From: Pelosinus fermentans
GTDB lineage: Bacteria; Bacillota; Negativicutes; DSM-13327
NCBI GenBank assembly: GCA_002434245.1
Contig: DJJR01000031.1
Coordinates: 34,042 to 98,041 of the forward strand
Reading direction: 5' to 3'
DNA: 64,000 nucleotides
Shown: in pieces, positions 1-64,000 of the stretch
How the letters are laid out: each line of letters opens with the position of its first letter
How positions within the stretch are numbered: position 1 is the stretch's first letter
Notes under the pieces: generated by a model
The model's database searches: none
What the model was told of the DNA's origin: nothing
What the model saw: only the letters and a program-made list of their open reading frames with translations
Position numbers and translations under genes: made by a program

Positions 1-138
1 GTTCCTGTAGTGAAGCATCGTATACGTCAACTTGACATAAAGCAGACGCAAAAATGGGCTGATGAGATATTAAGCCTGCGTACTGCATCTGATATTAAGA
101 AAAGATTAGAAGAAATAGCCTTACAATTTGAAATTTAA
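1..138 (+). CDS. C-terminal end of a probable PTS enzyme I-like protein (partial)
   Basis: Frame 1 is open from the window edge to TAA at 136-138 and encodes the last 45 residues of a protein whose start lies outside. The tail has a VKHRIRQLD segment followed by TASDIKKRLEEIA. This matches the general pattern of the end of PEP-protein phosphotransferases (PtsI/PtsP): a VKxxIRxL helix, then a TAxEIxxxL helix. The assignment rests on this weak similarity and on the abundance of PTS genes in the window. Another helical C-terminus is possible. Confidence 0.4.
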   Translation, partial: VPVVKHRIRQLDIKQTQKWADEILSLRTASDIKKRLEEIALQFEI

Positions 139-150
139 TTACATTCTAAG

Positions 151-184
151 GAAAGCAGGGCGGAGCGTAGTCTTCGCCCTTTCT
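151..184 (+). terminator. Hairpin after the partial first gene
   Basis: A GC-rich stem, AGGGCG paired with CGCCCT around a 12-base loop and extended by AAAG/CTTT, lies 13-46 bases after the stop codon and ends in TTTCT. It is a plausible rho-independent terminator with a short T tract, separating the first gene from the phosphofructokinase gene. Confidence 0.5.
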
Positions 185-216
185 GGAGAATTAGCAAGAA
201 AGAGGTGGAATGTGTG

Positions 217-1179
217 ATGTTAAAGCGTATTGCTGTCATGACTAGTGGTGGCGATTCTCCTGGTATGAATGCAGCGATTCGTGCTGTTGTTCGTGTAGCT
301 ATCCATGAAGGGGTAGAAGTGTGGGGAATTTACAATGGCTATGCAGGCATGTATGAAGATAACATGATAAAATTGGAATCTCGCTCAGTAGGAGATATTC
401 TGCACCGGGGAGGAACTTTTTTAGGAACTGCGCGTTGTGAAATTTTTAAAACGTTGGAAGGACGACAAAAAGCTGCTGAAAATTTGAAACGCCGAGGAAT
501 CGAAGGTGTAGTTATTATTGGTGGCGATGGATCTCTTACAGGTGCTCAATTGTTATCTGAATTAGGCATTGCTGTAGTTGGCCTGCCTGGTACAATCGAC
601 AATGATATTTGGGGGACGGATTATACCATTGGATTTGATACTGCTATTAATACAGTCGTAGAAGCGATCAATAAGCTGCGGGATACAGCTTCTTCACATG
701 GACGGGTAATGGTTCTTGAAGTAATGGGGCGAAACTCAGGATGGATTGCTATGACGGCTGGACTTGCTGGTGGTGCAGAGCAGATACTGATTCCAGAAAT
801 GACGGTTAATCTAGATGATCTATGTACCAAGTTAAGCAAGTCACGGGATGCAGGGAAGAAATATAGTATTGTGGTTGTGGCAGAAGGTGTTGGCAGTGCT
901 GTAACCATTGGTGAGAAAATTGCTAAGGATACTGGACTTGATACCCGCGTGTCCGTATTGGGGCATATACAGCGAGGAGGATCTCCGAGTGTATTTGATC
1001 GTATTTTAGCCAGTACATTAGCAGAACATGCAGTGATGGCTCTTATTTCCGGTATATCCAATGTATTATTTGGTTCGAAGAACGGCGCAGTCGTTGCAAT
1101 TGATTTAGCCGATGCCATTGGGCATAAACGGACAATTGACACCTCTACATTTCGGCTGGCAACATTATTGTCCAAGTAA
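217..1179 (+). CDS. pfkA: ATP-dependent 6-phosphofructokinase (first copy)
   Basis: This enzyme phosphorylates fructose 6-phosphate to fructose 1,6-bisphosphate in cytoplasmic glycolysis. The 320-residue product has the usual length. It shows the N-terminal nucleotide-binding motif [14 protein letters not shown] (residues 9-22), GGDG at 102-105 and the catalytic PGTIDNDI loop from 124. Glycine after the aspartate in GGDG is typical of ATP-using rather than pyrophosphate-using enzymes. An upstream GTG at 205 is in frame, but AGGTGG at 203-208 sits 8 bases before the ATG at 217, so that start is preferred. It appears to be a single-gene unit between two hairpins. A paralogue lies at 16465-17424 inside a PTS operon, so this copy is the likely housekeeping enzyme. 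Confidence 0.95.
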   Translation: MLKRIAVMTSGGDSPGMNAAIRAVVRVAIHEGVEVWGIYNGYAGMYEDNMIKLESRSVGDILHRGGTFLGTARCEIFKTLEGRQKAAENLKRRGIEGVVIIGGDGSLTGAQLLSELGIAVVGLPGTIDNDIWGTDYTIGFDTAINTVVEAINKLRDTASSHGRVMVLEVMGRNSGWIAMTAGLAGGAEQILIPEMTVNLDDLCTKLSKSRDAGKKYSIVVVAEGVGSAVTIGEKIAKDTGLDTRVSVLGHIQRGGSPSVFDRILASTLAEHAVMALISGISNVLFGSKNGAVVAIDLADAIGHKRTIDTSTFRLATLLSK

Positions 1180-1242
1180 CAAAGACAAGAAACTGCGATT
1201 AGAGTTAGAGGACTAATAACATAAATTGATCGTCTGACAAAC

Positions 1243-1283
1243 GGTAAAAGCATCGGTATATAAAAACCATGCTTTTATTTTTT
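1243..1283 (+). terminator. Rho-independent terminator after pfkA
   Basis: AAAAGCAT pairs with ATGCTTTT across a short A/T-rich loop and is followed directly by an ATTTTTTTT tract, 65 bases after the stop codon. Confidence 0.75.
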
Positions 1284-1312
1284 TTAGTAAAGAAAATTTG
1301 TAAAAAAAGTAA

Positions 1313-1430
1313 TTAACCACGAAGGTCGCGAAGAAACACGAAGAACACGAAGGGATATAATTATTTAGTCTTCGTGTCTTCGCGGTTCAAAAGGTTTTAT
1401 TTTTTTAAGACACGCAGTGTTTTTCTTATC
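1313..1430 (+). repeat. Interspersed palindromic repeat, family A (copy 1)
   Basis: The left half contains ACGAAGGTCGCGAAG and related CGAAG units; the right half contains CTTCGTGTCTTCGCGGTTC, so the element folds on itself. It ends with GGTTTTATTTTTTTAAG and TTTTTCTTAT, an ending shared with the copies at 28762 and 34498. No open frame is present. It lies between pfkA and the first LevR-type gene. Confidence 0.75.
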
Positions 1431-1468
1431 CCCTCTACTATGAATAAAAGCAGCAAATCATAAAAAAA

Positions 1469-1497
1469 TTGTATTACAGATTATAACGTTTTATAAT
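1469..1497 (+). promoter_or_regulatory. Candidate sigma-A promoter of the first LevR-type gene
   Basis: TTGTAT, 17 bases, TATAAT. The -10 hexamer is perfect and the -35 matches 4 of 6. The predicted start near 1504 would place the whole palindromic element at 1511-1676 inside the untranslated leader of the gene starting at 1705. Confidence 0.6.
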
Positions 1498-1510
1498 GTA
1501 CTAGAAATGA

Positions 1511-1676
1511 CTAGTAGTCCACCAAGCCTAAATCCATGGTGCTCTTGTCGCGATATTTCCCGCCCAGCTTCGTTGTCGTCACCTTACATATGTCCGATAT
1601 GCGCGACTCCTCCGCCTTGCTGGACGAAAAATCTCGCGCAATTCATCCCATAGCTTTAGTCTTGGCGGACTACTAG
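1511..1676 (+). repeat. Palindromic element, family C (copy 1), in the leader of the LevR-type gene
   Basis: The element is bounded by perfect 10-base inverted ends, CTAGTAGTCC and GGACTACTAG. It shares its core with the element at 49767-49934: a GCTTCGTTGTCG-CACCTTAC block and a CTCCGCCTTGCTGGACGAAAAA block. It has no coding potential and stops 29 bases before the start codon of the next gene. Confidence 0.75.
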
Positions 1677-1704
1677 CTGATGCTGTCTTAAAGGAGAGCG
1701 AAAA

Positions 1705-4650
1705 ATGAAACGTCAATTAAAAATTTTAGAAATTTTAGATGAATTATGCACGAAAAAACTAGATAAGAATATGATGCAGCAGCATAAACCATTAGGTTTT
1801 ACAGCAGAAGAAGTGGCAATTTTAGCGGGGTTTTCCCGTAGTAATGTCAGCAGTGATTTAAATACCTTACATCGGGAGAAGTTAGTAATAAAAGTAGTAA
1901 GTCGATCTACCTATTATGTCACAGTGAAATGGATAGAAAGTATTTATCCCGCCTTGAAGGGAAAGGTTCCTGAAGTGGTACGGCACCAGCGGCAAATCGA
2001 AGAGTTGGCTGCAAATGAATTTTCCCAACCAGGAAGGACGGGAGAGGTATCTGATACCATTAGTCTGAAAAATGATAACGCCTTATATGATAATGCTCAA
2101 AATTGGGATTCTTTTGATGGCTTAATTGGTGCCCAAGATAGTTTAAAAGTCGCAGTCGAGCAAGCAAAGGCTTCAGCTCTATATCCCCCCAAAGGTTTAG
2201 ATACGCTATTAGTTGGTTCTACGGGTGTGGGAAAAACCTTATTTGCTGAATATATGTATAGATTTGCTTGCAGCCAGGGAAAAATTGCTTATGGTGGACA
2301 GTTTATTGTATTTAACTGTGCTGATTATGCAAATAATCCTCAGCTTTTGATGTCTCAGCTTTTTGGTCATGTACGAGGCGCTTTTACTGGGGCTGATAAA
2401 GATAAAGCAGGCTTAGTGGAAAAAGCGGATGGGGGCATGTTATTTTTAGATGAGGTACATCGCTTGCCGCCAGAAGGACAGGAAATGTTGTTTTATCTAC
2501 TAGACCGTGGGGATTTTCGCCGTATGGGTGATACTGATAAAATTCGCCATGTTACCATAAGGCTAGTCGCAGCTACTACCGAGAATCCAGATTCTGCATT
2601 ATTAAAAACATTCTTGCGCCGTATACCTGTGGTCATATCGCTGCCTGATTTATTCATGAGACCATTGCATGAGCGATTTGAACTTATTAAATTTTTACTG
2701 GCACGTGAAGCAGTACATATTCAATCGAAGCTGATTGTAAGTCAGGAAGCCTTATGGGCATTGCTGTTATACCGATGCCAGGGAAATATTGGGCAGCTGC
2801 GCAATGACTTACAGCTAATATGTGCAAAAGCTTTCTTGCATCGGGGGGATAAGGCTGCACCTGTTCGTCTGGTTTACGAAGAGCTGCCGCCAAAGATCAA
2901 ACAAGCCATTGTCTATGATCCTCAAGCCCGTCTGGAGACTAGCAAAATTTTATGTACATTAGGCAGTGAGTTGTTCATTCAGCCAAATGGAGCAGCGGCG
3001 GATGAAGAGGCAGATCGGAGCTTGCCAAAGAATTTTTATCAGACCATTAGTGAGCGCATGCAGTTTCTTAAGTCCCAAGGAATTGGACAGGCAGAGATTA
3101 TTCAATGCATTGAGATGGATTTTGAGAACTATTTCCAACGATTAGGTCCCGAGCAACTGGAAATATCCCAGGAATATTTACAAAGTATTTTGCCACAAGA
3201 ATTTCTCAGTGTTTTTGACCTCGCCTGCAGCTTAGCTGAAAAAATGGGAAAAGCACTGAGCCGTAGATTATATTATGCCTTAGCCATTCATATTGCTGCT
3301 ACGGTAGAGCGAATTCGCAGCGGTTTGCCCATTGTAAATCCTAATGTTAGATCTGTGGCTGAGCAGCATCCTAAAGAATATATTGTAGCAGAAAAAATGG
3401 CGCAGTGTATTGGTGAACAGATGAGCATCTTGATCCCGTTGGATGAAATCGGATTTATCGCTTTAATGCTGGCAACCTTTGACGACCGCCAAGGCAAGGA
3501 AGAACGAAAAGTTGGTGTTTTGGTGATTACACATGGTAATTCGACTGCTACCAGTATGGTCGATTTTGCAAATAAGCTGCTAGGAGTTACCCATGCCAAA
3601 GCAATTGATATGCCTCTGGAGGCCAATGTGGATTGGGCAATAGAAAAAGCCGTTCAGGTGGCAAAAGAAATTGACCAAGGGAAAGGCATAATTCTGCTGG
3701 TTGATATGGGATCATTATCAGGTGTAGCGAAAGCTCTTACGAATCGAACGGGTATCATGGTAAAGAGTGTAGAAATGGTAAGTACATTAATGGTACTTCA
3801 TGTATTACATAAAGCCATATTACCGAAAAATGATATTAATATTGTCTATCGGTCTGCTTGGACAGCACGTAGTATGGTTCAAACGGTAGTACAGGCAAAT
3901 AATCCGACTGATTTTATGAATGGTAAAGATAAGGCTATTTTGACTACTTGCCTTACAGGGCAGGGAGCAGCGGCCAAAATTAAGGGCTTATTAGAAAAAC
4001 TGTTAAATCAATGGCAGTTATTTAATATTCGTGTAATTGCTGTAGAAGCTGGCAATCAGGAAATGCTACAAACTCGTTTGATGTCTTTGCAGCATTCCTA
4101 TGATATCGTAGCTAGTGTAGGCAGTATTGATCCTCAAATGGAGGATAGACCTCATATTGCCATCGAAGAGCTTATGCAGGGGGGGACCGGCAGTGAACTG
4201 CGCCGTCTGCTTACGGATGGTTTAAAGGCTTCTGATATTGCAGATCGTTATACAGACAGGGGCATGGATTGGGAAGTGATGCGTGGTATGGTTGCAGGCA
4301 TGTTGGATGAATTTCTGACTTTTGTGAATCCGCGTAAAGTGATGGATACTCTTATGATCTGCATTAGAAAGCTGGAAGATGAATTGCAAGTGGAGTTTTC
4401 TTCTTCTGGACTGGTACGCATGTTAGTACATTCTGCCTGCATGGTGGAACGCTTGCTTACTCATGCAGGAATCAGTTATCCGGAAACGGCTGCATTTATT
4501 GCTGAGCACCCTCTTGAATATTCGGTGTTAAAAAAAGTAAGCAATGCTCTGGAAGAACAATTCACTGTGCATGTAAATGATGAAGAAATTTGTCATCTAA
4601 TTGAAATTATTAAAATGGAGCGGCGAAGGAATACTGTGGAAGAAGGGTAA
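1705..4650 (+). CDS. LevR-type sigma-54-dependent activator with PRD and EIIA/EIIB domains (orphan)
   Basis: This is a 981-residue cytoplasmic activator of sigma-54 promoters controlled by PTS phosphorylation. Visible in order are an N-terminal helix-turn-helix (about 30-60), an AAA+ domain with Walker A GSTGVGKT (about 171-178), the sigma-54 contact loop GAFTGA (225-230) and Walker B MLFLDE (245-250). A PRD follows at about 500-595, then a mannose-type EIIA domain with VITHGN near 608, an EIIB-like segment with TTCLTGQG, and a second C-terminal PRD. The start follows AGGAGAG. No PTS genes follow it; the next gene is another LevR-type regulator behind a sigma-54 promoter. It may therefore act on that promoter, on the one at 18057, or elsewhere. 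It ends in a PRD, where the other two LevR-type proteins here end in an EIIA-like domain. Confidence 0.9.
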   Translation: MKRQLKILEILDELCTKKLDKNMMQQHKPLGFTAEEVAILAGFSRSNVSSDLNTLHREKLVIKVVSRSTYYVTVKWIESIYPALKGKVPEVVRHQRQIEELAANEFSQPGRTGEVSDTISLKNDNALYDNAQNWDSFDGLIGAQDSLKVAVEQAKASALYPPKGLDTLLVGSTGVGKTLFAEYMYRFACSQGKIAYGGQFIVFNCADYANNPQLLMSQLFGHVRGAFTGADKDKAGLVEKADGGMLFLDEVHRLPPEGQEMLFYLLDRGDFRRMGDTDKIRHVTIRLVAATTENPDSALLKTFLRRIPVVISLPDLFMRPLHERFELIKFLLAREAVHIQSKLIVSQEALWALLLYRCQGNIGQLRNDLQLICAKAFLHRGDKAAPVRLVYEELPPKIKQAIVYDPQARLETSKILCTLGSELFIQPNGAAADEEADRSLPKNFYQTISERMQFLKSQGIGQAEIIQCIEMDFENYFQRLGPEQLEISQEYLQSILPQEFLSVFDLACSLAEKMGKALSRRLYYALAIHIAATVERIRSGLPIVNPNVRSVAEQHPKEYIVAEKMAQCIGEQMSILIPLDEIGFIALMLATFDDRQGKEERKVGVLVITHGNSTATSMVDFANKLLGVTHAKAIDMPLEANVDWAIEKAVQVAKEIDQGKGIILLVDMGSLSGVAKALTNRTGIMVKSVEMVSTLMVLHVLHKAILPKNDINIVYRSAWTARSMVQTVVQANNPTDFMNGKDKAILTTCLTGQGAAAKIKGLLEKLLNQWQLFNIRVIAVEAGNQEMLQTRLMSLQHSYDIVASVGSIDPQMEDRPHIAIEELMQGGTGSELRRLLTDGLKASDIADRYTDRGMDWEVMRGMVAGMLDEFLTFVNPRKVMDTLMICIRKLEDELQVEFSSSGLVRMLVHSACMVERLLTHAGISYPETAAFIAEHPLEYSVLKKVSNALEEQFTVHVNDEEICHLIEIIKMERRRNTVEEG

Positions 4651-4656
4651 GGCTGA

Positions 4657-4703
4657 TACAAGGAAAGAGGCTTTTTAATAAGAAAAGCCTCTTTCCTTGT
4701 TAT
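4657..4703 (+). terminator. Strong terminator after the first LevR-type gene
   Basis: CAAGGAAAGAGGCTTTTT and AAAAGCCTCTTTCCTTG form a near-perfect long stem around AATAAG, followed by TTATAGT. It starts a few bases after the stop codon. Confidence 0.85.
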
Positions 4704-4732
4704 AGTAGGGAGAAAGAAAAGTAACATCGATC

Positions 4733-4800
4733 TGTCATTGCGAGCATAGCGAAGCAATCTTCAACAAGCAGGAGATTGCTTCGCTATGCTCGCAATGACA
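4733..4800 (+). repeat. Palindromic repeat, family B (copy 1)
   Basis: TGTCATTGCGAGCATAGCGA and its inverted partner (AGATTGCTTCGCTATGCTC, then GCAATGACA) form a near-perfect hairpin of about 28 base pairs. This is a widespread type of intergenic bacterial repeat. Related copies lie at 17846 and 27526. Confidence 0.85.
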
Positions 4801-4850
4801 AAATGAGAATCTTCGCGTCTTCGTGGTTTAACGGTTTTATTTTTACGTAT
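4801..4850 (+). repeat. Interspersed repeat, family A (copy 2, right half only)
   Basis: CTTCGCGTCTTCGTGGTTTAA followed by CGGTTTTATTTTT matches the right half of the family A element at 1313. It directly abuts the family B hairpin. Confidence 0.6.
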
Positions 4851-5015
4851 TTTAAAAATTCACAAAAGTGTAAGAAAGAAAATGAAAAAACGTAAGTGAA
4901 TTTATAAAAAAAGTAAATAAACACAAAAAGTGTGATTAGATTCCACTTTGAAAAATCGATTTAACTCACTATTATCCAAGCTTCTCTCTCATCACTAACA
5001 TAATTGACCACTAGT

Positions 5016-5031
5016 TGGCACGGTTTTTGCA
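5016..5031 (+). promoter_or_regulatory. Sigma-54 (-24/-12) promoter of the pentitol PTS operon
   Basis: TTGGCACGGTTTTTGCA fits the consensus TGGCAC-N5-TTGC exactly. GG at 5017-5018 and GC at 5029-5030 are 12 bases apart. It lies 26 bases before the GTG start of the LevR-type gene at 5057, so the activator gene is first in the transcript it presumably controls. Confidence 0.92.
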
Positions 5032-5056
5032 ATAATAAAAGACAGGAGGGTTAGAT

Positions 5057-7993
5057 GTGAAAAATAAACTCCGCAGTATCCTTTTAAAAGAAAATAAAAA
5101 AGAACCGCTAACGGATCTGCAATTAGGTGAAAGTTTATTAGTAAGCAGAGAATATATGACGCTACTGCGCAAGGAACTAAAAATTGCAGACTCCCGGGAA
5201 CGAAAGAAGATCTATATTTGCGAGGAAATATCTCAGATATTGCAAAAAAATGAGAATATTTCCTACCGTGAACTGACGAAGATGCTGCAAAAGAGCGGGT
5301 ATAAATTATCACGCTACTTGGTAGTCAAATATTTAGAAGAAATCAGAAGTTCGCGAGGTAATAAACAGATCATAGATGAGGTTTCACTGCTGGAAGATGG
5401 CAATAAAAAGCAAGAAGAGAGTCGGGAAATTCAGGCCTTTCAAAATCTGATCGGTGGAAAAGGAAGTTTAGAAATACAAATACAGCAAGCGAAAGCTGCA
5501 GTGTTGTATCCGCCCAATGGGCTGCATTGCTTGATATTAGGAGAAACAGGTGTAGGCAAAAGCGAGTTGGCAGAGTCCATGTACAAGTTTTCCATCGAAA
5601 GCGGCAGGCTGACCAAAGAATCTCCGTTTATTGTTTTTAACTGCGCCGATTACGCCGAGAACTCACAACTGTTAATATCTCATCTGTTTGGAAGCGTAAA
5701 AGGTGCTTATACAGGAGCGGTGCAGGATAAGAGAGGGTTAATCGAGCAGGCAGACGGCGGAATTTTATTTTTAGATGAAGTACATCGCCTTACATCAGAA
5801 GGACAAGAAATGCTGTTTCAACTCATCGATAAGGGGTGCTTTCGCAGGTTAGGAGAGTCTGATTTTACTAGAAAAGCAGTTGTGCAGCTCATTGCCGCCA
5901 CTACAGAAAATATTGAGACTTCCTTATTGGCTACCTTTAAAAGGCGAATTCCCATGATCATTGAGGTTCCGCCTTTAAGTAAACGACCTTTAAATGAAAG
6001 GTTGAAATTAATCAAAAATTTCTTTGGTTATGAGTCAACGAGAATGAATGCACCAATTCATGTAGCCTTAGATGTAATGAAATCCTACCTGCTGTATGAG
6101 TGTTATGGGAATATTGGACAACTAAAAAGTGATATTCAAGTAGCTTGTGCCAAAAGCTTTCTAACTTACGTTATGGATAAAGAAGACTGTGTGAAAATTG
6201 ATGTGAGAGATTTAAATCTTCATGTTAAAAAGGGACTTTTAAAAATAAAAAGTATGCGGGATGAAATTGAAAACCTCGTCTGGCAAGATTTTAGATTTAG
6301 TCCTAAAAAGTATAAGAAAATCGCCGAGCTTGAAAATGACATTTATAGTTTTCCAAAAGAGTTTTATAGCGATATCGAAAAAACGTATACCGAATATCTA
6401 AAGCAAGGAATAAATACAGAAGAAATTAATCGTATTATCGGGATTGAGATTGAACGCAAATTACAGAATGTTATCAAACACGTTAAAGATAATTTGCATC
6501 CTTTATCTCCTGATGAGATTGCTAAAGTTGTGGGAGTTGAGATTATTTCCCTTGTGGAAGAACTCCTTAAAATTGCTGAAATGACATTAGGAAAGATGGA
6601 TCATTCCATATTCTATTGTTTAGCCATTCATTTGAATGCTACATTTCAGCGTATTAAGCAAGGAAGAGAAATTATTAACCCCAACTTAGAAGAAATCAAA
6701 AGAAAATATAGCATTGAATATGCTGTAGCCCAAGAAATGATCGCACATATTGAAAAATACTATCGAATTCATTTGCCTGAGGATGAAGTTGGTTTTATTG
6801 CATTGTACCTAAGAGGCAATAAACAAGAAAAAGAGGGTAAGGTTGGTATTCTGGTTGTTACTCATGGCAATGTAAGTGTTGGCATGCTGGAAATTGCCAA
6901 TAAGCTGCTAAATATGAATCATGGCAAAGCGGTAGTCATGACCTTAGACGAGAATCCTAGTGAAGTGTTAGAACGTTTAGCTACGATCATACAAGCAACT
7001 GACGAAGGTAAAGGCGTATTAATGCTGGTGGATATGGGGTCATTACTGACCTTTGGAGAAATCATTTCCGAAAGAACAGGTATCCAGATCGAGACGATTG
7101 ACCGTGTGGATACAGTAATGGTAATCGAAGCCATTCGCAGAAGTATTTTACCTGGATCACATATTAAAGATGTGGTGTATGCGGTAGAAAATTTAAATTA
7201 TACCTTTAAGAAAACGCGAGTGGATCATAAAGTTTTAAAACGAAAAAAAGCAATTATTACCGTTTGCTTGACCGGAGAAGGGGTAGCTCTTCAGTGCGGA
7301 AGTCATTTGAAGAAAATATTTGGTGAAAAACTAAATGATATAGAATTAATCCATATGGGGGTTATTGGAAAACGTGATCTTCATAAGCAAATCCAAGATA
7401 CCATCAATACCTATGAAATCATTGCGATCATAGGCAGTATTGATCCTAAATATCACGGCATTCCTTTCTTATCGTTAGAAGCATTATTTAACGAAACAGG
7501 AAAAAATCAAATTATGAACTTAATTGAATGTAACAATCATTATCGTATGAAAAGCTACAGCGGTCTGATTCCTCATGTCGTACGAGAGGCAAAGTTTATC
7601 ATGCTGCCAGAAGTAGGCGGAAAAGAAGAAGTTCTGCAGCGTATTTGTAACAACCTGTTAGCAGAAGGTTATGTCAAAGAAGGATATTATGAGGCTGTTA
7701 TGGAGCGGGAAAATATGGGGAGTTATGTAATTAATCAAGAAGTTGCTTTGCCCCATGCTGACAGCAGTTATGTAAATCATCCTGTAATTGTAATTGCCAA
7801 AGCGGCGATGCCGATTTCTTGGGATCATGAGAACAAGGTATCATTGATTTGTTTGTTGGCCTTAGATATCGACGGTAAAGATGGAGTACGATTTTTATAT
7901 AACAAATTTAAAAGTGAAAAATTTATTGCGCAAATGCAGCAAGCAAAATCAGAAGACGAAATTAGGGAGGCTCTATTACATGAATCATGTTAA
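5057..7993 (+). CDS. LevR-type sigma-54-dependent activator of the pentitol PTS operon
   Basis: This 978-residue activator starts at GTG 5057, six bases after AGGAGGG. The first 100 residues hold two helix-turn-helix-like segments. The first (KKEPLTDLQLGESL, then SREYMTLLRKELKIADSRERK) resembles the C-terminal DNA-binding region of sigma-54. The AAA+ domain has Walker A GETGVGKS (162-169), GAYTGA (216-221) in place of the usual GAFTGA, and Walker B ILFLDE. A PRD, an EIIA-Man-like domain (VVTHGN) and an EIIB-like domain (TVCLTGEG) follow. The last about 130 residues form an EIIA-like domain with the phospho-acceptor motif ALPHAD. It overlaps the next gene, EIIA, by 14 bases. Autoregulation through the sigma-54 promoter just upstream is inferred. 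Confidence 0.92.
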   Translation: MKNKLRSILLKENKKEPLTDLQLGESLLVSREYMTLLRKELKIADSRERKKIYICEEISQILQKNENISYRELTKMLQKSGYKLSRYLVVKYLEEIRSSRGNKQIIDEVSLLEDGNKKQEESREIQAFQNLIGGKGSLEIQIQQAKAAVLYPPNGLHCLILGETGVGKSELAESMYKFSIESGRLTKESPFIVFNCADYAENSQLLISHLFGSVKGAYTGAVQDKRGLIEQADGGILFLDEVHRLTSEGQEMLFQLIDKGCFRRLGESDFTRKAVVQLIAATTENIETSLLATFKRRIPMIIEVPPLSKRPLNERLKLIKNFFGYESTRMNAPIHVALDVMKSYLLYECYGNIGQLKSDIQVACAKSFLTYVMDKEDCVKIDVRDLNLHVKKGLLKIKSMRDEIENLVWQDFRFSPKKYKKIAELENDIYSFPKEFYSDIEKTYTEYLKQGINTEEINRIIGIEIERKLQNVIKHVKDNLHPLSPDEIAKVVGVEIISLVEELLKIAEMTLGKMDHSIFYCLAIHLNATFQRIKQGREIINPNLEEIKRKYSIEYAVAQEMIAHIEKYYRIHLPEDEVGFIALYLRGNKQEKEGKVGILVVTHGNVSVGMLEIANKLLNMNHGKAVVMTLDENPSEVLERLATIIQATDEGKGVLMLVDMGSLLTFGEIISERTGIQIETIDRVDTVMVIEAIRRSILPGSHIKDVVYAVENLNYTFKKTRVDHKVLKRKKAIITVCLTGEGVALQCGSHLKKIFGEKLNDIELIHMGVIGKRDLHKQIQDTINTYEIIAIIGSIDPKYHGIPFLSLEALFNETGKNQIMNLIECNNHYRMKSYSGLIPHVVREAKFIMLPEVGGKEEVLQRICNNLLAEGYVKEGYYEAVMERENMGSYVINQEVALPHADSSYVNHPVIVIAKAAMPISWDHENKVSLICLLALDIDGKDGVRFLYNKFKSEKFIAQMQQAKSEDEIREALLHESC

Positions 7994-8465
7994 ATTTGAT
8001 GAAACGTTAGTGATAAGAAATGTAGAAGGTGAAAATAGTTCAGATATTTTAAAGCATATGGCAGCCAACTTATATCAGAAAGGTTTTGTAAAAGAAAGTT
8101 ATGCCGACGCCGTTATTGCAAGAGAGAAAAAATTTGCAACAGGGTTGCCAACCAAGGGCTGTGGTGTTGCCATACCACATACAGATATTGAACATGTGAA
8201 CCAGTCGGCCATTAGTGTTGGAGTGTTAAAGGAACCTGTAGATTTTGGCATTATGGGTGAGGAGACAGAGAAAACTCCTGTGAAATTAATTTTTATGCTG
8301 GCAATGCATGATAGTCACTCCCAGCTAAAAATGCTGCAAAGTTTAATGGGAATCTTTCAAGATGAAGAGATTCTGCTATATTTAGCAAACGAAGAAAGCG
8401 AAGTGAAAATCAAAGAAGAAGTAAGTAAACGACTTAATTTAAACAATGTGAAGGGAGGTGAATAA
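7980..8465 (+). CDS. PTS EIIA component, galactitol/fructose type (pentitol operon)
   Basis: This cytoplasmic phosphocarrier of 161 residues passes phosphate from HPr to EIIB. The phospho-acceptor histidine lies in GVAIPHTDIEHV. An in-frame start upstream would overlap the regulator by more than 100 bases. The ATG at 7980 follows GGGAGG at 7965-7970, gives the normal family length and overlaps the regulator by 14 bases, indicating translational coupling. EIIB follows with one base between the genes. Its relative at 21052 has the same layout in the second polyol operon. Confidence 0.92.
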   Translation: MNHVKFDETLVIRNVEGENSSDILKHMAANLYQKGFVKESYADAVIAREKKFATGLPTKGCGVAIPHTDIEHVNQSAISVGVLKEPVDFGIMGEETEKTPVKLIFMLAMHDSHSQLKMLQSLMGIFQDEEILLYLANEESEVKIKEEVSKRLNLNNVKGGE

Positions 8466-8466
8466 A

Positions 8467-8766
8467 GTGAGTGAAGTAAGAAAAGGGAAAAAAACTGTAT
8501 TAGTAGCTTGTGGGACCGGAATTGCAACCTCTACTGTTGTATCTGATGCCATTGAGAAAATGGCTAAAGAAAATAATATTCAAGTTGAAATTGTTCAATG
8601 TAAAGTGACAGAAGTTCCTGCATATGAATCACGGGCAAGTTTGCTTGTTACAACTACGATTGTTTCCAAAGAATATCCCTTCCCAATCATCAATGCAAGA
8701 GCTTTCTTAACTGGAATAGGATTAGATAAATTGAAAGAGCAGATCTTAGAAGAACTTAAGAAATAA
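8467..8766 (+). CDS. PTS EIIB component, galactitol type (pentitol operon)
   Basis: This 99-residue phosphocarrier takes phosphate from EIIA on the cysteine of the P-loop-like motif VACGTGIATST near the N-terminus and passes it to the incoming polyol bound by EIIC. GTG 8467 is chosen because the GGAGG at 8454-8458 is correctly spaced for it, while the in-frame GTG at 8458 lies inside that site. It sits between EIIA and EIIC in one transcript. Confidence 0.92.
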   Translation: MSEVRKGKKTVLVACGTGIATSTVVSDAIEKMAKENNIQVEIVQCKVTEVPAYESRASLLVTTTIVSKEYPFPIINARAFLTGIGLDKLKEQILEELKK

Positions 8767-8789
8767 TAAAAAGCTGAGGAGGTATTATT

Positions 8790-10046
8790 ATGGATGTAGT
8801 TCAAATTTTCCAAGCCTTTCTAGGGCTAGGACCAACGGTCATTTTGCCAGTTGCAGTTTTTTTGCTGGGAGTAGCATTTGGGCAGCCGGCAAGTAAAGCC
8901 TTTCGTTCTGGTTTGACGATTGGCGTAGGTTTTACAGGTATCTTTTTAGTGGTTGATTTACTGGTCTCGAATCTTGCACCAGCAGCACAAGGTATGGTAG
9001 CAAGGTTTGGGGTACAGCTAAATATCATTGATATTGGCTGGCCAGGAGCTGCAAGTATAGCATGGGCTTCTCCCATTGCAGCATTTGTTCTTCCATTAGG
9101 TTTATTGGTTAATGTCATTATGTTAGTTACCAAAACCACAAAAACAATGGATATTGATCTTTGGAATTATTGGCATTTCACTTTTATGGGAGCCTTTGTA
9201 TATTCAGCAACTGGAAGCCTTGTACAAGGCTTAGTGGCAGCAGTTATTTTTGAAATTATTGTCTTAAAAATTGCTGACTGGACAGCACCAATGCTGGAAA
9301 AGTATTTTGATCTACCTGGTATTTCTGTTCCAACTGGTAGTACTGTGTCCTATGCAATTGGAATTCCCCTTGTGAAATTGGTACAGAAAATCCCAATCAT
9401 TAAAGATTTACATGCAGATCCTGAAACCATTCAAAAAAGATTTGGGGTATTTGGTGAACCGCTTTTCATGGGAGTATTTTTAGGAGTTGTACTAGGTGCA
9501 TTAGCCGGATATCCAGTAGGCCAGACCATAAAAGTTGGTATAGCAATGGGTGGCGTTATGGTGTTAATGCCTCGAATGGTTAAGATCTTAATGGAAGGTC
9601 TTATTCCGCTTGCTGAATCTGCCAGAGAGTTCTTAAGCAAAAGATTTGGTGATAGAGATATTTATATCGGACTCGATGCTGCCGTTGCAATTGGGCATCC
9701 ATCCGTAATCGCAACAGCCCTAATCTTAGTTCCAATTACAATTCTCCTAGCAGTTGTATTACCAGGAAATAATGTATTACCCTTTGGTGATTTAGCAACC
9801 ATTCCCTTTATCGTCTGCTTTATCGTAGGGGCAGCTCGAGGTAATATCGTTCATTCGGTTCTTGTTGGAGCTGTTGTAATTGGGATGTCATTATACATGG
9901 CGACTGATGTTGCAACATTCCATACGCAAATGGCAGTAGATGCTCATTTTAAAATGCCAGCGGGTGCAACGACGATTTCTAGTATTGACCAAGGTGGTAA
10001 CGTAATTCACTATGTGATATACAAAATTTTCACACTATTTAATTAA
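8790..10046 (+). CDS. PTS EIIC permease, galactitol family (pentitol operon)
   Basis: This 418-residue integral membrane permease binds and translocates the polyol while it is phosphorylated by EIIB. About ten hydrophobic segments can be seen, including VILPVAVFLLGVAFG near the start and FIVCFIVGAARGNIVHSVLV near the end. The family-typical RFGVFGEPLFMGVFLGV lies in the middle. GAGGAGGT precedes the ATG. The family takes galactitol or pentitols; the downstream pentose-phosphate enzymes favour a pentitol such as D-arabitol, xylitol or ribitol. The exact substrate cannot be read from the sequence. Confidence 0.93.
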   Translation: MDVVQIFQAFLGLGPTVILPVAVFLLGVAFGQPASKAFRSGLTIGVGFTGIFLVVDLLVSNLAPAAQGMVARFGVQLNIIDIGWPGAASIAWASPIAAFVLPLGLLVNVIMLVTKTTKTMDIDLWNYWHFTFMGAFVYSATGSLVQGLVAAVIFEIIVLKIADWTAPMLEKYFDLPGISVPTGSTVSYAIGIPLVKLVQKIPIIKDLHADPETIQKRFGVFGEPLFMGVFLGVVLGALAGYPVGQTIKVGIAMGGVMVLMPRMVKILMEGLIPLAESAREFLSKRFGDRDIYIGLDAAVAIGHPSVIATALILVPITILLAVVLPGNNVLPFGDLATIPFIVCFIVGAARGNIVHSVLVGAVVIGMSLYMATDVATFHTQMAVDAHFKMPAGATTISSIDQGGNVIHYVIYKIFTLFN

Positions 10047-10075
10047 TATAGACACGATTAAAATGTGATTTCTTG

Positions 10076-10125
10076 TCTTGAGCTAACATCATTATGATTC
10101 ATGATTAAGAAATGTTAGCTCAAGA
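10076..10125. other. Intra-operon hairpin between EIIC and the dehydrogenase gene
   Basis: TCTTGAGCTAACAT and ATGTTAGCTCAAGA form a perfect 14-base-pair stem with a 22-base loop and no T tract. It may be an mRNA-stabilising or processing structure that separates the PTS part from the enzyme part of the operon. It could also be a weak attenuator. Confidence 0.55.
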
Positions 10126-10165
10126 TATCATCTAGCATAAATTTTTGAAATGAGGAGGAATAAGA

Positions 10166-11194
10166 ATGCGAGCATTAGTTAAAACCCAATTGGGTCATGG
10201 GAATTTAGTTATTGTTGATAAAGAAGAACCAAAAGCTGGTAAGGATCAAGTGAAAATCTTAGTCAAATATGCAGGGATATGCGGCTCCGATTTGCACACC
10301 TATGAAGGTAAATATAAAGTTAAGGTTCCTGTAACATTAGGTCATGAATTTGCTGGAGAAGTAGTAGAAGTAGGAGAAAATGTAACCGATATCCATGTGG
10401 GTGAGCGCGTAACTTCAGAAACTACATTTTATATATGTGGTGAATGTAAATATTGTAAATCAAAAAATTATAATTTATGTAAAGATCGTAAAGGCTTGGG
10501 AACACAGCAGGATGGTGCTTTTACTAAATACATCATAGCAAATAAAAACAGTATTCATAAACTGCCTGAAAATGTTGATTATGTATCTGCTTCTATTACC
10601 GAAGCATTAGCTTGTGCACACCATGCGGTGGCAAAGAGCAGCATCAAAAAGAATGATGTCGTAGTAGTATTAGGACCTGGTCCAATCGGTTTGCTTGTGG
10701 CACAAATTGCCAAGACTTTTGATACGAAAGTCATTATTACAGGGTTAGCGAAAGACAAAAGCCGCTTAGATAAAGCAAAAGAATTGGGAATTGATGTAGC
10801 CGTTGACATTCAGAATCAAGATGTTAAGCAGATAGTAGATGAGCTTAGCGATGGATATGGTGCCGATATTGTATTCGAATGCACAGGGGCCCCGCCATCC
10901 GTAAATTTAGGTTTGGATATTCTTACAAAACAAGGCGAATATGTGCAGGTTGGGATTTTCCCAATGGCAGAAATTCTTACTGATTTTGAAAAAATTATTC
11001 AAAAAGAAATTAAAGTAATGGGTTGCCGAAGCCAGAAACCAAGTGATTGGGAACCATCCTTGCAGCTTATGAATCAAAATCTGGTGAATGCCAAAGCATT
11101 AGTTTCACATCAATTCAATATTACAGAATGGGACAAAGCATATGAGACCATCAAAAAAGGGGACGCCATTAAAGTTGTATTAACGGTTGAATAA
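10166..11194 (+). CDS. Zinc-dependent medium-chain dehydrogenase, probable polyol-phosphate dehydrogenase
   Basis: This 342-residue NAD(P)-dependent enzyme of the sorbitol/galactitol-1-phosphate dehydrogenase group probably oxidises a PTS-delivered polyol phosphate to a ketose phosphate. The catalytic zinc region is CGSDLHTYEG with GHEFAGEV (about residues 38-68). Structural zinc cysteines are in CGECKYCKSKNYNLC. The Rossmann motif is VLGPGPIGLL. AGGAGG precedes the ATG. It is one of two related dehydrogenases in the operon; a pair suggests two polyol isomers or two oxidation positions. Confidence 0.88.
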   Translation: MRALVKTQLGHGNLVIVDKEEPKAGKDQVKILVKYAGICGSDLHTYEGKYKVKVPVTLGHEFAGEVVEVGENVTDIHVGERVTSETTFYICGECKYCKSKNYNLCKDRKGLGTQQDGAFTKYIIANKNSIHKLPENVDYVSASITEALACAHHAVAKSSIKKNDVVVVLGPGPIGLLVAQIAKTFDTKVIITGLAKDKSRLDKAKELGIDVAVDIQNQDVKQIVDELSDGYGADIVFECTGAPPSVNLGLDILTKQGEYVQVGIFPMAEILTDFEKIIQKEIKVMGCRSQKPSDWEPSLQLMNQNLVNAKALVSHQFNITEWDKAYETIKKGDAIKVVLTVE

Positions 11195-11426
11195 ATGAAG
11201 TATCCAAGTATCATAGTTTGACTAAATAAGCTGATTCAGTTAGGCCTAACTGTTCAGAATAAAGAAAAGATCTGTTACTGAGCTCAATAGCAATTTTTTG
11301 ATTTCAAACCATATAATTTTGAAAGAAATGATCCTTCAGTGTGCATAATGCGGGTTGGATCTTATATAAAAAGAAATGTGCGAAAAAGTTTTTAATTTAC
11401 GAAAATATGATAAGTAGGTGTTTGTA

Positions 11427-12110
11427 ATGAATCAAAAAGCTTTAATCGAGATGATTGACTATACCTTATTGAATCCTATTGCGACTAAAGAGCATATTCA
11501 GATATTTTGCCAAGAGACGATCACACATGGTTTTAAAACGGTATTTGTTAATCCGTATTATGTTTCCTTCGCCAATCAGTTGCTGAAAGATCATAATATT
11601 AAAGTAGGTGTGCCCATTGGCTTTTCTCTGGGAGGTGCTACTACGAAAGTGAAAGTGGCAGAAACCGTAGATGCCATAGATAATGGTGCACGAGAAATCG
11701 ATATGCTGATTAATTTGGGAGCTTTAAAGTCCAAGGAATATAATGTTGTGAAGCATGATATTGCGGAAGTTGTCAAAGCCTCTCAAGGCTTAGTTACCAA
11801 GGTTATTATCGAAACGGCACTCTTGACTCAGGAAGAGAAAAAAATTGCCTGCAGTTTAATTAAGGAGGCAGGTGCTGACTTTGTTAAAACCGCTACTGGG
11901 TTTAATGGCGGTGGAGCAACGATAGAGGATGTTGAACTATTACGATCCGTAGTTGGTAAAGACTTTGGCGTAAAAGCAGCTGGAGGAATCAGAACTTACG
12001 ATGATGCGATTAAGATTGTAAAAGCTGGTGCAAATCGGATTGGAACAAGCAATGCAATAGCGATCATAACAGGAAAGACCGGCTCTGATTCTAATAATAA
12101 TGGATATTAA
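11427..12110 (+). CDS. deoC: Deoxyribose-phosphate aldolase family protein (DeoC-like)
   Basis: Members of this class I aldolase family cleave 2-deoxyribose 5-phosphate to acetaldehyde and glyceraldehyde 3-phosphate through a Schiff base. The 227-residue product shows EIDMLINLGALKS, the Schiff-base lysine region DFVKTATGF and the second conserved lysine in GVKAAGGIRT. The ATG at 11427 follows GTAGGTG; an earlier in-frame GTG overlaps that site. A deoC gene within a pentitol operon is not obviously needed. It might process a deoxy-sugar by-product or act on another aldol substrate. Confidence 0.85.
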   Translation: MNQKALIEMIDYTLLNPIATKEHIQIFCQETITHGFKTVFVNPYYVSFANQLLKDHNIKVGVPIGFSLGGATTKVKVAETVDAIDNGAREIDMLINLGALKSKEYNVVKHDIAEVVKASQGLVTKVIIETALLTQEEKKIACSLIKEAGADFVKTATGFNGGGATIEDVELLRSVVGKDFGVKAAGGIRTYDDAIKIVKAGANRIGTSNAIAIITGKTGSDSNNNGY

Positions 12111-12158
12111 TCAAAAAAATTATAACAAGCAGTAATGATAGCTGAGATTGGAGGTCTT

Positions 12159-12827
12159 ATGGATATTATCATTTCTCCATCTTTATTAGCAGCAGACATG
12201 GGGAATTTGGAACAAGAGTTAAAAACTGTGGAATCGTGTGGTATCGATTCACTGCATATTGATGTGATGGATGGAACTTTTGTTCCTAATATAGCTTTTG
12301 GTCCAGATCAGGTGAGTATGCTCCGGCCCATAAGCAGCATGCATTTTGACGTTCATATGATGGTTCAAAATCCAGACCGTTTTATCTCTTCCTTTGTGGA
12401 TGCAGGGGCTGATTGTATCACTGTTCATGCCGAAGCTTGTACTCATTTGCACAGATCCATTCAAGTGATCAAAAGCTTTGGCATGAAAGCTGGCGTGGCA
12501 TTAAATCCTGCTACCCCGATTGGAGTGCTTTCTCATGTCTATGAGATGCTGGATTTAGTACTCATTATGACCGTAAATCCAGGTTATGGCGGTCAAAAGA
12601 ATATTACAGCAATGAATCAGAAAATAAAAGAACTTGCTGACATGAAACGAGCGGGTGGTTATTCTTTTGAAATTCAAGTAGATGGTGGAATTAACTTGTC
12701 TACAATTCGTGATGTAATACATGCAGGAGCAACGAATATTGTCATTGGCTCAGCTGCCTTTCAAAAAAACAAAACGAAGCAAAATATAGAAGAATTTTTT
12801 AAAATAGTAAATGAGGTGACATTGTGA
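12159..12827 (+). CDS. rpe: Ribulose-phosphate 3-epimerase family protein
   Basis: This 222-residue TIM-barrel protein interconverts D-ribulose 5-phosphate and D-xylulose 5-phosphate; the related AlsE group acts on allulose 6-phosphate. Seen are ISPSLLAADMGNL at the N-terminus, HIDVMDGTFVPN with the metal and catalytic residues, FDVHMMV, MTVNPGYGGQ and VDGGIN near the C-terminus. The start at 12159 follows GGAGGT. Its stop codon overlaps the next dehydrogenase start (GTGA, four bases), so the two are translationally coupled. Confidence 0.92.
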   Translation: MDIIISPSLLAADMGNLEQELKTVESCGIDSLHIDVMDGTFVPNIAFGPDQVSMLRPISSMHFDVHMMVQNPDRFISSFVDAGADCITVHAEACTHLHRSIQVIKSFGMKAGVALNPATPIGVLSHVYEMLDLVLIMTVNPGYGGQKNITAMNQKIKELADMKRAGGYSFEIQVDGGINLSTIRDVIHAGATNIVIGSAAFQKNKTKQNIEEFFKIVNEVTL

Positions 12828-13882
12828 AAGGTGCAAAATTATATGGAATTCGAGATATAAGAGTAGAAGAGTGTCCTATTCCAGAAATTAAGAATCCAGA
12901 CGATATAATTGTTAAAGTCAAAGCTGTGGGATTTTGCGGCTCCGATATATCAAGATATGGTAAATTAGGACCACATACAGTAGGAGCCATATTTGGGCAT
13001 GAACTTTCCGGGGAGATTGTGGAAATTGGCGAACAAGTGACAAATGTAAAAGCAGGCGATGGTGTGGTTGTCTGCCCAACAACGCCATGCTTTCATTGTG
13101 AGTATTGCCAGGTGGGCAAATATTCAAAATGTGAATCCCTACAGGTAATCGGAGCAAAAGAAGACGGAGGCTTTGCCGAATATGTAAGGCTGCATTCCAG
13201 GAGTGTACTAAAAATGCCTGAAGGTCTAGACTTTGAGACAGCTTGCGGTATGGAACCAGCTTGTGTGGTAATGCATGGTTTTTATCGTACGAAGATTCAA
13301 GCCGGTGATACGGTAGCTGTTTTGGGTGTAGGTCCTATTGGATTATTTGCCGTACAATGTGCCAAAATATTTGGTGCCACAAAAGTGATTGCCATTGATG
13401 TCTTTGATGAAAAATTAGAGATTGCTAAAGAACTAGGTGCTGATTTGTGCATTAATGCAAAAGACATTGATCCAATACAGGCTGTAAAAGAGATGACAGG
13501 AGGCAGTGGTGTTGATATTGCTGTAGAATCTGCAGGAAATCCATTTACGAGTGCACAGGTTTTATCGTTGCCTAAGAAGGGTGGTACTGTTGTATTCATG
13601 GGGATTCCTTATGGGGATGTGGCGATTTCCCGGGAACATTTTGAAAAAATAGTGCGAAATGAACTGACAGTGTTAGGTTCCTGGAATGCAGTTTCTGGTC
13701 CATTTCCCGGGAAAGAATGGCCAACTACACTGCATTTCATGAAAGAAGGTAAGATAAAGGTTAAGCCTATGGTAACGCATCGGATTTCTCTTGATCAAAT
13801 TCCCGAAACGTTTGAAAAAATATATAAACGTGATAGCTTCTTTGGTAAAGTCGTCGTTTTTCCCGAAGGGGAAGAGTGTTAA
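12824..13882 (+). CDS. Second zinc-dependent polyol-phosphate dehydrogenase (galactitol-1-phosphate dehydrogenase-like)
   Basis: This 352-residue medium-chain dehydrogenase begins with GTG and overlaps the end of rpe by four bases. It shows catalytic zinc ligands in GFCGSDISRYG and GHELSGEIVEIG, structural zinc cysteines in CFHCEYCQVGKYSKC, and VLGVGPIGLF in the NAD-binding fold. It is probably the partner or alternative of the dehydrogenase at 10166 for oxidising a pentitol phosphate. Coupling to the epimerase supports a ketopentose-phosphate product. The exact stereochemistry is unknown. Confidence 0.88.
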   Translation: MKGAKLYGIRDIRVEECPIPEIKNPDDIIVKVKAVGFCGSDISRYGKLGPHTVGAIFGHELSGEIVEIGEQVTNVKAGDGVVVCPTTPCFHCEYCQVGKYSKCESLQVIGAKEDGGFAEYVRLHSRSVLKMPEGLDFETACGMEPACVVMHGFYRTKIQAGDTVAVLGVGPIGLFAVQCAKIFGATKVIAIDVFDEKLEIAKELGADLCINAKDIDPIQAVKEMTGGSGVDIAVESAGNPFTSAQVLSLPKKGGTVVFMGIPYGDVAISREHFEKIVRNELTVLGSWNAVSGPFPGKEWPTTLHFMKEGKIKVKPMVTHRISLDQIPETFEKIYKRDSFFGKVVVFPEGEEC

Positions 13883-13900
13883 GGAAGGGACGAGAATGAA

Positions 13901-14359
13901 ATGGAAAATACAAAAATCATAATTGGCAGTGATCATGCGGGTTTTACACTCAAAGAAAAGGTTATTAGTCTGTTAAAAGAATTGAAAATAGAAGTGGAAG
14001 ATGTGGGCGCTTATTCTGCAGACAGTGTTAATTACGGACCGATTGCAAAGCGCGTAGCTGAGAAAGTTGCCGGTAATGATGATTGGAAAGGAATTCTAAT
14101 TTGTGGTACTGGCATAGGAATGTCAATTATGGCTAATAAGGTAAAAGGGATTCGGGCTGCTGTGGTGCACGATACTTTTTCTGCTAAAGCCACAAGAGCA
14201 CATAATGATTCTAATATATTATGTATGGGGGAAAGAGTAATCGGCAGTGGCTTGGCACTGGAGATTACGAAGGAATGGCTGGCAGCATCCTTTGATGCAG
14301 GTAAACATGCACAGCGGATACAGTTTATTCTTGACTATGAACTTGGAAAGCAGCAGTAA
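13901..14359 (+). CDS. rpiB: Ribose-5-phosphate isomerase B / LacAB family
   Basis: This 152-residue isomerase is expected to interconvert ribose 5-phosphate and ribulose 5-phosphate; some relatives act on allose or galactose 6-phosphate. The N-terminal GSDHAGFTLKE holds the phosphate and ring-opening residues. The catalytic cysteine lies in LICGTGIGMSI and the conserved ATRAHNDSNILCMG follows. With rpe and transketolase it completes the non-oxidative pentose-phosphate set in this operon. Confidence 0.92.
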   Translation: MENTKIIIGSDHAGFTLKEKVISLLKELKIEVEDVGAYSADSVNYGPIAKRVAEKVAGNDDWKGILICGTGIGMSIMANKVKGIRAAVVHDTFSAKATRAHNDSNILCMGERVIGSGLALEITKEWLAASFDAGKHAQRIQFILDYELGKQQ

Positions 14360-14366
14360 GTAAAAT

Positions 14367-14507
14367 ATAGTCTCTCGGAAAAACCCATTTAGGACGGCAA
14401 AGGATGAGCATAGCTAACGCTTCGCCGTTGTACTTAACCTACGCTTATAGTTATACTCATCCTTTGCCTGTTTGTGGCTATAGATAGTTGTTTTTTCGAG
14501 ATACTAT
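14367..14507 (+). repeat. Palindromic element, family C-like (copy 3), before the transketolase genes
   Basis: The imperfect inverted ends are ATAGTCTCTCGGAAAAAC and GTTTTTTCGAGATACTAT. They enclose a second palindrome built on GGCAAAGGATGAG and CTCATCCTTTGCC. It is A/T-ended, has no coding frame, and stops 23 bases before the next start codon, the same position relative to its gene as the elements at 1511 and 49767. Its internal sequence is only distantly like those two, so family membership is tentative. Confidence 0.6.
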
Positions 14508-14530
14508 TAAATATGTAGGGAGGTTTTTTT

Positions 14531-15346
14531 ATGGAGCCAATGGAAATATATGCAAATCAATTACGAATCCATATTATCAATATGTTAGCCGCAGCGGGAT
14601 CTGGGCATCCGGGAGGAGCCTTATCGGCAGCCGATCTTTTAATCTACTTATATTTTAAAGAAATGAAAATCGATAGTGAAGACAAAGACAATCCGGATCG
14701 AGATCGGTTTATTTTGAGTAAAGGGCATGCAGCTCCAGTACTATATGGAACACTTGCTATGAAAGGCTTTTTTAATACGAGTGAATTGACCAACTTGAGA
14801 AAGCTGGGAAGTTTTCTACAGGGGCATCCTGATATGCTGAAAGTTCCTGGCGTAGAAATGTCAACAGGATCCTTGGGTCAAGGTTTTTCCGCATCAGTGG
14901 GTGTGGCATTAGGAGGTAAAATCGATGAGAAATCATATCGGATTTATACCTTGTTAGGTGATGGAGAGCTTCAAGAAGGAATCGTTTGGGAAGCTGCCAT
15001 GGCGGCTTCCCATTATAAATTGGATAATCTAGTGGCGATCATTGATAATAATGGTTTACAAATTGATGGGACGAATGATGAGGTTATGAAAGTTAATCCA
15101 TTAAAAGAAAAATGGGAAAGCTTTGGCTGGAATGTGATAGAGATTGATGGACATTGCTTTACAGATATTGAAAGAGCATTTAAACAGGCAAAGGAAGTAA
15201 AAGGAAAGCCAACGGCAATTATTGCGAAAACCAGTAAGGGAAAAGGTATTTCCTTCATGGAGAATCAAGTAGGCTGGCACGGGGTGGCCCCGTCAGAGGC
15301 AGAACGAGCTAAAGCCATTGAAGAATTGGAACGAAATATTCGATAG
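14531..15346 (+). CDS. Transketolase, N-terminal (thiamine-diphosphate) subunit
   Basis: This is the N-terminal half of a split transketolase, 271 residues. It binds thiamine diphosphate and metal, shown by GDGELQEGIVWEAAMAA followed by IIDNNGLQIDG. SGHPGGALSAADLL near residue 22 and SKGHAAPVLY are also typical. A GGAGG site precedes the ATG. The partner subunit is encoded 28 bases downstream. Together they move two-carbon units between ketose and aldose phosphates, linking the pentitol products to glycolysis. Confidence 0.95.
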   Translation: MEPMEIYANQLRIHIINMLAAAGSGHPGGALSAADLLIYLYFKEMKIDSEDKDNPDRDRFILSKGHAAPVLYGTLAMKGFFNTSELTNLRKLGSFLQGHPDMLKVPGVEMSTGSLGQGFSASVGVALGGKIDEKSYRIYTLLGDGELQEGIVWEAAMAASHYKLDNLVAIIDNNGLQIDGTNDEVMKVNPLKEKWESFGWNVIEIDGHCFTDIERAFKQAKEVKGKPTAIIAKTSKGKGISFMENQVGWHGVAPSEAERAKAIEELERNIR

Positions 15347-15374
15347 TCGATAATAATACCTAGGGGGAAACAAA

Positions 15375-16307
15375 ATGATTGCTACAAGAGAATCCTATGG
15401 AAATATTTTAATTGAATTGGGAAAAGAAAATAAAGATATTGTAGTCTTGGATGCGGATTTATCCAAATCCACTAAGACAGCAGGATTTGCAAAGCACTTT
15501 CCAAAACGCTTTATTAATGCAGGCATCGCCGAGCAGAATTTGATGGGAATGGCAGCAGGACTCGCCACTACAGGGAAAATTCCTTTTGCCAGTACCTTTG
15601 CTGTTTTTGCTACAGGCAGAGCTTTTGAAATCATTAGAAATTCCATTTGTTATCCAAAGCTGAATGTGAAAATTGCTGCAACCCATGCAGGAATTACAGT
15701 GGGAGAAGATGGAGGTTCCCATCAGTCTATTGAGGATATTGCCATTATGAGATCCTTACCTCACATGAAGATTATAGTACCTGCTGATGATGTGGAAACA
15801 AGGCAGGCAGTTAGAGCAGCAGCTCATATTGATGGCCCAGTCTATCTGCGCTTAGGGCGCTTGGGAGTGCCGCCGATTTTTGATGAAAATCACACGTTTA
15901 CCTTTGGTAAAGGAAATGTCTTAAAGGATGGTAAGGATATTACCATTATTGGTATGGGACTAATGATTAGTAAATGTTTAAAAGCAGCAGAACTTTTAAA
16001 ACAAGAGGGGATTTCTGCTAGGGTAATTAATATTTCAACAATTAAGCCCATTGATGAGGAACTGATTATTCAAGCGGCAAAAGAAACAAAGAGAATTCTA
16101 ACCGTAGAAGAGCACTCTGTTATTGGCGGTCTGGGCAGCGCGGTTTGCGACGTACTATCAACACATTATCCGGTACCAGTCGTGAAAATCGGCATGAATG
16201 ATACCTTTGGTGAATCAGGAAAACCAGAAGAGTTATTAACCAAATATGGATTAACCGTTGAAAATATTTATGATATGGCACAAAAGACAGTAAATAACAA
16301 AAAGTAA
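15375..16307 (+). CDS. Transketolase, C-terminal (pyrimidine-binding) subunit
   Basis: This is the second half of the split transketolase, 310 residues. The pyrimidine-binding domain has NAGIAEQNLMGMAAGLA, in which the glutamate activates thiamine diphosphate, and THAGITVGEDGGSHQ. The C-terminal transketolase domain starts near residue 185 and has TVEEHSVIGGLGSAV. The start follows AGGGGG. No transaldolase gene accompanies it in the operon. Confidence 0.95.
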   Translation: MIATRESYGNILIELGKENKDIVVLDADLSKSTKTAGFAKHFPKRFINAGIAEQNLMGMAAGLATTGKIPFASTFAVFATGRAFEIIRNSICYPKLNVKIAATHAGITVGEDGGSHQSIEDIAIMRSLPHMKIIVPADDVETRQAVRAAAHIDGPVYLRLGRLGVPPIFDENHTFTFGKGNVLKDGKDITIIGMGLMISKCLKAAELLKQEGISARVINISTIKPIDEELIIQAAKETKRILTVEEHSVIGGLGSAVCDVLSTHYPVPVVKIGMNDTFGESGKPEELLTKYGLTVENIYDMAQKTVNNKK

Positions 16308-16314
16308 ATTAATA

Positions 16315-16402
16315 AATGAACCACAAAGATGCAAAGGGCTATTTATATTTTTGTAGCTCCTTTGTGTGCCGCATTAGCGGCATTGCGTCTTTGTGGTTCT
16401 AA
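16315..16402 (+). repeat. Interspersed palindromic repeat, family A (copy 3)
   Basis: AACCACAAAGATGCAAAGG is inverted as CCTTTGTGTGCC...GCGTCTTTGTGGTT. It has the same layout as the copy at 1313, with CAAAG in place of CGAAG. It lies between the transketolase and the second pfkA gene. Confidence 0.65.
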
Positions 16403-16464
16403 TTATTAGTTTGCTAAGAATGAGCTATCGATTTGGAGCACAGATGGAAAAGGAGATTTAATTT

Positions 16465-17424
16465 ATGAAAAAAATAGGAGTGTTAACCAGTGGAGGGGAT
16501 GCCCCAGGCATGAATGCTGCTATTCGAGCCATTGTGAGAACTGCTATATATAATGATCTCAAGGTCGTTGGAATCCAAAGAGGTTATACGGGACTCTTAG
16601 ATGGTGAGATAAAAGAAATGCACATCGCATCCGTGGGAGATATTATTCACAGGGGCGGAACTGTTCTAAAAACCTCAAGATGCGAGAAAATGAGAACAGA
16701 GGCTGGTATCAACGAAGCAATTGGTATATTAGAAAAAAATGAAATTGATGGATTGATTGTAATTGGTGGAGATGGCTCTTTTCAGGGAGCCAATAAAATT
16801 AGCCAAACTGGTATAAAAGTTGTAGGAATTCCAGGTACGATTGATAATGATTTAGCATACACCGATTATACAATTGGTTTTGATACGGCAGTCAATACGG
16901 TACTTGATTCCATTAGTAAAATAAGAGATACATCCATGTCTCATGAGAAAGTAACTATTATTGAAGTGATGGGAAGGTGCTGCGGAGATATCGCTCTTTA
17001 TGCAGGTCTTGCTGGAGGAGCCGAAAGCATCTTAGTTCCAGAAGAAAAATATGAAGCAGCTAAGATCTGCGAGAAAATGCTGCAGGGAAAAAAACGGGGG
17101 AAAGCTCACAGTATTATTATTTTAGCTGAAGGCAGGGAATCGGCTGTAGAACTGCAAAAAGAGATATTTGCAATTACGGGTATTGAATCGCGGGTTACGG
17201 TACTTGGATATTTACAGCGTGGCGGAGTTCCAACGGCTTTTGACCGAATTTTAGCAAGTAAAATGGGCGCTAAGGCTGTTAATTTATTAATTGAAGGAAA
17301 ATCCAATTGTGCAATTGGTATAAAAGACAATCGTTTGATTGATATTGATATGATGAAGGCACTTAGCGAAACAAAAGTATTTGATCACGAAATGTATAAT
17401 TTATCTCAAATCTTGTCAATATAA
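16465..17424 (+). CDS. pfkA: ATP-dependent 6-phosphofructokinase (second copy, pentitol operon)
   Basis: This 319-residue phosphofructokinase shows [16 protein letters not shown] at the N-terminus, [10 protein letters not shown] near residue 100 and [20 protein letters not shown] marks it as ATP-using. It is the last gene of the pentitol operon and is followed by a long terminator. It may only draw transketolase-derived fructose 6-phosphate into glycolysis. With no transaldolase in the operon it could also phosphorylate sedoheptulose 7-phosphate, an activity known for some phosphofructokinases. The sequence alone does not distinguish these. Confidence 0.93.
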
Positions 17425-17442
17425 AAATTCATTTTATAAAAT

Positions 17443-17515
17443 GCAACAAGAACCAAGGGGCTGCTTGGCCGCGATTTTAAAAAAAATCGTGGCGAGGCAG
17501 TCCCTTTATTGTTGC
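17443..17515 (+). terminator. Long terminator ending the pentitol operon
   Basis: GCAACAA/TTGTTGC at the outside and AAGGGGCTGCTTGGCCGCGA paired with TCGTGGCGAGGCAGTCCCTTT inside give an extended stem, with a poly-A loop and TTTATT on the 3-prime side. Confidence 0.8.
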
Positions 17516-17540
17516 GTTTAATTCGATGTATCATCAGTAC

Positions 17541-17600
17541 AGCATCTATACAGAGGTCACAGAGATCCCACAGAGAACGTGGAGAAGTATTTTTTTATTT
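17541..17600 (+). repeat. Degenerate half of family A repeat (copy 4)
   Basis: ACAGAGGTCACAGAGATCCCACAGAG resembles the left half of the copies at 17726 and 31075, but no right half follows before the A/T-rich spacer. The spacer from 17600 to 17725 shows no gene. Confidence 0.4.
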
Positions 17601-17725
17601 CGATCATACAATCTTTTTGACTCATGGGAATCATTATATAATGTGTTTGGGATAGCTGATTAACCATTATATGGGAATTTATATGAATTTCATTAATAAT
17701 CTAGAAAGTATAAGTTTTTTAGTGA

Positions 17726-17841
17726 ACGGTAAACACAGAGGACACAGAGATGCATAGAGGAAAATTTAAAATCCTCCTTTGTGTCCTTCGTGTACGCGTA
17801 AGCGTCTTTGTATCTTCGTGTTTCAATCGTTTTTCTTATCT
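17726..17841 (+). repeat. Interspersed palindromic repeat, family A (copy 5)
   Basis: AACACAGAGGACACAGAGATGC is inverted as TCCTTTGTGTCCTTCGTG...CTTCGTGTTTC and ends in TTTTTCTTAT like the other full copies. It is followed after four bases by a family B hairpin. Confidence 0.65.
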
Positions 17842-17845
17842 ACCC

Positions 17846-17911
17846 GTCATTGCGAGCATAGCGAAGCAATCCCCTGCTACTAAGAGATTGCTTCACTCTG
17901 TTCGCAATGAC
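17846..17911 (+). repeat. Palindromic repeat, family B (copy 2)
   Basis: GTCATTGCGAGCATAGCGAA and its inverted partner ending TTCGCAATGAC form a long hairpin. It shares its arms with the copies at 4733 and 27526. An open frame that crosses its end belongs to the spacer upstream of the true LevR-type start. Confidence 0.85.
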
Positions 17912-18056
17912 AAAAGAATTGTGCCTGATAAAAATTTCGTATACATTTACTGATTTTACTATGATACTATGTGCGAAATTTTCAGAAAAAGGTGAAAAGT
18001 CATTTGAGTACAGAGAAAATGCGGATTGCGGGGATGCGAAAAAACATTTTTTTGTA

Positions 18057-18072
18057 TGGCACGGGACTTGCG
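18057..18072 (+). promoter_or_regulatory. Sigma-54 (-24/-12) promoter of the second polyol PTS operon
   Basis: TGGCACGGGACTTGCG fits TGGCAC-N5-TTGC exactly. GG at 18058-18059 and GC at 18070-18071 are 12 bases apart. The LevR-type start codon lies 30 bases downstream, the same arrangement as at 5016-5057. Confidence 0.92.
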
Positions 18073-18101
18073 TATTATATAAGCAGAAGAGGGGTTTTGT
18101 A

Positions 18102-20978
18102 ATGGATGTAAAGGAAAAAATGCTAAGTATTATAAAAACGGAAAATGGAAAAGAACCTTTTACAGATGCAAAATTAGGAAAAATGCTATCTACTACAAGA
18201 GAACAAATTACTATTTTGCGCAAAGAATTAGGGATTGGCAATTCAAGAGAACGGCGTCGACCTCATTTGAAAAAAGCGATGGAAAGAATCATAGCGGAAA
18301 ATGGAAAGTTGAATATTGCTGAACTTACGAAGAGGCTAATGGAGTCTGGTTTTGATATATCCAGACATGTAGTAGAAGAATTTTTTAGTGAAGTAAATAG
18401 CGGTGAGTTTCAGGTACAAGAGGAGATCCACGTATTGCAAGATCCTTTTTCAAAGTTGGTGGGTCATGATGGCAGTCTGGAACAAAGTATTACACAATCA
18501 AAATCGGCAATTTTATATCCTCCCTTTGGGCTGTCTACGCTGATTATCGGGGAAAGCGGCGTTGGGAAAACACAATTTGCTGAATGTATGTATCATTTTG
18601 CAAAGCAGCAGCTAATCATAGGCGATAACGTACCTTTTATCGTTTTTAACTGTGCTGATTACAGCGATAATCCCCAGCTTTTATTGTCGCTATTATATGG
18701 CTACAAAAAAGGAGCTTTTACTGGTGCTGATAATGATACGGAGGGGCTGGTGGAGCATGCCAATAACGGTATTTTATTTTTAGATGAAATACATAGGCTG
18801 CCGCCGAAAGGTCAAGAAATTCTTTTCTCAATATTAGACCGGGGGCAATTCAGAAGATTAGGTGAAACCAGAGACGAAAGAAAAGTAAAAATCATGTTTA
18901 TTGGTGCTACTACAGAAAATTTGGAATCAAGCCTACTGTTAAGTTTCAGAAGACGTATACCCATGATCATTACGATTCCGTCTCTGCATGAGCGCGTCTT
19001 CGTTGAAAAAGTTGAGATTATCTATGAATTTCTCCAACAGGAATGCAATCGGATTAATGTGAAAATTTTTGTGCAGTCGAAAGTAATCGAAATTTTAACA
19101 TTGAAGCGATTTAGCGGTAACATCGGTCAATTAAAAAGTACAATTCAAGTGGTTTGCGCTAGAGCCTTTATGAAAAATATAGGAAAGGATCAAGACATTA
19201 TCAGCATCGGATATGAGGATATCTTGGAAACTAACAGTATCCAGCATGATTTTATTTTAGAAGATATCAATATATTAGAAATCAGAAATTATATCCAGGA
19301 TATGTTGTTTATCCCCTTTGTCAAGAATCATGTGAATGTAATAAAACGAAATCAAGATGGCGAAAGCCTGCTGCCAGAAGATTTCTATCGACAGATTGAG
19401 AAGAAGTATTATGAATTAACCAAACTGCATATCGATTTTTCGGAAGTAGAGGAAATATTATGGACGTTTATTATCAATAAATTCAGCAATCTTGAACCCA
19501 AATCTACGAGTAATCACAAATACTATTCCCTAAATGAATTAGTTAATATAGTGGACAAAGATATTATTGATTTAGTAAAAAAAGTAAGGCTGCTATTACT
19601 AAATGAGCATATGCATAATGACATTAATGAAAATATCTTTATTTACTTAGCCATTCATCTGAATGAAACCATCAAAAGAGTCCGATTGAAACAGCAAATT
19701 ATAAATATCAATTTAGCAAAAATAAAAAAAGATTTTATTAAAGAATATGAAATTGCCATTCAAGTTGCTGCCTGGCTGCAGGAATTGAAGAAGGTAGAAA
19801 TACCAGAAGATGAAATTGGCTTTATTGCTATGTATATGAAGGCAGCTCTTCAAAATAAACTGCCTCAAAACAGGGTAGGCGTTATCGTAGTATCACATGG
19901 ACGTATTGCTACGGAAATTATCAACGTAGTGAGAGCATTGCTGAATGTGAATTTTCCCATTGCTATTGATATGCCATTAGATGAAAGTCCGTCCGTAATC
20001 TATGAAAAAATTATTGGGATTTCAAGAATTGTGGATGAGGGAAGAGGGATCTTGTTTTTAGTGGACATGGGTTCCCTTGTGGATATCGGTAAGATGGTTA
20101 CCGATAAGTTGGCTATACCGACGAAGACTCTTGACCGGGTAGATTTGCTTACTGTAATAGAAGCGGTGCGCAAGGCATCCATCCCTGAAAATAATTTAAC
20201 CCAAATCTATTCTAGCTTGGTGAAGACACGCTATAACTATCCTTTATTGAGCATAGAAGAAACCAGCAAACCAATGGCGTTAATTGCCTTGTGTCTTACT
20301 GGTGAAGGGACAGCCCAGCACATTAGACAGGCGATTGAAAAAAAATATGCCAATGTTACCGTGGTGCAAATGGGCATTATGGATGAGCATTTAAAAGATA
20401 AGATAAAAGAGCTTCAAGAGAAATATAAAGTATTGGCAATCATCGGAACCATTAATCCGGAGATTGAAGGAATCAACTTTGTTGTATATGAACCTGGCTT
20501 GCTCAATAGTGGTATACGAGAGTTTGAGGTATTTTTAAATGAAGCAAATGCATGGGTGGATTTTCCAAAAGAAGATTTACTTGTTTTTGAATCTGATAGG
20601 TGTTCCCAAAAAGAGTTAATCGAAGTGATGTGCTTATTACTGATTAATAAAGGCTATGTAAAAAAAGAATTTTTGGAATCTGTCGTGCAGCGTGAAGAGA
20701 TGTCACCTACCTTTTTGAAAGGGGGAATTGCTGTTCCTCATGGTGACTCCCAAATCGTTATGAAATCAGCGATTGTGGTTGCTAAATTAAAAGAGCCTAT
20801 TCAGTGGGGCAGAGGTTATGTAAATGTTGTATGCTTACCTGCGTTTAAAATTAATGATAAAAAAATTGTAAAGAGTCTTTTAAAACCCTTTTTGAATCTG
20901 GATTTTATAGAGAACTGGAAAGAGATAAGGGATATGAATCAATTTAAAGAAATGCTTTATGGAAAAATGAAAGAATAA
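18102..20978 (+). CDS. LevR-type sigma-54-dependent activator of the second polyol PTS operon
   Basis: This 958-residue activator is paralogous to the one at 5057. The frame is open back to 17907, but the sigma-54 promoter at 18057 and a GAGGGG site before ATG 18102 fix the start. The N-terminus has the same sigma-54-like segment (KEPFTDAKLGKML, then TREQITILRKELGIGNSRERR). Walker A is GESGVGKT (150-157), the sigma-54 loop is GAFTGA (204-209) and Walker B is ILFLDE. A PRD (AIHLNETIKRVR), an EIIA-Man-like domain (VVSHGR), an EIIB-like domain (ALCLTGEG) and a C-terminal EIIA-like domain with AVPHGD follow. EIIA, EIIB and EIIC genes lie directly downstream. Confidence 0.92.
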   Translation: MDVKEKMLSIIKTENGKEPFTDAKLGKMLSTTREQITILRKELGIGNSRERRRPHLKKAMERIIAENGKLNIAELTKRLMESGFDISRHVVEEFFSEVNSGEFQVQEEIHVLQDPFSKLVGHDGSLEQSITQSKSAILYPPFGLSTLIIGESGVGKTQFAECMYHFAKQQLIIGDNVPFIVFNCADYSDNPQLLLSLLYGYKKGAFTGADNDTEGLVEHANNGILFLDEIHRLPPKGQEILFSILDRGQFRRLGETRDERKVKIMFIGATTENLESSLLLSFRRRIPMIITIPSLHERVFVEKVEIIYEFLQQECNRINVKIFVQSKVIEILTLKRFSGNIGQLKSTIQVVCARAFMKNIGKDQDIISIGYEDILETNSIQHDFILEDINILEIRNYIQDMLFIPFVKNHVNVIKRNQDGESLLPEDFYRQIEKKYYELTKLHIDFSEVEEILWTFIINKFSNLEPKSTSNHKYYSLNELVNIVDKDIIDLVKKVRLLLLNEHMHNDINENIFIYLAIHLNETIKRVRLKQQIININLAKIKKDFIKEYEIAIQVAAWLQELKKVEIPEDEIGFIAMYMKAALQNKLPQNRVGVIVVSHGRIATEIINVVRALLNVNFPIAIDMPLDESPSVIYEKIIGISRIVDEGRGILFLVDMGSLVDIGKMVTDKLAIPTKTLDRVDLLTVIEAVRKASIPENNLTQIYSSLVKTRYNYPLLSIEETSKPMALIALCLTGEGTAQHIRQAIEKKYANVTVVQMGIMDEHLKDKIKELQEKYKVLAIIGTINPEIEGINFVVYEPGLLNSGIREFEVFLNEANAWVDFPKEDLLVFESDRCSQKELIEVMCLLLINKGYVKKEFLESVVQREEMSPTFLKGGIAVPHGDSQIVMKSAIVVAKLKEPIQWGRGYVNVVCLPAFKINDKKIVKSLLKPFLNLDFIENWKEIRDMNQFKEMLYGKMKE

Positions 20979-21051
20979 GAGGAAAAAGTAGTAAAAAATC
21001 TGATTTTTGTAAAAACATATAGATATTTAATTTAAGGAGTGGTTATACATT

Positions 21052-21501
21052 ATGCTGGATTTGGATTTAGTTGTATTACATATGGAAGCAGAAACTTCAA
21101 ATGAGATTATTCAAAACTTAGGAGCCTTGATGCTATCGAAAGGCTATGTGAAGGATAGTTATATTGAAGCGGTACTGGAAAGGGAAAGAAATCTTCCTAC
21201 AGGGCTTCCTATTGGTGATTTTTGCGTAGCGATACCTCATACGGATTCGGGTCATGTGAATCAATCGAACATTGCCATAACAACGCTGAAAAAGCCATCT
21301 GTATTTCATTCGATGGTAAGCCCAGAAGAAAAATTAAATGTAGAAGTCGTATTTTTATTAGCTGTGAAAGATCCCAACTTACAAATTCAATTACTGAAGA
21401 ATCTAATGTCTGTCTTTCAGAATAAAGAGCTGCTGATCAAAGTTCGTGATGCCAGCTCCAAAGAAGAGATTTCAGAGTTATTAAGTTGCCTTGACCAGTA
21501 A
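21052..21501 (+). CDS. PTS EIIA component, galactitol/fructose type (second polyol operon)
   Basis: This 149-residue cytoplasmic phosphocarrier has its active histidine in CVAIPHTDSGHV. TAAGGAGTGG precedes the ATG. It resembles the EIIA at 7980 over its whole length, including KGYVKDSYIEAVLERE and the ATGLP/PTGLP segment before the active site. It is the first structural gene after the activator. Confidence 0.92.
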   Translation: MLDLDLVVLHMEAETSNEIIQNLGALMLSKGYVKDSYIEAVLERERNLPTGLPIGDFCVAIPHTDSGHVNQSNIAITTLKKPSVFHSMVSPEEKLNVEVVFLLAVKDPNLQIQLLKNLMSVFQNKELLIKVRDASSKEEISELLSCLDQ

Positions 21502-21545
21502 GCCAAGGCAATGTAATAAAGTAAGAGTTAGAAGGGAGTAATGAA

Positions 21546-21854
21546 ATGAGAAAGTTTAATGTACTATCAGTGTGCGGTTCTGGTACAGTTACTTCATCGA
21601 TGATCGCTGAGAAGTTAAAGGAAGCAATGGAGGAGCGAGGGATCAAAATTACGGCGACAGAGGCAAAGCCAACGGAGGCACTACAATTATCCGAAGGTGG
21701 TAATTATGATTTTATTACCCATACAAGTCCGCTGCCAAAGGGCAATTACCCTGTTCCTACCATTGATGCCGTCGGTTTTCTGACTGGCTTTGGCGAGGAT
21801 GAATTCTTGGAAGAGGTTATGCGTGTCATCGAAGAAATCGAAAGTAAATCATGA
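21546..21854 (+). CDS. PTS EIIB component, galactitol type (second polyol operon)
   Basis: This 102-residue phosphocarrier has its active cysteine in LSVCGSGTVTSSMIAEKL near the N-terminus. GAAGGGAG precedes the ATG. It passes phosphate from the EIIA encoded upstream to the polyol bound by the EIIC encoded downstream. The spacer to EIIC is short, so all three are in one transcript. Confidence 0.92.
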   Translation: MRKFNVLSVCGSGTVTSSMIAEKLKEAMEERGIKITATEAKPTEALQLSEGGNYDFITHTSPLPKGNYPVPTIDAVGFLTGFGEDEFLEEVMRVIEEIESKS

Positions 21855-21883
21855 GATAAATAAAGTTGAAGGGGGAAATCAAT

Positions 21884-23305
21884 GTGTTTTTTGAAACCTT
21901 AAAAGAAGTTTTTCAGACCTTTGGATCGCCTGTATTCGTTCCGGTTATCATTTTTATTATTTCCAAAATATTAAAGGTGAATAATAAAAAAGCTTTCTTC
22001 TCTGCCTTATATGCTGGAGTTGGGTTAGAAGGATTTACACTTTTGCTGAATGCATTTACACCGATTATTACACCCGTAGTCAAGAGCATGGTAGAAAATA
22101 CGGGGATTCAACTTCCTGTATTTGATGTAGGCTGGCAGGCTACCGCATTGGTAGCTTACTCTACCGAAGCTGGCATGATTTTCCTAGGAGTTGGATTATT
22201 AGTACAGACGGTACTGTTTCTGACCAGATGGACCGATGTATTTCAGCCTGGTGATTTATGGAATAACTATTCCTACATGGTATGGGGTTCGATGATTTAT
22301 ATGGTAACTAAAAATATGATCCTATCATTAGGATGTATGATTTTATTGAATATGTATAGTCTGCTCATCGCAGAGCTAATCGCCAAACGCTGGTCAACCT
22401 ATTACAAATACCCCAATTGTACCATTATTGCTATGCATAATATTGAGGCCGCACTGTTCACAGTAGCCTTTGATCCGCTATTAAATGCTTTTGGCTTGAA
22501 TAAAATTAAATTGAGTCCTGAAGAGCTGCAAAAAAAATTAGGTTTTTTTGGTGAGCCTGTTTCCCTTGGTTTATTGCTGGGTATTTTCATCGGCATCATG
22601 GGGAATTTCAAAGCCTTAGATACATTGGCTGCATGGGGGCAAGTTGCGACAATGGGGATTGCTACAAGTGCGATCATGGCGATCTTTCCTCGTGTTGCAG
22701 GCTTATTTGCCCAAGCCTTTCTGCCAATAACTGATGCTGCTAAGAAATCCGTTAAGAATGGCAGTAAGTCACGTAAATGGTATCTTGGCGTTAATGATGC
22801 TACTGGTTATGGTGAACCTGCGACGTTAATCTCCGGTATCATTCTCATTCCCATTATGGTCTTTATGGCTCTTGCCTTACCAGGAAATCAGGTATTGCCC
22901 GTCGTCGATTTGTTAGCATTGCCTTTCATGGTACAAGGAATTGTACCCCTGGTAAACGGCAATATCTTTAAAGTACTGATTACTGGTACCATATGGTTTA
23001 GTGCTGGTTTGTATATGTGTACCTATACAGCACCTATGTTTACTGATATTTGTGCATCCGTAGGCGTTCATTTACCAGTAGGTGCTTTATTGATTACCAG
23101 CTTTAATATCTTAGGAAAACCTTTGATGGGCTTAGTTTTTTTAGCTTTCCTCAGCCAATCTCCAGTTTTGATTGGTATTGCAGTAGCAGTGTATCTGATC
23201 TTGTACGTCTTGTTCAGAAAGAACAAAGAAGCTGTATATGATTATTTGGATCAAAATGCTTTAAAAAATACGGCAGAAGAAGCAAAATCAGAAATATCTG
23301 CATAA
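21884..23305 (+). CDS. PTS EIIC permease, galactitol family (second polyol operon)
   Basis: This 473-residue membrane permease is paralogous to the one at 8790 and carries a longer hydrophilic C-terminal tail. Hydrophobic segments run from PVFVPVIIFIISKIL to VAVYLILYVLF. The family segment KLGFFGEPVSLGLLLG and the later YLGVNDATGYGEPATL are visible. GTG 21884 is preferred because AAGGGGG at 21868-21874 is spaced for it; an in-frame TTG at 21866 overlaps that site. Downstream AraM- and AraD-type enzymes suggest an L-arabitol-like substrate. Confidence 0.9.
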   Translation: MFFETLKEVFQTFGSPVFVPVIIFIISKILKVNNKKAFFSALYAGVGLEGFTLLLNAFTPIITPVVKSMVENTGIQLPVFDVGWQATALVAYSTEAGMIFLGVGLLVQTVLFLTRWTDVFQPGDLWNNYSYMVWGSMIYMVTKNMILSLGCMILLNMYSLLIAELIAKRWSTYYKYPNCTIIAMHNIEAALFTVAFDPLLNAFGLNKIKLSPEELQKKLGFFGEPVSLGLLLGIFIGIMGNFKALDTLAAWGQVATMGIATSAIMAIFPRVAGLFAQAFLPITDAAKKSVKNGSKSRKWYLGVNDATGYGEPATLISGIILIPIMVFMALALPGNQVLPVVDLLALPFMVQGIVPLVNGNIFKVLITGTIWFSAGLYMCTYTAPMFTDICASVGVHLPVGALLITSFNILGKPLMGLVFLAFLSQSPVLIGIAVAVYLILYVLFRKNKEAVYDYLDQNALKNTAEEAKSEISA

Positions 23306-23333
23306 AAACATAAAGGCAGAAAGGAGATGCAGG

Positions 23334-24134
23334 GTGGATAACTTACAGGTATTAAAACAGATAAAGTGCTTTATTCTTGATTTAGATGGAACGGTTTACT
23401 TAGGAAAAAAAGTACTGGATGGTTCAATGGATTTTTTAGAAATATTAGGGAAAAAAAACATACAGTTCAAGTTTTTTACTAATAACTCATCTAAAAATGC
23501 TAAATTTTATGTAAAAAAGATCAGAAGTATGGGGTATGCTGCGAAAGATGATATGATGTTGATTTCCAATCAAGTCATCATCAATCATATACAAAATACA
23601 ATGCAGGATAAAAAAGTCTTTGTTCTAGGTAATGAATATTTAAAAAGTGATTTTATTTACGCTGATATTAATGTAGTAGAAGACGATCCTGATGTTGTCG
23701 TGGTTGGTTTTGATACATCCTTAGTGTATGAGAATGTCTCGAAAGCTTGCAAATATATTAGAAATGGCGCGGTTTTTCTAGGGGTACATCCGGATTTTAA
23801 CTGCCCGATTGAAAACGGATTTATTCCGGACTGCGGTTCAATTTGTGCGATGATTACGGCATCTACGGGAATAAAACCAGAGTATTTTGGCAAACCATCC
23901 ATTCATACCCTGCAGTATATTTTAAATCATACTGGACTTAAGGCAGAGGAAATTGCTTTTGTAGGAGATCGATTGTATACAGACATCGCTATCGGTCAAG
24001 GCAATGATGCGATTACGATCCTTGTATTGTCCGGGGAAACGAAATTGCAGGATTTACAGGGATCAGACATACAGCCAACCCTGATCTTTGACTCTCTTAA
24101 AGAAGTAAAGAATGCCTTACAAGAAGTATGTTAA
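23334..24134 (+). CDS. HAD-superfamily sugar phosphatase (NagD/class IIA type)
   Basis: This 266-residue hydrolase has the HAD motif FILDLDGTVYLGKK with its aspartate nucleophile, FFTNNSSKN as motif 2, and FVGDRLYTDIAIGQG as the acidic motif. The class IIA cap lies between. It probably removes phosphate from small sugar phosphates such as a polyol phosphate, perhaps as a safety valve against accumulation. The start is GTG 23334 after AAGGAG. It is the last gene before an internal terminator-like hairpin. Confidence 0.9.
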   Translation: MDNLQVLKQIKCFILDLDGTVYLGKKVLDGSMDFLEILGKKNIQFKFFTNNSSKNAKFYVKKIRSMGYAAKDDMMLISNQVIINHIQNTMQDKKVFVLGNEYLKSDFIYADINVVEDDPDVVVVGFDTSLVYENVSKACKYIRNGAVFLGVHPDFNCPIENGFIPDCGSICAMITASTGIKPEYFGKPSIHTLQYILNHTGLKAEEIAFVGDRLYTDIAIGQGNDAITILVLSGETKLQDLQGSDIQPTLIFDSLKEVKNALQEVC

Positions 24135-24194
24135 TTGTAAAAATACTGGGGTCCAATTGAATCCCAGTATAATGTAAAAGATGTAAAGAGAAGT

Positions 24195-24234
24195 GCTGCA
24201 AGAGGCACTAATAAGCTCCTTGCAGCAGCCTTTT
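24195..24234 (+). terminator. Internal terminator-like hairpin in the second polyol operon
   Basis: GCTGCAAG and CTTGCAGC form a stem around a 16-base loop, followed by AGCCTTTTAT. A second small hairpin, ATACTGGG/CCCAGTAT, lies just before it (about 24144-24171). Expression of the AraM-like gene 48 bases downstream may be reduced relative to the PTS genes, or it may use its own promoter, which I could not identify. Confidence 0.65.
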
Positions 24235-24281
24235 ATACACGTAACAAGTTATAGAAATAAGAATACGGGGTGGTTAGTGAT

Positions 24282-25637
24282 ATGAATGAATTATTGCAGA
24301 AAAATCCGCAAGAGTTGGCAGGTTTGGAATTTGTGTGTTCCTGCGGAAAAACTCATAGTATTGATATTAACGAGGTTCGCATTGGTAATCACATCCTTAC
24401 AGACATTGTCGATTCTTTGCGATCCTTTCCAAAAGGGACATTGCTATTAGTTGCCGATTGTAATACTTTTGAGGCGGGAGGAAGAGCGGTTGAAGACATC
24501 CTTAGCAAGACCTTCCAACTGGAAAAACTGATTTTTTCCAATTCTCATCTCCATCCGGATGAAGTGTCAGTAGAGCAGCTTCGAGCAGCCATGAATTCAG
24601 ATATTACAGGAATTATCGTTGTGGGCTCGGGAACGCTGAATGATATTACCCGTTATGTCAGTTTTGAAACAAAAGTTCCCTATATTGTAGTGTGCACTGC
24701 GCCTTCTATGGATGGGTATGCTTCCATGGTGTCACCGATGATTACCAAAGGCGTTAAGGTTACTTATAATGCAGTGTATCCATATTCCATCATTGCAGAT
24801 CTTAGTATTATGAAAGAGGCACCATTTCATATGATTCACGCAGGACTTGGCGATATTGTTGGTAAATACAGCGCTTTGGCAGATTGGAAATTAGCCAGTA
24901 TTCTTCATGATGAATATTATTGCGAGATTACGGCCCAGTTGGTAGAAAAGGCTGTTGAGCAGTGCGTTTCCAGTGCCCCTGGTATTATGACAAGATCGCC
25001 AGAGTCCATTCGCAGTATCATTGAAGGTCTAATTTTATCTGGTATGTGCATCGGTATGACAGGAAGTTCCCGTCCAGCTTCAGGTGAAGAACATCTTTTG
25101 TCTCATACCTGGGAGATGTTGGGGCTCATTCGTGGGAAGGAAACCCACTTACATGGCAATCAAGTAGGTATAGGAACGGAAATTATACTTCATGTATACC
25201 AATATTTATTACAGCTGGATATACATAAAGTATATGCGGACGGGAAGTTTAGAGCATTTACTAGGGAGAAATGGGAAAGCCATATAAAGCAATTATTTGG
25301 CGATGTTGCACCTCAAATTATCAAACAGAAGGAACTTTATGTGAACTTTAATGAAGCGGCTCGTGAAGAAGCTGCCCGGCATATTGTAGAAAAATGGGAG
25401 CTGATGAAAGAACAGGTTTTCTTAAAAATGCCTTCCCCGTCTTCTTACCGTAAAATGATGGAAGATGCGGGATCACACCTGGGCCCCTTGGATCTTAAGC
25501 TTGATAGGGAAACCTTCCGTTTAAGCCTGGTTACGGCAAAAGAAATTCGTCAGCGGTTCGGTGTGATGCAAATGCTGGATGATTTAGGACTTCTGGAAGA
25601 GGCAGCAGAAATGATTACTGCTAAGTACTATTTATAA
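24282..25637 (+). CDS. AraM / sn-glycerol-1-phosphate dehydrogenase family protein
   Basis: This 451-residue member of the iron/metal-dependent dehydrogenase superfamily related to AraM and EgsA has VVGSGTLNDITRYVS for NAD binding and CTAPSMDGYASMVSP. Its metal-ligand region is HAGLGDIVGKYSALADWKL, with a later GSSRPASGEEHLLSHTWEM. It is likely to oxidise or reduce a polyol phosphate. Next to AraD, an L-arabitol phosphate to L-ribulose 5-phosphate reaction is attractive but inferred. CGGGGTGG at 24266-24273 fits the ATG at 24282. Confidence 0.87.
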   Translation: MNELLQKNPQELAGLEFVCSCGKTHSIDINEVRIGNHILTDIVDSLRSFPKGTLLLVADCNTFEAGGRAVEDILSKTFQLEKLIFSNSHLHPDEVSVEQLRAAMNSDITGIIVVGSGTLNDITRYVSFETKVPYIVVCTAPSMDGYASMVSPMITKGVKVTYNAVYPYSIIADLSIMKEAPFHMIHAGLGDIVGKYSALADWKLASILHDEYYCEITAQLVEKAVEQCVSSAPGIMTRSPESIRSIIEGLILSGMCIGMTGSSRPASGEEHLLSHTWEMLGLIRGKETHLHGNQVGIGTEIILHVYQYLLQLDIHKVYADGKFRAFTREKWESHIKQLFGDVAPQIIKQKELYVNFNEAAREEAARHIVEKWELMKEQVFLKMPSPSSYRKMMEDAGSHLGPLDLKLDRETFRLSLVTAKEIRQRFGVMQMLDDLGLLEEAAEMITAKYYL

Positions 25638-25706
25638 TCTTTTGAAGGTAAATACCATAGGGAAAAAGATTCTTTATATGCAAAAAATGGAAGGAGAGGG
25701 TGTCAT

Positions 25707-26402
25707 TTGCTGGAGGAACTTAAAGTGCAAGTATGGGAAGCCAATTTAGAACTGCAAAAAAGAGGACTGGTCTTATATACTTGGGGTAATGCAAGCGGTT
25801 TTGACAAGGAAAGCGGATTGGTTGTTATCAAACCCAGCGGTGTTGAGTATGAGAAATTAGAACCAAAGGATATGGTAGTAATGGATTTGGCAGGAAACCA
25901 AGTGGAAGGAGGGCTTCGGCCTTCATCAGATACTCCCACACATTTAGTGCTATATCGGGAATTTTCTGGTATTGGAGGTATTGTTCATACCCATTCTACC
26001 TATGCTACGATTTGGTCCCAAGCCGGCAGAGGCATTCCAACATTTGGTACGACTCATGCAGATTATTTTTATGGTGAGGTCCCATGTACTCGTAAATTAA
26101 AGTCAGCAGAAGTTGAAGGAAGCTATGAAGATGAAACCGGAAACGTTATTGTAGAGACTATGAAGGGAAGAGTTCCTGTTCATGTTCCGGGAATTTTAGT
26201 AGCGAACCATGGTCCATTTTCCTGGGGGAAAGATGCTCATGAAGCTGTTTATCATGGCGTAGTATTAGAGGATCTTGCTAAAATGGCTCTTCATACTTGT
26301 GCTTTAAATAAAGAAATTGAGGCAATTGATCAAGTGCTGCTTGATAAGCATTTTTTAAGAAAGCATGGGAAAAACGCTTATTATGGGCAAGGCACATTAT
26401 GA
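25707..26402 (+). CDS. araD: L-ribulose-5-phosphate 4-epimerase
   Basis: This 231-residue class II aldolase/epimerase interconverts L-ribulose 5-phosphate and D-xylulose 5-phosphate. The N-terminal LVLYTWGNASGFDKE and KPSGVEYEKL bind phosphate. Zinc ligands are in VHTHSTYATIWSQAG and ANHGPFSWG. The length equals the family norm. Translation appears to start at TTG 25707, eight bases after GGAGAGG. Its stop overlaps the next start by four bases (ATGA). It would deliver xylulose 5-phosphate to the transketolase encoded in the neighbouring operon. Confidence 0.95.
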   Translation: MLEELKVQVWEANLELQKRGLVLYTWGNASGFDKESGLVVIKPSGVEYEKLEPKDMVVMDLAGNQVEGGLRPSSDTPTHLVLYREFSGIGGIVHTHSTYATIWSQAGRGIPTFGTTHADYFYGEVPCTRKLKSAEVEGSYEDETGNVIVETMKGRVPVHVPGILVANHGPFSWGKDAHEAVYHGVVLEDLAKMALHTCALNKEIEAIDQVLLDKHFLRKHGKNAYYGQGTL

Positions 26403-27469
26403 AAATAGTAGTAGTAGGAGATACCTTAGTCAATGCTGACTATATGGAAGAACAAGCAATAAGACTATTTCCAGGCATTGATAAAGAGATTGTAAAATTT
26501 GATTGGGAAGTAACAACTAAAAAAGAATTTCAAAAAATCATTTTTGATTTAGAGAAAAATGGTTCCCGGGCGAGGCCATTATCTGAGCCCATTATGAAAG
26601 CCTTAGAAAGTGCAGAAATCTTTCTCGGTCACTTTGCACCCTTGTCAGAAGAGACATTGGACAATGCAAGAAAGTTAAAACTGATTGCTACATGCCGGGG
26701 CGGGGTAGAGCATATTGATGTAGAAGCGGCAACAAAAAGAAATATCCCTGTGGTTCACGTCATTCGAAATGCAGAGCCAGTAGCGGAGTTTACCCTTGCT
26801 CTAATCTTAAATGAATGCAGGAACATAACACGGAGTCATGAAGCGATCAAGAAAGGATTGTGGCTTAAAGCATTTCCCAATAGTACCTTTACTACTGTTC
26901 TTTTAGAAAAGAAGATTGGTCTATTAGGATTAGGTGCTATTGGAAAGGTAGTTGCAAAGAAAATGAGCAATCTGGGGACTCAGGTGATTGCTCACGACCC
27001 TTACATTACAAAAGATCAGTTAGAGCAAGAGGGGATTCAGATTGGCTTAGTTTCTCTCGAAGAATTGTTTCAAGAAGCGGATATTGTATCATTACATATT
27101 CGTTTGACGGATGAAACGGAAAAAATGGTAAATCTAAAATTGCTTTCTCTCATGAAACCGAGCTCTTACCTGATTAATACAGCACGGGCGGGAATTTTAG
27201 ATGAAGATGCTATTATCAAGGTCCTGCAAGAAAAGAAGATTGCAGGTGCAGCATTAGATGTATTCTGGCAGGAGCCTCTCCCTGAGAATCATCCCCTTTT
27301 AAAGCTGGAAAATGTAACGTTAACCTCCCACATAGCAGGAGATACCATCGATGCCATACCTAAAGCTCCCAAGTTATTAGTGAACGAGATGATTGCATTC
27401 TTAGATAATGGAAAAACCGATATGGTAGTAAATTATAATCGCATCAATTGGAGAGGCTGGATGCCTTGA
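26399..27469 (+). CDS. D-isomer-specific 2-hydroxyacid dehydrogenase family protein
   Basis: This 356-residue NAD-dependent dehydrogenase has the Rossmann motif GLLGLGAIGKVVAKKM and the catalytic region NTARAGILDEDA, with arginine and glutamate in their usual places. SHIAGDT holds the catalytic histidine. It overlaps araD by four bases and is translationally coupled to it. Why a 2-hydroxyacid dehydrogenase should accompany a ribulose-phosphate epimerase is unclear; it may act on an aldonate or on a side product of the polyol pathway. Substrate not assigned. Confidence 0.85.
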   Translation: MKIVVVGDTLVNADYMEEQAIRLFPGIDKEIVKFDWEVTTKKEFQKIIFDLEKNGSRARPLSEPIMKALESAEIFLGHFAPLSEETLDNARKLKLIATCRGGVEHIDVEAATKRNIPVVHVIRNAEPVAEFTLALILNECRNITRSHEAIKKGLWLKAFPNSTFTTVLLEKKIGLLGLGAIGKVVAKKMSNLGTQVIAHDPYITKDQLEQEGIQIGLVSLEELFQEADIVSLHIRLTDETEKMVNLKLLSLMKPSSYLINTARAGILDEDAIIKVLQEKKIAGAALDVFWQEPLPENHPLLKLENVTLTSHIAGDTIDAIPKAPKLLVNEMIAFLDNGKTDMVVNYNRINWRGWMP

Positions 27470-27524
27470 ACTACGAAGAGGAGAATTCGAATTTCTCTGT
27501 GCCCTCTGTGTTATCGTTTTCGTT
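27470..27524 (+). repeat. Short family A-like repeat (copy 6)
   Basis: AACTACGAAGAGGAGAATTCGAATTTCTCTGTGCCCTCTGTG is a short palindrome resembling the family A arms. It starts at the stop codon of the preceding gene and abuts the family B hairpin. Confidence 0.45.
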
Positions 27525-27525
27525 T

Positions 27526-27590
27526 TGTCATTGCGAACAGAGTGAAGCAATCTCCAAGCAGGGGATTGCTTCGCCCTGCTCGCAATGACA
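27526..27590 (+). repeat. Palindromic repeat, family B (copy 3)
   Basis: TGTCATTGCGAACAGAGTGA with its inverted partner ending CTGCTCGCAATGACA forms a long hairpin related to those at 4733 and 17846. It may also terminate the preceding operon. Confidence 0.85.
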
Positions 27591-27646
27591 AAAAATAGGT
27601 GTGAAGAATGACTCTTCGCACCTATTTTCATATCATTGGTAGCATT

Positions 27647-27835
27647 TCATATTTGTTCTCCGCGGTCATAGGTATAATCAAATTCTACATTGGAAATATT
27701 GTTTGATACAATGGGATCTCTTACTGGATCGGGTAATAATGTGTAATCTTTTTGAGAGTAGGATTTCATAAACCTAGGCTTTTGCTCGAAAAAGCCTCTT
27801 TTATTAGGAGCATAGGCAGGCTTACTTTTTTTCAT
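27647..27835 (-). CDS. Small protein of unknown function
   Basis: A 62-residue hydrophilic, tyrosine- and proline-rich protein, not recognised. On the minus strand a perfect GAGGAGG precedes the ATG by about 12 bases, which supports translation. It has no signal peptide, membrane segment or cysteines. It stands alone between the repeat-containing end of the polyol operon and the MBL hydrolase gene. Confidence 0.5.
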   Translation of the reverse strand: MKKSKPAYAPNKRGFFEQKPRFMKSYSQKDYTLLPDPVRDPIVSNNISNVEFDYTYDRGEQI

Positions 27836-27922
27836 AATAAATCATATACCTCCTCGATAATTACGTGGTTACCTGAAAAAAATGAGTCTTCATTATGAAT
27901 AGTGTGCCACGTAATAAGAGAA

Positions 27923-28666
27923 CTATTTATCCGATGAAAAAATGATTTCTTGCCCTTTATGACTAATTTGGCTTGTAGTAATTCCTAGTAGCTTAGCTCT
28001 TTTGGTAAATTCTTTACTGGCACCATAGTCGTTGCCAAAATGCATGGGCAGCAATAGTTCAGGCTTGACTTTTTCGGCAAAATATTCTGCCCCCATGGAA
28101 TATGCTTCTTCTAGACGGCGGTCTACAGGGAAAAAAGCAACATCCACATTCTTTCCTTCTATTCGTTTCATTTCTGCCTTGAAGATTTTTTCAGCATAAT
28201 CTCGTTCTTCTTTTCCCTCTCCCGACCAATGCCACCAGTTCAAATCTCCTGCGTGGAAAATGGCTACACCATCTGCCTGAATGAGAAAGGATATGCCTTG
28301 GTCTGTGGAGCCAAAGGTCTCAATGACGATGTTATCAACGGTCAATTTTTCATATGCAGAAACAATATGGAAGTGTAGGCTATCACTCTTAACCTGTATA
28401 TCGCTGCTGAGTATGTAATGAATATTGGGGTTCTCTTTTCCCCATTTTAGTATCGTTGGATCAAAGTGATCAGCATGGGCATGAGAAGAAAACACCATTA
28501 CATTTTTTTTGTTCTTTAGAAATTCGCTGGTAATCACTCCATCAGTGATACTGCGATTATTACCGGAAAAAGGCTGATAATAATCGAAAATCATAAAATG
28601 ATTTGCTGTTTCCACAGCATAGCCACTATGGAATAAGTAAGTAATTTTTGCTTCCGAAGGATTCAT
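27923..28666 (-). CDS. MBL-fold metal-dependent hydrolase (UlaG/YtkL-like)
   Basis: This 247-residue metallo-beta-lactamase-fold protein has its metal-binding motif in SSHAHADHFDP (HxHxDH). HAGDLNWWHWSG holds the second-shell ligands, and LLPMHFGND the last histidine. The in-frame ATG at 28729 is less likely than that at 28666, which follows GAGGTG. It resembles small cytoplasmic MBL hydrolases of unclear substrate found in many Firmicutes. No functional tie to its neighbours is evident. Confidence 0.87.
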   Translation of the reverse strand: MNPSEAKITYLFHSGYAVETANHFMIFDYYQPFSGNNRSITDGVITSEFLKNKKNVMVFSSHAHADHFDPTILKWGKENPNIHYILSSDIQVKSDSLHFHIVSAYEKLTVDNIVIETFGSTDQGISFLIQADGVAIFHAGDLNWWHWSGEGKEERDYAEKIFKAEMKRIEGKNVDVAFFPVDRRLEEAYSMGAEYFAEKVKPELLLPMHFGNDYGASKEFTKRAKLLGITTSQISHKGQEIIFSSDK

Positions 28667-28761
28667 TTTATTCACCTCATAGTATTTTATTACGATAACC
28701 TTTTTGAAAGTAATTTTAAGAGTATTCATCTGCTTTTAAAATCATTATAGCATTAATAAAA

Positions 28762-28913
28762 ACCGTAATGAACCGCGAAGGTCACGAAGAATTATAAAGA
28801 ACGCGAAGGAGTTATTATGGGTATTTAGTCTTTGTATTCTTCGTAATTTTCGCATCTTCGCGGTTCAAAAAGTTTTATTTTTTTAAGACGCATCAGCATT
28901 TTCTTATGACCCA
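28762..28913 (+). repeat. Interspersed palindromic repeat, family A (copy 7)
   Basis: ACCGCGAAGGTCACGAAG is inverted as CGCATCTTCGCGGTTC, then AAGTTTTATTTTTTTAAG and a TTTTCTTAT end. It closely matches the copy at 1313 in both halves. It lies between the MBL hydrolase and DJ-1 genes. Confidence 0.75.
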
Positions 28914-28945
28914 AATAGGATATGCCAGGTACAAAAAAGATATAT

Positions 28946-28984
28946 AATAAAAGGCACCAGCATGTCGCTGATACCTTTTTGCTG
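28946..28984 (-). terminator. Terminator of the minus-strand DJ-1/CorA gene group
   Basis: Read on the minus strand, AAAAAGGTATCAGC pairs with GCTGGTGCCTTTT, with wobble pairs, and is followed by TATTATAT. It begins just after the DJ-1 stop codon. Confidence 0.65.
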
Positions 28985-28986
28985 AA

Positions 28987-29556
28987 TTAAATTGTAATCT
29001 GAGCACCTAACAAGTCAACAAAAGCCTTTAGCCAAGCAGGATGATTAGGCCATGCTTGAGCGGTGACTAACTTGCCGCAGGTGACAACGGGCTGATCTTG
29101 CCAAGTGGCTCCGGCCAGATGGCATTCTGCAGAGCAGGCAGGGTATGAGGTAACATTGCGATCCGATAATACACCAGCAGCAGCGAGGAGCTGGGTACCG
29201 TGGCAAACAGCGGCAACCGGTTTGTCTGCTGTGAAAAATGCTTGAACAATGGTAATGCTTTCATCATACATTCTAATATATTCAGGTGCCCGTCCGCCTG
29301 GAATGACGAGACCTACATAATCATCGGGATTTACATCAGTTGCTGCTATATCTACAGGGATACGATGACCAGTTAATTCGATATAGGTATCCAGATTGAC
29401 AAAATCATGTACGACTAGCTGTAAGGTATCACCAGCTTTTTTGTTTGGAGCGGCGACATCCACTTGATAGCCTAGCATCATTAATGCCTGTTGAGGTACT
29501 TTCACTTCATAGTCTTCTGCACAGTCACCTGTTAACAATAAGATCTTTTTTGTCAT
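28987..29556 (-). CDS. DJ-1/PfpI family protein
   Basis: This 189-residue cytoplasmic protein of the DJ-1/PfpI class I glutamine amidotransferase-like fold has its nucleophile cysteine in PVAAVCHGTQLLAAAG and the family's VIPGGRAPEYIR loop. AAGGAGGT precedes the ATG at 29556, which is preferred over an in-frame upstream ATG. Members act as proteases, glyoxalase-like enzymes or stress proteins; the activity here is not determined. It is probably co-transcribed with the CorA-like gene. Confidence 0.88.
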   Translation of the reverse strand: MTKKILLLTGDCAEDYEVKVPQQALMMLGYQVDVAAPNKKAGDTLQLVVHDFVNLDTYIELTGHRIPVDIAATDVNPDDYVGLVIPGGRAPEYIRMYDESITIVQAFFTADKPVAAVCHGTQLLAAAGVLSDRNVTSYPACSAECHLAGATWQDQPVVTCGKLVTAQAWPNHPAWLKAFVDLLGAQITI

Positions 29557-29638
29557 GATTGTAATAACCTCCTTTTTAATTATCACAGAATTTCTAGATC
29601 ATAAGCCATTTTTCCTGCATACATCATCTGCATGATGA

Positions 29639-30589
29639 TTAAAATATTCCTTTTTTTCTAAGATAAAGACCGGCGCAGCAGCTTGCAGTAAGGGCAAGAA
29701 GTAAAACGAGCCAGAAACCTATTGCTGTATCGTTTCCAGGTACAGGCAGGGTCATGCTCCAAAAGCTTGAAATCATCGTTGGAATAGAGACTAAGATCGT
29801 TGCGGAAGCCAAGAATTTCATAATATGATTTAGATTGTTATTGATAACAGAAGAAAAGGCATCCATCATACTGCTTAGAATTTCACTATATGTCCGCACG
29901 AGTTCCAATGCCCGTTTATTTTCAATAATAACACTTTCCAAGACATCTTCATCCTCTTCGTGCATTTGCAGCAAATGGCGCATTTGCGGGTTCGAACGCA
30001 TACGAAGTATCGTCTCAGCCACAATTACATTGCCGCGCAGGGCAGCGGTGAAATAGGTGAGTCCTTTTTCCAAATCAAGGAGCTGAAACACTTCTTCGTT
30101 CGTTGTTGATTTACGCAGGCTAAGTTCAATCTCATCGGTCCGCCTGCGGATTTTGCGTATGTACTTTAAAAATACCGTATCTGCATGATATAAGATTTGA
30201 AAGAAGAAGTGAGTTCTTTTGGCTGTATCGAATAAGATGCGGCTGCTATCCTTATGCTCAGGGAGTATCTGCACCAAATCATTACTTATAGTGAGAGTTG
30301 TATAGGGGGTTAGTATAATACTAAGAGGAGAGGTTTCATAACGATCCTCACCGCGAGAAAGAGGTACGTGAATAATAGCAAGAATACAGTTCTGTTCCAC
30401 GATGATCCGAGGACAGTCATCTTCATCAATTGCAAAGCGAAAAAAGTATTCGGGAATCTGAGCCGCAGCTGACAGTTGTAAGATTTCTTCTGCTGTTGGG
30501 TCAATGAGTTTTATCCAAACTCCTTTTTCAGAAGAGTCCCATGGAACTTCCTGAAGCTTGTCTTGCAATGTTTTGTAGGTTGTCAGCAT
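29639..30589 (-). CDS. CorA-family divalent cation transporter with altered GMN motif
   Basis: This 316-residue protein has a large cytoplasmic N-terminal domain, a long helix with coiled-coil character (RTYSEILSSMMDAFSSVINNNLNHIMKF) and two C-terminal membrane segments (ATILVSIPTMISSFW and WLVLLLALTASCCAGLYL). It ends in LRKKGIF. This is the CorA layout. At the pore entrance, where CorA proteins carry GMN, it reads FWSMTLPVPGN, so the signature glycine and asparagine are changed. Transport selectivity may differ. It follows the vertex-protein gene with 12 bases between them. Confidence 0.85.
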   Translation of the reverse strand: MLTTYKTLQDKLQEVPWDSSEKGVWIKLIDPTAEEILQLSAAAQIPEYFFRFAIDEDDCPRIIVEQNCILAIIHVPLSRGEDRYETSPLSIILTPYTTLTISNDLVQILPEHKDSSRILFDTAKRTHFFFQILYHADTVFLKYIRKIRRRTDEIELSLRKSTTNEEVFQLLDLEKGLTYFTAALRGNVIVAETILRMRSNPQMRHLLQMHEEDEDVLESVIIENKRALELVRTYSEILSSMMDAFSSVINNNLNHIMKFLASATILVSIPTMISSFWSMTLPVPGNDTAIGFWLVLLLALTASCCAGLYLRKKGIF

Positions 30590-30601
30590 ATTATTCTCCT
30601 A

Positions 30602-30904
30602 TTAACCTTTTTGCACCCAATATTGTGCTTTAGAAATACCTTCTAAATCGATATTTTCTACAATTCCGACAATGGCTGCGTCAACTGCACTATTGTCGTT
30701 GTTCATTACCCGCCGTGCAGAGCTTCCAGTAGATACTAACACCGTATCGCTATTGCCTGCTCCTACAGTATCGACTGCAACTTGCAGGCTGATGGTGTTC
30801 ATTCCGTCTAAATTTAAGGGTTGAACTACTAACAATTTATTACCAATTAAACTTTCATTTTTGGTCGGGGCTACAACAGTACCTACCACTTTGCCAAGCC
30901 ACAT
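30602..30904 (-). CDS. pduN: Bacterial microcompartment vertex protein, EutN/CcmL/PduN family
   Basis: This 100-residue pentamer-forming shell protein closes the vertices of polyhedral microcompartments. The N-terminal MWLGKVVGTVVAPTKNESLIG and the central AVDTVGAGNSDTVLVSTGSSAR are family hallmarks. The frame is open upstream, but GGGAGG precedes the ATG at 30904 and gives the family length. No other vertex gene is present in the main pdu operon, so this copy on the opposite strand, about 8 kb away, is probably the one used. Confidence 0.92.
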   Translation of the reverse strand: MWLGKVVGTVVAPTKNESLIGNKLLVVQPLNLDGMNTISLQVAVDTVGAGNSDTVLVSTGSSARRVMNNDNSAVDAAIVGIVENIDLEGISKAQYWVQKG

Positions 30905-31074
30905 AAAATTTTCCTCCCAGTCCTTTTTCGATTTAGTCTTTTCCGTATCTATTGTCTTTATTGGATAAAAGATTACAATTCCCTTTGTATTATTTTGTGT
31001 CACCATGGAATATTATTGTTTTGCAATTTAAACATAAAAGGGATTACATTGGAAATGATATTTTTACAAGTATA

Positions 31075-31185
31075 AGTTTTTTAAGAACGCTGAACCGCAG
31101 AGACCACAGAGGGACACAGAGAAGAGTACTTTTTTACCCTATCTATCTTTTCTCTGTGTTCTCTGCGCCTCTGTGGTTCAATTAT
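31075..31185 (+). repeat. Interspersed palindromic repeat, family A (copy 8)
   Basis: GAACCGCAGAGACCACAGAG is inverted as CTCTGTGTTCTCTGCGCCTCTGTGGTTC. It lies between the iron alcohol dehydrogenase and vertex-protein genes; the rest of the 315-base spacer shows no gene. Confidence 0.7.
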
Positions 31186-31219
31186 GTTTTATATTTTTAA
31201 AGGGAGGCGAGTATTTTCC

Positions 31220-32380
31220 TTAGATTGCAGATTTGAGTATACCTTCGATTTCCTCCTGAGGACCTTGGCGAGGATTGGTTATGCAGCAAATGTCTTTGAG
31301 AGCGTTTGCTGCAAGAGTTGGAATATCTTTTTCATTAAATCCCCTTACTTCCGAAAGAGTCTTAGGGATATTAAGATCCTGAGTTAGTTCTTTAATTGCT
31401 GTTACTGCCAGCAAAGCCGCAGCTTCGTCAGATAGATTGTTAGTATCCTTACCTAAAGCACGGGCAATGGCAGCATAGTGATGAGGGACAGCATGTCGAT
31501 TATAGTTGACAACATAAGGCAGCATGATCGAGTTGGCTAAACCATGGGGCAAGTTATACATTCCGCCTAGTTGGTGTGCTAGAGCATGTACATAACCTAA
31601 GCTGGCATTATTGAAGGCAATTCCAGCCAAATATTCGGCATAAACCATCATTTCTCTTGCATGTATATCACTGCCATTTAAAAAGGCAGCTTTCAGATAA
31701 CCCGCAATCAGTTCAATAGCTTTTAACGCTTTACAATCTGTGACAGGGGTGGCATTTGTAGATACATAGGCTTCAATCGCATGAGTCAATGCATCCATTC
31801 CTGTAGCGGCAGTAAGACCGGGTGGCATTCCTAACATCAGTTCTGCATCATTTACGGCGATAATCGGCGTTACATGCCAATCCGTAATGGTCATTTTAAT
31901 ATGATTTTTTTCATCTGTAATTACACAAAAACGAGTCAATTCGCTACCAGTGCCGGCAGTCGTATTGATGGCAATTAAAGGAGCGGAGGTCTTCTTGGAT
32001 TTATTAAGTCCTACATAGTTTTTAATCTCCCCTCCATTGGTTGCGAGTAAAGCAATGGCTTTAGCGCAGTCATGAGGTGAGCCTCCGCCAAAGGAAATCA
32101 AAAAATCACAACCATTATCCTGAAATAATTTTAAACCATAATCCACTTGCGGGATTGTTGGATTAGGGGAAACATCATCATGGATGATATAAAATACACC
32201 CGCACTTTTTAAGACATCTGTTAATTTATCAATTAATTTCGTTTCCACTAGTACTTTATCGCTTACAATAAGAGCCTTGCGAAATGCCATAGGCTTTATA
32301 TAGTTTACGATTTGATCCAAGCAGCCAACGCCTAAAATGCTTATAGGTGTCATAAAATATTCAATGATTTTTTTGTTCAT
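31220..32380 (-). CDS. Iron-containing alcohol dehydrogenase (propanol/1,3-propanediol dehydrogenase, PduQ/DhaT-like)
   Basis: This 386-residue group III alcohol dehydrogenase has GGGSPHDCAKAIA for NAD binding and NTTAGTGSE. Its iron ligands lie in TGMDALTHAIEAY and in GYVHALAHQLGGMYNLPHGLAN. AAGGAGG precedes the ATG. The length matches DhaT and the group to which PduQ belongs. Located just before the vertex-protein gene, it could recycle NADH by reducing propionaldehyde to propanol in the pdu pathway, although no N-terminal targeting tag is obvious. Confidence 0.88.
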   Translation of the reverse strand: MNKKIIEYFMTPISILGVGCLDQIVNYIKPMAFRKALIVSDKVLVETKLIDKLTDVLKSAGVFYIIHDDVSPNPTIPQVDYGLKLFQDNGCDFLISFGGGSPHDCAKAIALLATNGGEIKNYVGLNKSKKTSAPLIAINTTAGTGSELTRFCVITDEKNHIKMTITDWHVTPIIAVNDAELMLGMPPGLTAATGMDALTHAIEAYVSTNATPVTDCKALKAIELIAGYLKAAFLNGSDIHAREMMVYAEYLAGIAFNNASLGYVHALAHQLGGMYNLPHGLANSIMLPYVVNYNRHAVPHHYAAIARALGKDTNNLSDEAAALLAVTAIKELTQDLNIPKTLSEVRGFNEKDIPTLAANALKDICCITNPRQGPQEEIEGILKSAI

Positions 32381-32693
32381 GTTTTTTGTTAACCTCCTTA
32401 TATCAGCATAGTTAAAATAACCATAACATTGCTATTTTATTTCAGCAAGGGTTATTATGACCAGTTTTAATGATTGAGCAATAAATCAATACAAGATAAC
32501 AAGGGAGAACCTATATCTGATTTTATCTTGCTAGTTGTAAGAGTAGATCAGATTATGGAATTTTATTAACATCTTACGAAAAAAAATTGCTGAATGTTTA
32601 AATGTAAGAAGGAAAGAAACTTCACGTTACGGAATGATTATATTAATGATTATATTATGGAAAGTGCAGCAAGGTACGAGGGAGGCAAAAAGT
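32381..32693. other. Divergent intergenic region between the iron alcohol dehydrogenase and cobS
   Basis: 313 bases with no convincing gene. On the minus strand TTGCTG, 17 bases, TATGGT is a weak promoter candidate for the dehydrogenase. CAAGATAA and TTATCTTG form a small inverted repeat around 32493-32531. No B12 box is seen. A short open frame at 32594 overlaps the cobS start region and is not credible. Confidence 0.4.
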
Positions 32694-33452
32694 TTGTTTG
32701 GAAATGTGATTGGCGATTTTATCACTGGGTTTCAATTTTTGACACGAATTCCAATCAAAGCACAAACCCAATGGTCGCCAGATAGCTTCAGTCAGAGTGT
32801 TAAATATTTCCCGCTTATTGGCGGGATTATTGGTTTGCTTTTAGCTGGGATTGTATATGGAGCGCAAGGGTTTTTGGGAGTAAATATACCGGTGCACCTT
32901 CTGGCAATTGGATTGATTTTGGTTGAAATCATATTGACCGGGGGCTTACACTGTGATGGGTTAATGGATACCATTGATGGTGTTTTTTCAGGAAAACCTC
33001 GTGAAAAAATGTTAGAGATTATGAAAGACAGCAGAGTCGGTGCCTTTGGTGCCATGTCTTTTTGTCTGCTAATCTTTGTAAAATATTCTTTGCTTATGGA
33101 TATGGACCCTAGGATCTTGCCCTTAGCCATCTTAGTTATGCCGATTGTAGGGCGGACGGCTGTTGTCATTCCGATTACTTTCTATCCCTATGCCAGGGCG
33201 GAAGGGCTGGGAAAGGCATTTTATCAATCTTCACATAAGTATACCCTTTATGTAGCAGGAATATTAGCAGCGTTACTGCTAATTCCTTTGGGGAAAATTG
33301 TAATCGTAAGTGGAGTAATCGGTATTGGTTTTGCGTTCCTTCTTTCTGAGTATGTCAGTAAACGTCTTGGCGGTTTAACTGGGGATGTATATGGGGCGAC
33401 GATTGAACTGACGGAAATCGTTACTTTGTTGGTATTCCTTATTTATTCATAG
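32694..33452 (+). CDS. cobS: Adenosylcobinamide-GDP ribazoletransferase (cobalamin synthase)
   Basis: This membrane enzyme joins adenosylcobinamide-GDP and alpha-ribazole (phosphate) in the last steps of cobalamin synthesis. The 252-residue product has FQFLTRIPI at the N-terminus, the motif LTGGLHCDGLMDTIDGVFSG with the acidic active-site residues, DSRVGAFGAM, and several membrane segments. An in-frame ATG at 32634 lacks a good site. GAGGGAGG at 32678-32685 is spaced for TTG 32694, which also gives the usual family length. It forms a pair with cobC, 18 bases downstream. Confidence 0.92.
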   Translation: MFGNVIGDFITGFQFLTRIPIKAQTQWSPDSFSQSVKYFPLIGGIIGLLLAGIVYGAQGFLGVNIPVHLLAIGLILVEIILTGGLHCDGLMDTIDGVFSGKPREKMLEIMKDSRVGAFGAMSFCLLIFVKYSLLMDMDPRILPLAILVMPIVGRTAVVIPITFYPYARAEGLGKAFYQSSHKYTLYVAGILAALLLIPLGKIVIVSGVIGIGFAFLLSEYVSKRLGGLTGDVYGATIELTEIVTLLVFLIYS

Positions 33453-33470
33453 CGGAAAGAAGGTGATTCT

Positions 33471-34082
33471 TTGACTAGGGTAATTTTTGTGCGTCACGGT
33501 CAGACTTCCTGGAATCAAGAAGGGAAATATCAAGGACATAGCGATATTTCATTAAATGAAAGAGGAATAAGACAGGGAAATTTAGTAGCAAAGCGTTTAG
33601 CGAAGGAAAAAATAAGCGCTATCTATAGCAGCGATTTACTGCGGGCACAGCAGACTGCTGAGGCTATTGCCAAGTATCATGGATTGTCCGTTATGACCAA
33701 GCCGGATTTTCGTGAAATTAATTTTGGAATTTGGGAAGGACTTACCTATCAAGAAATTATGGCAGATTGGTCAGAAATTTTAACTGCAATGTATTCTAAG
33801 CCAGGTGAAATCGGTCCGCCTCAAGGGGAAAGTTTTCAGGTTGTTAAACAACGTGTAACTCACGCACTGCAAGAGTGTGTCAAAAAACATCAAGAGCAAA
33901 CCATTGTGCTTGTTTCCCACGGGGGAACGATGAGAGTGCTGCTTTGCGCTGCATTAGGAATCGGTTTAGATAAAATGTGGTCTATGCGCCAGGATAGCTC
34001 GGCAATCAATATAATTGAGTATATTGATAATCGGGCAGTAGTAGCATTAGTGAATGACACTTGGCATGTCAAAGATACTTGA
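33471..34082 (+). CDS. cobC: Alpha-ribazole phosphatase (histidine phosphatase family)
   Basis: This 203-residue phosphatase has the catalytic FVRHGQTSWNQEGKYQGHSD at the N-terminus, SSDLLRAQQTAEAI, EINFGIWEGLTYQEI and the second histidine in VSHGGTMR. Such proteins remove phosphate from alpha-ribazole 5-phosphate or cobalamin 5-phosphate; other family members are phosphoglycerate mutases, but the position after cobS decides. Translation starts at TTG 33471 after AGAAGGTG. Confidence 0.9.
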   Translation: MTRVIFVRHGQTSWNQEGKYQGHSDISLNERGIRQGNLVAKRLAKEKISAIYSSDLLRAQQTAEAIAKYHGLSVMTKPDFREINFGIWEGLTYQEIMADWSEILTAMYSKPGEIGPPQGESFQVVKQRVTHALQECVKKHQEQTIVLVSHGGTMRVLLCAALGIGLDKMWSMRQDSSAINIIEYIDNRAVVALVNDTWHVKDT

Positions 34083-34204
34083 TGCAGGCTAAATGGGATT
34101 TTTTTAACGAACTACTTGATTATATTGCTCATCTGCAAATAGTGGATAGGAGAATGAGATAAACTGTAGTACTATTGTGATAACAAAATAAATTGCCACC
34201 AAAC

Positions 34205-34432
34205 AGGTGCCTCTTTAACTAGAGGAGAATAGGGAAGTTCGGAAGGGAAGTATATTCCTTAAACGACGCGGTCGCGCCACTGTAATCGGGGAGAAAGTCC
34301 TGCAAATGCCACTGGGAAACCAGGAAGGCGCAGGAGTTTTAAAGATCCGTAAGTCAGGAGACCTGCCTGTTATGGCTGTCATCTACCCTCGCGTAAGGGG
34401 TAATGCCAGAAGGATGGGATTTTTATATAAAA
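34205..34432 (+). promoter_or_regulatory. Cobalamin riboswitch upstream of cobT
   Basis: The aptamer shows the expected order: AGGTGCC near 34206, GGGAAG segments, CGCGCCACTGTA, the paired CCACTGGGAAACCAGGAAG, then the B12 box GTCAGGAGACCTGCCTG near 34353. An expression platform rich in CCCTCGCGTAAGGGG leads into a terminator. Binding of adenosylcobalamin is expected to lower cobT expression, by family knowledge. Confidence 0.95.
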
Positions 34433-34433
34433 T

Positions 34434-34460
34434 ACCTAGCCTTTTGGGCTAGGTTTTTTT
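34434..34460 (+). terminator. Riboswitch-controlled terminator
   Basis: CCTAGCC and GGCTAGG form a stem with a TTTT loop, followed by seven Ts. It lies between the cobalamin aptamer and cobT and is the probable attenuator. Confidence 0.88.
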
Positions 34461-34497
34461 GTATACTTTTTTAAAAGATTCATTAAATTTTATGTGT

Positions 34498-34622
34498 TGA
34501 AAAAAACGATGAATCACGAAGAGCGTGAAGGATGCAAAGCACACGAAGGGATATTCTTATTCTTCGTATCTTCGCGGTTCAAAATGTTTTGTTTTTTAGG
34601 ATTTGTTAATATTTTTCTTATC
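34498..34622 (+). repeat. Interspersed palindromic repeat, family A (copy 9), in the cobT leader
   Basis: AATCACGAAGAGCGTGAAGG is inverted as TTCTTCGTATCTTCGCGGTTC, followed by ATGTTTTGTTTTTTAGG and a TTTTTCTTATC end. It sits between the riboswitch terminator and the cobT ribosome-binding site, within the untranslated leader. Confidence 0.75.
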
Positions 34623-34647
34623 TATTATAATTTTAGGAGGGACAGTT

Positions 34648-35682
34648 ATGGATTTGGAAGCCAGAGTTGATGAATTGCTGAATGGGGCAGCTAAACCACC
34701 TCAGAGTCTAGGAAAATTAGAAAAACACCTCAAGAAAGTAATATTGGCATGGGGAGAAATTCACTCAGAGATGAAACCGCATCATATCATCTTTGCGGCT
34801 GATAATGGAATTATTGAAGAAGGTGTTGTCAATTACCCTGGGGAAATTACCTATCTGCAAGCCAAGAATATGGCAGACGGCAAAGCGACGATAAGCTGTT
34901 TTTGCCAATGTAATCAAATACCTTACAGCGTCATTGATATTGGTATTAATAATAAGAAAGAAGCTGGCATTTATCATAAAGTAGCCTTTGGAACAAAAAA
35001 TTTTATGAAAGAAGAGGCTATGACACAAGAAGAATTTGATCGGGCTTGGGCGGTTGGAAAAGAAGTGGTAGCAGATCTTGTTCAGCGGGAAGGAGTGAAT
35101 ATCTTCTCTTTTGGTGAAATGGGAATTGGCAATACGACAACCTCGTCGGCTGTTTTACATGCTCTTACGGGAATGCCGCCGGAATTCATTGTTGGCTATG
35201 GAGCAGGATTGAGCAGCAGCGAGTTCTTAAAACATAAGCGAAATATAGTAGCAAAAGGTGTAGAGCGCCATAAAAATAAAATGCAAAAAGTCGAAGAAAT
35301 TCTACGCTGTGTAGGAGGATTTGACATTGTAGGTATTTGTTCTGGAATGCTGCAATGTGCCAAACTGGGTGTTCCTTTTGTAATTGATGGATTTATCACA
35401 GCAGTAGCCTATGCCTGTGCATTTCGTATAGACAATACAATTGAAAAGTACGGAATTCCTTCTCATATGTCAAAAGAACCGGGTATGGCTTACTCACTAT
35501 TGTTGGGGAATATTCCGGCAGAGGATGTGATTCTTCATGCCAACATGGCTTTAGGTGAGGGGACAGGCGCGATTCTAATGGTCTCTATGCTTAAAACCAT
35601 GTCATACACTATGCAGAACATGGCAAGACTTTCCGATTTTGTATTAAGTGAACCCGAGTCAGCACAGACTGCTGCCGGATAA
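34648..35682 (+). CDS. cobT: Nicotinate-nucleotide:dimethylbenzimidazole phosphoribosyltransferase
   Basis: This 344-residue enzyme activates the lower-ligand base of cobamides by transferring phosphoribose from nicotinate mononucleotide. Seen are PPQSLGKLE near the N-terminus, FAADNGIIEEGV, GEMGIGNTTTSSAVLHALTG and the catalytic glutamate region ALGEGTGAIL. The ATG at 34648 follows AGGAGGGAC; earlier in-frame starts lie in the repeat. It is controlled by the upstream cobalamin riboswitch. Negativicutes can attach phenolic bases with CobT relatives, so base specificity is left open. Confidence 0.92.
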   Translation: MDLEARVDELLNGAAKPPQSLGKLEKHLKKVILAWGEIHSEMKPHHIIFAADNGIIEEGVVNYPGEITYLQAKNMADGKATISCFCQCNQIPYSVIDIGINNKKEAGIYHKVAFGTKNFMKEEAMTQEEFDRAWAVGKEVVADLVQREGVNIFSFGEMGIGNTTTSSAVLHALTGMPPEFIVGYGAGLSSSEFLKHKRNIVAKGVERHKNKMQKVEEILRCVGGFDIVGICSGMLQCAKLGVPFVIDGFITAVAYACAFRIDNTIEKYGIPSHMSKEPGMAYSLLLGNIPAEDVILHANMALGEGTGAILMVSMLKTMSYTMQNMARLSDFVLSEPESAQTAAG

Positions 35683-35772
35683 TGCATAGTCTTTACTTGC
35701 TATAATGTAGTAAAATATTGCTGTTTGCAGGAACTGGTATCCCTTTTATCTAATACTTATCATGTTAAGGAA

Positions 35773-35816
35773 GGCTTAATACAGCTGATAATTTTTCATA
35801 TTAGCTGTATTAAGCC
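35773..35816. terminator. Hairpin after cobT
   Basis: GGCTTAATACAGCT and AGCTGTATTAAGCC form a perfect 14-base-pair stem with an A/T-rich loop and a weak TATTAT end. A second smaller inverted repeat, CTCTAAGACCCC against GGGGATCTTGGAG, follows at about 35839-35876. These probably insulate the two-component genes from cobT. Confidence 0.6.
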
Positions 35817-35944
35817 CTATTATCAAACGATGCAGCCGCTCTAAGACCCCGCTTGTCAAAGATGGGGATCTTGGAGTGGTTTGGTTGTTGGATGATAGCA
35901 ATAAATGATATAGTATAGAAGTTTTGATAAGGGGAGGATTGCGA

Positions 35945-37156
35945 GTGCAAGCATTAAATCGATTTACCTTAGGCGAAATTGTCAATACTCAAATTTTACA
36001 AGAGATACAAGATAAATTCTCTGAAGCAACGGGATTGGCGGCGGTGATTGTTGATCCTGAAGGCAATCCGATTACAAAACCCAGTAATTTCACAAAGTTT
36101 TGCAGCTATGTTCGTTCTCTTCCTCAAGGGCTAACCCGATGCGTGCAATGTGATGATAAGGGGGGGCGTCGTAATCAGAAACCCTTCGTGTATACATGTC
36201 ATGCTGGCTTGACGGATTTAGCAGCTCCTATAGTTGTAGAGAATCAATATATTGGTGCATTTCTCGCAGGACAAGTTATTTTGCTCCAGAAAGATGATGA
36301 TGTGAAAAGCAATATGTTCTGCTGTACAGATGATTTGGGACTGGAGGCAGAACGATTATCGGAATTTTTTGATATCGTGGAAGTCGTGCCGGAGAAACGC
36401 ATAAAGGCGGCAGCAGATTTAATCTACATTATGTCAAATTATATTGTAGAAATTGGTGTGGCCAATCTTGCGGGCAAGCACCTTGTAAAAGAGATAAAGG
36501 CCAAGGCGGAATTAGAAACAATGCTCCGTGCTACCGAATTAAAAGCACTGCAATCTCAGGTCAACCCGCATTTTTTATTTAATACCTTAAATACCATAGC
36601 TCGTTTAGCAATGCTGGAGGGAGCGAGTCAGACTCAGGAAGTAGTCTATGCTCTATCGGATTTATTACGTAATAATTTGCGGGATATAGAAATATTAAGA
36701 ACCTTAGAACAAGAAGTAAAATCCATTAAAGATTATTTGCTGATTCAGAAGATGCGTTTTGGCGAACGTATACAGACCTATATTGATGTGGATGCGTCCA
36801 TTATGGAAATAAAAATTCCTCCTCTGACTCTTCAGCCTTTAGTGGAGAATGCCATTATTCACGGACTAGAAAGTAAGGTGGAAGGTGGAGTGGTTCACAT
36901 TAGCGGGCGACTTGAGGGGGAAGAGGTTATTCTCATTGTCAGGGATACTGGCATTGGTATATCATCAGAAGAAGTTGCAGCTATTTTTCGTGCAGAAAAA
37001 CGTAAACAAATTCATGGGCAGACGACAGGCTTGGGAATTATTAATGTTCACAAGCGAATTCAGCATTACTTCGGTAATGAATACGGTCTTACGATGGAGA
37101 GCAAACTAGGAGAAGGGACTAGCATTTACATCCGCCTTCCCTACAGTCCAATGTAA
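35945..37156 (+). CDS. PocR-domain sensor histidine kinase (LytS/YesM-type, cytoplasmic)
   Basis: This 403-residue sensor has an N-terminal PocR ligand-binding domain (about 10-170) with FCSYVRSLPQGLTRCVQCD and YTCHAGLTDLAAPI. A histidine kinase domain follows, with QSQVNPHFLFNTLNTIARL carrying the phospho-histidine, then an ATPase domain with PLVENAIIHGL, DTGIGI and TTGLGIINVHKRI. There are no membrane segments, so it senses an internal ligand. The PocR domain of the Salmonella pdu regulator responds to propanediol, and the pdu operon follows. GGGGAGG fits GTG 35945. A weak promoter candidate, TTGTTG-18-TATAGT, lies at 35885-35914. Confidence 0.92.
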   Translation: MQALNRFTLGEIVNTQILQEIQDKFSEATGLAAVIVDPEGNPITKPSNFTKFCSYVRSLPQGLTRCVQCDDKGGRRNQKPFVYTCHAGLTDLAAPIVVENQYIGAFLAGQVILLQKDDDVKSNMFCCTDDLGLEAERLSEFFDIVEVVPEKRIKAAADLIYIMSNYIVEIGVANLAGKHLVKEIKAKAELETMLRATELKALQSQVNPHFLFNTLNTIARLAMLEGASQTQEVVYALSDLLRNNLRDIEILRTLEQEVKSIKDYLLIQKMRFGERIQTYIDVDASIMEIKIPPLTLQPLVENAIIHGLESKVEGGVVHISGRLEGEEVILIVRDTGIGISSEEVAAIFRAEKRKQIHGQTTGLGIINVHKRIQHYFGNEYGLTMESKLGEGTSIYIRLPYSPM

Positions 37157-37180
37157 GAGCAGTGCAGCAAGGAGAAAAGA

Positions 37181-38803
37181 ATGTATACATTATTGATTGT
37201 AGATGATGAACAATTAGAAAGGCAGGCCTTGCATTTTATTGTTACGCAAAAATGTCCTGCCATAAAGGTGATTGGCGAAACGGGAGATGGAAGGAGTGCT
37301 GTTCAGATTGCTGCAGTGCAAAGACCGGATATTGTTTTAATGGATATCCGCATGCCGGAAATGAACGGGCTGGAAGCTGCAAAGCGCATTCGTGCTTTAT
37401 TGCCCGATACTGTAATTATCATGCTCACGGCTTTTGATGAATTTAGTTATGCAAAGCAAGCGTTAACGATTGGAGTCGTGGAATATCTCTTAAAACCTGT
37501 CCGCCCGGATGACATTATGCATACCTTAGAAATTACCATTCAGAAAGTGGATGAATTAAAGCGAAAAAAGCAAGAAGAAGCTTCTTTGCGAAAAAGTGTA
37601 GAAGATGCTATTCCTTTTATTCAAATGTCTTTTGTCTATGATTTGATTTCTGGGAATATTAAAGAAATGGAGCACTTTCAAGAACGATCCCGCTTTCTGG
37701 GAATGAAAGTAGATCCCGGTGTAGTCTTGGCTATTGATGTTGATGATTTTAAACAGCTTACCTCTAGCGACAGTGAATTAGAAAAGCAAATGATTAAACA
37801 AAAAATTCACAAACTGATTTGCAGTGTTGCTGGCGATTATGCACTGGTTACTCCATTTGGCAGTGACAATTTGATTGTTTTATTAGGCTTTGCTGAAGTA
37901 GAAAGCGAAGAAAGAATAAAAAGTAATGCCCAAAAAATTGCTGTAGATATACAAGAATCTATTTCGCAAGCCATGAATATCAGTATTACCATCGGAATTG
38001 GCCGATATTACAGTGACCCAAGAGAAATTCATAAGTCCTATTTAGAAGCTCTGCATGCGCAGCGGCAGCGGTTTTATTTAGGTGATAGTCAGATCATTCA
38101 CGTGGAGGATGTACCCTATCTGACTACAGGACCTTTTAATTATCCTTTTCACTATGAGCGAAATGTGCTTGACAAGGTGCGATGTGGTGATCGAAAGCAA
38201 GCAAAAGAAGCACTACATGAATTGTTAGATGGAATATTTGCCAGTAAGGCTAATATGGATACGATTAAAGCATGTGTGTTGGAATTGTTAATTGTATTGT
38301 CTCGGTCAGCGGTGGAGGGTGGTGCCAATGTAGAACAATTGACACTATTGAATTTAACTTGTATAAATCATTTGCATGAGTGTAATAATAAAACACAGGT
38401 AGAGGCGTGGTTGTTTGCTTCTTTGGATCACTTTATGGACAATATGCTTGAAAATAGAAGCAGTATGAACCTTAGGGTCATTAATAAAGCATGTGATTAT
38501 ATTGTGAAAAACTATCATAAGAATATATCCTTAGAAGAAGTTGCCCAAACGGTGCATTTAAGTCCTTTTTATTTTAGCAGGCTTTTCAAACAAGAGAAGG
38601 GTTTTAATTTTGTAGATTTTCTAACGAAGGTAAGAATTGAAAAAGCAAAGAAAATGCTGCAAAATCCCGATTTTACGGCGGTGCGAATTGCTGCAGAGGT
38701 AGGATATCAAGATGCCAGCTATTTTAGCCGTGTATTTCGTCAGACAATGGGAATGACGCCAAATCAGTATCGAAATGAAATTCGTAATGGCAAGCAAGAG
38801 TAA
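37181..38803 (+). CDS. Response regulator with AraC-type DNA-binding domain (YesN-like)
   Basis: The 540-residue partner of the PocR-domain kinase. The receiver domain has the acidic pocket VDDEQ, the phospho-acceptor Asp55 in IVLMDIRMPEMNG, and LKPV near residue 105. A middle region of about 250 residues is followed by a C-terminal AraC double helix-turn-helix: ISLEEVAQTVHLSPFYFSRLFKQ and DASYFSRVFRQTMGMTPNQYR. It probably activates the pdu operon that starts about 300 bases downstream. Confidence 0.93.
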   Translation: MYTLLIVDDEQLERQALHFIVTQKCPAIKVIGETGDGRSAVQIAAVQRPDIVLMDIRMPEMNGLEAAKRIRALLPDTVIIMLTAFDEFSYAKQALTIGVVEYLLKPVRPDDIMHTLEITIQKVDELKRKKQEEASLRKSVEDAIPFIQMSFVYDLISGNIKEMEHFQERSRFLGMKVDPGVVLAIDVDDFKQLTSSDSELEKQMIKQKIHKLICSVAGDYALVTPFGSDNLIVLLGFAEVESEERIKSNAQKIAVDIQESISQAMNISITIGIGRYYSDPREIHKSYLEALHAQRQRFYLGDSQIIHVEDVPYLTTGPFNYPFHYERNVLDKVRCGDRKQAKEALHELLDGIFASKANMDTIKACVLELLIVLSRSAVEGGANVEQLTLLNLTCINHLHECNNKTQVEAWLFASLDHFMDNMLENRSSMNLRVINKACDYIVKNYHKNISLEEVAQTVHLSPFYFSRLFKQEKGFNFVDFLTKVRIEKAKKMLQNPDFTAVRIAAEVGYQDASYFSRVFRQTMGMTPNQYRNEIRNGKQE

Positions 38804-38882
38804 AAAAAGATGCAAAAAAGTTCTATGTCAGAGCAAAAAAAGAATAAAAAATAATTCTGAATAAAAAAGGATTATGAAAGAT

Positions 38883-38920
38883 AAAATAGGACTACGGTAA
38901 AGTAGTCCTATTTTGCTTTT
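38883..38920 (+). terminator. Terminator after the response regulator gene
   Basis: AAAATAGGACTAC and GTAGTCCTATTTT form a strong stem around GGTAAA, followed by GCTTTT. Confidence 0.85.
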
Positions 38921-38980
38921 ATGGTAGAAAAATTTGAATAAACAAACAAAATAATCCTGCAAAATAAATGTGAAAAAAAT

Positions 38981-39076
38981 ATCCATATTATGGATGTCGC
39001 GGATATAGCAATTATGTCCAGTGGCTAAGCAATAAATATGCAAGGTGAAAAACTAAAAATGGGAAATAGTTATAAT
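38981..39076 (+). promoter_or_regulatory. Candidate activator-dependent promoter of the pdu operon
   Basis: TATAAT at 39071-39076 lies 34 bases before the first start codon, with no recognisable -35 hexamer at the right spacing. This suits an activator-dependent promoter. An inverted repeat, ATCCAT-ATT-ATGGAT, at 38981-38995 and a partial GGATATAGCAATTATGTCC at about 39001-39019 are candidate binding sites for the AraC-type response regulator. This is inference from position. Confidence 0.5.
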
Positions 39077-39110
39077 TGTCAAACTAATGTAAGGAATGCG
39101 AGGAAATGGT

Positions 39111-39452
39111 ATGTCGGAAGAAAAGGCAAGAGTGGTTCAAGAATATGTACCAGGCAAACAAGTTACCTTAGCCCACCTCATATCCAATCCCAAAAAGGAT
39201 TTATGTGACAAGTTAGGGTTAGAAAGCACTTCTGCGATTGGAATCTTAACCATTACCCCTAGTGAAGCTGCCATAATTGCAGCGGATGTGGCAACAAAAG
39301 CAGCAGATGTAAAGATTGGTTTTATGGACCGTTTTACGGGATCACTGGTACTGGTCGGTACCGTATCCAATGTGGAAGCGGCCCTTAAGCAAGTGACCAA
39401 TGTATTAGTCAATGGTTTGGGTTTTACTGGTCCCAAACAAACGAAGTCATGA
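39111..39452 (+). CDS. pduU: Microcompartment shell protein PduU (circularly permuted BMC domain)
   Basis: This 113-residue shell hexamer of the PduU/EutS type. [19 protein letters not shown] near the N-terminus and [24 protein letters not shown] match the Salmonella PduU pattern closely, including the permuted order with the BMC helix region placed early. ATG 39111 follows GAGG at 39100-39103. It is the first gene of the pdu operon and is separated from the next by one base. Confidence 0.95.
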
Positions 39453-39453
39453 T

Positions 39454-39897
39454 ATGCAGAAGGTAATGTTAGTTGGGGCTATAGGGGCGGGCAAGACATC
39501 TTTAATTCATACGCTGCAAAAAGATGTCCGATCAGCCGAAAAGACCCAAAGTATCCAATTTTCAGATGGAGCCATTGACACTCCGGGAGAATATGCTCAG
39601 ATACCACGTTTTTATTCGGCATTAATGACAACAGCTATGCAAGCATCTGCTGTCGTTGTTGTACAGGACGCAACGAATCTGAAAGTAACTCTGCCGCCTG
39701 GATTTGCCGGAATGTTTTCCCGCCCTGTTATTGGGGTAGTAACAAAAGTCGATGTACTTGGCATTGATCGAGAGAAAGCAAAATCTCGCTTAATGGAGGT
39801 CGGTGTTAAAGAACCAGTCTTCTTCGTTTCCTCTCGTACTGGAGAAGGAATAGAAGAATTAATTGCATACTTTGGGGAAGGGAGGTGTAGTTCATGA
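39454..39897 (+). CDS. pduV: Microcompartment-associated GTPase-like protein PduV/EutP family
   Basis: This 147-residue P-loop protein has Walker [11 protein letters not shown] near residue 8, DTPGEY as a G3-like motif and TKVDVL as the guanine-specificity motif. Members of the PduV/EutP family associate with microcompartments; in Salmonella PduV contributes to their movement. It starts one base after pduU ends and overlaps pduA by four bases, so translation is coupled. Confidence 0.9.
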
Positions 39898-40169
39898 GCG
39901 AAGCATTAGGGATGATTGAAACAAAAGGATTAGTAGGTGCTATTGAAGCTGCCGATGCTATGGTAAAGGCAGCAAACGTTGAATTAGTGGGTTATGAAAA
40001 AATTGGCTCTGGCTTGGTGACAGTAATGGTGCGCGGTGATGTTGGTGCCATTAAAGCGGCAACCGATGCAGGTGCCGCAGCGGCTCAAAAAGTTGGCGAA
40101 GTCGTGTCTATTCACGTTATTCCACGTCCCCATACAGATGTGGAAAAAATTCTTCCCAAAATCAAATAG
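39894..40169 (+). CDS. pduA: Microcompartment hexameric shell protein PduA-like
   Basis: This 91-residue single-BMC-domain protein forms hexameric facets with a central pore. The family core is [38 protein letters not shown] and [15 protein letters not shown]. It overlaps pduV by four bases. It is nearly identical to the protein encoded at 46765 (pduJ-like), differing at only a handful of conservative positions outside the very ends. Confidence 0.95.
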
Positions 40170-40194
40170 GAATTTAATGTGGAGGTAGAATTAT

Positions 40195-40989
40195 ATGCAA
40201 GAGCAATTAATTGATAAGGTTATGGATGAAATTAAAAAGCGTATGGAGAATCACACTCCTGCTGCGCAAGGGGCTCAAGAAAAGCCTAAAGCATCAGCAA
40301 ATCCCGGAATCACCGAATTTGTGGGAACTGCCATTGGTGATACAATTGGTTTGGTGATTGCAAATGTGGATCCTATGCTGCATGAAAAAATGAAAATCGA
40401 TCCTAAGTATCGTTCCATTGGTATTTTAGGTGCTCGTACTGGTGCTGGCCCACATATTATGGCTGCTGATGAAGCTGTAAAAGCAACCAATACTGAGATT
40501 ATTTCCATTGAATTGCCTCGTGACACCAAAGGTGGAGCAGGACATGGTTCATTGATCCTCTTTGGTGCGGAAGAAGTATCAGATGCCCGCCGTGCAATTG
40601 AAGTCGCATTAAAAGAACTGGATCGTACGTTTGGCGATGTATATGGCAATGATGCTGGGCATATTGAGCTGCAATATACAGCTCGGGCAAGCTATGCAAT
40701 TAATAAAGCCTTTGGTGCTCCAGTGGGAAAAGCCTTTGGATTGATTGTTGGCGCTCCTGCTGCCATTGGCGTACTTATGTCTGATGTTGCTGTAAAAACG
40801 GCTAATGTTGAAGTAGTTGGCTATGGCAGTCCGGCAGGCGGGACGAGCTATTCCAATGAAGTAATTCTTCAGGTTACTGGTGATTCTGGCGCCGTACGCC
40901 AAGCAGTACTTGCCGCCAAAGAAGTAGGCGTCAAATTATTGGAAGCTATGGCTGGTCCGGCTCCATCATCAACTAAACCGTATATCTAA
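40195..40989 (+). CDS. pduB: Microcompartment trimeric shell protein PduB
   Basis: This 264-residue tandem-BMC-domain protein is a major shell component. The N-terminal helix EQLIDKVMDEIKKRMENH and the linker TPAAQGAQEKPKAS precede the first domain, which starts near ITEFVGTAIGDTIGLVIANVD. The second BMC domain is seen from AFGLIVGAPAAIGVLMSDVA. The N-terminal extension of PduB is known in Salmonella to tie the enzymatic core to the shell, and this one has the same amphipathic character as the enzyme tags in this operon. Confidence 0.95.
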   Translation: MQEQLIDKVMDEIKKRMENHTPAAQGAQEKPKASANPGITEFVGTAIGDTIGLVIANVDPMLHEKMKIDPKYRSIGILGARTGAGPHIMAADEAVKATNTEIISIELPRDTKGGAGHGSLILFGAEEVSDARRAIEVALKELDRTFGDVYGNDAGHIELQYTARASYAINKAFGAPVGKAFGLIVGAPAAIGVLMSDVAVKTANVEVVGYGSPAGGTSYSNEVILQVTGDSGAVRQAVLAAKEVGVKLLEAMAGPAPSSTKPYI

Positions 40990-41007
40990 AGCAGGGAGGG
41001 GAAAACA

Positions 41008-42678
41008 ATGAAGAAATCAAAACGTTTTGAAGTCTTAGCTGCCCGCCCTGTAAATCAGGACGGTTTCGTAAAAGAATGGCCGGAGGTTGGCCTGATCGCT
41101 ATGGGCAGCCCTAACGATCCGGTGCCTAGTATCAAAATTGAGAATGGCAAAATCGTAGAAATGGACGGCGTTGCTCGCAGTAATTTCGATTTTATTGAGC
41201 AGTTCATTGCCGATTATGCGATTGATGTAAAGATTGCTGAAAAAGCAATGGCAATGGAAGCTAGCCAAATTGCCAAAATGCTTGTTGATGTAAATGTTTC
41301 GAGAAAAGAAGTAGTTGACATTGTGCGCGGTTTAACCGCTGCCAAACTGGTAGCTGTGTTTAATACCATGAATGTAGTAGAAATGATGATGGCTATGCAG
41401 AAAATGCGGGCCCGCAAAATTCCTTCTAACCAATGTCATATTACGAATGTAAATGATAATCCAGTTTTGATTGCTGCTGATGGTGCAGAAGCTGCATTGC
41501 GCGGTTTTGATGAAATGGAAACTACCGTTGCTGTTGTACGTTATGCTCCTTTTAATGCCTTGGCATTATTAATCGGCAGCCAAGCTGGTCGAGGCGGAAC
41601 ACTGATTCAATGTGCTTTGGAAGAAGCAACGGAACTGGAGCTTGGTATGCGCGGTATTACTGCCTATGCAGAAACGATTTCCGTATATGGTACAGAAAAT
41701 GTATTTGTTGATGGTGATGATACACCTTGGTCAAAAGCATTTCTTGCTTCAGCCTATGCTTCACGGGGCTTGAAAATGAGATTTACTTCCGGTACTGGCT
41801 CAGAAGTACAAATGGGCTACGCAGAAGGAAAATCCATGCTGTATTTAGAAATTCGCTGCATCATGCTTACCAGAGGTGCTGGAGTACAAGGACTTCAGAA
41901 TGGCTCTGTAAGTTGTATTGGCGTGCCGGCTGCTGTGCCATCGGGGATTCGCGCTGTATTGGCAGAAAACCTTTGCGCAGCGATGTTAGACATGGAAGTC
42001 GCATCCAGTAATGACCAAACCTTTACACATTCGGATATTCGTAAAACAGCCCGTACTTTAATGCAGTTCCTTCCTGGTACAGACTTTATCTGCTCCGGCT
42101 ATAGCGGTGTACCCAACTATGATAATATGTTTGCTGGTTCAAACTGGGATGTTGATGATTATGATGACTGGAATATAGTGCAGCGTGACTTGAAAGTAGA
42201 CGGCGGTTTGCGTCCCGCTTTAGAAGAAGAAGTTATCGCAGTTCGTAATAAAGCAGCCAAGGGACTTCAGGCTGTATTTAAGGAACTGGGCTTCCCGGCA
42301 ATTACCGATGAAGAAGTAGAAGCTGCAACTTATGCTCACGGCAGTAAAGATGTGCCGGCACGTAATGTAGTTGAAGATTTAAAAGCTGCTCAAGAGCTAA
42401 TGAACCGTGGAATTACAGGCATCGATATCGTTAAAGCATTGGCTAAAACCGGCTTTACCGATTTGGCGGAACATATCTTAAATATTTTGAAACAGCGTAT
42501 TTCCGGAGATTATCTCCATACCTCCGCGATTCTGGACAAAAACTTTAATGTTATCAGTGCGGTAAACAGCCGTAATGATTATCAAGGTCCAGGAACTGGC
42601 TACCAAATTAGTGATGAAAGATGGAATGAAATCAAAAACATCAGTCAGGCAATCAATCCGTCTGATTATGATGCTTAA
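41008..42678 (+). CDS. pduC: Propanediol dehydratase large subunit (B12-dependent)
   Basis: The 556-residue catalytic subunit of coenzyme-B12-dependent diol dehydratase, which converts 1,2-propanediol to propionaldehyde; closely related enzymes act on glycerol. MKKSKRFEVLAARPVNQDGFVKEWPEVG at the start (residues 1-28) and the middle region with GRGGTLIQCALEEATELELGMRG and FTSGTGSEVQMGYAEGKSMLYLE are typical. GCAGGGAGGGG precedes the ATG. The small and medium subunits follow. Microcompartment context favours propanediol over glycerol. Confidence 0.96.
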   Translation: MKKSKRFEVLAARPVNQDGFVKEWPEVGLIAMGSPNDPVPSIKIENGKIVEMDGVARSNFDFIEQFIADYAIDVKIAEKAMAMEASQIAKMLVDVNVSRKEVVDIVRGLTAAKLVAVFNTMNVVEMMMAMQKMRARKIPSNQCHITNVNDNPVLIAADGAEAALRGFDEMETTVAVVRYAPFNALALLIGSQAGRGGTLIQCALEEATELELGMRGITAYAETISVYGTENVFVDGDDTPWSKAFLASAYASRGLKMRFTSGTGSEVQMGYAEGKSMLYLEIRCIMLTRGAGVQGLQNGSVSCIGVPAAVPSGIRAVLAENLCAAMLDMEVASSNDQTFTHSDIRKTARTLMQFLPGTDFICSGYSGVPNYDNMFAGSNWDVDDYDDWNIVQRDLKVDGGLRPALEEEVIAVRNKAAKGLQAVFKELGFPAITDEEVEAATYAHGSKDVPARNVVEDLKAAQELMNRGITGIDIVKALAKTGFTDLAEHILNILKQRISGDYLHTSAILDKNFNVISAVNSRNDYQGPGTGYQISDERWNEIKNISQAINPSDYDA

Positions 42679-42701
42679 GTTAGAAAGAGAGGTGTAGTGT
42701 A

Positions 42702-43355
42702 ATGCAAATTAACGAGCAAGTGATTCGAGAAATCATTCTGCAAGTGCTGCAAGGTATGGAACAGCCTAAACCTACTACAAATACAGCAACAGCTGCTGCG
42801 ACAGGACGTCCCATGACCTTAGTGGAAAAAGGGGAAGCACGTCCAGGCACAAGAGCCGATGAAGTGGTAATTGCGTTGGCTCCAGCTTTTGGAAAATATC
42901 AAAATAAAACCATTGTAAATATTCCTCACAGTGATGTATTGCGTGAAATGATCGCAGGCATTGAAGAAGAAGGGTTAACTGCCAGAGTGATAAGAGTACT
43001 GCGGACTTCTGACGTTGCTTTTGATGCTCATGATGGTACTAAGCTAAGCGGATCTGGAATTGCGATTGGTATACAATCCAGAGGGACAACAGTAATTCAT
43101 CAGAAAGATTTGCCGCCACTTAGTAATCTGGAACTGTTCTCTCAATCTCCTTTACTTGATTTGCCAGCCTATCGTGCCATTGGGCGCAATGCGGCAAAAT
43201 ATGCAAAAGGTGAATCCCCTGTGCCAGTACCAACGAAAAATGATCAAATGGCGAGACCAAAGTTTCAGGCAAAAGCAGCCGTATTGCACATAAAAGAAAC
43301 CGAACATGTAATTCAGGGCGCTAAGCCAGTCGAAATCGAAGTGAAATTTAACTAA
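42702..43355 (+). CDS. pduD: Propanediol dehydratase medium subunit
   Basis: The 217-residue medium subunit of diol dehydratase. It begins with the amphipathic helix [18 protein letters not shown] and an Ala/Thr-rich linker, which fits the encapsulation-tag layout known for PduD. The body has [26 protein letters not shown] and [25 protein letters not shown] (spread over about 65-150), and the end has [30 protein letters not shown] precedes the start. Confidence 0.95.
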
Positions 43356-43370
43356 GCGGAGGTGATTGAT

Positions 43371-43889
43371 ATGTCTCAAGAAAAAATGATTGAAGATATG
43401 GTTCGTGAAGTATTAAAATCCATGACGAAAGGCAGTGCACCAGCAGCGCAAACTGTTTCAACAGCGGCTGCTCAAGGATTAAATCCGGATCGTGACTATC
43501 CTTTAGCTACCAAAAGACCGGAGTTATTAAAATCTCCTACAGGGAAGAAACTTTCCGATATTACCTTAGCGAATGTGTTAAATGGTGATGTTAAGCCCCA
43601 GGATGTGCGTATTGCTCCTGAAACATTACGTATGCAAGGTGAAATCGCAGATGGTGTTGGCAGAACGCAGTTTGGTGACAATTTGCGACGTGCTGCTGAA
43701 TTAACGACCATTCCCGATGATCGAATACTGCAAATTTACAATGCTCTTCGTCCTTATCGGTCCACTAGAGCAGAATTAATAGCCATTGCAGACGAATTAG
43801 ATACAAAATATAATGCAAAAATAAATGCCGCTTTTGTGAGAGAGGCTGCAGGAGTATACGAACGGCGTAATCGTCTCAGAGCGGAGTAA
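43371..43889 (+). CDS. pduE: Propanediol dehydratase small subunit
   Basis: The 172-residue small subunit. The N-terminal helix EKMIEDMVREVLKSM followed by an Ala/Gln/Ser linker is an encapsulation-type extension. The conserved DYPLATKRPELLKSPTGKKL and QIYNALRPYRSTRAELIAIADEL follow. GGAGGT at 43358-43363 is spaced for ATG 43371 rather than the GTG at 43362. Confidence 0.95.
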   Translation: MSQEKMIEDMVREVLKSMTKGSAPAAQTVSTAAAQGLNPDRDYPLATKRPELLKSPTGKKLSDITLANVLNGDVKPQDVRIAPETLRMQGEIADGVGRTQFGDNLRRAAELTTIPDDRILQIYNALRPYRSTRAELIAIADELDTKYNAKINAAFVREAAGVYERRNRLRAE

Positions 43890-43901
43890 GGTGGAATTTT
43901 C

Positions 43902-45725
43902 ATGGCTATAATTGCAGGTGTAGATATTGGAAATTCTACAACAGAAGTTTGCTTGGCTGCAATGGAATCAGCAAAGGTAACAAAGTTTTATACCAGCAGT
44001 ATTGTCAAGACTACAGGCATAAAAGGTACGCTTGAAAATATTCCAGGCATTGTCATTGCTTTAGAAGAAGCATTGACAAAATCTGGAATGACAATGGCGG
44101 ACTTGTCTGAAATCAGGTTGAATGAAGCAACACCTGTAATTGGTGACTTGGCAATGGAAACCATTACCGAAACAATTATTACAGAATCCACGATGATTGG
44201 ACATAACCCATCTACCCCAGGCGGTGTAGGCTTAGGTGTCGGACAGACCGTTTCTTTTAGTCAGCTGGAAAGCCTTACTTCTGGAGAAAAAGTGATTTGT
44301 GTCATCCCCGAGAACATTGATTTTGAAGATGCTGCTCGCATTCTGAATCAAGCATTAGTACGGGGGATTGACCTACAGGGAGTCATTGTACGGCAAGATG
44401 ATGCAGTACTTATTGCAAATCGTTTGCAGAAAATAATACCCGTAGTGGATGAAGTAACAATGATTGAAAAGGTTCCTATTGGGATGCTGGCAGCTGTAGA
44501 AGTGGCAGAGCCGGGACAAACCATTAGAACCTTGTCAAACCCCTACGGAATCGCCACAGTATTTGAATTATCAGCTGGCGATACAAAGATGGTCGTACCC
44601 ATTGCTCGTGCCTTAATTGGCAATCGTTCAGCGGTTGTTGTGCGCACCCCCCAAGGTGATGTAAAAGCACGAACCATCCCTGCAGGATTTATTACCATCT
44701 TTGGATCAAAGGGTAAAGCTGATATTGATGTTGAATCTGGGGCTGGAAAAATTATGGAAACGGTGGAAAGAGTGCAGCCGGTTCTTGATGTGCAAGGCGA
44801 AGCCGGCACTCATGTAAGTGGAATGTTAGAAAGGGTTCGTCAGGTTATGAGTGAGCTTACAGAGCAGCACCTTGGCGATATGAAAATACAAGATATTCTG
44901 GCTGTTGATACCTTTGTGCCGCAAAAAGTACAAGGCGGTTTAGCAGGAGAATTTGCTCTGGAAAATGCTGTGGCTTTAGCGGCCATGGTAAAAACAAGCC
45001 GCCTTCCTATGGAACAAATTGCAAATCAATTGAGAAGTAATTTGGGTGTAGACGTGGTCATTGCAGGGGTTGAGGCAAATATGGCGATTCGCGGAGCGTT
45101 AACAACTCCCGGTACGGATAAGCCCTTGGCAATCCTTGATATGGGCGGTGGATCAACAGATGCGGCAATTATTACAAGGGACGAACGTGTATTGTCCATC
45201 CATTTGGCTGGTGCCGGTGATATGGTTACTATGCTGATCAATTCTGAACTGGGATTAAATGATTTCGATTTGGCAGAGGATATTAAAAAATATCCACTGG
45301 CTAAAGTCGAAAGTTTATATCATATCAGGCTGGAAGATGGAACCGTTCGTTTTTATGAACAGCACCTTCCGCCACAGGTTTTTTCTCGCGTGGTAATTCT
45401 AAAAGATGGCGAAATGGTTCCAATCCCCAGCTCTCATCCTTTGGATAAGATTCGTCACGTAAGGCGGGAGGCTAAAAAACGCGTTTTCGTAACAAATGCA
45501 ATTCGGTCTTTAAGCCGCGTGGCACCTACAGGCAATATTCGCCATATTGAGTTTGTTGTACTAGTCGGAGGATCTGCCATGGATTTTGAAGTAGGAGATA
45601 TGGTGACCGATGCATTGGCTGAATATAGCATTGTATGCGGACGAGGAAATATTAGAGGTTCTGAAGGTTCACGCAATGCAGTAGCTACTGGACTGGTACT
45701 GTCATATCTTGACAGAGAGGCGTGA
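43902..45725 (+). CDS. pduG: Diol dehydratase reactivase large subunit
   Basis: This 607-residue Hsp70/actin-like ATPase releases damaged cobalamin from inactivated diol dehydratase. GVDIGNSTTEVCLA at the N-terminus and LDMGGGSTDAAI near residue 410 are the nucleotide-binding motifs. VVLVGGSAMDFEVGDMVTDAL near the C-terminus is a further family hallmark. The small partner PduH follows. Confidence 0.96.
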   Translation: MAIIAGVDIGNSTTEVCLAAMESAKVTKFYTSSIVKTTGIKGTLENIPGIVIALEEALTKSGMTMADLSEIRLNEATPVIGDLAMETITETIITESTMIGHNPSTPGGVGLGVGQTVSFSQLESLTSGEKVICVIPENIDFEDAARILNQALVRGIDLQGVIVRQDDAVLIANRLQKIIPVVDEVTMIEKVPIGMLAAVEVAEPGQTIRTLSNPYGIATVFELSAGDTKMVVPIARALIGNRSAVVVRTPQGDVKARTIPAGFITIFGSKGKADIDVESGAGKIMETVERVQPVLDVQGEAGTHVSGMLERVRQVMSELTEQHLGDMKIQDILAVDTFVPQKVQGGLAGEFALENAVALAAMVKTSRLPMEQIANQLRSNLGVDVVIAGVEANMAIRGALTTPGTDKPLAILDMGGGSTDAAIITRDERVLSIHLAGAGDMVTMLINSELGLNDFDLAEDIKKYPLAKVESLYHIRLEDGTVRFYEQHLPPQVFSRVVILKDGEMVPIPSSHPLDKIRHVRREAKKRVFVTNAIRSLSRVAPTGNIRHIEFVVLVGGSAMDFEVGDMVTDALAEYSIVCGRGNIRGSEGSRNAVATGLVLSYLDREA

Positions 45726-45729
45726 TGCT

Positions 45730-46209
45730 ATGCTGCCAGATCAAAATAAACCTTGTATTCTCATCTATTTAGCTCCTCACCCAGGCGGTGAAGAGAAGTT
45801 ACGCGAAGTACAAGCGGGAATGGAAGAAGAGGGAATACCTTATACTGTGGTGCAAAGTAATGAAACAAATGCCGCAGCACTATCTTATGAAGGGGCTTCT
45901 AAGTCAAAACTGGGAGTGGGAGTCGGAATTGGATCGGAAGACCTATGCATTCATTATGTCAAGCTGCCTGCCCAAAAACCGCTCTTTTCCTTACAAGAAG
46001 CCGGAAGTCCTGCCCAGTGGCGGCATTTTGGCTATAACGCTGCACGTTTAGTAAAAGGAATTCCCTTTAAAGACAGACCGTCAAAAAATGAAAGCTATGA
46101 AACAAATCGGGATGACTTATACCAGATAGTCTACCGTATCGTCCAAAAGGTTCTTCAAGAAAGTGCACATGACCATGGGGAGGTGAAAGCATGGTCCAAA
46201 ACGCTTTAG
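45730..46209 (+). CDS. pduH: Diol dehydratase reactivase small subunit
   Basis: This 159-residue protein resembles the dehydratase medium subunit, as expected for PduH: ILIYLAPHPGGEEKLREVQ, GVGVGIGSEDLCIHY and AQWRHFGYNAARLVKGIPFK. ATG 45730 lies four bases after the pduG stop; an upstream in-frame start would overlap pduG. The 3-prime end overlaps pduK by 19 bases. Confidence 0.93.
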   Translation: MLPDQNKPCILIYLAPHPGGEEKLREVQAGMEEEGIPYTVVQSNETNAAALSYEGASKSKLGVGVGIGSEDLCIHYVKLPAQKPLFSLQEAGSPAQWRHFGYNAARLVKGIPFKDRPSKNESYETNRDDLYQIVYRIVQKVLQESAHDHGEVKAWSKTL

Positions 46210-46763
46210 GTCTCATTGAAATCGTTGGGTTAGCTGCAGCATTGGAAGCCGCTGATGCAGCATTGAAAGCAGCCAATGTACAGTTAATTGGTTATGAGAT
46301 GACAAAAGGTGGCGGAATGATAGTTATTAAATTGACTGGCAACGTTGGTGCAGTCTCAGCTGCTGTTCAAGCTGGTAAAGCAGCTGGCAGTAAGGTCAAC
46401 AAGGTATTCGCTACTCATATTATACCTAGACCCCATGAAACGTTGTCCGGCATTGTAACAACCAAGGATACAGTGGGATTCAAAGAAAAAAAGAATTCGG
46501 TCGTTGAAAAAGAAAAATCTGAAGAAATTCAGAAAGATAAAGAAATTGTTGCAGTAGACGAACTGCAGTTAGAAGTACAAGAGGAAATCGAAGCAGCAGA
46601 AAAAAAAAAGATAGAGCCGAGTGAACAATTGCCAGTTGCAGAACAACCGAAAAAGGTATCCGGTTATTGTAACATTTGCGGCGATCCTGCTTGCCCTAGA
46701 GTCAAGGGTGACCCTAAGATAACTTGTATTCATTATGATAGAAATAATAAGGAGGCGGAATAA
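46191..46763 (+). CDS. pduK: Microcompartment shell protein PduK-like, BMC domain with cysteine-rich C-terminus
   Basis: This 190-residue protein has an N-terminal BMC domain (about 1-90), then a charged Lys/Glu-rich linker (about 95-160), and a C-terminal cysteine motif C-x2-C-x4-C-x10-C in [17 protein letters not shown]. PduK proteins carry such C-terminal extensions, probably to bind a metal or iron-sulfur cluster. GGGGAGGTG precedes the ATG, which lies inside the end of pduH. Confidence 0.92.
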
Positions 46764-46764
46764 T

Positions 46765-47052
46765 ATGCGTGGAGAAGCTTTAGGAATGGTAGAAACAAAA
46801 GGTTTAGTAGGTGCAATAGAAGCTGCAGATGCAATGGTTAAGGCGGCTAATGTAATATTAGTAGGTTATGAAAAAATTGGATCTGGTTTGGTGACTGTTT
46901 TAGTACGTGGTGATGTAGGAGCAGTAAAAGCAGCTACTGATACAGGAGCTGCAGCAGCTCAAAGAGTGGGTGAACTGATTTCAGTTCATGTCATTCCACG
47001 TCCTCATACTGATATTGAGAAAATTCTTCCTAAAATTGACGAATCTTTATAA
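46765..47052 (+). CDS. pduJ: Microcompartment hexameric shell protein PduJ/PduA-like
   Basis: This 95-residue single-BMC-domain protein is close to identical to the product of the gene at 39894 ([21 protein letters not shown] core, [36 protein letters not shown]). AAGGAGGCGG precedes ATG 46765; the frame is open upstream but overlaps pduK. PduA and PduJ are likewise close paralogues in Salmonella. Confidence 0.94.
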
Positions 47053-47106
47053 AGAATTACGATTCATTAGAACGTTTTAATTCCAGGTAATCGTAACTGC
47101 ACTAGG

Positions 47107-47157
47107 ACAGTGTCAACTCTAAAACTGTAAGTATAAATTAGAGTTGATGCTGTACTA
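47107..47157. other. Hairpin between pduJ and pduL
   Basis: ACAGTGTCAACTCTAAA and TTAGAGTTGATGCTGT pair imperfectly around a 17-base loop within a 187-base spacer. There is no T tract, so it may be an mRNA-stability or processing element that sets the ratio of shell proteins to enzymes. Confidence 0.5.
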
Positions 47158-47239
47158 ATACTTCCACTTGCGAAAGAAGGAAGCAGTAGAGTGATTTAGC
47201 AGTTTTTGAATAAAAGTAGAAAAAAAGGTGGATTGAGGT

Positions 47240-47905
47240 GTGATAGTGGAAAAGAATATATTGGATGAAGTCGTAAAACAAGTCATGCAGGCTCTGGAGA
47301 AGACTACCTTACAAGAGCCAAGAAGTATGGAAATTCCTGTGGGAGTATCGAACCGTCACATCCACCTCTCTGCTGAGCATATTGAAATATTGTTTGGTGC
47401 TGGTCATACCTTAACGCGGCAAAAAGATCTAAAACAAGTGGGTGAATTTGCTGCAGCGGAAACGGTCACTATGGTGGGACCAAAAGGTGTCATTCGAGGT
47501 GTACGGGTTTTAGGACCTGTGCGCAAGACAACACAAGCTGAAATATCCCGTACCGACGGATTTAGTCTTGGTGTTGTGCCGCCTTTACGTGATTCGGGTG
47601 ATATTGAACAATCAGCAAGTATAACGATTGTTGGTACCCAGGGTTCAGTTACTTTATCAGAAGGTTTGATCTGTGCAACCAGACATATTCACATGCATAC
47701 AGACGATGCTCGGCATTTTGGTGTTTCAGATGGAGAGCGTGTATGGGTTGAGACTAGTGGAACTAGATCGACAATACTAAAGAATGTGTTAGTGCGTGTA
47801 AAGCCTGATTTTCGCTTGGAATTCCATATTGATACGGATGAGGCAAACGCCACTGGTCTAAAAAGTGGTGACGTGGTAACCCTAGCTCGATGCCAGGAGG
47901 TGTAA
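47240..47905 (+). CDS. pduL: Phosphate propanoyltransferase PduL
   Basis: This 221-residue PduL-type phosphotransacylase converts propionyl-CoA to propionyl phosphate and frees CoA. IPVGVSNRHIHLSAEHI and ICATRHIHMHTDDARHFGV carry the metal-binding histidines. The N-terminal KNILDEVVKQVMQALEKTT is an amphipathic tag. Two GTG codons (47240, 47246) are possible starts; AAAAGGTGG favours the first. Confidence 0.94.
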   Translation: MIVEKNILDEVVKQVMQALEKTTLQEPRSMEIPVGVSNRHIHLSAEHIEILFGAGHTLTRQKDLKQVGEFAAAETVTMVGPKGVIRGVRVLGPVRKTTQAEISRTDGFSLGVVPPLRDSGDIEQSASITIVGTQGSVTLSEGLICATRHIHMHTDDARHFGVSDGERVWVETSGTRSTILKNVLVRVKPDFRLEFHIDTDEANATGLKSGDVVTLARCQEV

Positions 47906-47906
47906 C

Positions 47907-48719
47907 ATGGACAATGAAGAAATGGTGCAGCTTGTTACAAAAGAAATTCTGCGTCAATTGCAACAAAATCCTGTTACCCAGGGGCAATCCCTTCCATCTC
48001 AACATAAGGCTTTAATTATTTTCACTGGTGGAACCATTGGATTTGAACAGGGTTTAGTCGAAATTAAAAAATTACAGGGCCTTTGTTTTGCGGTAACAGC
48101 AGTTTTATCTGCATCTGCTGAACAAATCTTGGGAATTGAAAGAGTAACAGAGGCACTGGGCAGTCACATTGATATTGTTACTGCCCATTCGCCGTATCCA
48201 GGAAAGACATTGCGGGAAGCAGATATTGTTATTATTCCTGTACTCACCCAAAATACAGCAGCGAAGGTAGCCCATACTTTTTCCGATACCATGGTTTCAA
48301 CGTTGATTCTGCAAGGATTAATGATGGGGAAACCGGTAGTTGCCGCATGTAATGCTGCCGATCCTTTGGACAGCTGGCGGGCACAATATACTATGGGCAA
48401 CTCATCCCCAGGTCTTATAAAAGCCTTGCAGGGAAATCTGCAGAAATTAGCAGACTTTGGTATGGAACTCGTTCCTGTGGACAGCATCGCAAAAGTCAGT
48501 CAAAAACGATTATGCCGAGAAGAGCAGATGACAGTGGAACATACAGAGGAGCAAGCAGTAAGTAAGCCAGCTCACAAAAAGGCGGTGCTGGATGCAGCCG
48601 CAATACAGACTGCTGCACAAAATGGTACGAAGAGTATCACAGTTCCTAAAGGGACCATTCTGACACCACTGGCTAGGGATGTCGCTCGAGAATGCGGTGT
48701 AGAGCTTTTGCAGGGGTAA
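47907..48719 (+). CDS. Microcompartment-associated flavoprotein with EutQ/EutT-like C-terminal module
   Basis: This 270-residue protein starts with the amphipathic helix NEEMVQLVTKEILRQLQQ (encapsulation-tag-like). A flavoprotein fold of the HFCD/Dfp type follows (about 35-190): IIFTGGTIGFEQGLVEIKK, and IIPVLTQNTAAKVAH with PVVAACNAADP. The C-terminal about 45 residues, with ITVPKGTILTPLARDVAREC, resemble the N-terminal segments of EutQ and EutT. Flavoproteins of this kind occur in other microcompartment loci and may help reduce cobalamin, but the reaction is not established. It starts two bases after pduL. Confidence 0.82.
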   Translation: MDNEEMVQLVTKEILRQLQQNPVTQGQSLPSQHKALIIFTGGTIGFEQGLVEIKKLQGLCFAVTAVLSASAEQILGIERVTEALGSHIDIVTAHSPYPGKTLREADIVIIPVLTQNTAAKVAHTFSDTMVSTLILQGLMMGKPVVAACNAADPLDSWRAQYTMGNSSPGLIKALQGNLQKLADFGMELVPVDSIAKVSQKRLCREEQMTVEHTEEQAVSKPAHKKAVLDAAAIQTAAQNGTKSITVPKGTILTPLARDVARECGVELLQG

Positions 48720-48770
48720 AGTCAAAATGATAATGTCGAGTTAAATACAGCTTTACTCGAGGAGTAGTGT

Positions 48771-49754
48771 ATGATGAAAGTATATACAAAAACGGGAGAT
48801 GAAGGACAAACCAGCTTGCTGAGTAAGCAGCGAGTGTATAAGGATAGTTTACGGGTAGAGGCTTATGGAACAGTAGACGAAGCAACTTCTGCTATGGGCT
48901 TAGGCAAGTCTTTAATGCATCAATCACCTTGGGCGGTCGACATGCTTGATTCTGTTCAAAAAGAGTTAATTGCCTTAAATGCAGACTTGGCAACGGAATC
49001 GTTAGAAATTGTTGATTACCGTATTACAGAAGCACATGTTGCTAGGCTTGAGTCGATGATTGACCAGTTAGAGCAAAAACGGATTCCCCAAAATTATTTT
49101 ATAACGCCTGGCACTTGTTCTGCCAGTGCAGCATTGGATTTGGCACGAACGATGGTACGGCGGGCAGAACGTTGTGTTATCCGTTTGAAAAGAGAAGAAA
49201 AAGTTACTGTACCAGTATCCTTATATTTAAATCGCCTTTCCGATTTCTTATATGTGTTAGCACGATGTGTAGAACAAGAGGAAGTCATGCTGACTGTTAA
49301 GAGTAAAGTGTTAGCAGCATTGGAAGGCGAAAAATCACAGGACAAAAGAGAAGAACACGTAAGTGTATTAGGAAAAGCAAAACAACTGATCGCAGCAGCG
49401 GAACAAAAAGCAACAGAAATAGGAGTACCTATGGTAATTGCAGTAGTCGATGCAGGGGGAAACCTGGTAGCACAGCATCGTATGGATGGTGCCTTACTAG
49501 GAAGTATTTCGATAGCCCTTGATAAAGCCTATACTGCTCTTGCCTTAAAAATGTCTACAGAAGAAGTTGCTTCTGTGGTAGCGCCAGGACAGTTGCTATT
49601 TGGTTTAAATACGGCAAGTAATGGTAGATTTATCACTTTTGGCGGTGGATTTCCTCTTATTGCTGGAGGAAATGTAATTGGCGGGTTAGGTGTAAGCGGC
49701 GGAACAGTTGAGGAAGACATAACAGTTGCTAGGGCAGCTCTAGCTGCTTATTAA
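48771..49754 (+). CDS. pduO: PduO: ATP:cob(I)alamin adenosyltransferase fused to a GlcG/HbpS domain
   Basis: The 327-residue product has the adenosyltransferase domain in residues 1-180, with the N-terminal nucleotide motif TKTGDEGQTSLLSKQRV, YGTVDEATSAMG and RRAERCVIRLKR. A GlcG/HbpS-like domain follows (about 200-327), with VIAVVDAGGNLVAQHRMDGA and TFGGGFPLIAGGNVIGGLGVSGG; in Salmonella this domain can bind heme or flavin. It regenerates adenosylcobalamin inside the compartment. Confidence 0.95.
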   Translation: MMKVYTKTGDEGQTSLLSKQRVYKDSLRVEAYGTVDEATSAMGLGKSLMHQSPWAVDMLDSVQKELIALNADLATESLEIVDYRITEAHVARLESMIDQLEQKRIPQNYFITPGTCSASAALDLARTMVRRAERCVIRLKREEKVTVPVSLYLNRLSDFLYVLARCVEQEEVMLTVKSKVLAALEGEKSQDKREEHVSVLGKAKQLIAAAEQKATEIGVPMVIAVVDAGGNLVAQHRMDGALLGSISIALDKAYTALALKMSTEEVASVVAPGQLLFGLNTASNGRFITFGGGFPLIAGGNVIGGLGVSGGTVEEDITVARAALAAY

Positions 49755-49766
49755 CTAGATGGTACC

Positions 49767-49934
49767 TAGTACATTGCGTCACCTAAAAGCAATGGTAATT
49801 TTGCAGTCTTTTTCCGCCCTGCTTCGTTGTCGCCACCTTACAGATTCTCGATCTGATCGGATCGGATCCTCCGCCTTGCTGGACGAAAAAATCCTTGCAA
49901 ACTTATCCAATGTTTTAAATGACTCAATATACTA
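49767..49934 (+). repeat. Palindromic element, family C (copy 2), before pduP
   Basis: The imperfect inverted ends are TAGTACATTGCGTCA and TGACTCAATATACTA, 168 bases overall. The core GCTTCGTTGTCG-CACCTTAC and CTCCGCCTTGCTGGACGAAAAA blocks are shared with the element at 1511-1676. It fills the spacer between pduO and pduP and stops 15 bases before the pduP ATG. Confidence 0.75.
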
Positions 49935-49949
49935 ATAGGAGGAGATTAT

Positions 49950-51392
49950 ATGAGTATTGATCAAGCTTTAATTGAGAAAATAACATTAGAAATTTTAACA
50001 AAAATGCAAACCGGAGCAAAAGCAGCTCCAACTGGTTATGGTGACGGAATTTTTGAAACGGTTGATGAAGCCGTGGCTGCAGCCCGCAAAGCATATCAAG
50101 AGTTAAAAACTCTATCTTTAGAAAAAAGAGAAGTGCTCATCAAAGCAATGCGAGATGTAGCCTATGAAAATGCCACAATTCTGGCGCAAATGGCTGTAGA
50201 CGAATCCGGTATGGGAAGAGTATCTGATAAAATTATCAAGAATCAGGTAGCTGCTCTTAAAACACCTGGCACAGAAGATCTAACTACCCAGGCTTGGAGC
50301 GGTGACAATGGTTTAACGTTAATTGAAATGGGACCTTATGGTGTCATTGGTGCCATTACCCCTACCACGAATCCAACAGAAACGGTTATCTGCAATGGAA
50401 TTGGCATGATTGCAGCCGGCAATGCTGTATTCTTCAGCCCGCATCCTACTGCAAAAAATACATCCATGAAGATCATCACACTGTTGAATCAAGCCATCGT
50501 TAAAGCAGGTGGTCCAAGTAACCTATTAACTTCAGTGGCGAATCCTTCCATCAAGGCAGCTAATGAAATGATGAAACATCCAGGAATCAATATGTTAGTA
50601 GCGACAGGTGGTCCTGGAGTCGTTAAGGCAGTCTTATCCTCCGGTAAAAAAGCCATTGGTGCAGGGGCTGGCAATCCTCCTGTCATCGTAGATGAAACTG
50701 CAGACATTGAAAAGGCAGCCCGGGATATTGTTGCAGGATGCTCCTTTGATAATAACTTGCCTTGTATCGCAGAAAAAGAAGTAATTGCCATAGGATCGAT
50801 TGCAGATCGATTGATTACCTACATGCAAAAATATGGTGCATATCTTATTTCAGGATCCAATATTGATCGCCTGCTTGACGTTATCATGACAGTGCAGGAA
50901 GAAAAGATAGCAGAAGGCTGCACCGACAAGCCGAAAAGAAGCTATGGTATTAATAAAGATTATGTTGGTAAAGATGCAAAGTATCTACTAAGCAAAATTG
51001 GTATTGATGTACCGGATAGTGTACGAGTTGTTCTATGCGAAACACCAGCAGATCATCCTTTTGTTATTGAAGAGCTAATGATGCCTGTATTACCGGTAGT
51101 ACAGGTAAAAGATATTGATGAAGCCATTGAAGTGGCCGTAAGAGTAGAGCATGGCAATCGCCATACGGCAGCGATGCACTCTAAAAACGTTGATCACTTA
51201 ACCCGATTTGCCAGAGCGGTTGAAACGACCATTTTTGTCAAGAATGCTCCTTCCTATGCAGGAATTGGAGTGGGCGGAGAAGGCTTTACCAGCTTTACTC
51301 TTGCTGGTCCAACGGGTGAAGGAATAACCTCACCACGCAGCTTTACCCGGCAAAGACGATGCGTTCTCGTTGATGCTTTCTCCATTGTCTAA
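49950..51392 (+). CDS. pduP: CoA-acylating propionaldehyde dehydrogenase
   Basis: This 480-residue aldehyde dehydrogenase turns propionaldehyde, CoA and NAD into propionyl-CoA. The N-terminal DQALIEKITLEILTKMQTG is the encapsulation tag known for PduP. ITPTTNPTETVICNG, GPGVVKAVLSSGKKAIGAGAG and the catalytic Cys272 in NNLPCIAEKEV follow. AGGAGGAG precedes the ATG. The 5-prime end lies directly after a palindromic element. Confidence 0.96.
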   Translation: MSIDQALIEKITLEILTKMQTGAKAAPTGYGDGIFETVDEAVAAARKAYQELKTLSLEKREVLIKAMRDVAYENATILAQMAVDESGMGRVSDKIIKNQVAALKTPGTEDLTTQAWSGDNGLTLIEMGPYGVIGAITPTTNPTETVICNGIGMIAAGNAVFFSPHPTAKNTSMKIITLLNQAIVKAGGPSNLLTSVANPSIKAANEMMKHPGINMLVATGGPGVVKAVLSSGKKAIGAGAGNPPVIVDETADIEKAARDIVAGCSFDNNLPCIAEKEVIAIGSIADRLITYMQKYGAYLISGSNIDRLLDVIMTVQEEKIAEGCTDKPKRSYGINKDYVGKDAKYLLSKIGIDVPDSVRVVLCETPADHPFVIEELMMPVLPVVQVKDIDEAIEVAVRVEHGNRHTAAMHSKNVDHLTRFARAVETTIFVKNAPSYAGIGVGGEGFTSFTLAGPTGEGITSPRSFTRQRRCVLVDAFSIV

Positions 51393-51405
51393 TTAAAAAA
51401 TTCTT

Positions 51406-51508
51406 GATTCAGATGGAGTCTTTACTTCATCTGAATCTGGGTTGTACTTATCCTTCAGGCTTAGTCGCTCTAGTGCTTCCAATTGTATAATTGGGAGTCT
51501 TAGAGCGA
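51406..51508. other. Two consecutive hairpins between pduP and pduS
   Basis: GATTCAGATG/CATCTGAATC (51406-51437) and TCGCTCTAG...AATTGGGAG...AGAGCGA (51465-51508) fold into two separate stems within the 157-base spacer. Neither has a clear T tract. They probably modulate or protect the long pdu transcript. Confidence 0.55.
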
Positions 51509-51549
51509 TTTAGTCAGTGGATAGATGAAAGGTTGGGAGCTGATAGAAA

Positions 51550-52881
51550 ATGCGTGACGAGATTGTCGCCGCGGTAAAAGCAGCAGGTGTAGTGGGTGCT
51601 GGCGGAGCTGGTTTCCCTACCCATGTTAAAATCAACGCTGCTGTTGAATTTGTGATTGTTAATGGTGCGGAATGCGAACCATTATTAAGAGCTCATCAGC
51701 ATATTATGGCAGCAGAAAGTACGAAGATGGTTCTAGGCTTGAAAACAGTGATGCTGGCCACTGGGGCAAAACGCGGTTATATTGGCCTAAAACGTAAGTA
51801 TGAAGAAGCCACGAAAAACCTCCAGGCTGCTATAAAAGAGATAGATGATCAGGAAATTGAATTGTTCTTTTTACCTGACATTTATCCAGCTGGGGATGAG
51901 CAAGTACTTGTTCATGAAGTCACGGGCAGAATTGTACCCGAAGGCGGTATACCTCTCCACGTAGGAGTGGTCGTGGCGAATGTTGAGACCCTAATCAATA
52001 TTGCAGACGCTTTAAAAGGCCAAGGCGTAACGGATAAATATGTTACAGTTGGCGGTGCCGTAGCCAAACCAATCACATTAAAAGTACCCATTGGTATGAA
52101 AGTACAGGAACTGATTGCTTTGGCAGGAGGAGCACTTGTGAACCCATATGCCATTATTGACGGTGGTCCGATGATGGGCAAATTAATCACCTCAGACGCA
52201 CCCGTTACCAAAACTACAGGAGGCATCTTGGTTTTACCTGTGGACCATTCCTTAATTACCCAAAAAAATACAACATGGCAGATGATTGCCAATCGGGCCA
52301 AGGCAGTATGCTGTAATTGTTTAGCCTGTACCGATGTTTGTCCGCGCCACCTGTTAGGTCATAGTTTAGAGCCTCATCGTATCATGCAGGCGATTGGTAA
52401 AGGACAGGTAGGGGAGTCGGCTATTTTTTCTCGTGCTTTGCTGTGTTCAGAATGTGGTGCATGTGATACCTTTGGCTGTTCCATGGGGTTATCGCCCCGC
52501 AGAGTGAATGCAGAACTAAAAAAGCAATTGGGAAAAGCCGGGATAAAAAATCCTCATAATAATAAACCACAGCAGGCTCTGGCAACCCGTATAAATCGTT
52601 TAATTCCTACCAAACGTTTGACAGCTCGTCTCGGTATTGCGCAATATGATGTAAAAGCACCATTGAGTGCAAACCAAGTGGTTGCAAAAGAAGTTACGCT
52701 GCCTCTCTCTCAGCATATTGGAGCGCCAGCCTTACCAATTGTTAAAGTAGGAGATATAGTTAAAAAAGGTGATTTAATTGGAACGATACCTGAAGGCGCA
52801 GTGGTGGGAGCTAATTTACATGCCAGTATATCAGGAGAGATCTGTAGGGTAGACACTAGTATTGGTATCCGGGCGGTTTAG
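51550..52881 (+). CDS. pduS: Cobalamin reductase PduS (RnfC-like iron-sulfur flavoprotein)
   Basis: This 443-residue reductase supplies electrons to reduce cob(III)alamin/cob(II)alamin for PduO. The N-terminal VGAGGAGFPTHVK and GAECEPLLRAHQ match the RnfC/NuoF-like fold. Two 4Fe-4S motifs are seen: CNCLACTDVCPRHL (around residue 255) and CSECGACDTFGC (around 298). A barrel-sandwich tail ends with GDLIGTIPEGAVVGANLHAS. It precedes the shell protein PduT, which in Salmonella binds an iron-sulfur cluster. Confidence 0.95.
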   Translation: MRDEIVAAVKAAGVVGAGGAGFPTHVKINAAVEFVIVNGAECEPLLRAHQHIMAAESTKMVLGLKTVMLATGAKRGYIGLKRKYEEATKNLQAAIKEIDDQEIELFFLPDIYPAGDEQVLVHEVTGRIVPEGGIPLHVGVVVANVETLINIADALKGQGVTDKYVTVGGAVAKPITLKVPIGMKVQELIALAGGALVNPYAIIDGGPMMGKLITSDAPVTKTTGGILVLPVDHSLITQKNTTWQMIANRAKAVCCNCLACTDVCPRHLLGHSLEPHRIMQAIGKGQVGESAIFSRALLCSECGACDTFGCSMGLSPRRVNAELKKQLGKAGIKNPHNNKPQQALATRINRLIPTKRLTARLGIAQYDVKAPLSANQVVAKEVTLPLSQHIGAPALPIVKVGDIVKKGDLIGTIPEGAVVGANLHASISGEICRVDTSIGIRAV

Positions 52882-52902
52882 GATAACAGGGGGGACATAA
52901 AA

Positions 52903-53454
52903 ATGAAGCGTGCTATTGGTCTATTAGAATTAAAAAATATCACCAGAGGTCTTTTAGCAGCAGATGCCATGCTAAAGGCAGCCAACGTAGAGATCCTTAT
53001 GGCACAAGCCATGTGCCCTGGCAAGTATGTTGTCATGGTTGCAGGTGATGTAGGAGCCGTCCAAAGCGCAGTCAGAAGTGGATCGGCAGTAAGCGGCGCC
53101 GAAAATGTTGTGGATGAATTTATACTTCCTAATTTGCATGACAGTATTTTCCCAGCATTGTCAGGCTGTACCGAAGTCAAAGAAGTAAGATCCCTGGGGG
53201 TAATTGAAAGCTATTCCGTAGCGTCTGCGATTATTGCAGCAGATACGGCAGTAAAAGCTTCCAATGTGGAATTGATTGAAGTTCGTCTGGCAAGAGGAAT
53301 GGGCGGCAAAGCCATGGTGACACTAACTGGCGATGTAGGAGCGGTAACCGCTGCCATTAAGGCTGGCAGCAATGCCATACATGATAGCGGATTCTTAGTC
53401 GATCAACTCGTATTGCCAGCACCTCACAGCGCTTTACATAAAGTCTTATTTTAA
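52903..53454 (+). CDS. pduT: Iron-sulfur-binding trimeric shell protein PduT
   Basis: This 183-residue tandem-BMC shell protein has cysteine 38 (AQAMCPGKY), which lines the central pore and matches the cluster-ligating Cys38 known in Salmonella PduT. The first BMC domain begins with AIGLLELKNITRGLLAAD and the second with SLGVIESYSVASAIIAAD. AGGGGGG precedes the ATG. It is the last gene of the pdu operon and probably passes electrons through the shell to PduS. Confidence 0.95.
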   Translation: MKRAIGLLELKNITRGLLAADAMLKAANVEILMAQAMCPGKYVVMVAGDVGAVQSAVRSGSAVSGAENVVDEFILPNLHDSIFPALSGCTEVKEVRSLGVIESYSVASAIIAADTAVKASNVELIEVRLARGMGGKAMVTLTGDVGAVTAAIKAGSNAIHDSGFLVDQLVLPAPHSALHKVLF

Positions 53455-53481
53455 TAGTAATCCTTAAAACGATGATAAATT

Positions 53482-53530
53482 AAAGCAGAGAGTATTAGAA
53501 AAATATTTTTTCTAATACTCTCTGCTTCTT
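53482..53530 (+). terminator. Terminator ending the pdu operon
   Basis: AAAGCAGAGAGTATTAGAAAAA and TTTTTCTAATACTCTCTGCTT form a long near-perfect stem with a TCTT end. A nearly identical sequence lies at 58438-58482. Just after it, GCATGGTAGG...CCTACCATGC (53537-53562) makes a second hairpin that may end the convergent XRE gene. Confidence 0.88.
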
Positions 53531-53568
53531 ATAGTGGCATGGTAGGGACGTTCCTACCATGCATATAC

Positions 53569-53796
53569 TTATCTTTTCTTTGGGCTATTGGATAAGCCAA
53601 CTAAATAATCTAACGAAATGTTGAAATATTCAGCTAGGGTGATGCTGGCTTCAAGACTAGGAGTACGAATACCTTTTTCCCAATTACCTATAGTTTGCTT
53701 AACTAAATTTAATTCATTGGCTAATTGTTCAAGGGTAAGATTTTGAGATAGCCTTAATGTTCGTAAGCGTTCACAAAAAATTTCTTGTCTAAACAT
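53569..53796 (-). CDS. Small XRE-family transcriptional regulator
   Basis: A 75-residue Cro/CI-type DNA-binding protein: RLRTLRLSQNLTLEQLANEL and VKQTIGNWEKGIRTPSLE form the helix-turn-helix. The remainder, LAEYFNISLDYLVGLS, completes the five-helix fold. No effector domain is present. CAAGGGGG precedes the ATG on the minus strand. Two direct repeats lie directly upstream. It faces the pdu operon end-on and is not part of it. Confidence 0.88.
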   Translation of the reverse strand: MFRQEIFCERLRTLRLSQNLTLEQLANELNLVKQTIGNWEKGIRTPSLEASITLAEYFNISLDYLVGLSNSPKKR

Positions 53797-53813
53797 AAAA
53801 AACCCCCTTGACT

Positions 53814-53865
53814 GTCTTCTAAATGTGGACTAAAATAATAGAAAGAAAGTCTTCTGAATGTGGAC
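53814..53865 (-). promoter_or_regulatory. Direct-repeat operator upstream of the XRE gene
   Basis: GTCTTCTAAATGTGGAC (53814-53830) and GTCTTCTGAATGTGGAC (53849-53865) are direct repeats spaced by 35 bases, 16 of 17 bases identical. They lie immediately upstream of the XRE start codon. They are likely binding sites for that regulator, by position. Confidence 0.6.
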
Positions 53866-54805
53866 TTTGAAAGATGGTGGGATGAATGGAGGTGGTTGCA
53901 CTTAGAATGCACGAAATGAGGCATTACACAAGAACAAATCACTTTCAATCTATGTTGAACGTGATCGCTTATGTTTTTTATCCTTAAGACGTGCAAATGT
54001 TCTAGCGAGTAAGGTTGCATAGAAACGCAACTATTGAATGAAAAGTGTGGTGAAGCATTAGCGAATACAATAAAAAAATATAAAGATAAACAAGCATATT
54101 AAAATGAAGCATTTAAGCGTGGAAAGCAAAGTAATGCTTCATTTTAAAGAAGTGGCTATTGCTGTGTAGTTATGTGATTATGGAACTTCGAAATTGCAAC
54201 AGTATCATTATAACGTATCCATATTAAAACGTAAATGTCTGGGTTTAAAATGTAAATCTGTTTTAATACTCTTTAATAATCAACAAAAAGTTGCCTGAAA
54301 TAAATATAGTAAAGTCAACTAAAAAAACAGGCATAGGAAAAACTTCTAAAACCTGACAAAAGAAATGAATAATAAAGAGTAGAGATAAGGACAATTTGGG
54401 CTTATGCAGAATAAGCTCACACACAAGGGCAACGTCTGTCTTGGAATGTGTCGAAAAGACACTGCATGATCGTCATAGCAAGACCAAATGCTGCTGCCAG
54501 AGGAAAAAATCGAAGGGAAATAAAGGAGTGTTCCAACTGTAATTTGTCTCCATTATAGCGCAGTTGACACATGTCTTCAATGAGAAACGAAAAAATGGAG
54601 AGGAAGGTTGTTAGAAGGGTTCCTTTGCCTATGGCAGTGAACACAAGGCTTATAAACTAGGTTCCAGAAATCATCAGCTTGATTGCCAACAGCCAAGAGG
54701 CGGGGGCGATCATTGAGGAATCTCCTGGAATCAGTCCCCAGAGGGGGGAAGATCATACCGTTAGCCATACTTTTGGTGCGAAAACTTAAAGTAGGAGGAG
54801 AAATT
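53866..54805. other. Gene-poor stretch before the aldolase gene
   Basis: About 940 bases with no convincing gene. A short frame on the plus strand (about 54024-54102) ends in ALANTIKKYKDKQAY and might be a gene remnant. AAAATGAAGCATT/AATGCTTCATTTT at 54101-54146 forms a 13-base-pair hairpin. Two minus-strand frames (54417-54644, 54577-54768) lack ribosome-binding sites and match nothing I know. The last part, from about 54650, leads into the aldolase and may hold its promoter, which I could not identify. Base composition is less uniform than in neighbouring spacers, consistent with decay of former genes. Confidence 0.4.
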
Positions 54806-55426
54806 ATGCAAGAGATATTAACAGCAAATCAACTGGTTGCATTAAGCCATCAAGCGTACAAGCGCGGCATGGTAAGTGGGCCAGGCGGGAATATAAGTTT
54901 TCGATCCGGTAATCAAATCTTAATTACGCCGACAGGTCGATCATTGGGGTTCATTAATGAAAATGAAATTGTTGTACTGGATAGCGCTGGTCATTATTCG
55001 GGGAACATTAAGCCTTCGAAAGAATATTGGATGCACTTAAATTGTTATCATGAAAGGTCTGAATGTAATGTGGTTATCCATGTTCACTCCACATATTCTG
55101 TAGCAGTTTCATGCCTTAGGGAGTTGGACAGGGAATGCGCTATGCCAATCTTTACTCCTGGTTATGCAATACGAGTAGGAAAACTGCCGGTAGTGCCATA
55201 TTTACGTCCGGGTTCTCTGGAATTAGCGCAGCAGGTGCAAGGTATTATGGGAGTGCGAAAATCAGCGTTGCTTGCGAATCATGGTTTTATTGTAGTTGGT
55301 TCTACAGTGGAGGAAGCAATGGGAATTGCTGAAGAAATCGAAGAAAATGCTAAACTATTTATGCTGTTGCAACAAGCAGGTGCTCCCCTATCTCCCCAGG
55401 CTTTGAACGAGCTTGGCGTAAGCTAG
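54806..55426 (+). CDS. fucA: Class II aldolase, L-fuculose-phosphate aldolase-like
   Basis: This 206-residue zinc aldolase of the fuculose-1-phosphate/rhamnulose-1-phosphate group gives dihydroxyacetone phosphate and lactaldehyde from 6-deoxyketose 1-phosphates. SGPGGNISFRSG and ITPTGRSLGF bind phosphate; PSKEYWMHL carries the catalytic glutamate; IHVHSTYSVAVS and LANHGFIVVG carry the zinc histidines. GGAGGAG precedes ATG 54806. Lactaldehyde can be reduced to 1,2-propanediol, the substrate of the neighbouring pdu pathway. Related family members act on other sugars, so the substrate is inferred. Confidence 0.88.
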   Translation: MQEILTANQLVALSHQAYKRGMVSGPGGNISFRSGNQILITPTGRSLGFINENEIVVLDSAGHYSGNIKPSKEYWMHLNCYHERSECNVVIHVHSTYSVAVSCLRELDRECAMPIFTPGYAIRVGKLPVVPYLRPGSLELAQQVQGIMGVRKSALLANHGFIVVGSTVEEAMGIAEEIEENAKLFMLLQQAGAPLSPQALNELGVS

Positions 55427-55462
55427 GGAATGGCTGTGAGGATTAAATAGGGGGTGGTAGTA

Positions 55463-57016
55463 GTGAAAGAAGATACAGAGCAATTATTGTTGGGTATTGA
55501 TATTGGAACGACTGGCTGCAAATGCACGGTATATGATCTGACAGGAATTCCTGTTGTCAGCGGCTATGAAGAATATACCATGCATTCGCCACAACCCGGG
55601 TGGTGTGAAGAAAACCCTAACGATTGGTGGAACGCGACAATTAACAATTGTAATCGTATTTTTAACGATTCAAGAATTTCTGCCGAGCGAATCAAAGCGA
55701 TTGGGGTTAGCTGCACGAATTCTATCATTCCTGTGGATAAAGAGTGCCGGCCTATTTACAATGCCATCATGCAGCTTGATCAAAGAGGAATGCAAGAAGT
55801 CAGCTGGATTCGGGAAACCATCGGCGAAGAAAATCTTTTTGCGATTACTGGCAACCGAGTGGCGCCGGGAACTTTTGCCCTGCCAACCATAAGATGGTTT
55901 ATGTCTCATCGCCCGGATATCTTTGAAAATACATACCGATTTTTGGTGCCCAGTGGCTTTATTATTGGCAAATTAACAGGCGAATTTACCATTAATACGT
56001 CCAGAATGGCTACTACTGCTTTAGCCGATATTCGCTCCCGGGATTGGGCCTATGGGTTAATGGAAAAGATCGGTTTTCCGGTGGAGAAGCTTCCACGGCG
56101 ATATGAAGCTTGGGAAATCGTGGGAGCAGTGACTACAGCTGCAGCAATGGCTACAGGATTAAAAGCCGGTACACCGGTTGTTGCTGGAGCCATGGATACG
56201 GTAGCCGCAGCGGTTGGCGCTGGTGGTATCCATCCGGAGGATTCTTTGTTGGCGATTGGCACATGCGCCAGATTGTGCTTAACGACTGATAAGCCGTATT
56301 TTGACAATCGTTTTATGAATTGCCCTAGTGCCTTGCCGGAAAGATGGCTCAGTATAGCAGCCATAAATGGTGCCGGCGTATCATTGCGTTGGTTTCGAGA
56401 TACGTTAGGCGGTGCTGCGGTAGAAAAGGCAAGAGAGAATGGAAAAAGCGGTTATGCTATTTTGGATCAAGCCGCAGAGCAGTCACAAGTGGGGGCTAAA
56501 GGACTCACGTATCTTCCCTATCTGGCGGGGGAACGATCACCTATTTGGAATCCAAATGCTCGTGGCGTGTTCTTTGGAATAAATTTAGGAACCACACATG
56601 GTGATTTCGTACGATCCATGCTAGAAGGAATTGCTTTTGCCATTAAGCAAAATTTAAATATTTGGTTGGGTTTAGGGAAAAAAGTTGAGAATCTGTCATT
56701 GGGAGGCGGCGCAGCGAACAGTCGTATCTGGACCCAGATTTTAGCCGATATAGTAGAACGACCCATTATTCGTTTGAAAATCAATGAAACGGAGACCTTG
56801 GGTGATGCAATTTTGGCAGGAATCGGCATTGGTATCATTAAAAATCCAGTTGAAGTTGCCCGCGGTGTCATCGATTACTCCTCAATCGTGGAGCCGAATT
56901 CGAAACATTATGAACAGTATCGAGAGCAATTCAGACTTTATGAAAAATTATACTTGGATTTAAAAGATAATTTTGATACGTTAGCGCAGATGAATAAAAA
57001 TCAGCAAAAAAAATAA
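55463..57016 (+). CDS. FGGY-family carbohydrate kinase
   Basis: This 517-residue sugar kinase has the N-terminal phosphate motif LGIDIGTTGCKCTVYD. The catalytic aspartate region is PVVAGAMDTVAAAVGAGG, with LPYLAGERSPIWNP and LGGGAANSRIWTQILADI in the C-terminal half. It likely phosphorylates the ketose that the adjacent aldolase cleaves (fuculose or a related deoxy-ketose); the sequence resembles xylulokinase and gluconate kinase as much as fuculokinase. GGGGGTGG is spaced for GTG 55463. Confidence 0.88.
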   Translation: MKEDTEQLLLGIDIGTTGCKCTVYDLTGIPVVSGYEEYTMHSPQPGWCEENPNDWWNATINNCNRIFNDSRISAERIKAIGVSCTNSIIPVDKECRPIYNAIMQLDQRGMQEVSWIRETIGEENLFAITGNRVAPGTFALPTIRWFMSHRPDIFENTYRFLVPSGFIIGKLTGEFTINTSRMATTALADIRSRDWAYGLMEKIGFPVEKLPRRYEAWEIVGAVTTAAAMATGLKAGTPVVAGAMDTVAAAVGAGGIHPEDSLLAIGTCARLCLTTDKPYFDNRFMNCPSALPERWLSIAAINGAGVSLRWFRDTLGGAAVEKARENGKSGYAILDQAAEQSQVGAKGLTYLPYLAGERSPIWNPNARGVFFGINLGTTHGDFVRSMLEGIAFAIKQNLNIWLGLGKKVENLSLGGGAANSRIWTQILADIVERPIIRLKINETETLGDAILAGIGIGIIKNPVEVARGVIDYSSIVEPNSKHYEQYREQFRLYEKLYLDLKDNFDTLAQMNKNQQKK

Positions 57017-57039
57017 AAAGATAGTTGGAGGAAAAACTT

Positions 57040-58308
57040 ATGAAACGATATCGGTATGTGATTTTAGCAATGCTATTTTCTTGCACTTTTATCAACTATA
57101 TTGATAGGGCTGCATTATCAATAGCGGCACCGTATGTAATGAGAGAGTTCAACTTTACCCCCAGTCAGATGGGAACCATCTTTAGTAGTTTTTCTATTGG
57201 CTATGCGCTTTTTTGCTTTATCGGTGGCTATTTTTCTGATATCTATGGCCCTAAAAGAACGATTGCTGTCGCAATGATTTTGTGGTCATGTTTTGCTGGT
57301 GCTCCAGCAATTGCCTGGGGATTTACTTCTTTGTTTATTTTTAGAGTTTTATTTGGAATGGGTGAGGGACCTGTCAGCTCAGTATCGAATAAAATGATAA
57401 ACAATTGGTTTCCCGCTTCTGAGCGGGCAAAGGCTAAAGGGATTACCGATTCTGGCATGGCACTTGGAGCAGCAGTTGCCGGACCAGTTGTTGGCCTTGT
57501 TGCGCTGCAATGGGGCTGGCGTGTTTCGTTCTTCACTCTTACCGCTTTTGGCATAGTGTGGACTTTATTGTGGTGGAAAGTAGTTGCTGATTTGCCAAGT
57601 CATCATCCGAAAGTTTCTCTCGAAGAAGTAAAGGAAATTGAGGAAGGTAAAGTTACCGCTTCTAAGATTTCATCCAAACGTCCTTTTACTTTCTTTGTCA
57701 AGCAGCCAGTCATTCTTGTCACAATTTTAGCATTCTTTGCATGCAACTACATTACATATTTCTTTTTGAGCTGGTTTCCCAGTTATTTAGTCATGGCACA
57801 TAATTTGAGTATTAAGGATATGAGCATTGTCAGTATTATTCCCTGGATCGGTGGATGCTTAGGCTTTGCGTTAGGTGGATTTTTATCAGACTCTATTTAT
57901 AAACGCGTTGGGGATTTGCTATTTGCCAGGAAGATCGTGATTACTGTCTTTTTGATAGCAGGTGCTATTGCCATCGCTTTGTGCGGCGTAGTGCGGTCAC
58001 CAATGATGGCTGTAACATTGATGTCATTTGGAATATTTTTTGCCTATCTCACGATTCCATCGTACTGGGCGATTATTCAGGATTCTGTTAGCGGGGAAAG
58101 TGTGGGCAGTGTTGGTGGTTTTGTCCATTTCTTGTCAAATATAGCTGGCATTGTGGCACCTAGTATTACCGGTTTTATTGTGGAAGGTACTGGCAGCTTC
58201 AATAGTGCATTTTTCTTGGCCGGTGGCTTAGCTACTATTGGTGCCATAGCAGTGGCTATCTTTGCGAAACCGATCCGTGATGCTAAAGTTACCGAATTAC
58301 CAGCGTAG
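57040..58308 (+). CDS. MFS transporter, anion:cation symporter-like (sugar or sugar acid)
   Basis: This 422-residue major-facilitator permease has twelve expected membrane helices. CTFINYIDRAALSIAAPYV near the N-terminus is typical of the ACS/phthalate-type MFS group (galactonate, glucarate and hexuronate carriers). GGYFSDIYGPKRTIAVAMILWS holds the helix 2-3 loop signature, and GMGEGPVSSVSNKMI is also visible. TTGGAGGAA precedes ATG 57040. It is presumed to import the substrate of the kinase and aldolase encoded upstream, and ends the three-gene operon. A sugar acid rather than a neutral sugar cannot be excluded. Confidence 0.9.
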   Translation: MKRYRYVILAMLFSCTFINYIDRAALSIAAPYVMREFNFTPSQMGTIFSSFSIGYALFCFIGGYFSDIYGPKRTIAVAMILWSCFAGAPAIAWGFTSLFIFRVLFGMGEGPVSSVSNKMINNWFPASERAKAKGITDSGMALGAAVAGPVVGLVALQWGWRVSFFTLTAFGIVWTLLWWKVVADLPSHHPKVSLEEVKEIEEGKVTASKISSKRPFTFFVKQPVILVTILAFFACNYITYFFLSWFPSYLVMAHNLSIKDMSIVSIIPWIGGCLGFALGGFLSDSIYKRVGDLLFARKIVITVFLIAGAIAIALCGVVRSPMMAVTLMSFGIFFAYLTIPSYWAIIQDSVSGESVGSVGGFVHFLSNIAGIVAPSITGFIVEGTGSFNSAFFLAGGLATIGAIAVAIFAKPIRDAKVTELPA

Positions 58309-58437
58309 GAGACTAAGGTAATAGCATCTAGAAACTGTCTTTGATTTTTCTAATAAAATATGATATTGCGCTGATTATTCAAGGGTTTATTGGACAAGGA
58401 ACCCGTCTTTGCTACGAAAGATAACTAGGAATAAATC

Positions 58438-58482
58438 AAAGCAGAGAGTATTAGAATTTTTTCTAACACTCTTTGCTTTTTG
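58438..58482 (+). terminator. Terminator ending the aldolase-kinase-transporter operon
   Basis: AAAGCAGAGAGTATTAGAA and TTCTAACACTCTTTGCTTTTT form a long stem with a short T-rich loop. It is nearly the same sequence as the terminator at 53482-53530. Confidence 0.88.
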
Positions 58483-58772
58483 TATATTACTAACTTCAAT
58501 AACTATTTATGAAGAGTCCTAGGATCAAAATGGGAATCCTTTAAAGTATACATCTTTCCGAATAAACCTGCACTTCAGTGCAAGGGGGCTAAGTTACCCT
58601 CGAAGAACCTGTTATCAATAAAACTTTTTCAGCAATTGGCATTATCTCTGTTGCCAAAATGAAAGAACAAACAGTTGCAAGCACAAAATCCTGAGATATA
58701 ATAAATTCAAGAATAAGTGATGACGCCGCATTATTTTTGATAAAATATGGAATGGAAGAAAAGGGGTTATGA
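58483..58772. other. Spacer before the aldolase/PTS cluster
   Basis: 290 bases without a convincing gene. CTGCACTTCAGTGCAAG at about 58569-58585 is a small hairpin. A plus-strand frame containing EEPVINKTFSAIGIISVAK (about 58600-58658) ends early and may be a decayed fragment. A minus-strand frame at 58589-58843 runs into the aldolase and is a shadow. Confidence 0.35.
58675..58702 (+). promoter_or_regulatory. Candidate sigma-A promoter of the aldolase/PTS cluster
   Basis: TTGCAA, 16 bases, TATAAT. The predicted start near 58709 leaves a leader of about 65 bases before the aldolase ATG. Confidence 0.6.
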
Positions 58773-59411
58773 ATGAAAAAGTATGAAGTATTGAATAGGA
58801 TGATGGAGAGTAAAATTGTTTCAGTTGTAAGGACTGATAGCAAAAATGTAAAAGAGGTAGTGGATTATATAATCAAAGGCGGTATTTCCATAATAGAAAT
58901 AACACTAACAATGAAAAATTCACTCGAACTAATAAAAGTATTGAATTTGGAGTATGAAAATACGAATGTTCTGATCGGTGCGGGAACTGTATTAGATAAA
59001 ACGAGTGCCAGGCTGGCAATTAATAATGGTGCCCAATTTATTGTTTCCCCTGTATTAGATGCCGGAGTGGCAGAATTATGCAACTTATATGGTATTCTTT
59101 ATATCCCTGGGGTATCTAACCCCGATAGCATCTATCAAGCTCTGAAACTAGGGATAGAAGTTTTAAAACTATTTCCAGCTTCAACGTTTTCGCCAACAGT
59201 AATCAAAGAGTTACAAGGACCTTTTCCACAAGCAGAATTTTTGATAAGTGGTAAAGTAAATGAATCAAATATTCAAACTTGGCTAAGTAATGGTGCAAGT
59301 ATTGTTTGCGTTGGCAGCGCTTTAACAAATGCTGAAAAAGATGGATATAATGCCATTGCTGAAATTTCAGAAAAATTTGTAAAGCTAGTTCATAAAAGAG
59401 AATTAGAATAA
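58773..59411 (+). CDS. KDPG/KHG-family aldolase
   Basis: This 212-residue class I aldolase usually cleaves 2-keto-3-deoxy-6-phosphogluconate to pyruvate and glyceraldehyde 3-phosphate. IIEITLTMKNSLEL carries the catalytic glutamate, LIGAGTVLDK is typical, and the Schiff-base lysine is in VLKLFPASTFSP. AAGGGG precedes the ATG. As first gene of a PTS cluster it probably cleaves a phosphorylated 2-keto-3-deoxy acid made by uptake, rather than one made by a separate kinase. Confidence 0.9.
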   Translation: MKKYEVLNRMMESKIVSVVRTDSKNVKEVVDYIIKGGISIIEITLTMKNSLELIKVLNLEYENTNVLIGAGTVLDKTSARLAINNGAQFIVSPVLDAGVAELCNLYGILYIPGVSNPDSIYQALKLGIEVLKLFPASTFSPTVIKELQGPFPQAEFLISGKVNESNIQTWLSNGASIVCVGSALTNAEKDGYNAIAEISEKFVKLVHKRELE

Positions 59412-59476
59412 AATTCAGAAGCTAACTCGGTATTTAGTGAAAATAATCAACGAGTGGATAAAGGAGTGAAATTGTT

Positions 59477-59794
59477 ATGAAAATAATAGCAATATCTGCG
59501 TGTACGATGGGTGTAGCCCATACGTTTATTGCCAAAGACAAATTAATTGAAGCTTCCGACAGATTAGGACATCAAATAAAAGTTGAAACCCAAGGCAGTG
59601 TTGGAGCTGAAAATATTCTTACGGAAGAGGATGTTAAAGCTGCGGATATAGTGATCATTGCAGCCGATATAAACATTAATGGGGAAGAACGATTTAAAGG
59701 CAAACCAATCGTGAGAGTTTCGGTTACGGTTGCCATTAAACAGCCTGAACAATTAATTAAAAAAATAGAGGAACAACTTAAAGCGAAGAAATGA
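59477..59794 (+). CDS. PTS EIIB component, fructose family
   Basis: This 105-residue EIIB has its active cysteine at position 9 in ISACTMGVAHTFIAKDKL; the usual CPTGIAHTF-type motif here reads CTMGVAHTF. VETQGSVGAENILT and VIIAADININGEERF are typical of the fructose family. AAAGGAGTG precedes the ATG. It works with the EIIA at 61833 and EIIC at 62349; the gene for the regulator lies between them. Confidence 0.92.
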   Translation: MKIIAISACTMGVAHTFIAKDKLIEASDRLGHQIKVETQGSVGAENILTEEDVKAADIVIIAADININGEERFKGKPIVRVSVTVAIKQPEQLIKKIEEQLKAKK

Positions 59795-59871
59795 CTAGCA
59801 AAGTCCGTAGGATAAAACAGAATCTGTTTTTCTGGATAAGATTTTGAAATAAAAAGCAATGGAATGATTAG

Positions 59872-61824
59872 ATGAAAAGAATAAAAGAATCTTTCCGCAA
59901 AAGTAAAATACTTGATCTAGTAATGGATAGCACAAAAAGCCTATGCATAGAAGAACTTGCAAAAATAGTAAATGTCAGCAAACGAACTATTTATCGAGAA
60001 ATCAGTGAAATAAATGGCTCTCTAAGTTGTTATGGGCTTGAGGTCAGTAATCAGCAAGATAAAGGACTCACTCTGGTCGGAGACTTTTCAGCAATCAATG
60101 AATTAAGTGATTTTTTAATACAAAGTCCGGATCGAAAGCAATATTCTAATGCGACTTTAAGAAGAAACAAATTAATAGCTGATAGTTTAAAAAATAGAGA
60201 AATTGAAAAACTGAGTTATTATTCGTCAATTTTTAAAGTCTCGGAGTCAACGATTAGTAATGATTTAAACTATATTGAAAAATGGTTAAAAAAATATCAT
60301 TTAAGTCTGACCAGAGAGCCAGGGAAAGGTGTGGAGGTTATTGGAAAGGAAGAAGATATTCGCATTGCTCTCAAAGATTTCTTGAGCGGTGACCTCGTCA
60401 AAGGTAATCGTAAACCGCTTTTTCAACTTTCCGATGATTTATGTGGACCGATTGAAATGCAAATATTCCAACAGTTAAATATCAACCCGGATTATATATT
60501 TATAATCCTTAAGGAATATGAGTCTGAACTTGATGGCTTATTTGCAGATGAATCTTTCAATGCCTTGGCAATCCATATCGCAATCTCTATCCGACGAATC
60601 ATAGATGGGAATTATGTCCCATATTCGATTACAAGCAATATCTCTGAATATCAAGATGAATATACACTCGCTAAAAAATTAAGCGAAAAGATATCGACTT
60701 ATTACAAAGTGGATTTCTCTGATAGCGAAATATACTTTTTGTTTTTACACATTATTTCAACTAAAATGGTAAAAGACTCCTCCCTTATATTTAAGTTAGG
60801 CGAGGTTGGGGAAGAAAATACTGTTAAACGAGTAGCTGAAGAAATTATAAGGCTGGTGAATAATGCAAAGCAAATTATCATAGACAATGAAAAATATCTG
60901 GATAATTTGCGGATACATCTTCGTCCGATGATTAATAGAATTGAGTATGGATTAAAATTGGAAAACCCGTTATTGGAAACGATCAAGAAAGAATATCCTG
61001 AAGCATATGGCATTGCCTGGATGGCAAACTCCATATTTAAGCGCTATATAGGAAAGGATATATCGGAAGATGAGGCTGCTTTTATTGCAATTCACATTCA
61101 ATCCATGATAGAAGGAACAAAAGAGTATTTGAAAGTGATGATCGTATGCAGCAGCGGTATTGGGATTTCCCAATTAATTGCTACAAGGATCAGGCAACGG
61201 TATGCGCAACTAAAGGTTGTGGGCATTGAAAGTGTAGCCTCCTTTAACAATAAGCACTATTGTGATGAGGTAGACTTAGTTTTATCAACTTTTCCTATTC
61301 AAACCGATTTACCTACGATATTGGTCGATCCATTGATAAAAGAAGAAGATATAAAGAAAATAGATGCTTTTATTTATAATCATTCCATTGATGGGAAAAA
61401 CATTTTTGAAAACATAGTATTAGAAACATTTATTCATCCTGCATGGAAAAATCAAAATCAAATTATCAAAACTGTATCAAAACGGCTAGTGAAAAAAGGA
61501 TTAGTTCAGGATACATTTTTTGAGCGCATTTATAATAGGGAGAAAATAAATTCTACTTCTATTGGCATGAAAGTAGCGTTACCTCATGCTACCTTTGATT
61601 CAGTGATACAATCAACGCTAGCTATCGTAACACTTGAACAGCCTATATTGTGGGGAGACGATGAGGTCGATTTGATTGTTTTTATTGCCTTAACAAAAAA
61701 AGATTCAATCTGGGCGACCAATGTACTGAAAAACATTTATTACAAATTATATTTTATGAGTAGTCACAACCTTTTGATTAAAGCCCAATCATATGATGAT
61801 ATATTGAAAATATTAACAGAGTAG
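59872..61824 (+). CDS. PRD-containing transcriptional regulator, MtlR/ManR type
   Basis: This 650-residue regulator has an N-terminal helix-turn-helix (LAKIVNVSKRTIYREISEI) and a second DNA-binding segment (FKVSESTISNDLNYIEKWL). Two PRDs follow (about 200-400), then an EIIB-like domain with VMIVCSSGIGISQLIATRI. The C-terminal EIIA-like domain has ALPHATFDSVIQS. Phosphorylation by the PTS of the PRD histidines and the EIIB cysteine should control activation of this cluster. The ribosome-binding site is weak. It is encoded between EIIB and EIIA. Confidence 0.92.
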   Translation: MKRIKESFRKSKILDLVMDSTKSLCIEELAKIVNVSKRTIYREISEINGSLSCYGLEVSNQQDKGLTLVGDFSAINELSDFLIQSPDRKQYSNATLRRNKLIADSLKNREIEKLSYYSSIFKVSESTISNDLNYIEKWLKKYHLSLTREPGKGVEVIGKEEDIRIALKDFLSGDLVKGNRKPLFQLSDDLCGPIEMQIFQQLNINPDYIFIILKEYESELDGLFADESFNALAIHIAISIRRIIDGNYVPYSITSNISEYQDEYTLAKKLSEKISTYYKVDFSDSEIYFLFLHIISTKMVKDSSLIFKLGEVGEENTVKRVAEEIIRLVNNAKQIIIDNEKYLDNLRIHLRPMINRIEYGLKLENPLLETIKKEYPEAYGIAWMANSIFKRYIGKDISEDEAAFIAIHIQSMIEGTKEYLKVMIVCSSGIGISQLIATRIRQRYAQLKVVGIESVASFNNKHYCDEVDLVLSTFPIQTDLPTILVDPLIKEEDIKKIDAFIYNHSIDGKNIFENIVLETFIHPAWKNQNQIIKTVSKRLVKKGLVQDTFFERIYNREKINSTSIGMKVALPHATFDSVIQSTLAIVTLEQPILWGDDEVDLIVFIALTKKDSIWATNVLKNIYYKLYFMSSHNLLIKAQSYDDILKILTE

Positions 61825-61832
61825 GTGATCAA

Positions 61833-62276
61833 ATGGAATTATCACAAATTATAAAAGAAAAGTGTATTTCTTTTGATGTAGATTTAAGTACGAAAGAAGA
61901 AGTATTCGAATATCTGGTAAATCAACTTTTGGAAGTTGACATTATATCTTCAAAAGAAAAATTTCTTAAGGCCTTATACTATAGAGAAACACTGTCAGAA
62001 ACGGGTATTGGCGAGGGTATTGCCATACCTCATGGAAAGGAAGACTGTGTCAACCAAGCCAGCATAGCTTTTGTACGACTATTGAGACCTATTGAATGGG
62101 AGAGTTTAGATCACAAACCGGTTCAGTTTGTATTTCTTTTAGCCATACCTAACAGCGAAAATAATGGTATTCATATTCGCATGCTTTCGGAGCTAGCTAG
62201 AAGCTTGATAAAAAAAGAAGTGATTGAAAAAGTTGAAAAGGCTAAAACCACTGAAGAATTTTTAAAAGTGATTTAA
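61833..62276 (+). CDS. PTS EIIA component, fructose family
   Basis: This 147-residue phosphocarrier has its phospho-histidine in GIAIPHGKEDCVNQ. TKEEVFEYLVNQLLEV and KALYYRETLSETGIGEG are typical. It starts eight bases after the regulator gene, preceded by TAGGTGATC, and forms the EIIA of a split fructose-type PTS. Confidence 0.92.
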   Translation: MELSQIIKEKCISFDVDLSTKEEVFEYLVNQLLEVDIISSKEKFLKALYYRETLSETGIGEGIAIPHGKEDCVNQASIAFVRLLRPIEWESLDHKPVQFVFLLAIPNSENNGIHIRMLSELARSLIKKEVIEKVEKAKTTEEFLKVI

Positions 62277-62348
62277 GAAGGAAGACTGACTAATTTAACC
62301 CCTTAAGGTTAGAACTTTATATTATTTAATCAAAGGAGGTTACTCATT

Positions 62349-63440
62349 ATGAGTGAGAAAAACAAGAAAAATCTATTTTCATCTTTGTCTAAACACATGA
62401 TGACCGGTGTTTCATACATGATCCCGGTGATAGCGACGGGTGGTATTCTGCAATCAATTGGTGCTATGATTGGGGGGGCGACCGTTCTAGATCACCCAGG
62501 TACTATTGGGTATATACTTTTTAATGGTGGACAAGCAGCTATGGGATTAGTTGTTCCAATACTTGCTGCATTTATTGCTTTTTCTATTTCCGATCGCCCG
62601 GGGATTGCTCCAGGCTTGCTAGTTGGTGTGCTTGCAGTAAATATGAAAATCGGTTTTATTGGAGGAATTATTGGAGGATACTTGGTTGGATATTTTTGTT
62701 TGTTCATAAAAACACACTTGAAAGTTCATGATGCAGTAAAACCTCTCATGCCGTTATTGATTATACCTTTATTAGGCGGTCTAGCTGCTATTTTACTTAT
62801 GAGTGTTCTTATAGGACCTCCCCTAGCCGGGTTGCAAGGGATTCTGATAGCCTTATTTAAGTCTATGGGGTCAGGCTCAAAATTCCTTTTTGGAGCTATA
62901 CTTGGAGGTTTAGTAGGTATCGATATGGCTGGTCCTATTGGGAAAATTGGTACGACTGTTGCAAATGGATTAATGGCTGATGGAATTTTTGGTCCCGAAG
63001 GTGCAAAAGTATGTGCTTGTATGGTGCCGCCATTGGCATTAGGAATATCTTCAGTTTTTACGAACAAGAAAAAATATACGGAACAGGAAGAAGTAGCTGG
63101 TCGTTCTGCTATATTGCTAGGACTTTTCCAGGTCACAGAAGGAGGACTTCCGTTTCTACTAAGAGATCCTCTTAGAGTTATTCCGTGTACTGCAATCGGT
63201 GCTGCAATAACTGGAGGGTTAGCCATGATATTTGGTGTGGAGTCTCCGGTTACAATGGGGGGAATTGCTGCCTTTCCGGTGATGAAAGAAGTAATTCCAG
63301 GAGCTTTGATAGCGATTACCGTAGGAGTGGTCGTAACAGTAGGTTTACTCGCACTTATAAAGAAAGATATTCCTCAAGATGAAAATGCTGAGGGTGATGC
63401 AAGTGATGAAGAACTGGAAGTCACTATTGAATTTAAATGA
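62349..63440 (+). CDS. PTS EIIC permease, fructose family
   Basis: This 363-residue membrane permease has MTGVSYMIPVIATGGILQSIG at its N-terminus (residues 17-37), the characteristic FSISDRPGIAPGLLVG and GFIGGIIGGYLVGY. The central region contains GLVGIDMAGPIGKIGTTVANG and VTEGGLPFLLRDPLRV. A strong AAAGGAGG precedes the ATG. The short acidic C-terminus (DENAEGDASDEELEV) is cytoplasmic. With the KDPG-type aldolase upstream the substrate may be a keto-deoxy sugar acid rather than fructose; this is inference. Confidence 0.93.
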   Translation: MSEKNKKNLFSSLSKHMMTGVSYMIPVIATGGILQSIGAMIGGATVLDHPGTIGYILFNGGQAAMGLVVPILAAFIAFSISDRPGIAPGLLVGVLAVNMKIGFIGGIIGGYLVGYFCLFIKTHLKVHDAVKPLMPLLIIPLLGGLAAILLMSVLIGPPLAGLQGILIALFKSMGSGSKFLFGAILGGLVGIDMAGPIGKIGTTVANGLMADGIFGPEGAKVCACMVPPLALGISSVFTNKKKYTEQEEVAGRSAILLGLFQVTEGGLPFLLRDPLRVIPCTAIGAAITGGLAMIFGVESPVTMGGIAAFPVMKEVIPGALIAITVGVVVTVGLLALIKKDIPQDENAEGDASDEELEVTIEFK

Positions 63441-63517
63441 ATATTGTGAAACGACTTTAGGTATTGGCTAGTAATGAGAACAGAAAATGATACATTTTCA
63501 CAAGCTAAACACAAGTA

Positions 63518-63546
63518 TTGACAGGTTAAGAGCAATCCTATATACT
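63518..63546 (+). promoter_or_regulatory. Sigma-A promoter of the glycine riboswitch transcript
   Basis: TTGACA, 17 bases, TATACT. The -35 is perfect and the -10 matches 5 of 6. The start near 63553 lies about 50 bases before the first riboswitch aptamer, and no gene intervenes. Confidence 0.85.
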
Positions 63547-63604
63547 GAAAATATAACATTGAAAATTCGAATTATTTGCAAATTTATAATATTCCATGTG
63601 AGGG

Positions 63605-63790
63605 ATGCGGGAGAGATCTGGTTTCAGGCGCCGAAGGAGCAAAGGCAATAAACTCTCAGGCAAAAGGACCGTATTCTAATGGAACTCTGGAAAGATCGCT
63701 ATGCGGCACCCAAGGAGTAACCGGGATATTCGGGATTCTCTGGAGGTAAATAAGACAGAGGCCAACTACGTTGGTTTCTGTCTTATTTTG
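63605..63790 (+). promoter_or_regulatory. Tandem glycine riboswitch, first unit, with terminator
   Basis: The first aptamer has GCGGGAGAGATCTGG, GCCGAAGGAGCAAAGGC and AACTCTCAGGCAAAAGGACC (about 63607-63695). A second, shortened and divergent aptamer follows (about 63696-63760): GGCACCCAAGGAGTAACCGGG then TTCTCTGGAGGTAAATAAGACAGAGG. Its 3-prime strand AAGACAGAGGCCAA pairs with TTGGTTTCTGTCTTA, followed by TTTT, giving a terminator at 63751-63790. Confidence 0.88.
63751..63790 (+). terminator. Terminator of the first glycine riboswitch unit
   Basis: AAGACAGAGGCCAAC and GTTGGTTTCTGTCTTA form a strong stem around TAC, followed by TTTTGGG. It shares its left arm with the end of the second aptamer, so glycine binding may compete with terminator formation. 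Confidence 0.82.
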
Positions 63791-63821
63791 GGTCTAAAGA
63801 TTAACTACATACGGAATGATG

Positions 63822-64000
63822 GTTGCGGGAGAGAACGCTTAACTAGCGTCACCGAAGGAGCAAAGCTTTGTTCAAACTCTCAGGTAAAAAAACCGTAACT
63901 GGACCGAACTCTGGAGAGTACACTTCGTAACCGAAAGTGTCGCCGATGGGGAGCCCCGCTGCGGGCGAATCTCTCAGGTAAAAGGACAGAGAACAAGAGT
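63822..64000 (+). promoter_or_regulatory. Second tandem glycine riboswitch (runs to the window edge)
   Basis: The aptamer at about 63822-63917 has GCGGGAGAGAACGC, GTCACCGAAGGAGCAAAGC and AACTCTCAGGTAAAAAAACCG. The next, at about 63918-63993, has GTCGCCGATGGGGAGCCCCG and ATCTCTCAGGTAAAAGGACAGAG. Both carry the conserved GCCGA[AT]GG[AG]G and CTCTCAGGTAAAA core, so this unit is complete. The regulated gene, probably of glycine cleavage or an amino-acid symporter by family knowledge, lies beyond the window. Confidence 0.92.

What the first reader, a model, noticed from the sequence alone, without database searches (positions are those of the whole stretch)
63605..64000. Two complete tandem glycine riboswitches in series, four aptamers with no gene between
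The usual arrangement is one tandem pair before a gene. Here a first pair (with a divergent second aptamer) ends in its own terminator at 63751-63790, and a second complete pair starts 32 bases later. Transcripts from the TTGACA-17-TATACT promoter at 63518 would have to pass both controls. This could give a steeper or two-step response to glycine, or the first unit could be a decaying duplicate.
Basis: partly seen in the sequence, partly recalled or inferred. Interest (0 to 1): 0.75.

Follow-up and report, generated by a model that had tools for sequence, protein, structure and literature searches.

The report
Double glycine riboswitch before gcvT operon
In a Pelosinus bacterium, and in some distant relatives, the mRNA for glycine-breakdown enzymes begins with two complete glycine sensors in a row, each with its own stop signal, so transcription probably has to pass two glycine checkpoints; this layout has been described before, but here the first checkpoint is an old, conserved and different type, not a decaying copy.

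Summary
Confirmed: four RF00504 aptamers at 63598-63991 form two tandem glycine riboswitches in series. The first ends in a strong hairpin (63748-63788); the second's hairpin straddles the window end, with 126 N in its loop. Then gcvT-gcvH-gcvPA-gcvPB.

Unit 1 is not a decaying duplicate. In four Pelosinus genomes its aptamers vary at 4 of 155 columns, against 92 of 367 gcvT third-codon positions. The same order recurs in G020 and G094, two other families. The units are 56-60% identical; unit 1's relatives sit before gcvT alone, glycine reductase operons and a permease. Its second aptamer has core changes shared by 10 of 10 gcvT-linked unit-1 loci while its helices persist: probably a structural partner that no longer binds glycine. 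G133 has a unit 1/unit 2 hybrid.

The architecture is in print (16 quadruplets, PMC9481103). Most likely: two ON-switch terminators in series. A simple model predicts lower leak and larger induction, with modest or no steepening. Nothing was tested at the bench.

The parts
63518..63546 (+). Promoter-like TTGACA-17-TATACT, the only + strand candidate found upstream of gcvT
   Evidence: 86-100% identical in 4 Pelosinus genomes, upstream flank 36-57%
63594..63788 (+). Riboswitch unit 1 (leader, two aptamers, terminator)
   Evidence: RF03166 tandem model 63594-63762, 86.9 bits, below its gathering score of 110; RF00504 matches
63598..63681 (+). Unit 1 aptamer 1, common core motifs (GGAGAG / GCCGAAGGAG / AAACUCUCAGGC)
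   Evidence: RF00504 65.8 bits; core table
63685..63760 (+). Unit 1 aptamer 2, variant core (GGAAAG / ACCCAAGGAG / AUUCUCUGGAGGU)
   Evidence: RF00504 33.5 bits, 43.4; core changes in 10 of 10 gcvT-linked unit-1 loci; helices covary
63748..63788 (+). Terminator-like hairpin of unit 1: 19 bp, 3-nt loop, U-rich end UUAUUUU; its 5' strand holds CAGAG (63756-63760), the 3' strand of aptamer-2 P1
63789..63811 (+). Spacer between the units, poorly conserved, no + strand promoter-like site
   Evidence: 9 of 21 columns vary
63812..64000 (+). Riboswitch unit 2 (tandem pair with common core motifs), cut by the window end in its terminator
   Evidence: RF03166 63812-63993, 97.9 bits, below gathering; RF00504 matches
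63816..63905 (+). Unit 2 aptamer 1
   Evidence: RF00504 68.5 bits; 0 of 92 columns vary in 4 Pelosinus genomes
63909..63991 (+). Unit 2 aptamer 2
   Evidence: RF00504 46.4 bits
63980..64000 (+). 5' arm of the unit 2 terminator (its 3' arm is L007:769-790, after 126 N); holds the 3' strand of aptamer-2 P1
   Evidence: complete hairpin in P. fermentans JBW45 -35.5 kcal/mol, z -10.4

Best explanation
This is the leader of the glycine cleavage operon (gcvT-gcvH-gcvPA-gcvPB) of a Pelosinus species, made of two complete transcription-terminating glycine riboswitches in series. In each unit the 3' strand of aptamer-2 P1 is also part of the 5' arm of a terminator, so glycine binding should hold P1, block the terminator and let RNA polymerase pass (ON switch). 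With one promoter upstream, polymerase must pass both, which multiplies their read-through: low basal expression, large induction, perhaps a somewhat steeper response. Unit 1 is a separate riboswitch lineage, related to those of glycine reductase operons, not a recent copy of unit 2. Its second aptamer probably no longer binds glycine and serves as folding partner and switch helix, while aptamer 1 senses glycine. Shown by sequence: the anatomy, shared P1/terminator strands, conservation, recurrence, downstream genes. Inferred: glycine binding, ON direction, one transcript through both units, loss of binding in unit 1 aptamer 2.
For: Four RF00504 aptamers over cut-off. Terminator-like hairpins: unit 1 in 7 of 7 genomes with a two-unit leader (G007 split over contigs included), regional folds -17.2 to -27.9 kcal/mol; unit 2 folded in 5 of 7, -35.5 to -38.1; G000's is cut by N and G094's was missed by my pattern, though its two arms can be read. 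A CAGAG-type P1 strand lies in the terminator's 5' arm in both units. Downstream GcvT, GcvH, GcvPA, GcvPB. Two-unit leader in one piece in 6 genomes (G000-G003, G020, G094; G000's with the N gap), and in G007 as the two sides of a contig break. Constraint on unit 1 aptamers. Gcv operons carrying unit-1 parts separate from unit-2-only operons at 99.7 SH-aLRT / 99 UFBoot on concatenated GcvT/H/PA/PB of 28 genomes. The B. subtilis gcvT riboswitch is an ON terminator switch with about 17-fold induction, and an aptamer-2 pocket mutation there is tolerated (PMC5666159, section 6 and passages read). Before glycine cleavage genes aptamer 1 is the more conserved, and aptamer 2 can decay to a ghost (PMC6944388, passages read).
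Against: No binding, transcript or reporter data. The terminator scan lists no + strand site at hairpin 1 in this genome nor at either hairpin in G094, while it lists both in G020; the U-tract of hairpin 1 here is broken (UUAUUUU). Hairpin 1 varies more than the aptamers (7 of 43 columns) and is weak in G007 (-17.2 kcal/mol), so unit 1 may be leaky. Relatives manage with one unit: unit 2 type only in G004, G006, Propionispira and Sporomusa, unit 1 type only in G005, G046 and G122, so the double gate is not essential.
Confidence: 0.72

Rival explanations
1. Unit 1 is a decaying duplicate of unit 2 with no function.
For: Its aptamer 2 scores only just above the family cut-off (33.5 against 32); hairpin 1 varies at 7 of 43 columns; several relatives lack unit 1.
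Against: 4 of 155 aptamer columns vary in four species against 92 of 367 third-codon positions; a hairpin is kept in 7 of 7 genomes; core changes the same in 10 of 10 gcvT-linked unit-1 loci; compensatory changes in its helices; only 56-60% identical to unit 2 and grouped with unit-1 types elsewhere.
Confidence: 0.04
2. Unit 1 aptamer 2 is a re-specified aptamer for another ligand, so unit 1 integrates glycine and a second metabolite.
For: Concerted core changes (GGAGAG to GGAAAG, CCG to CCC, AAU/AAA to AUU) with the fold kept; glycine-type variants that reject glycine are reported (PMC9481103, passage citing its reference 69).
Against: Positions near the expected pocket vary inside the set (G002/G003 CCCAAAG, G020 CCCACGG, an inserted base in Pelosinus), as expected of a lost site; type-1 degeneration is common before gcv genes (PMC6944388).
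Confidence: 0.1
3. The two units act on different transcripts: unit 2 has its own promoter, or unit 1 makes a separate short terminated RNA.
For: Unit 1 ends in a terminator-like hairpin; a short terminated RNA would form without glycine in any case.
Against: No + strand promoter-like site between the units in G000, G020 or G094, the three leaders scanned; spacer poorly conserved. The scan covers sigma-70 type sites only.
Confidence: 0.07
4. The double unit is near-neutral redundancy: either unit alone suffices and collapses happen freely.
For: Solo unit 1, solo unit 2 and a hybrid all occur at gcvT.
Against: Both units stay highly constrained together in the four Pelosinus genomes compared, and two-unit leaders persist in three families.
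Confidence: 0.15

Closest known systems
Quadruplet glycine riboswitches (two 2-aptamer riboswitches in tandem; PMC9481103)
   Same: Two tandem glycine riboswitches in series, predicted to combine cooperative and pseudo-cooperative control
   Different: That paper counts 16 examples; the section and passages I read do not name the organisms, so this one may be among them. They do not mention distinct ancestry of the units, a conserved variant aptamer, or hybrid and solo relatives
Tandem glycine riboswitch RF00504 before gcvT (B. subtilis type; PMC5666159)
   Same: Aptamers, P1-terminator overlap, gcv target, expected ON switch
   Different: One unit there, two here
Type-1 singlet glycine riboswitch (aptamer plus 3' ghost; PMC6944388)
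   Same: Aptamer 1 with common core, aptamer 2 degenerate, gcv context
   Different: Unit 1 aptamer 2 keeps P1, P2 and P3 and still scores as RF00504, so it is not reduced to a ghost
Glycine riboswitches before grdX-trxB-grd operons
   Same: Among the nearest relatives of unit 1 outside gcv operons
   Different: Different target genes; aptamer-2 core CCAAAGG or CCGAAGG, J1/2 GGAGAG

Membership tests
Glycine riboswitch (RF00504) | Covariance score over the gathering cut-off | tested here: met
   4 of 4 aptamers: 65.8, 33.5, 68.5, 46.4 against 32
Glycine riboswitch (RF00504) | Usual conserved core | tested here: inconclusive
   3 of 4 aptamers have the motif forms common in the other loci; unit 1 aptamer 2 differs at three motifs
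Glycine riboswitch (RF00504) | Glycine-metabolism gene downstream | tested here: met
   GcvT, GcvH, GcvPA, GcvPB
Glycine riboswitch (RF00504) | Binds glycine | not testable with these tools
   Needs in-line probing or calorimetry
Quadruplet glycine riboswitch | Two 2-aptamer units, each with its own expression platform, before one operon | tested here: met
   the unit 2 hairpin in this genome is inferred from its two arms across an N gap
Quadruplet glycine riboswitch | One transcript through both units | tested here: inconclusive
   Only one promoter-like site found before the units; no transcript data
glycine-GGAnGA (RF03166) | Score over gathering 110 | tested here: not met
   86.9 and 97.9 bits
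Type-1 singlet with ghost aptamer | Second aptamer reduced to a ghost | tested here: not met
   Aptamer 2 retains five helices, 99.0% of cells paired, although its core is altered

The most novel reading that the evidence does not exclude
Unit 1 is a heterotypic switch whose second aptamer was retuned to another ligand, so the gcv leader would be a two-input AND gate (glycine plus a second metabolite) followed by a glycine-only gate, kept across several Negativicutes families.
Probability: 0.08. Interest if true: 0.75.

Novelty: new member of a known kind. Interest (0 to 1): 0.42.

Why it matters
Two-unit glycine leaders were proposed from sequence to combine two ways of sharpening a response. 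Here nature offers the comparison set: the same operon with both units, unit 1 alone, unit 2 alone and a 1/2 hybrid in related bacteria, which makes the question of what a second checkpoint adds directly testable. The variant aptamer also marks a state between a full tandem and a type-1 singlet.

Tried and rejected
Decaying duplicate: rejected on conservation and recurrence. Recent local duplication: rejected, units 56-60% identical. glycine-GGAnGA variant class: under its gathering score. A gene lost from between the units: I only read the spacers; G020's longer spacer was scanned for promoters and not searched further. GcvT alone gave weak support for one origin (split at 46% UFBoot, 31 operons); GcvT+H+PA+PB gave 99.7/99 (28 operons; G078, G134 and Sporomusa left out, GcvPB missing in G126). 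The AU test is uninformative, the constrained and free trees having the same likelihood. Aptamer trees rest on aptamers of about 74-95 nt; 8 unit-2 loci (G307, G308, Sporomusa, G013, G106, G138, G118, G126) were dropped by my pattern, and deep branches are unreliable. The first extraction script had a faulty pattern and was replaced. One of three sequences folded (L083) was placed at wrong coordinates and is not used. A plasmid search found only partial matches in 3 records, the widest covering 30% of the query. The search for glycine riboswitch + Pelosinus gave one paper; its passages concern a purine riboswitch.

Papers: PMC9481103 passages and section 22; PMC12452182, PMC6944388, PMC4521916, PMC3764141 passages; PMC5666159 passages and section 6; PMC12060979 passages and section 17; all others only as search listings. 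The mapping of residue numbers of PMC12060979 onto these aptamers is my own alignment by hand and rests partly on recalled V. cholerae sequence.

Full report
Observation. Rfam finds four glycine aptamers at the end of the window, all over the family cut-off, and the tandem model RF03166 covers each pair whole, though below its own gathering score. The window lies in a 4.55-Mb, 82-contig assembly. Beyond the window come 126 N, the other arm of the second terminator, then gcvT, gcvH, gcvPA, gcvPB, a protein with a sub-threshold Radical_SAM match and a lipoate-ligase-family protein. The two named relatives have 8 nt where the N run stands, so the gap is probably an assembly artefact at a long hairpin.

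Mechanism. In each unit the CAGAG strand that closes P1 of aptamer 2 also lies in the 5' arm of a terminator-like hairpin. Hairpin 1 is -25.1 kcal/mol (z -7.2); hairpin 2 in JBW45 is -35.5 (z -10.4). This is the layout of the B. subtilis gcvT ON switch (PMC5666159). The only + strand promoter-like site found upstream of gcvT is at 63518-63546. The consensus terminator scan is mixed: both hairpins listed in G020, neither on the + strand in G094, hairpin 1 not on the + strand here. A minimal model of two independent gates multiplies read-through; steepening is modest with equal affinities and vanishes or reverses when they differ 10-fold. The 6% leak was chosen to match a 17-fold single unit.

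Conservation. In four Pelosinus genomes (G000-G003; G007 left out because its locus is split over two contigs) variable columns are: unit 1 aptamers 4 of 155, unit 2 aptamers 2 of 170, hairpin 1 7 of 43, hairpin 2 two columns in its 48 nt (most of it unread in G000's gap), spacer 9 of 21, upstream of -35 80 of 99, gcvT third codon positions 92 of 367. Unit 1's aptamers are under strong constraint; hairpin 1 is looser in sequence.

Distribution. In the genus, 8 of 8 genomes have glycine riboswitches. At gcvT: two units in 4 of 8 plus the split G007; unit 2 type alone in G004 and G006; unit 1 type alone in G005. In 300 genomes of the class, 158 have RF00504 matches (strict filters). I re-scanned the 31 genomes outside the genus with at least 4 matches: clusters of three or more aptamers within about 400 nt occur in 2 of 31, G020 and G094, and both prove to be unit 1 + unit 2 + gcvT-gcvH-gcvPA. 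Genomes with fewer matches were not re-scanned. A model of unit 1 aptamer 2 (R1, 8 sequences) run over 380 genomes of the class gives 13 places at 54.6-113.9 bits in 10 genomes and nothing else above 41.0. The five places not used to build it are before gcvT (G122, G046), glycine reductase operons (G046, G094; GrdX and GRDB models) and an amino acid permease (G094). In 398 genomes of the phylum the best three hits outside the class, 54-56 bits, precede grdX-trxB genes (recognised by eye). So unit 1 belongs to a lineage akin to grd riboswitches; the direction of descent is not shown.

Evolution. On concatenated GcvT/H/PA/PB of 28 genomes the 11 operons with unit-1 parts separate from the 17 with unit 2 only at 99.7/99; that they form a clade depends on rooting with G011, G015 and G030. 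Among the 11 are two-unit leaders, unit 1 alone, and G133, whose aptamer 1 is unit-1-like (mean 83% against 62%) and aptamer 2 unit-2-like (76% against 54%), as if the middle had been deleted. One assembly of the quadruplet followed by collapses fits; loss and regain of unit 2 is not excluded. Pelosinus G004, G006 and G005 carry gcv operons from other parts of the tree, so operons with their leaders have probably moved or been sorted.

The odd aptamer. Unit 1 aptamer 2 has GGAAAG for GGAGAG, CCC for CCG and AUU for AAU/AAA in 10 of 10 gcvT-linked unit-1 loci, and CCC in 0 of 19 unit-2-type second aptamers of the same table (sequences, motifs). Part of this is by choice: two of the ten were found with a model of the other eight. 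The permease locus has CCC but GGAGAG; the two grd loci of the class have CCA. Outside the class one riboswitch before a gcvT-like gene (G461, L138, 45.1 bits) also has CCC, so that change is not unique to this lineage. Helices of 11 loci pair in 99.0% of cells, with 4 pairs changed on both sides (0 of 500 shuffles; further pair types 33 of 500; slid versions 34-48% paired); the structure was drawn on the same alignment, which favours it. Yet bases at or beside the expected ligand site vary (G002, G003, G020) and Pelosinus adds a base next to it. Cryo-EM text places glycine near U81, G69 and A68 of V. cholerae aptamer 1 and A175 of aptamer 2 (PMC12060979); by my hand alignment those neighbourhoods changed. 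I read this as loss of glycine binding with the fold kept, in line with the gcv-context trend in PMC6944388.

Known or new. Two tandem glycine riboswitches in series are in print (PMC9481103, section 22). In the listings I saw no other description of quadruplet glycine riboswitches and none from Pelosinus; the library holds only open-licence papers. I file this as a new member of a known kind, with a conserved variant aptamer as its distinctive feature.

Noticed in passing
window 34188-34384 (+): Cobalamin riboswitch, 96.9 bits.
   Followed up: no
L008 (G000:C78), about 3217-3400 on the - strand: Second tandem glycine riboswitch of this genome, before a periplasmic binding protein (Peripla_BP_6).
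   Followed up: partly
L096 (G024:C1) 756-918 and 1196-1366: Two tandem glycine riboswitches about 280 nt apart; by eye the second has its own TTGACT..TATAAT and is followed by short, near-repeated ORFs of about 27 aa.
   Followed up: partly
L094 (G192) 2809-3311 and L095 (G219) 852-1384: Two glycine riboswitches about 315-335 nt apart before an amino acid carrier of the AgcS family.
   Followed up: partly
L068 (G133) 1415-1587: Hybrid leader: unit-1-like aptamer 1 joined to unit-2-like aptamer 2 and terminator before gcvT.
   Followed up: yes
L138 (G461, outside the class), around 1500: Glycine riboswitch before a gcvT-like gene whose second aptamer also has CCC for CCG.
   Followed up: no
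L007:643-768 (just after the window): 126 N inside the unit 2 terminator loop; in MAG G007 the assembly breaks inside the same leader.
   Followed up: partly
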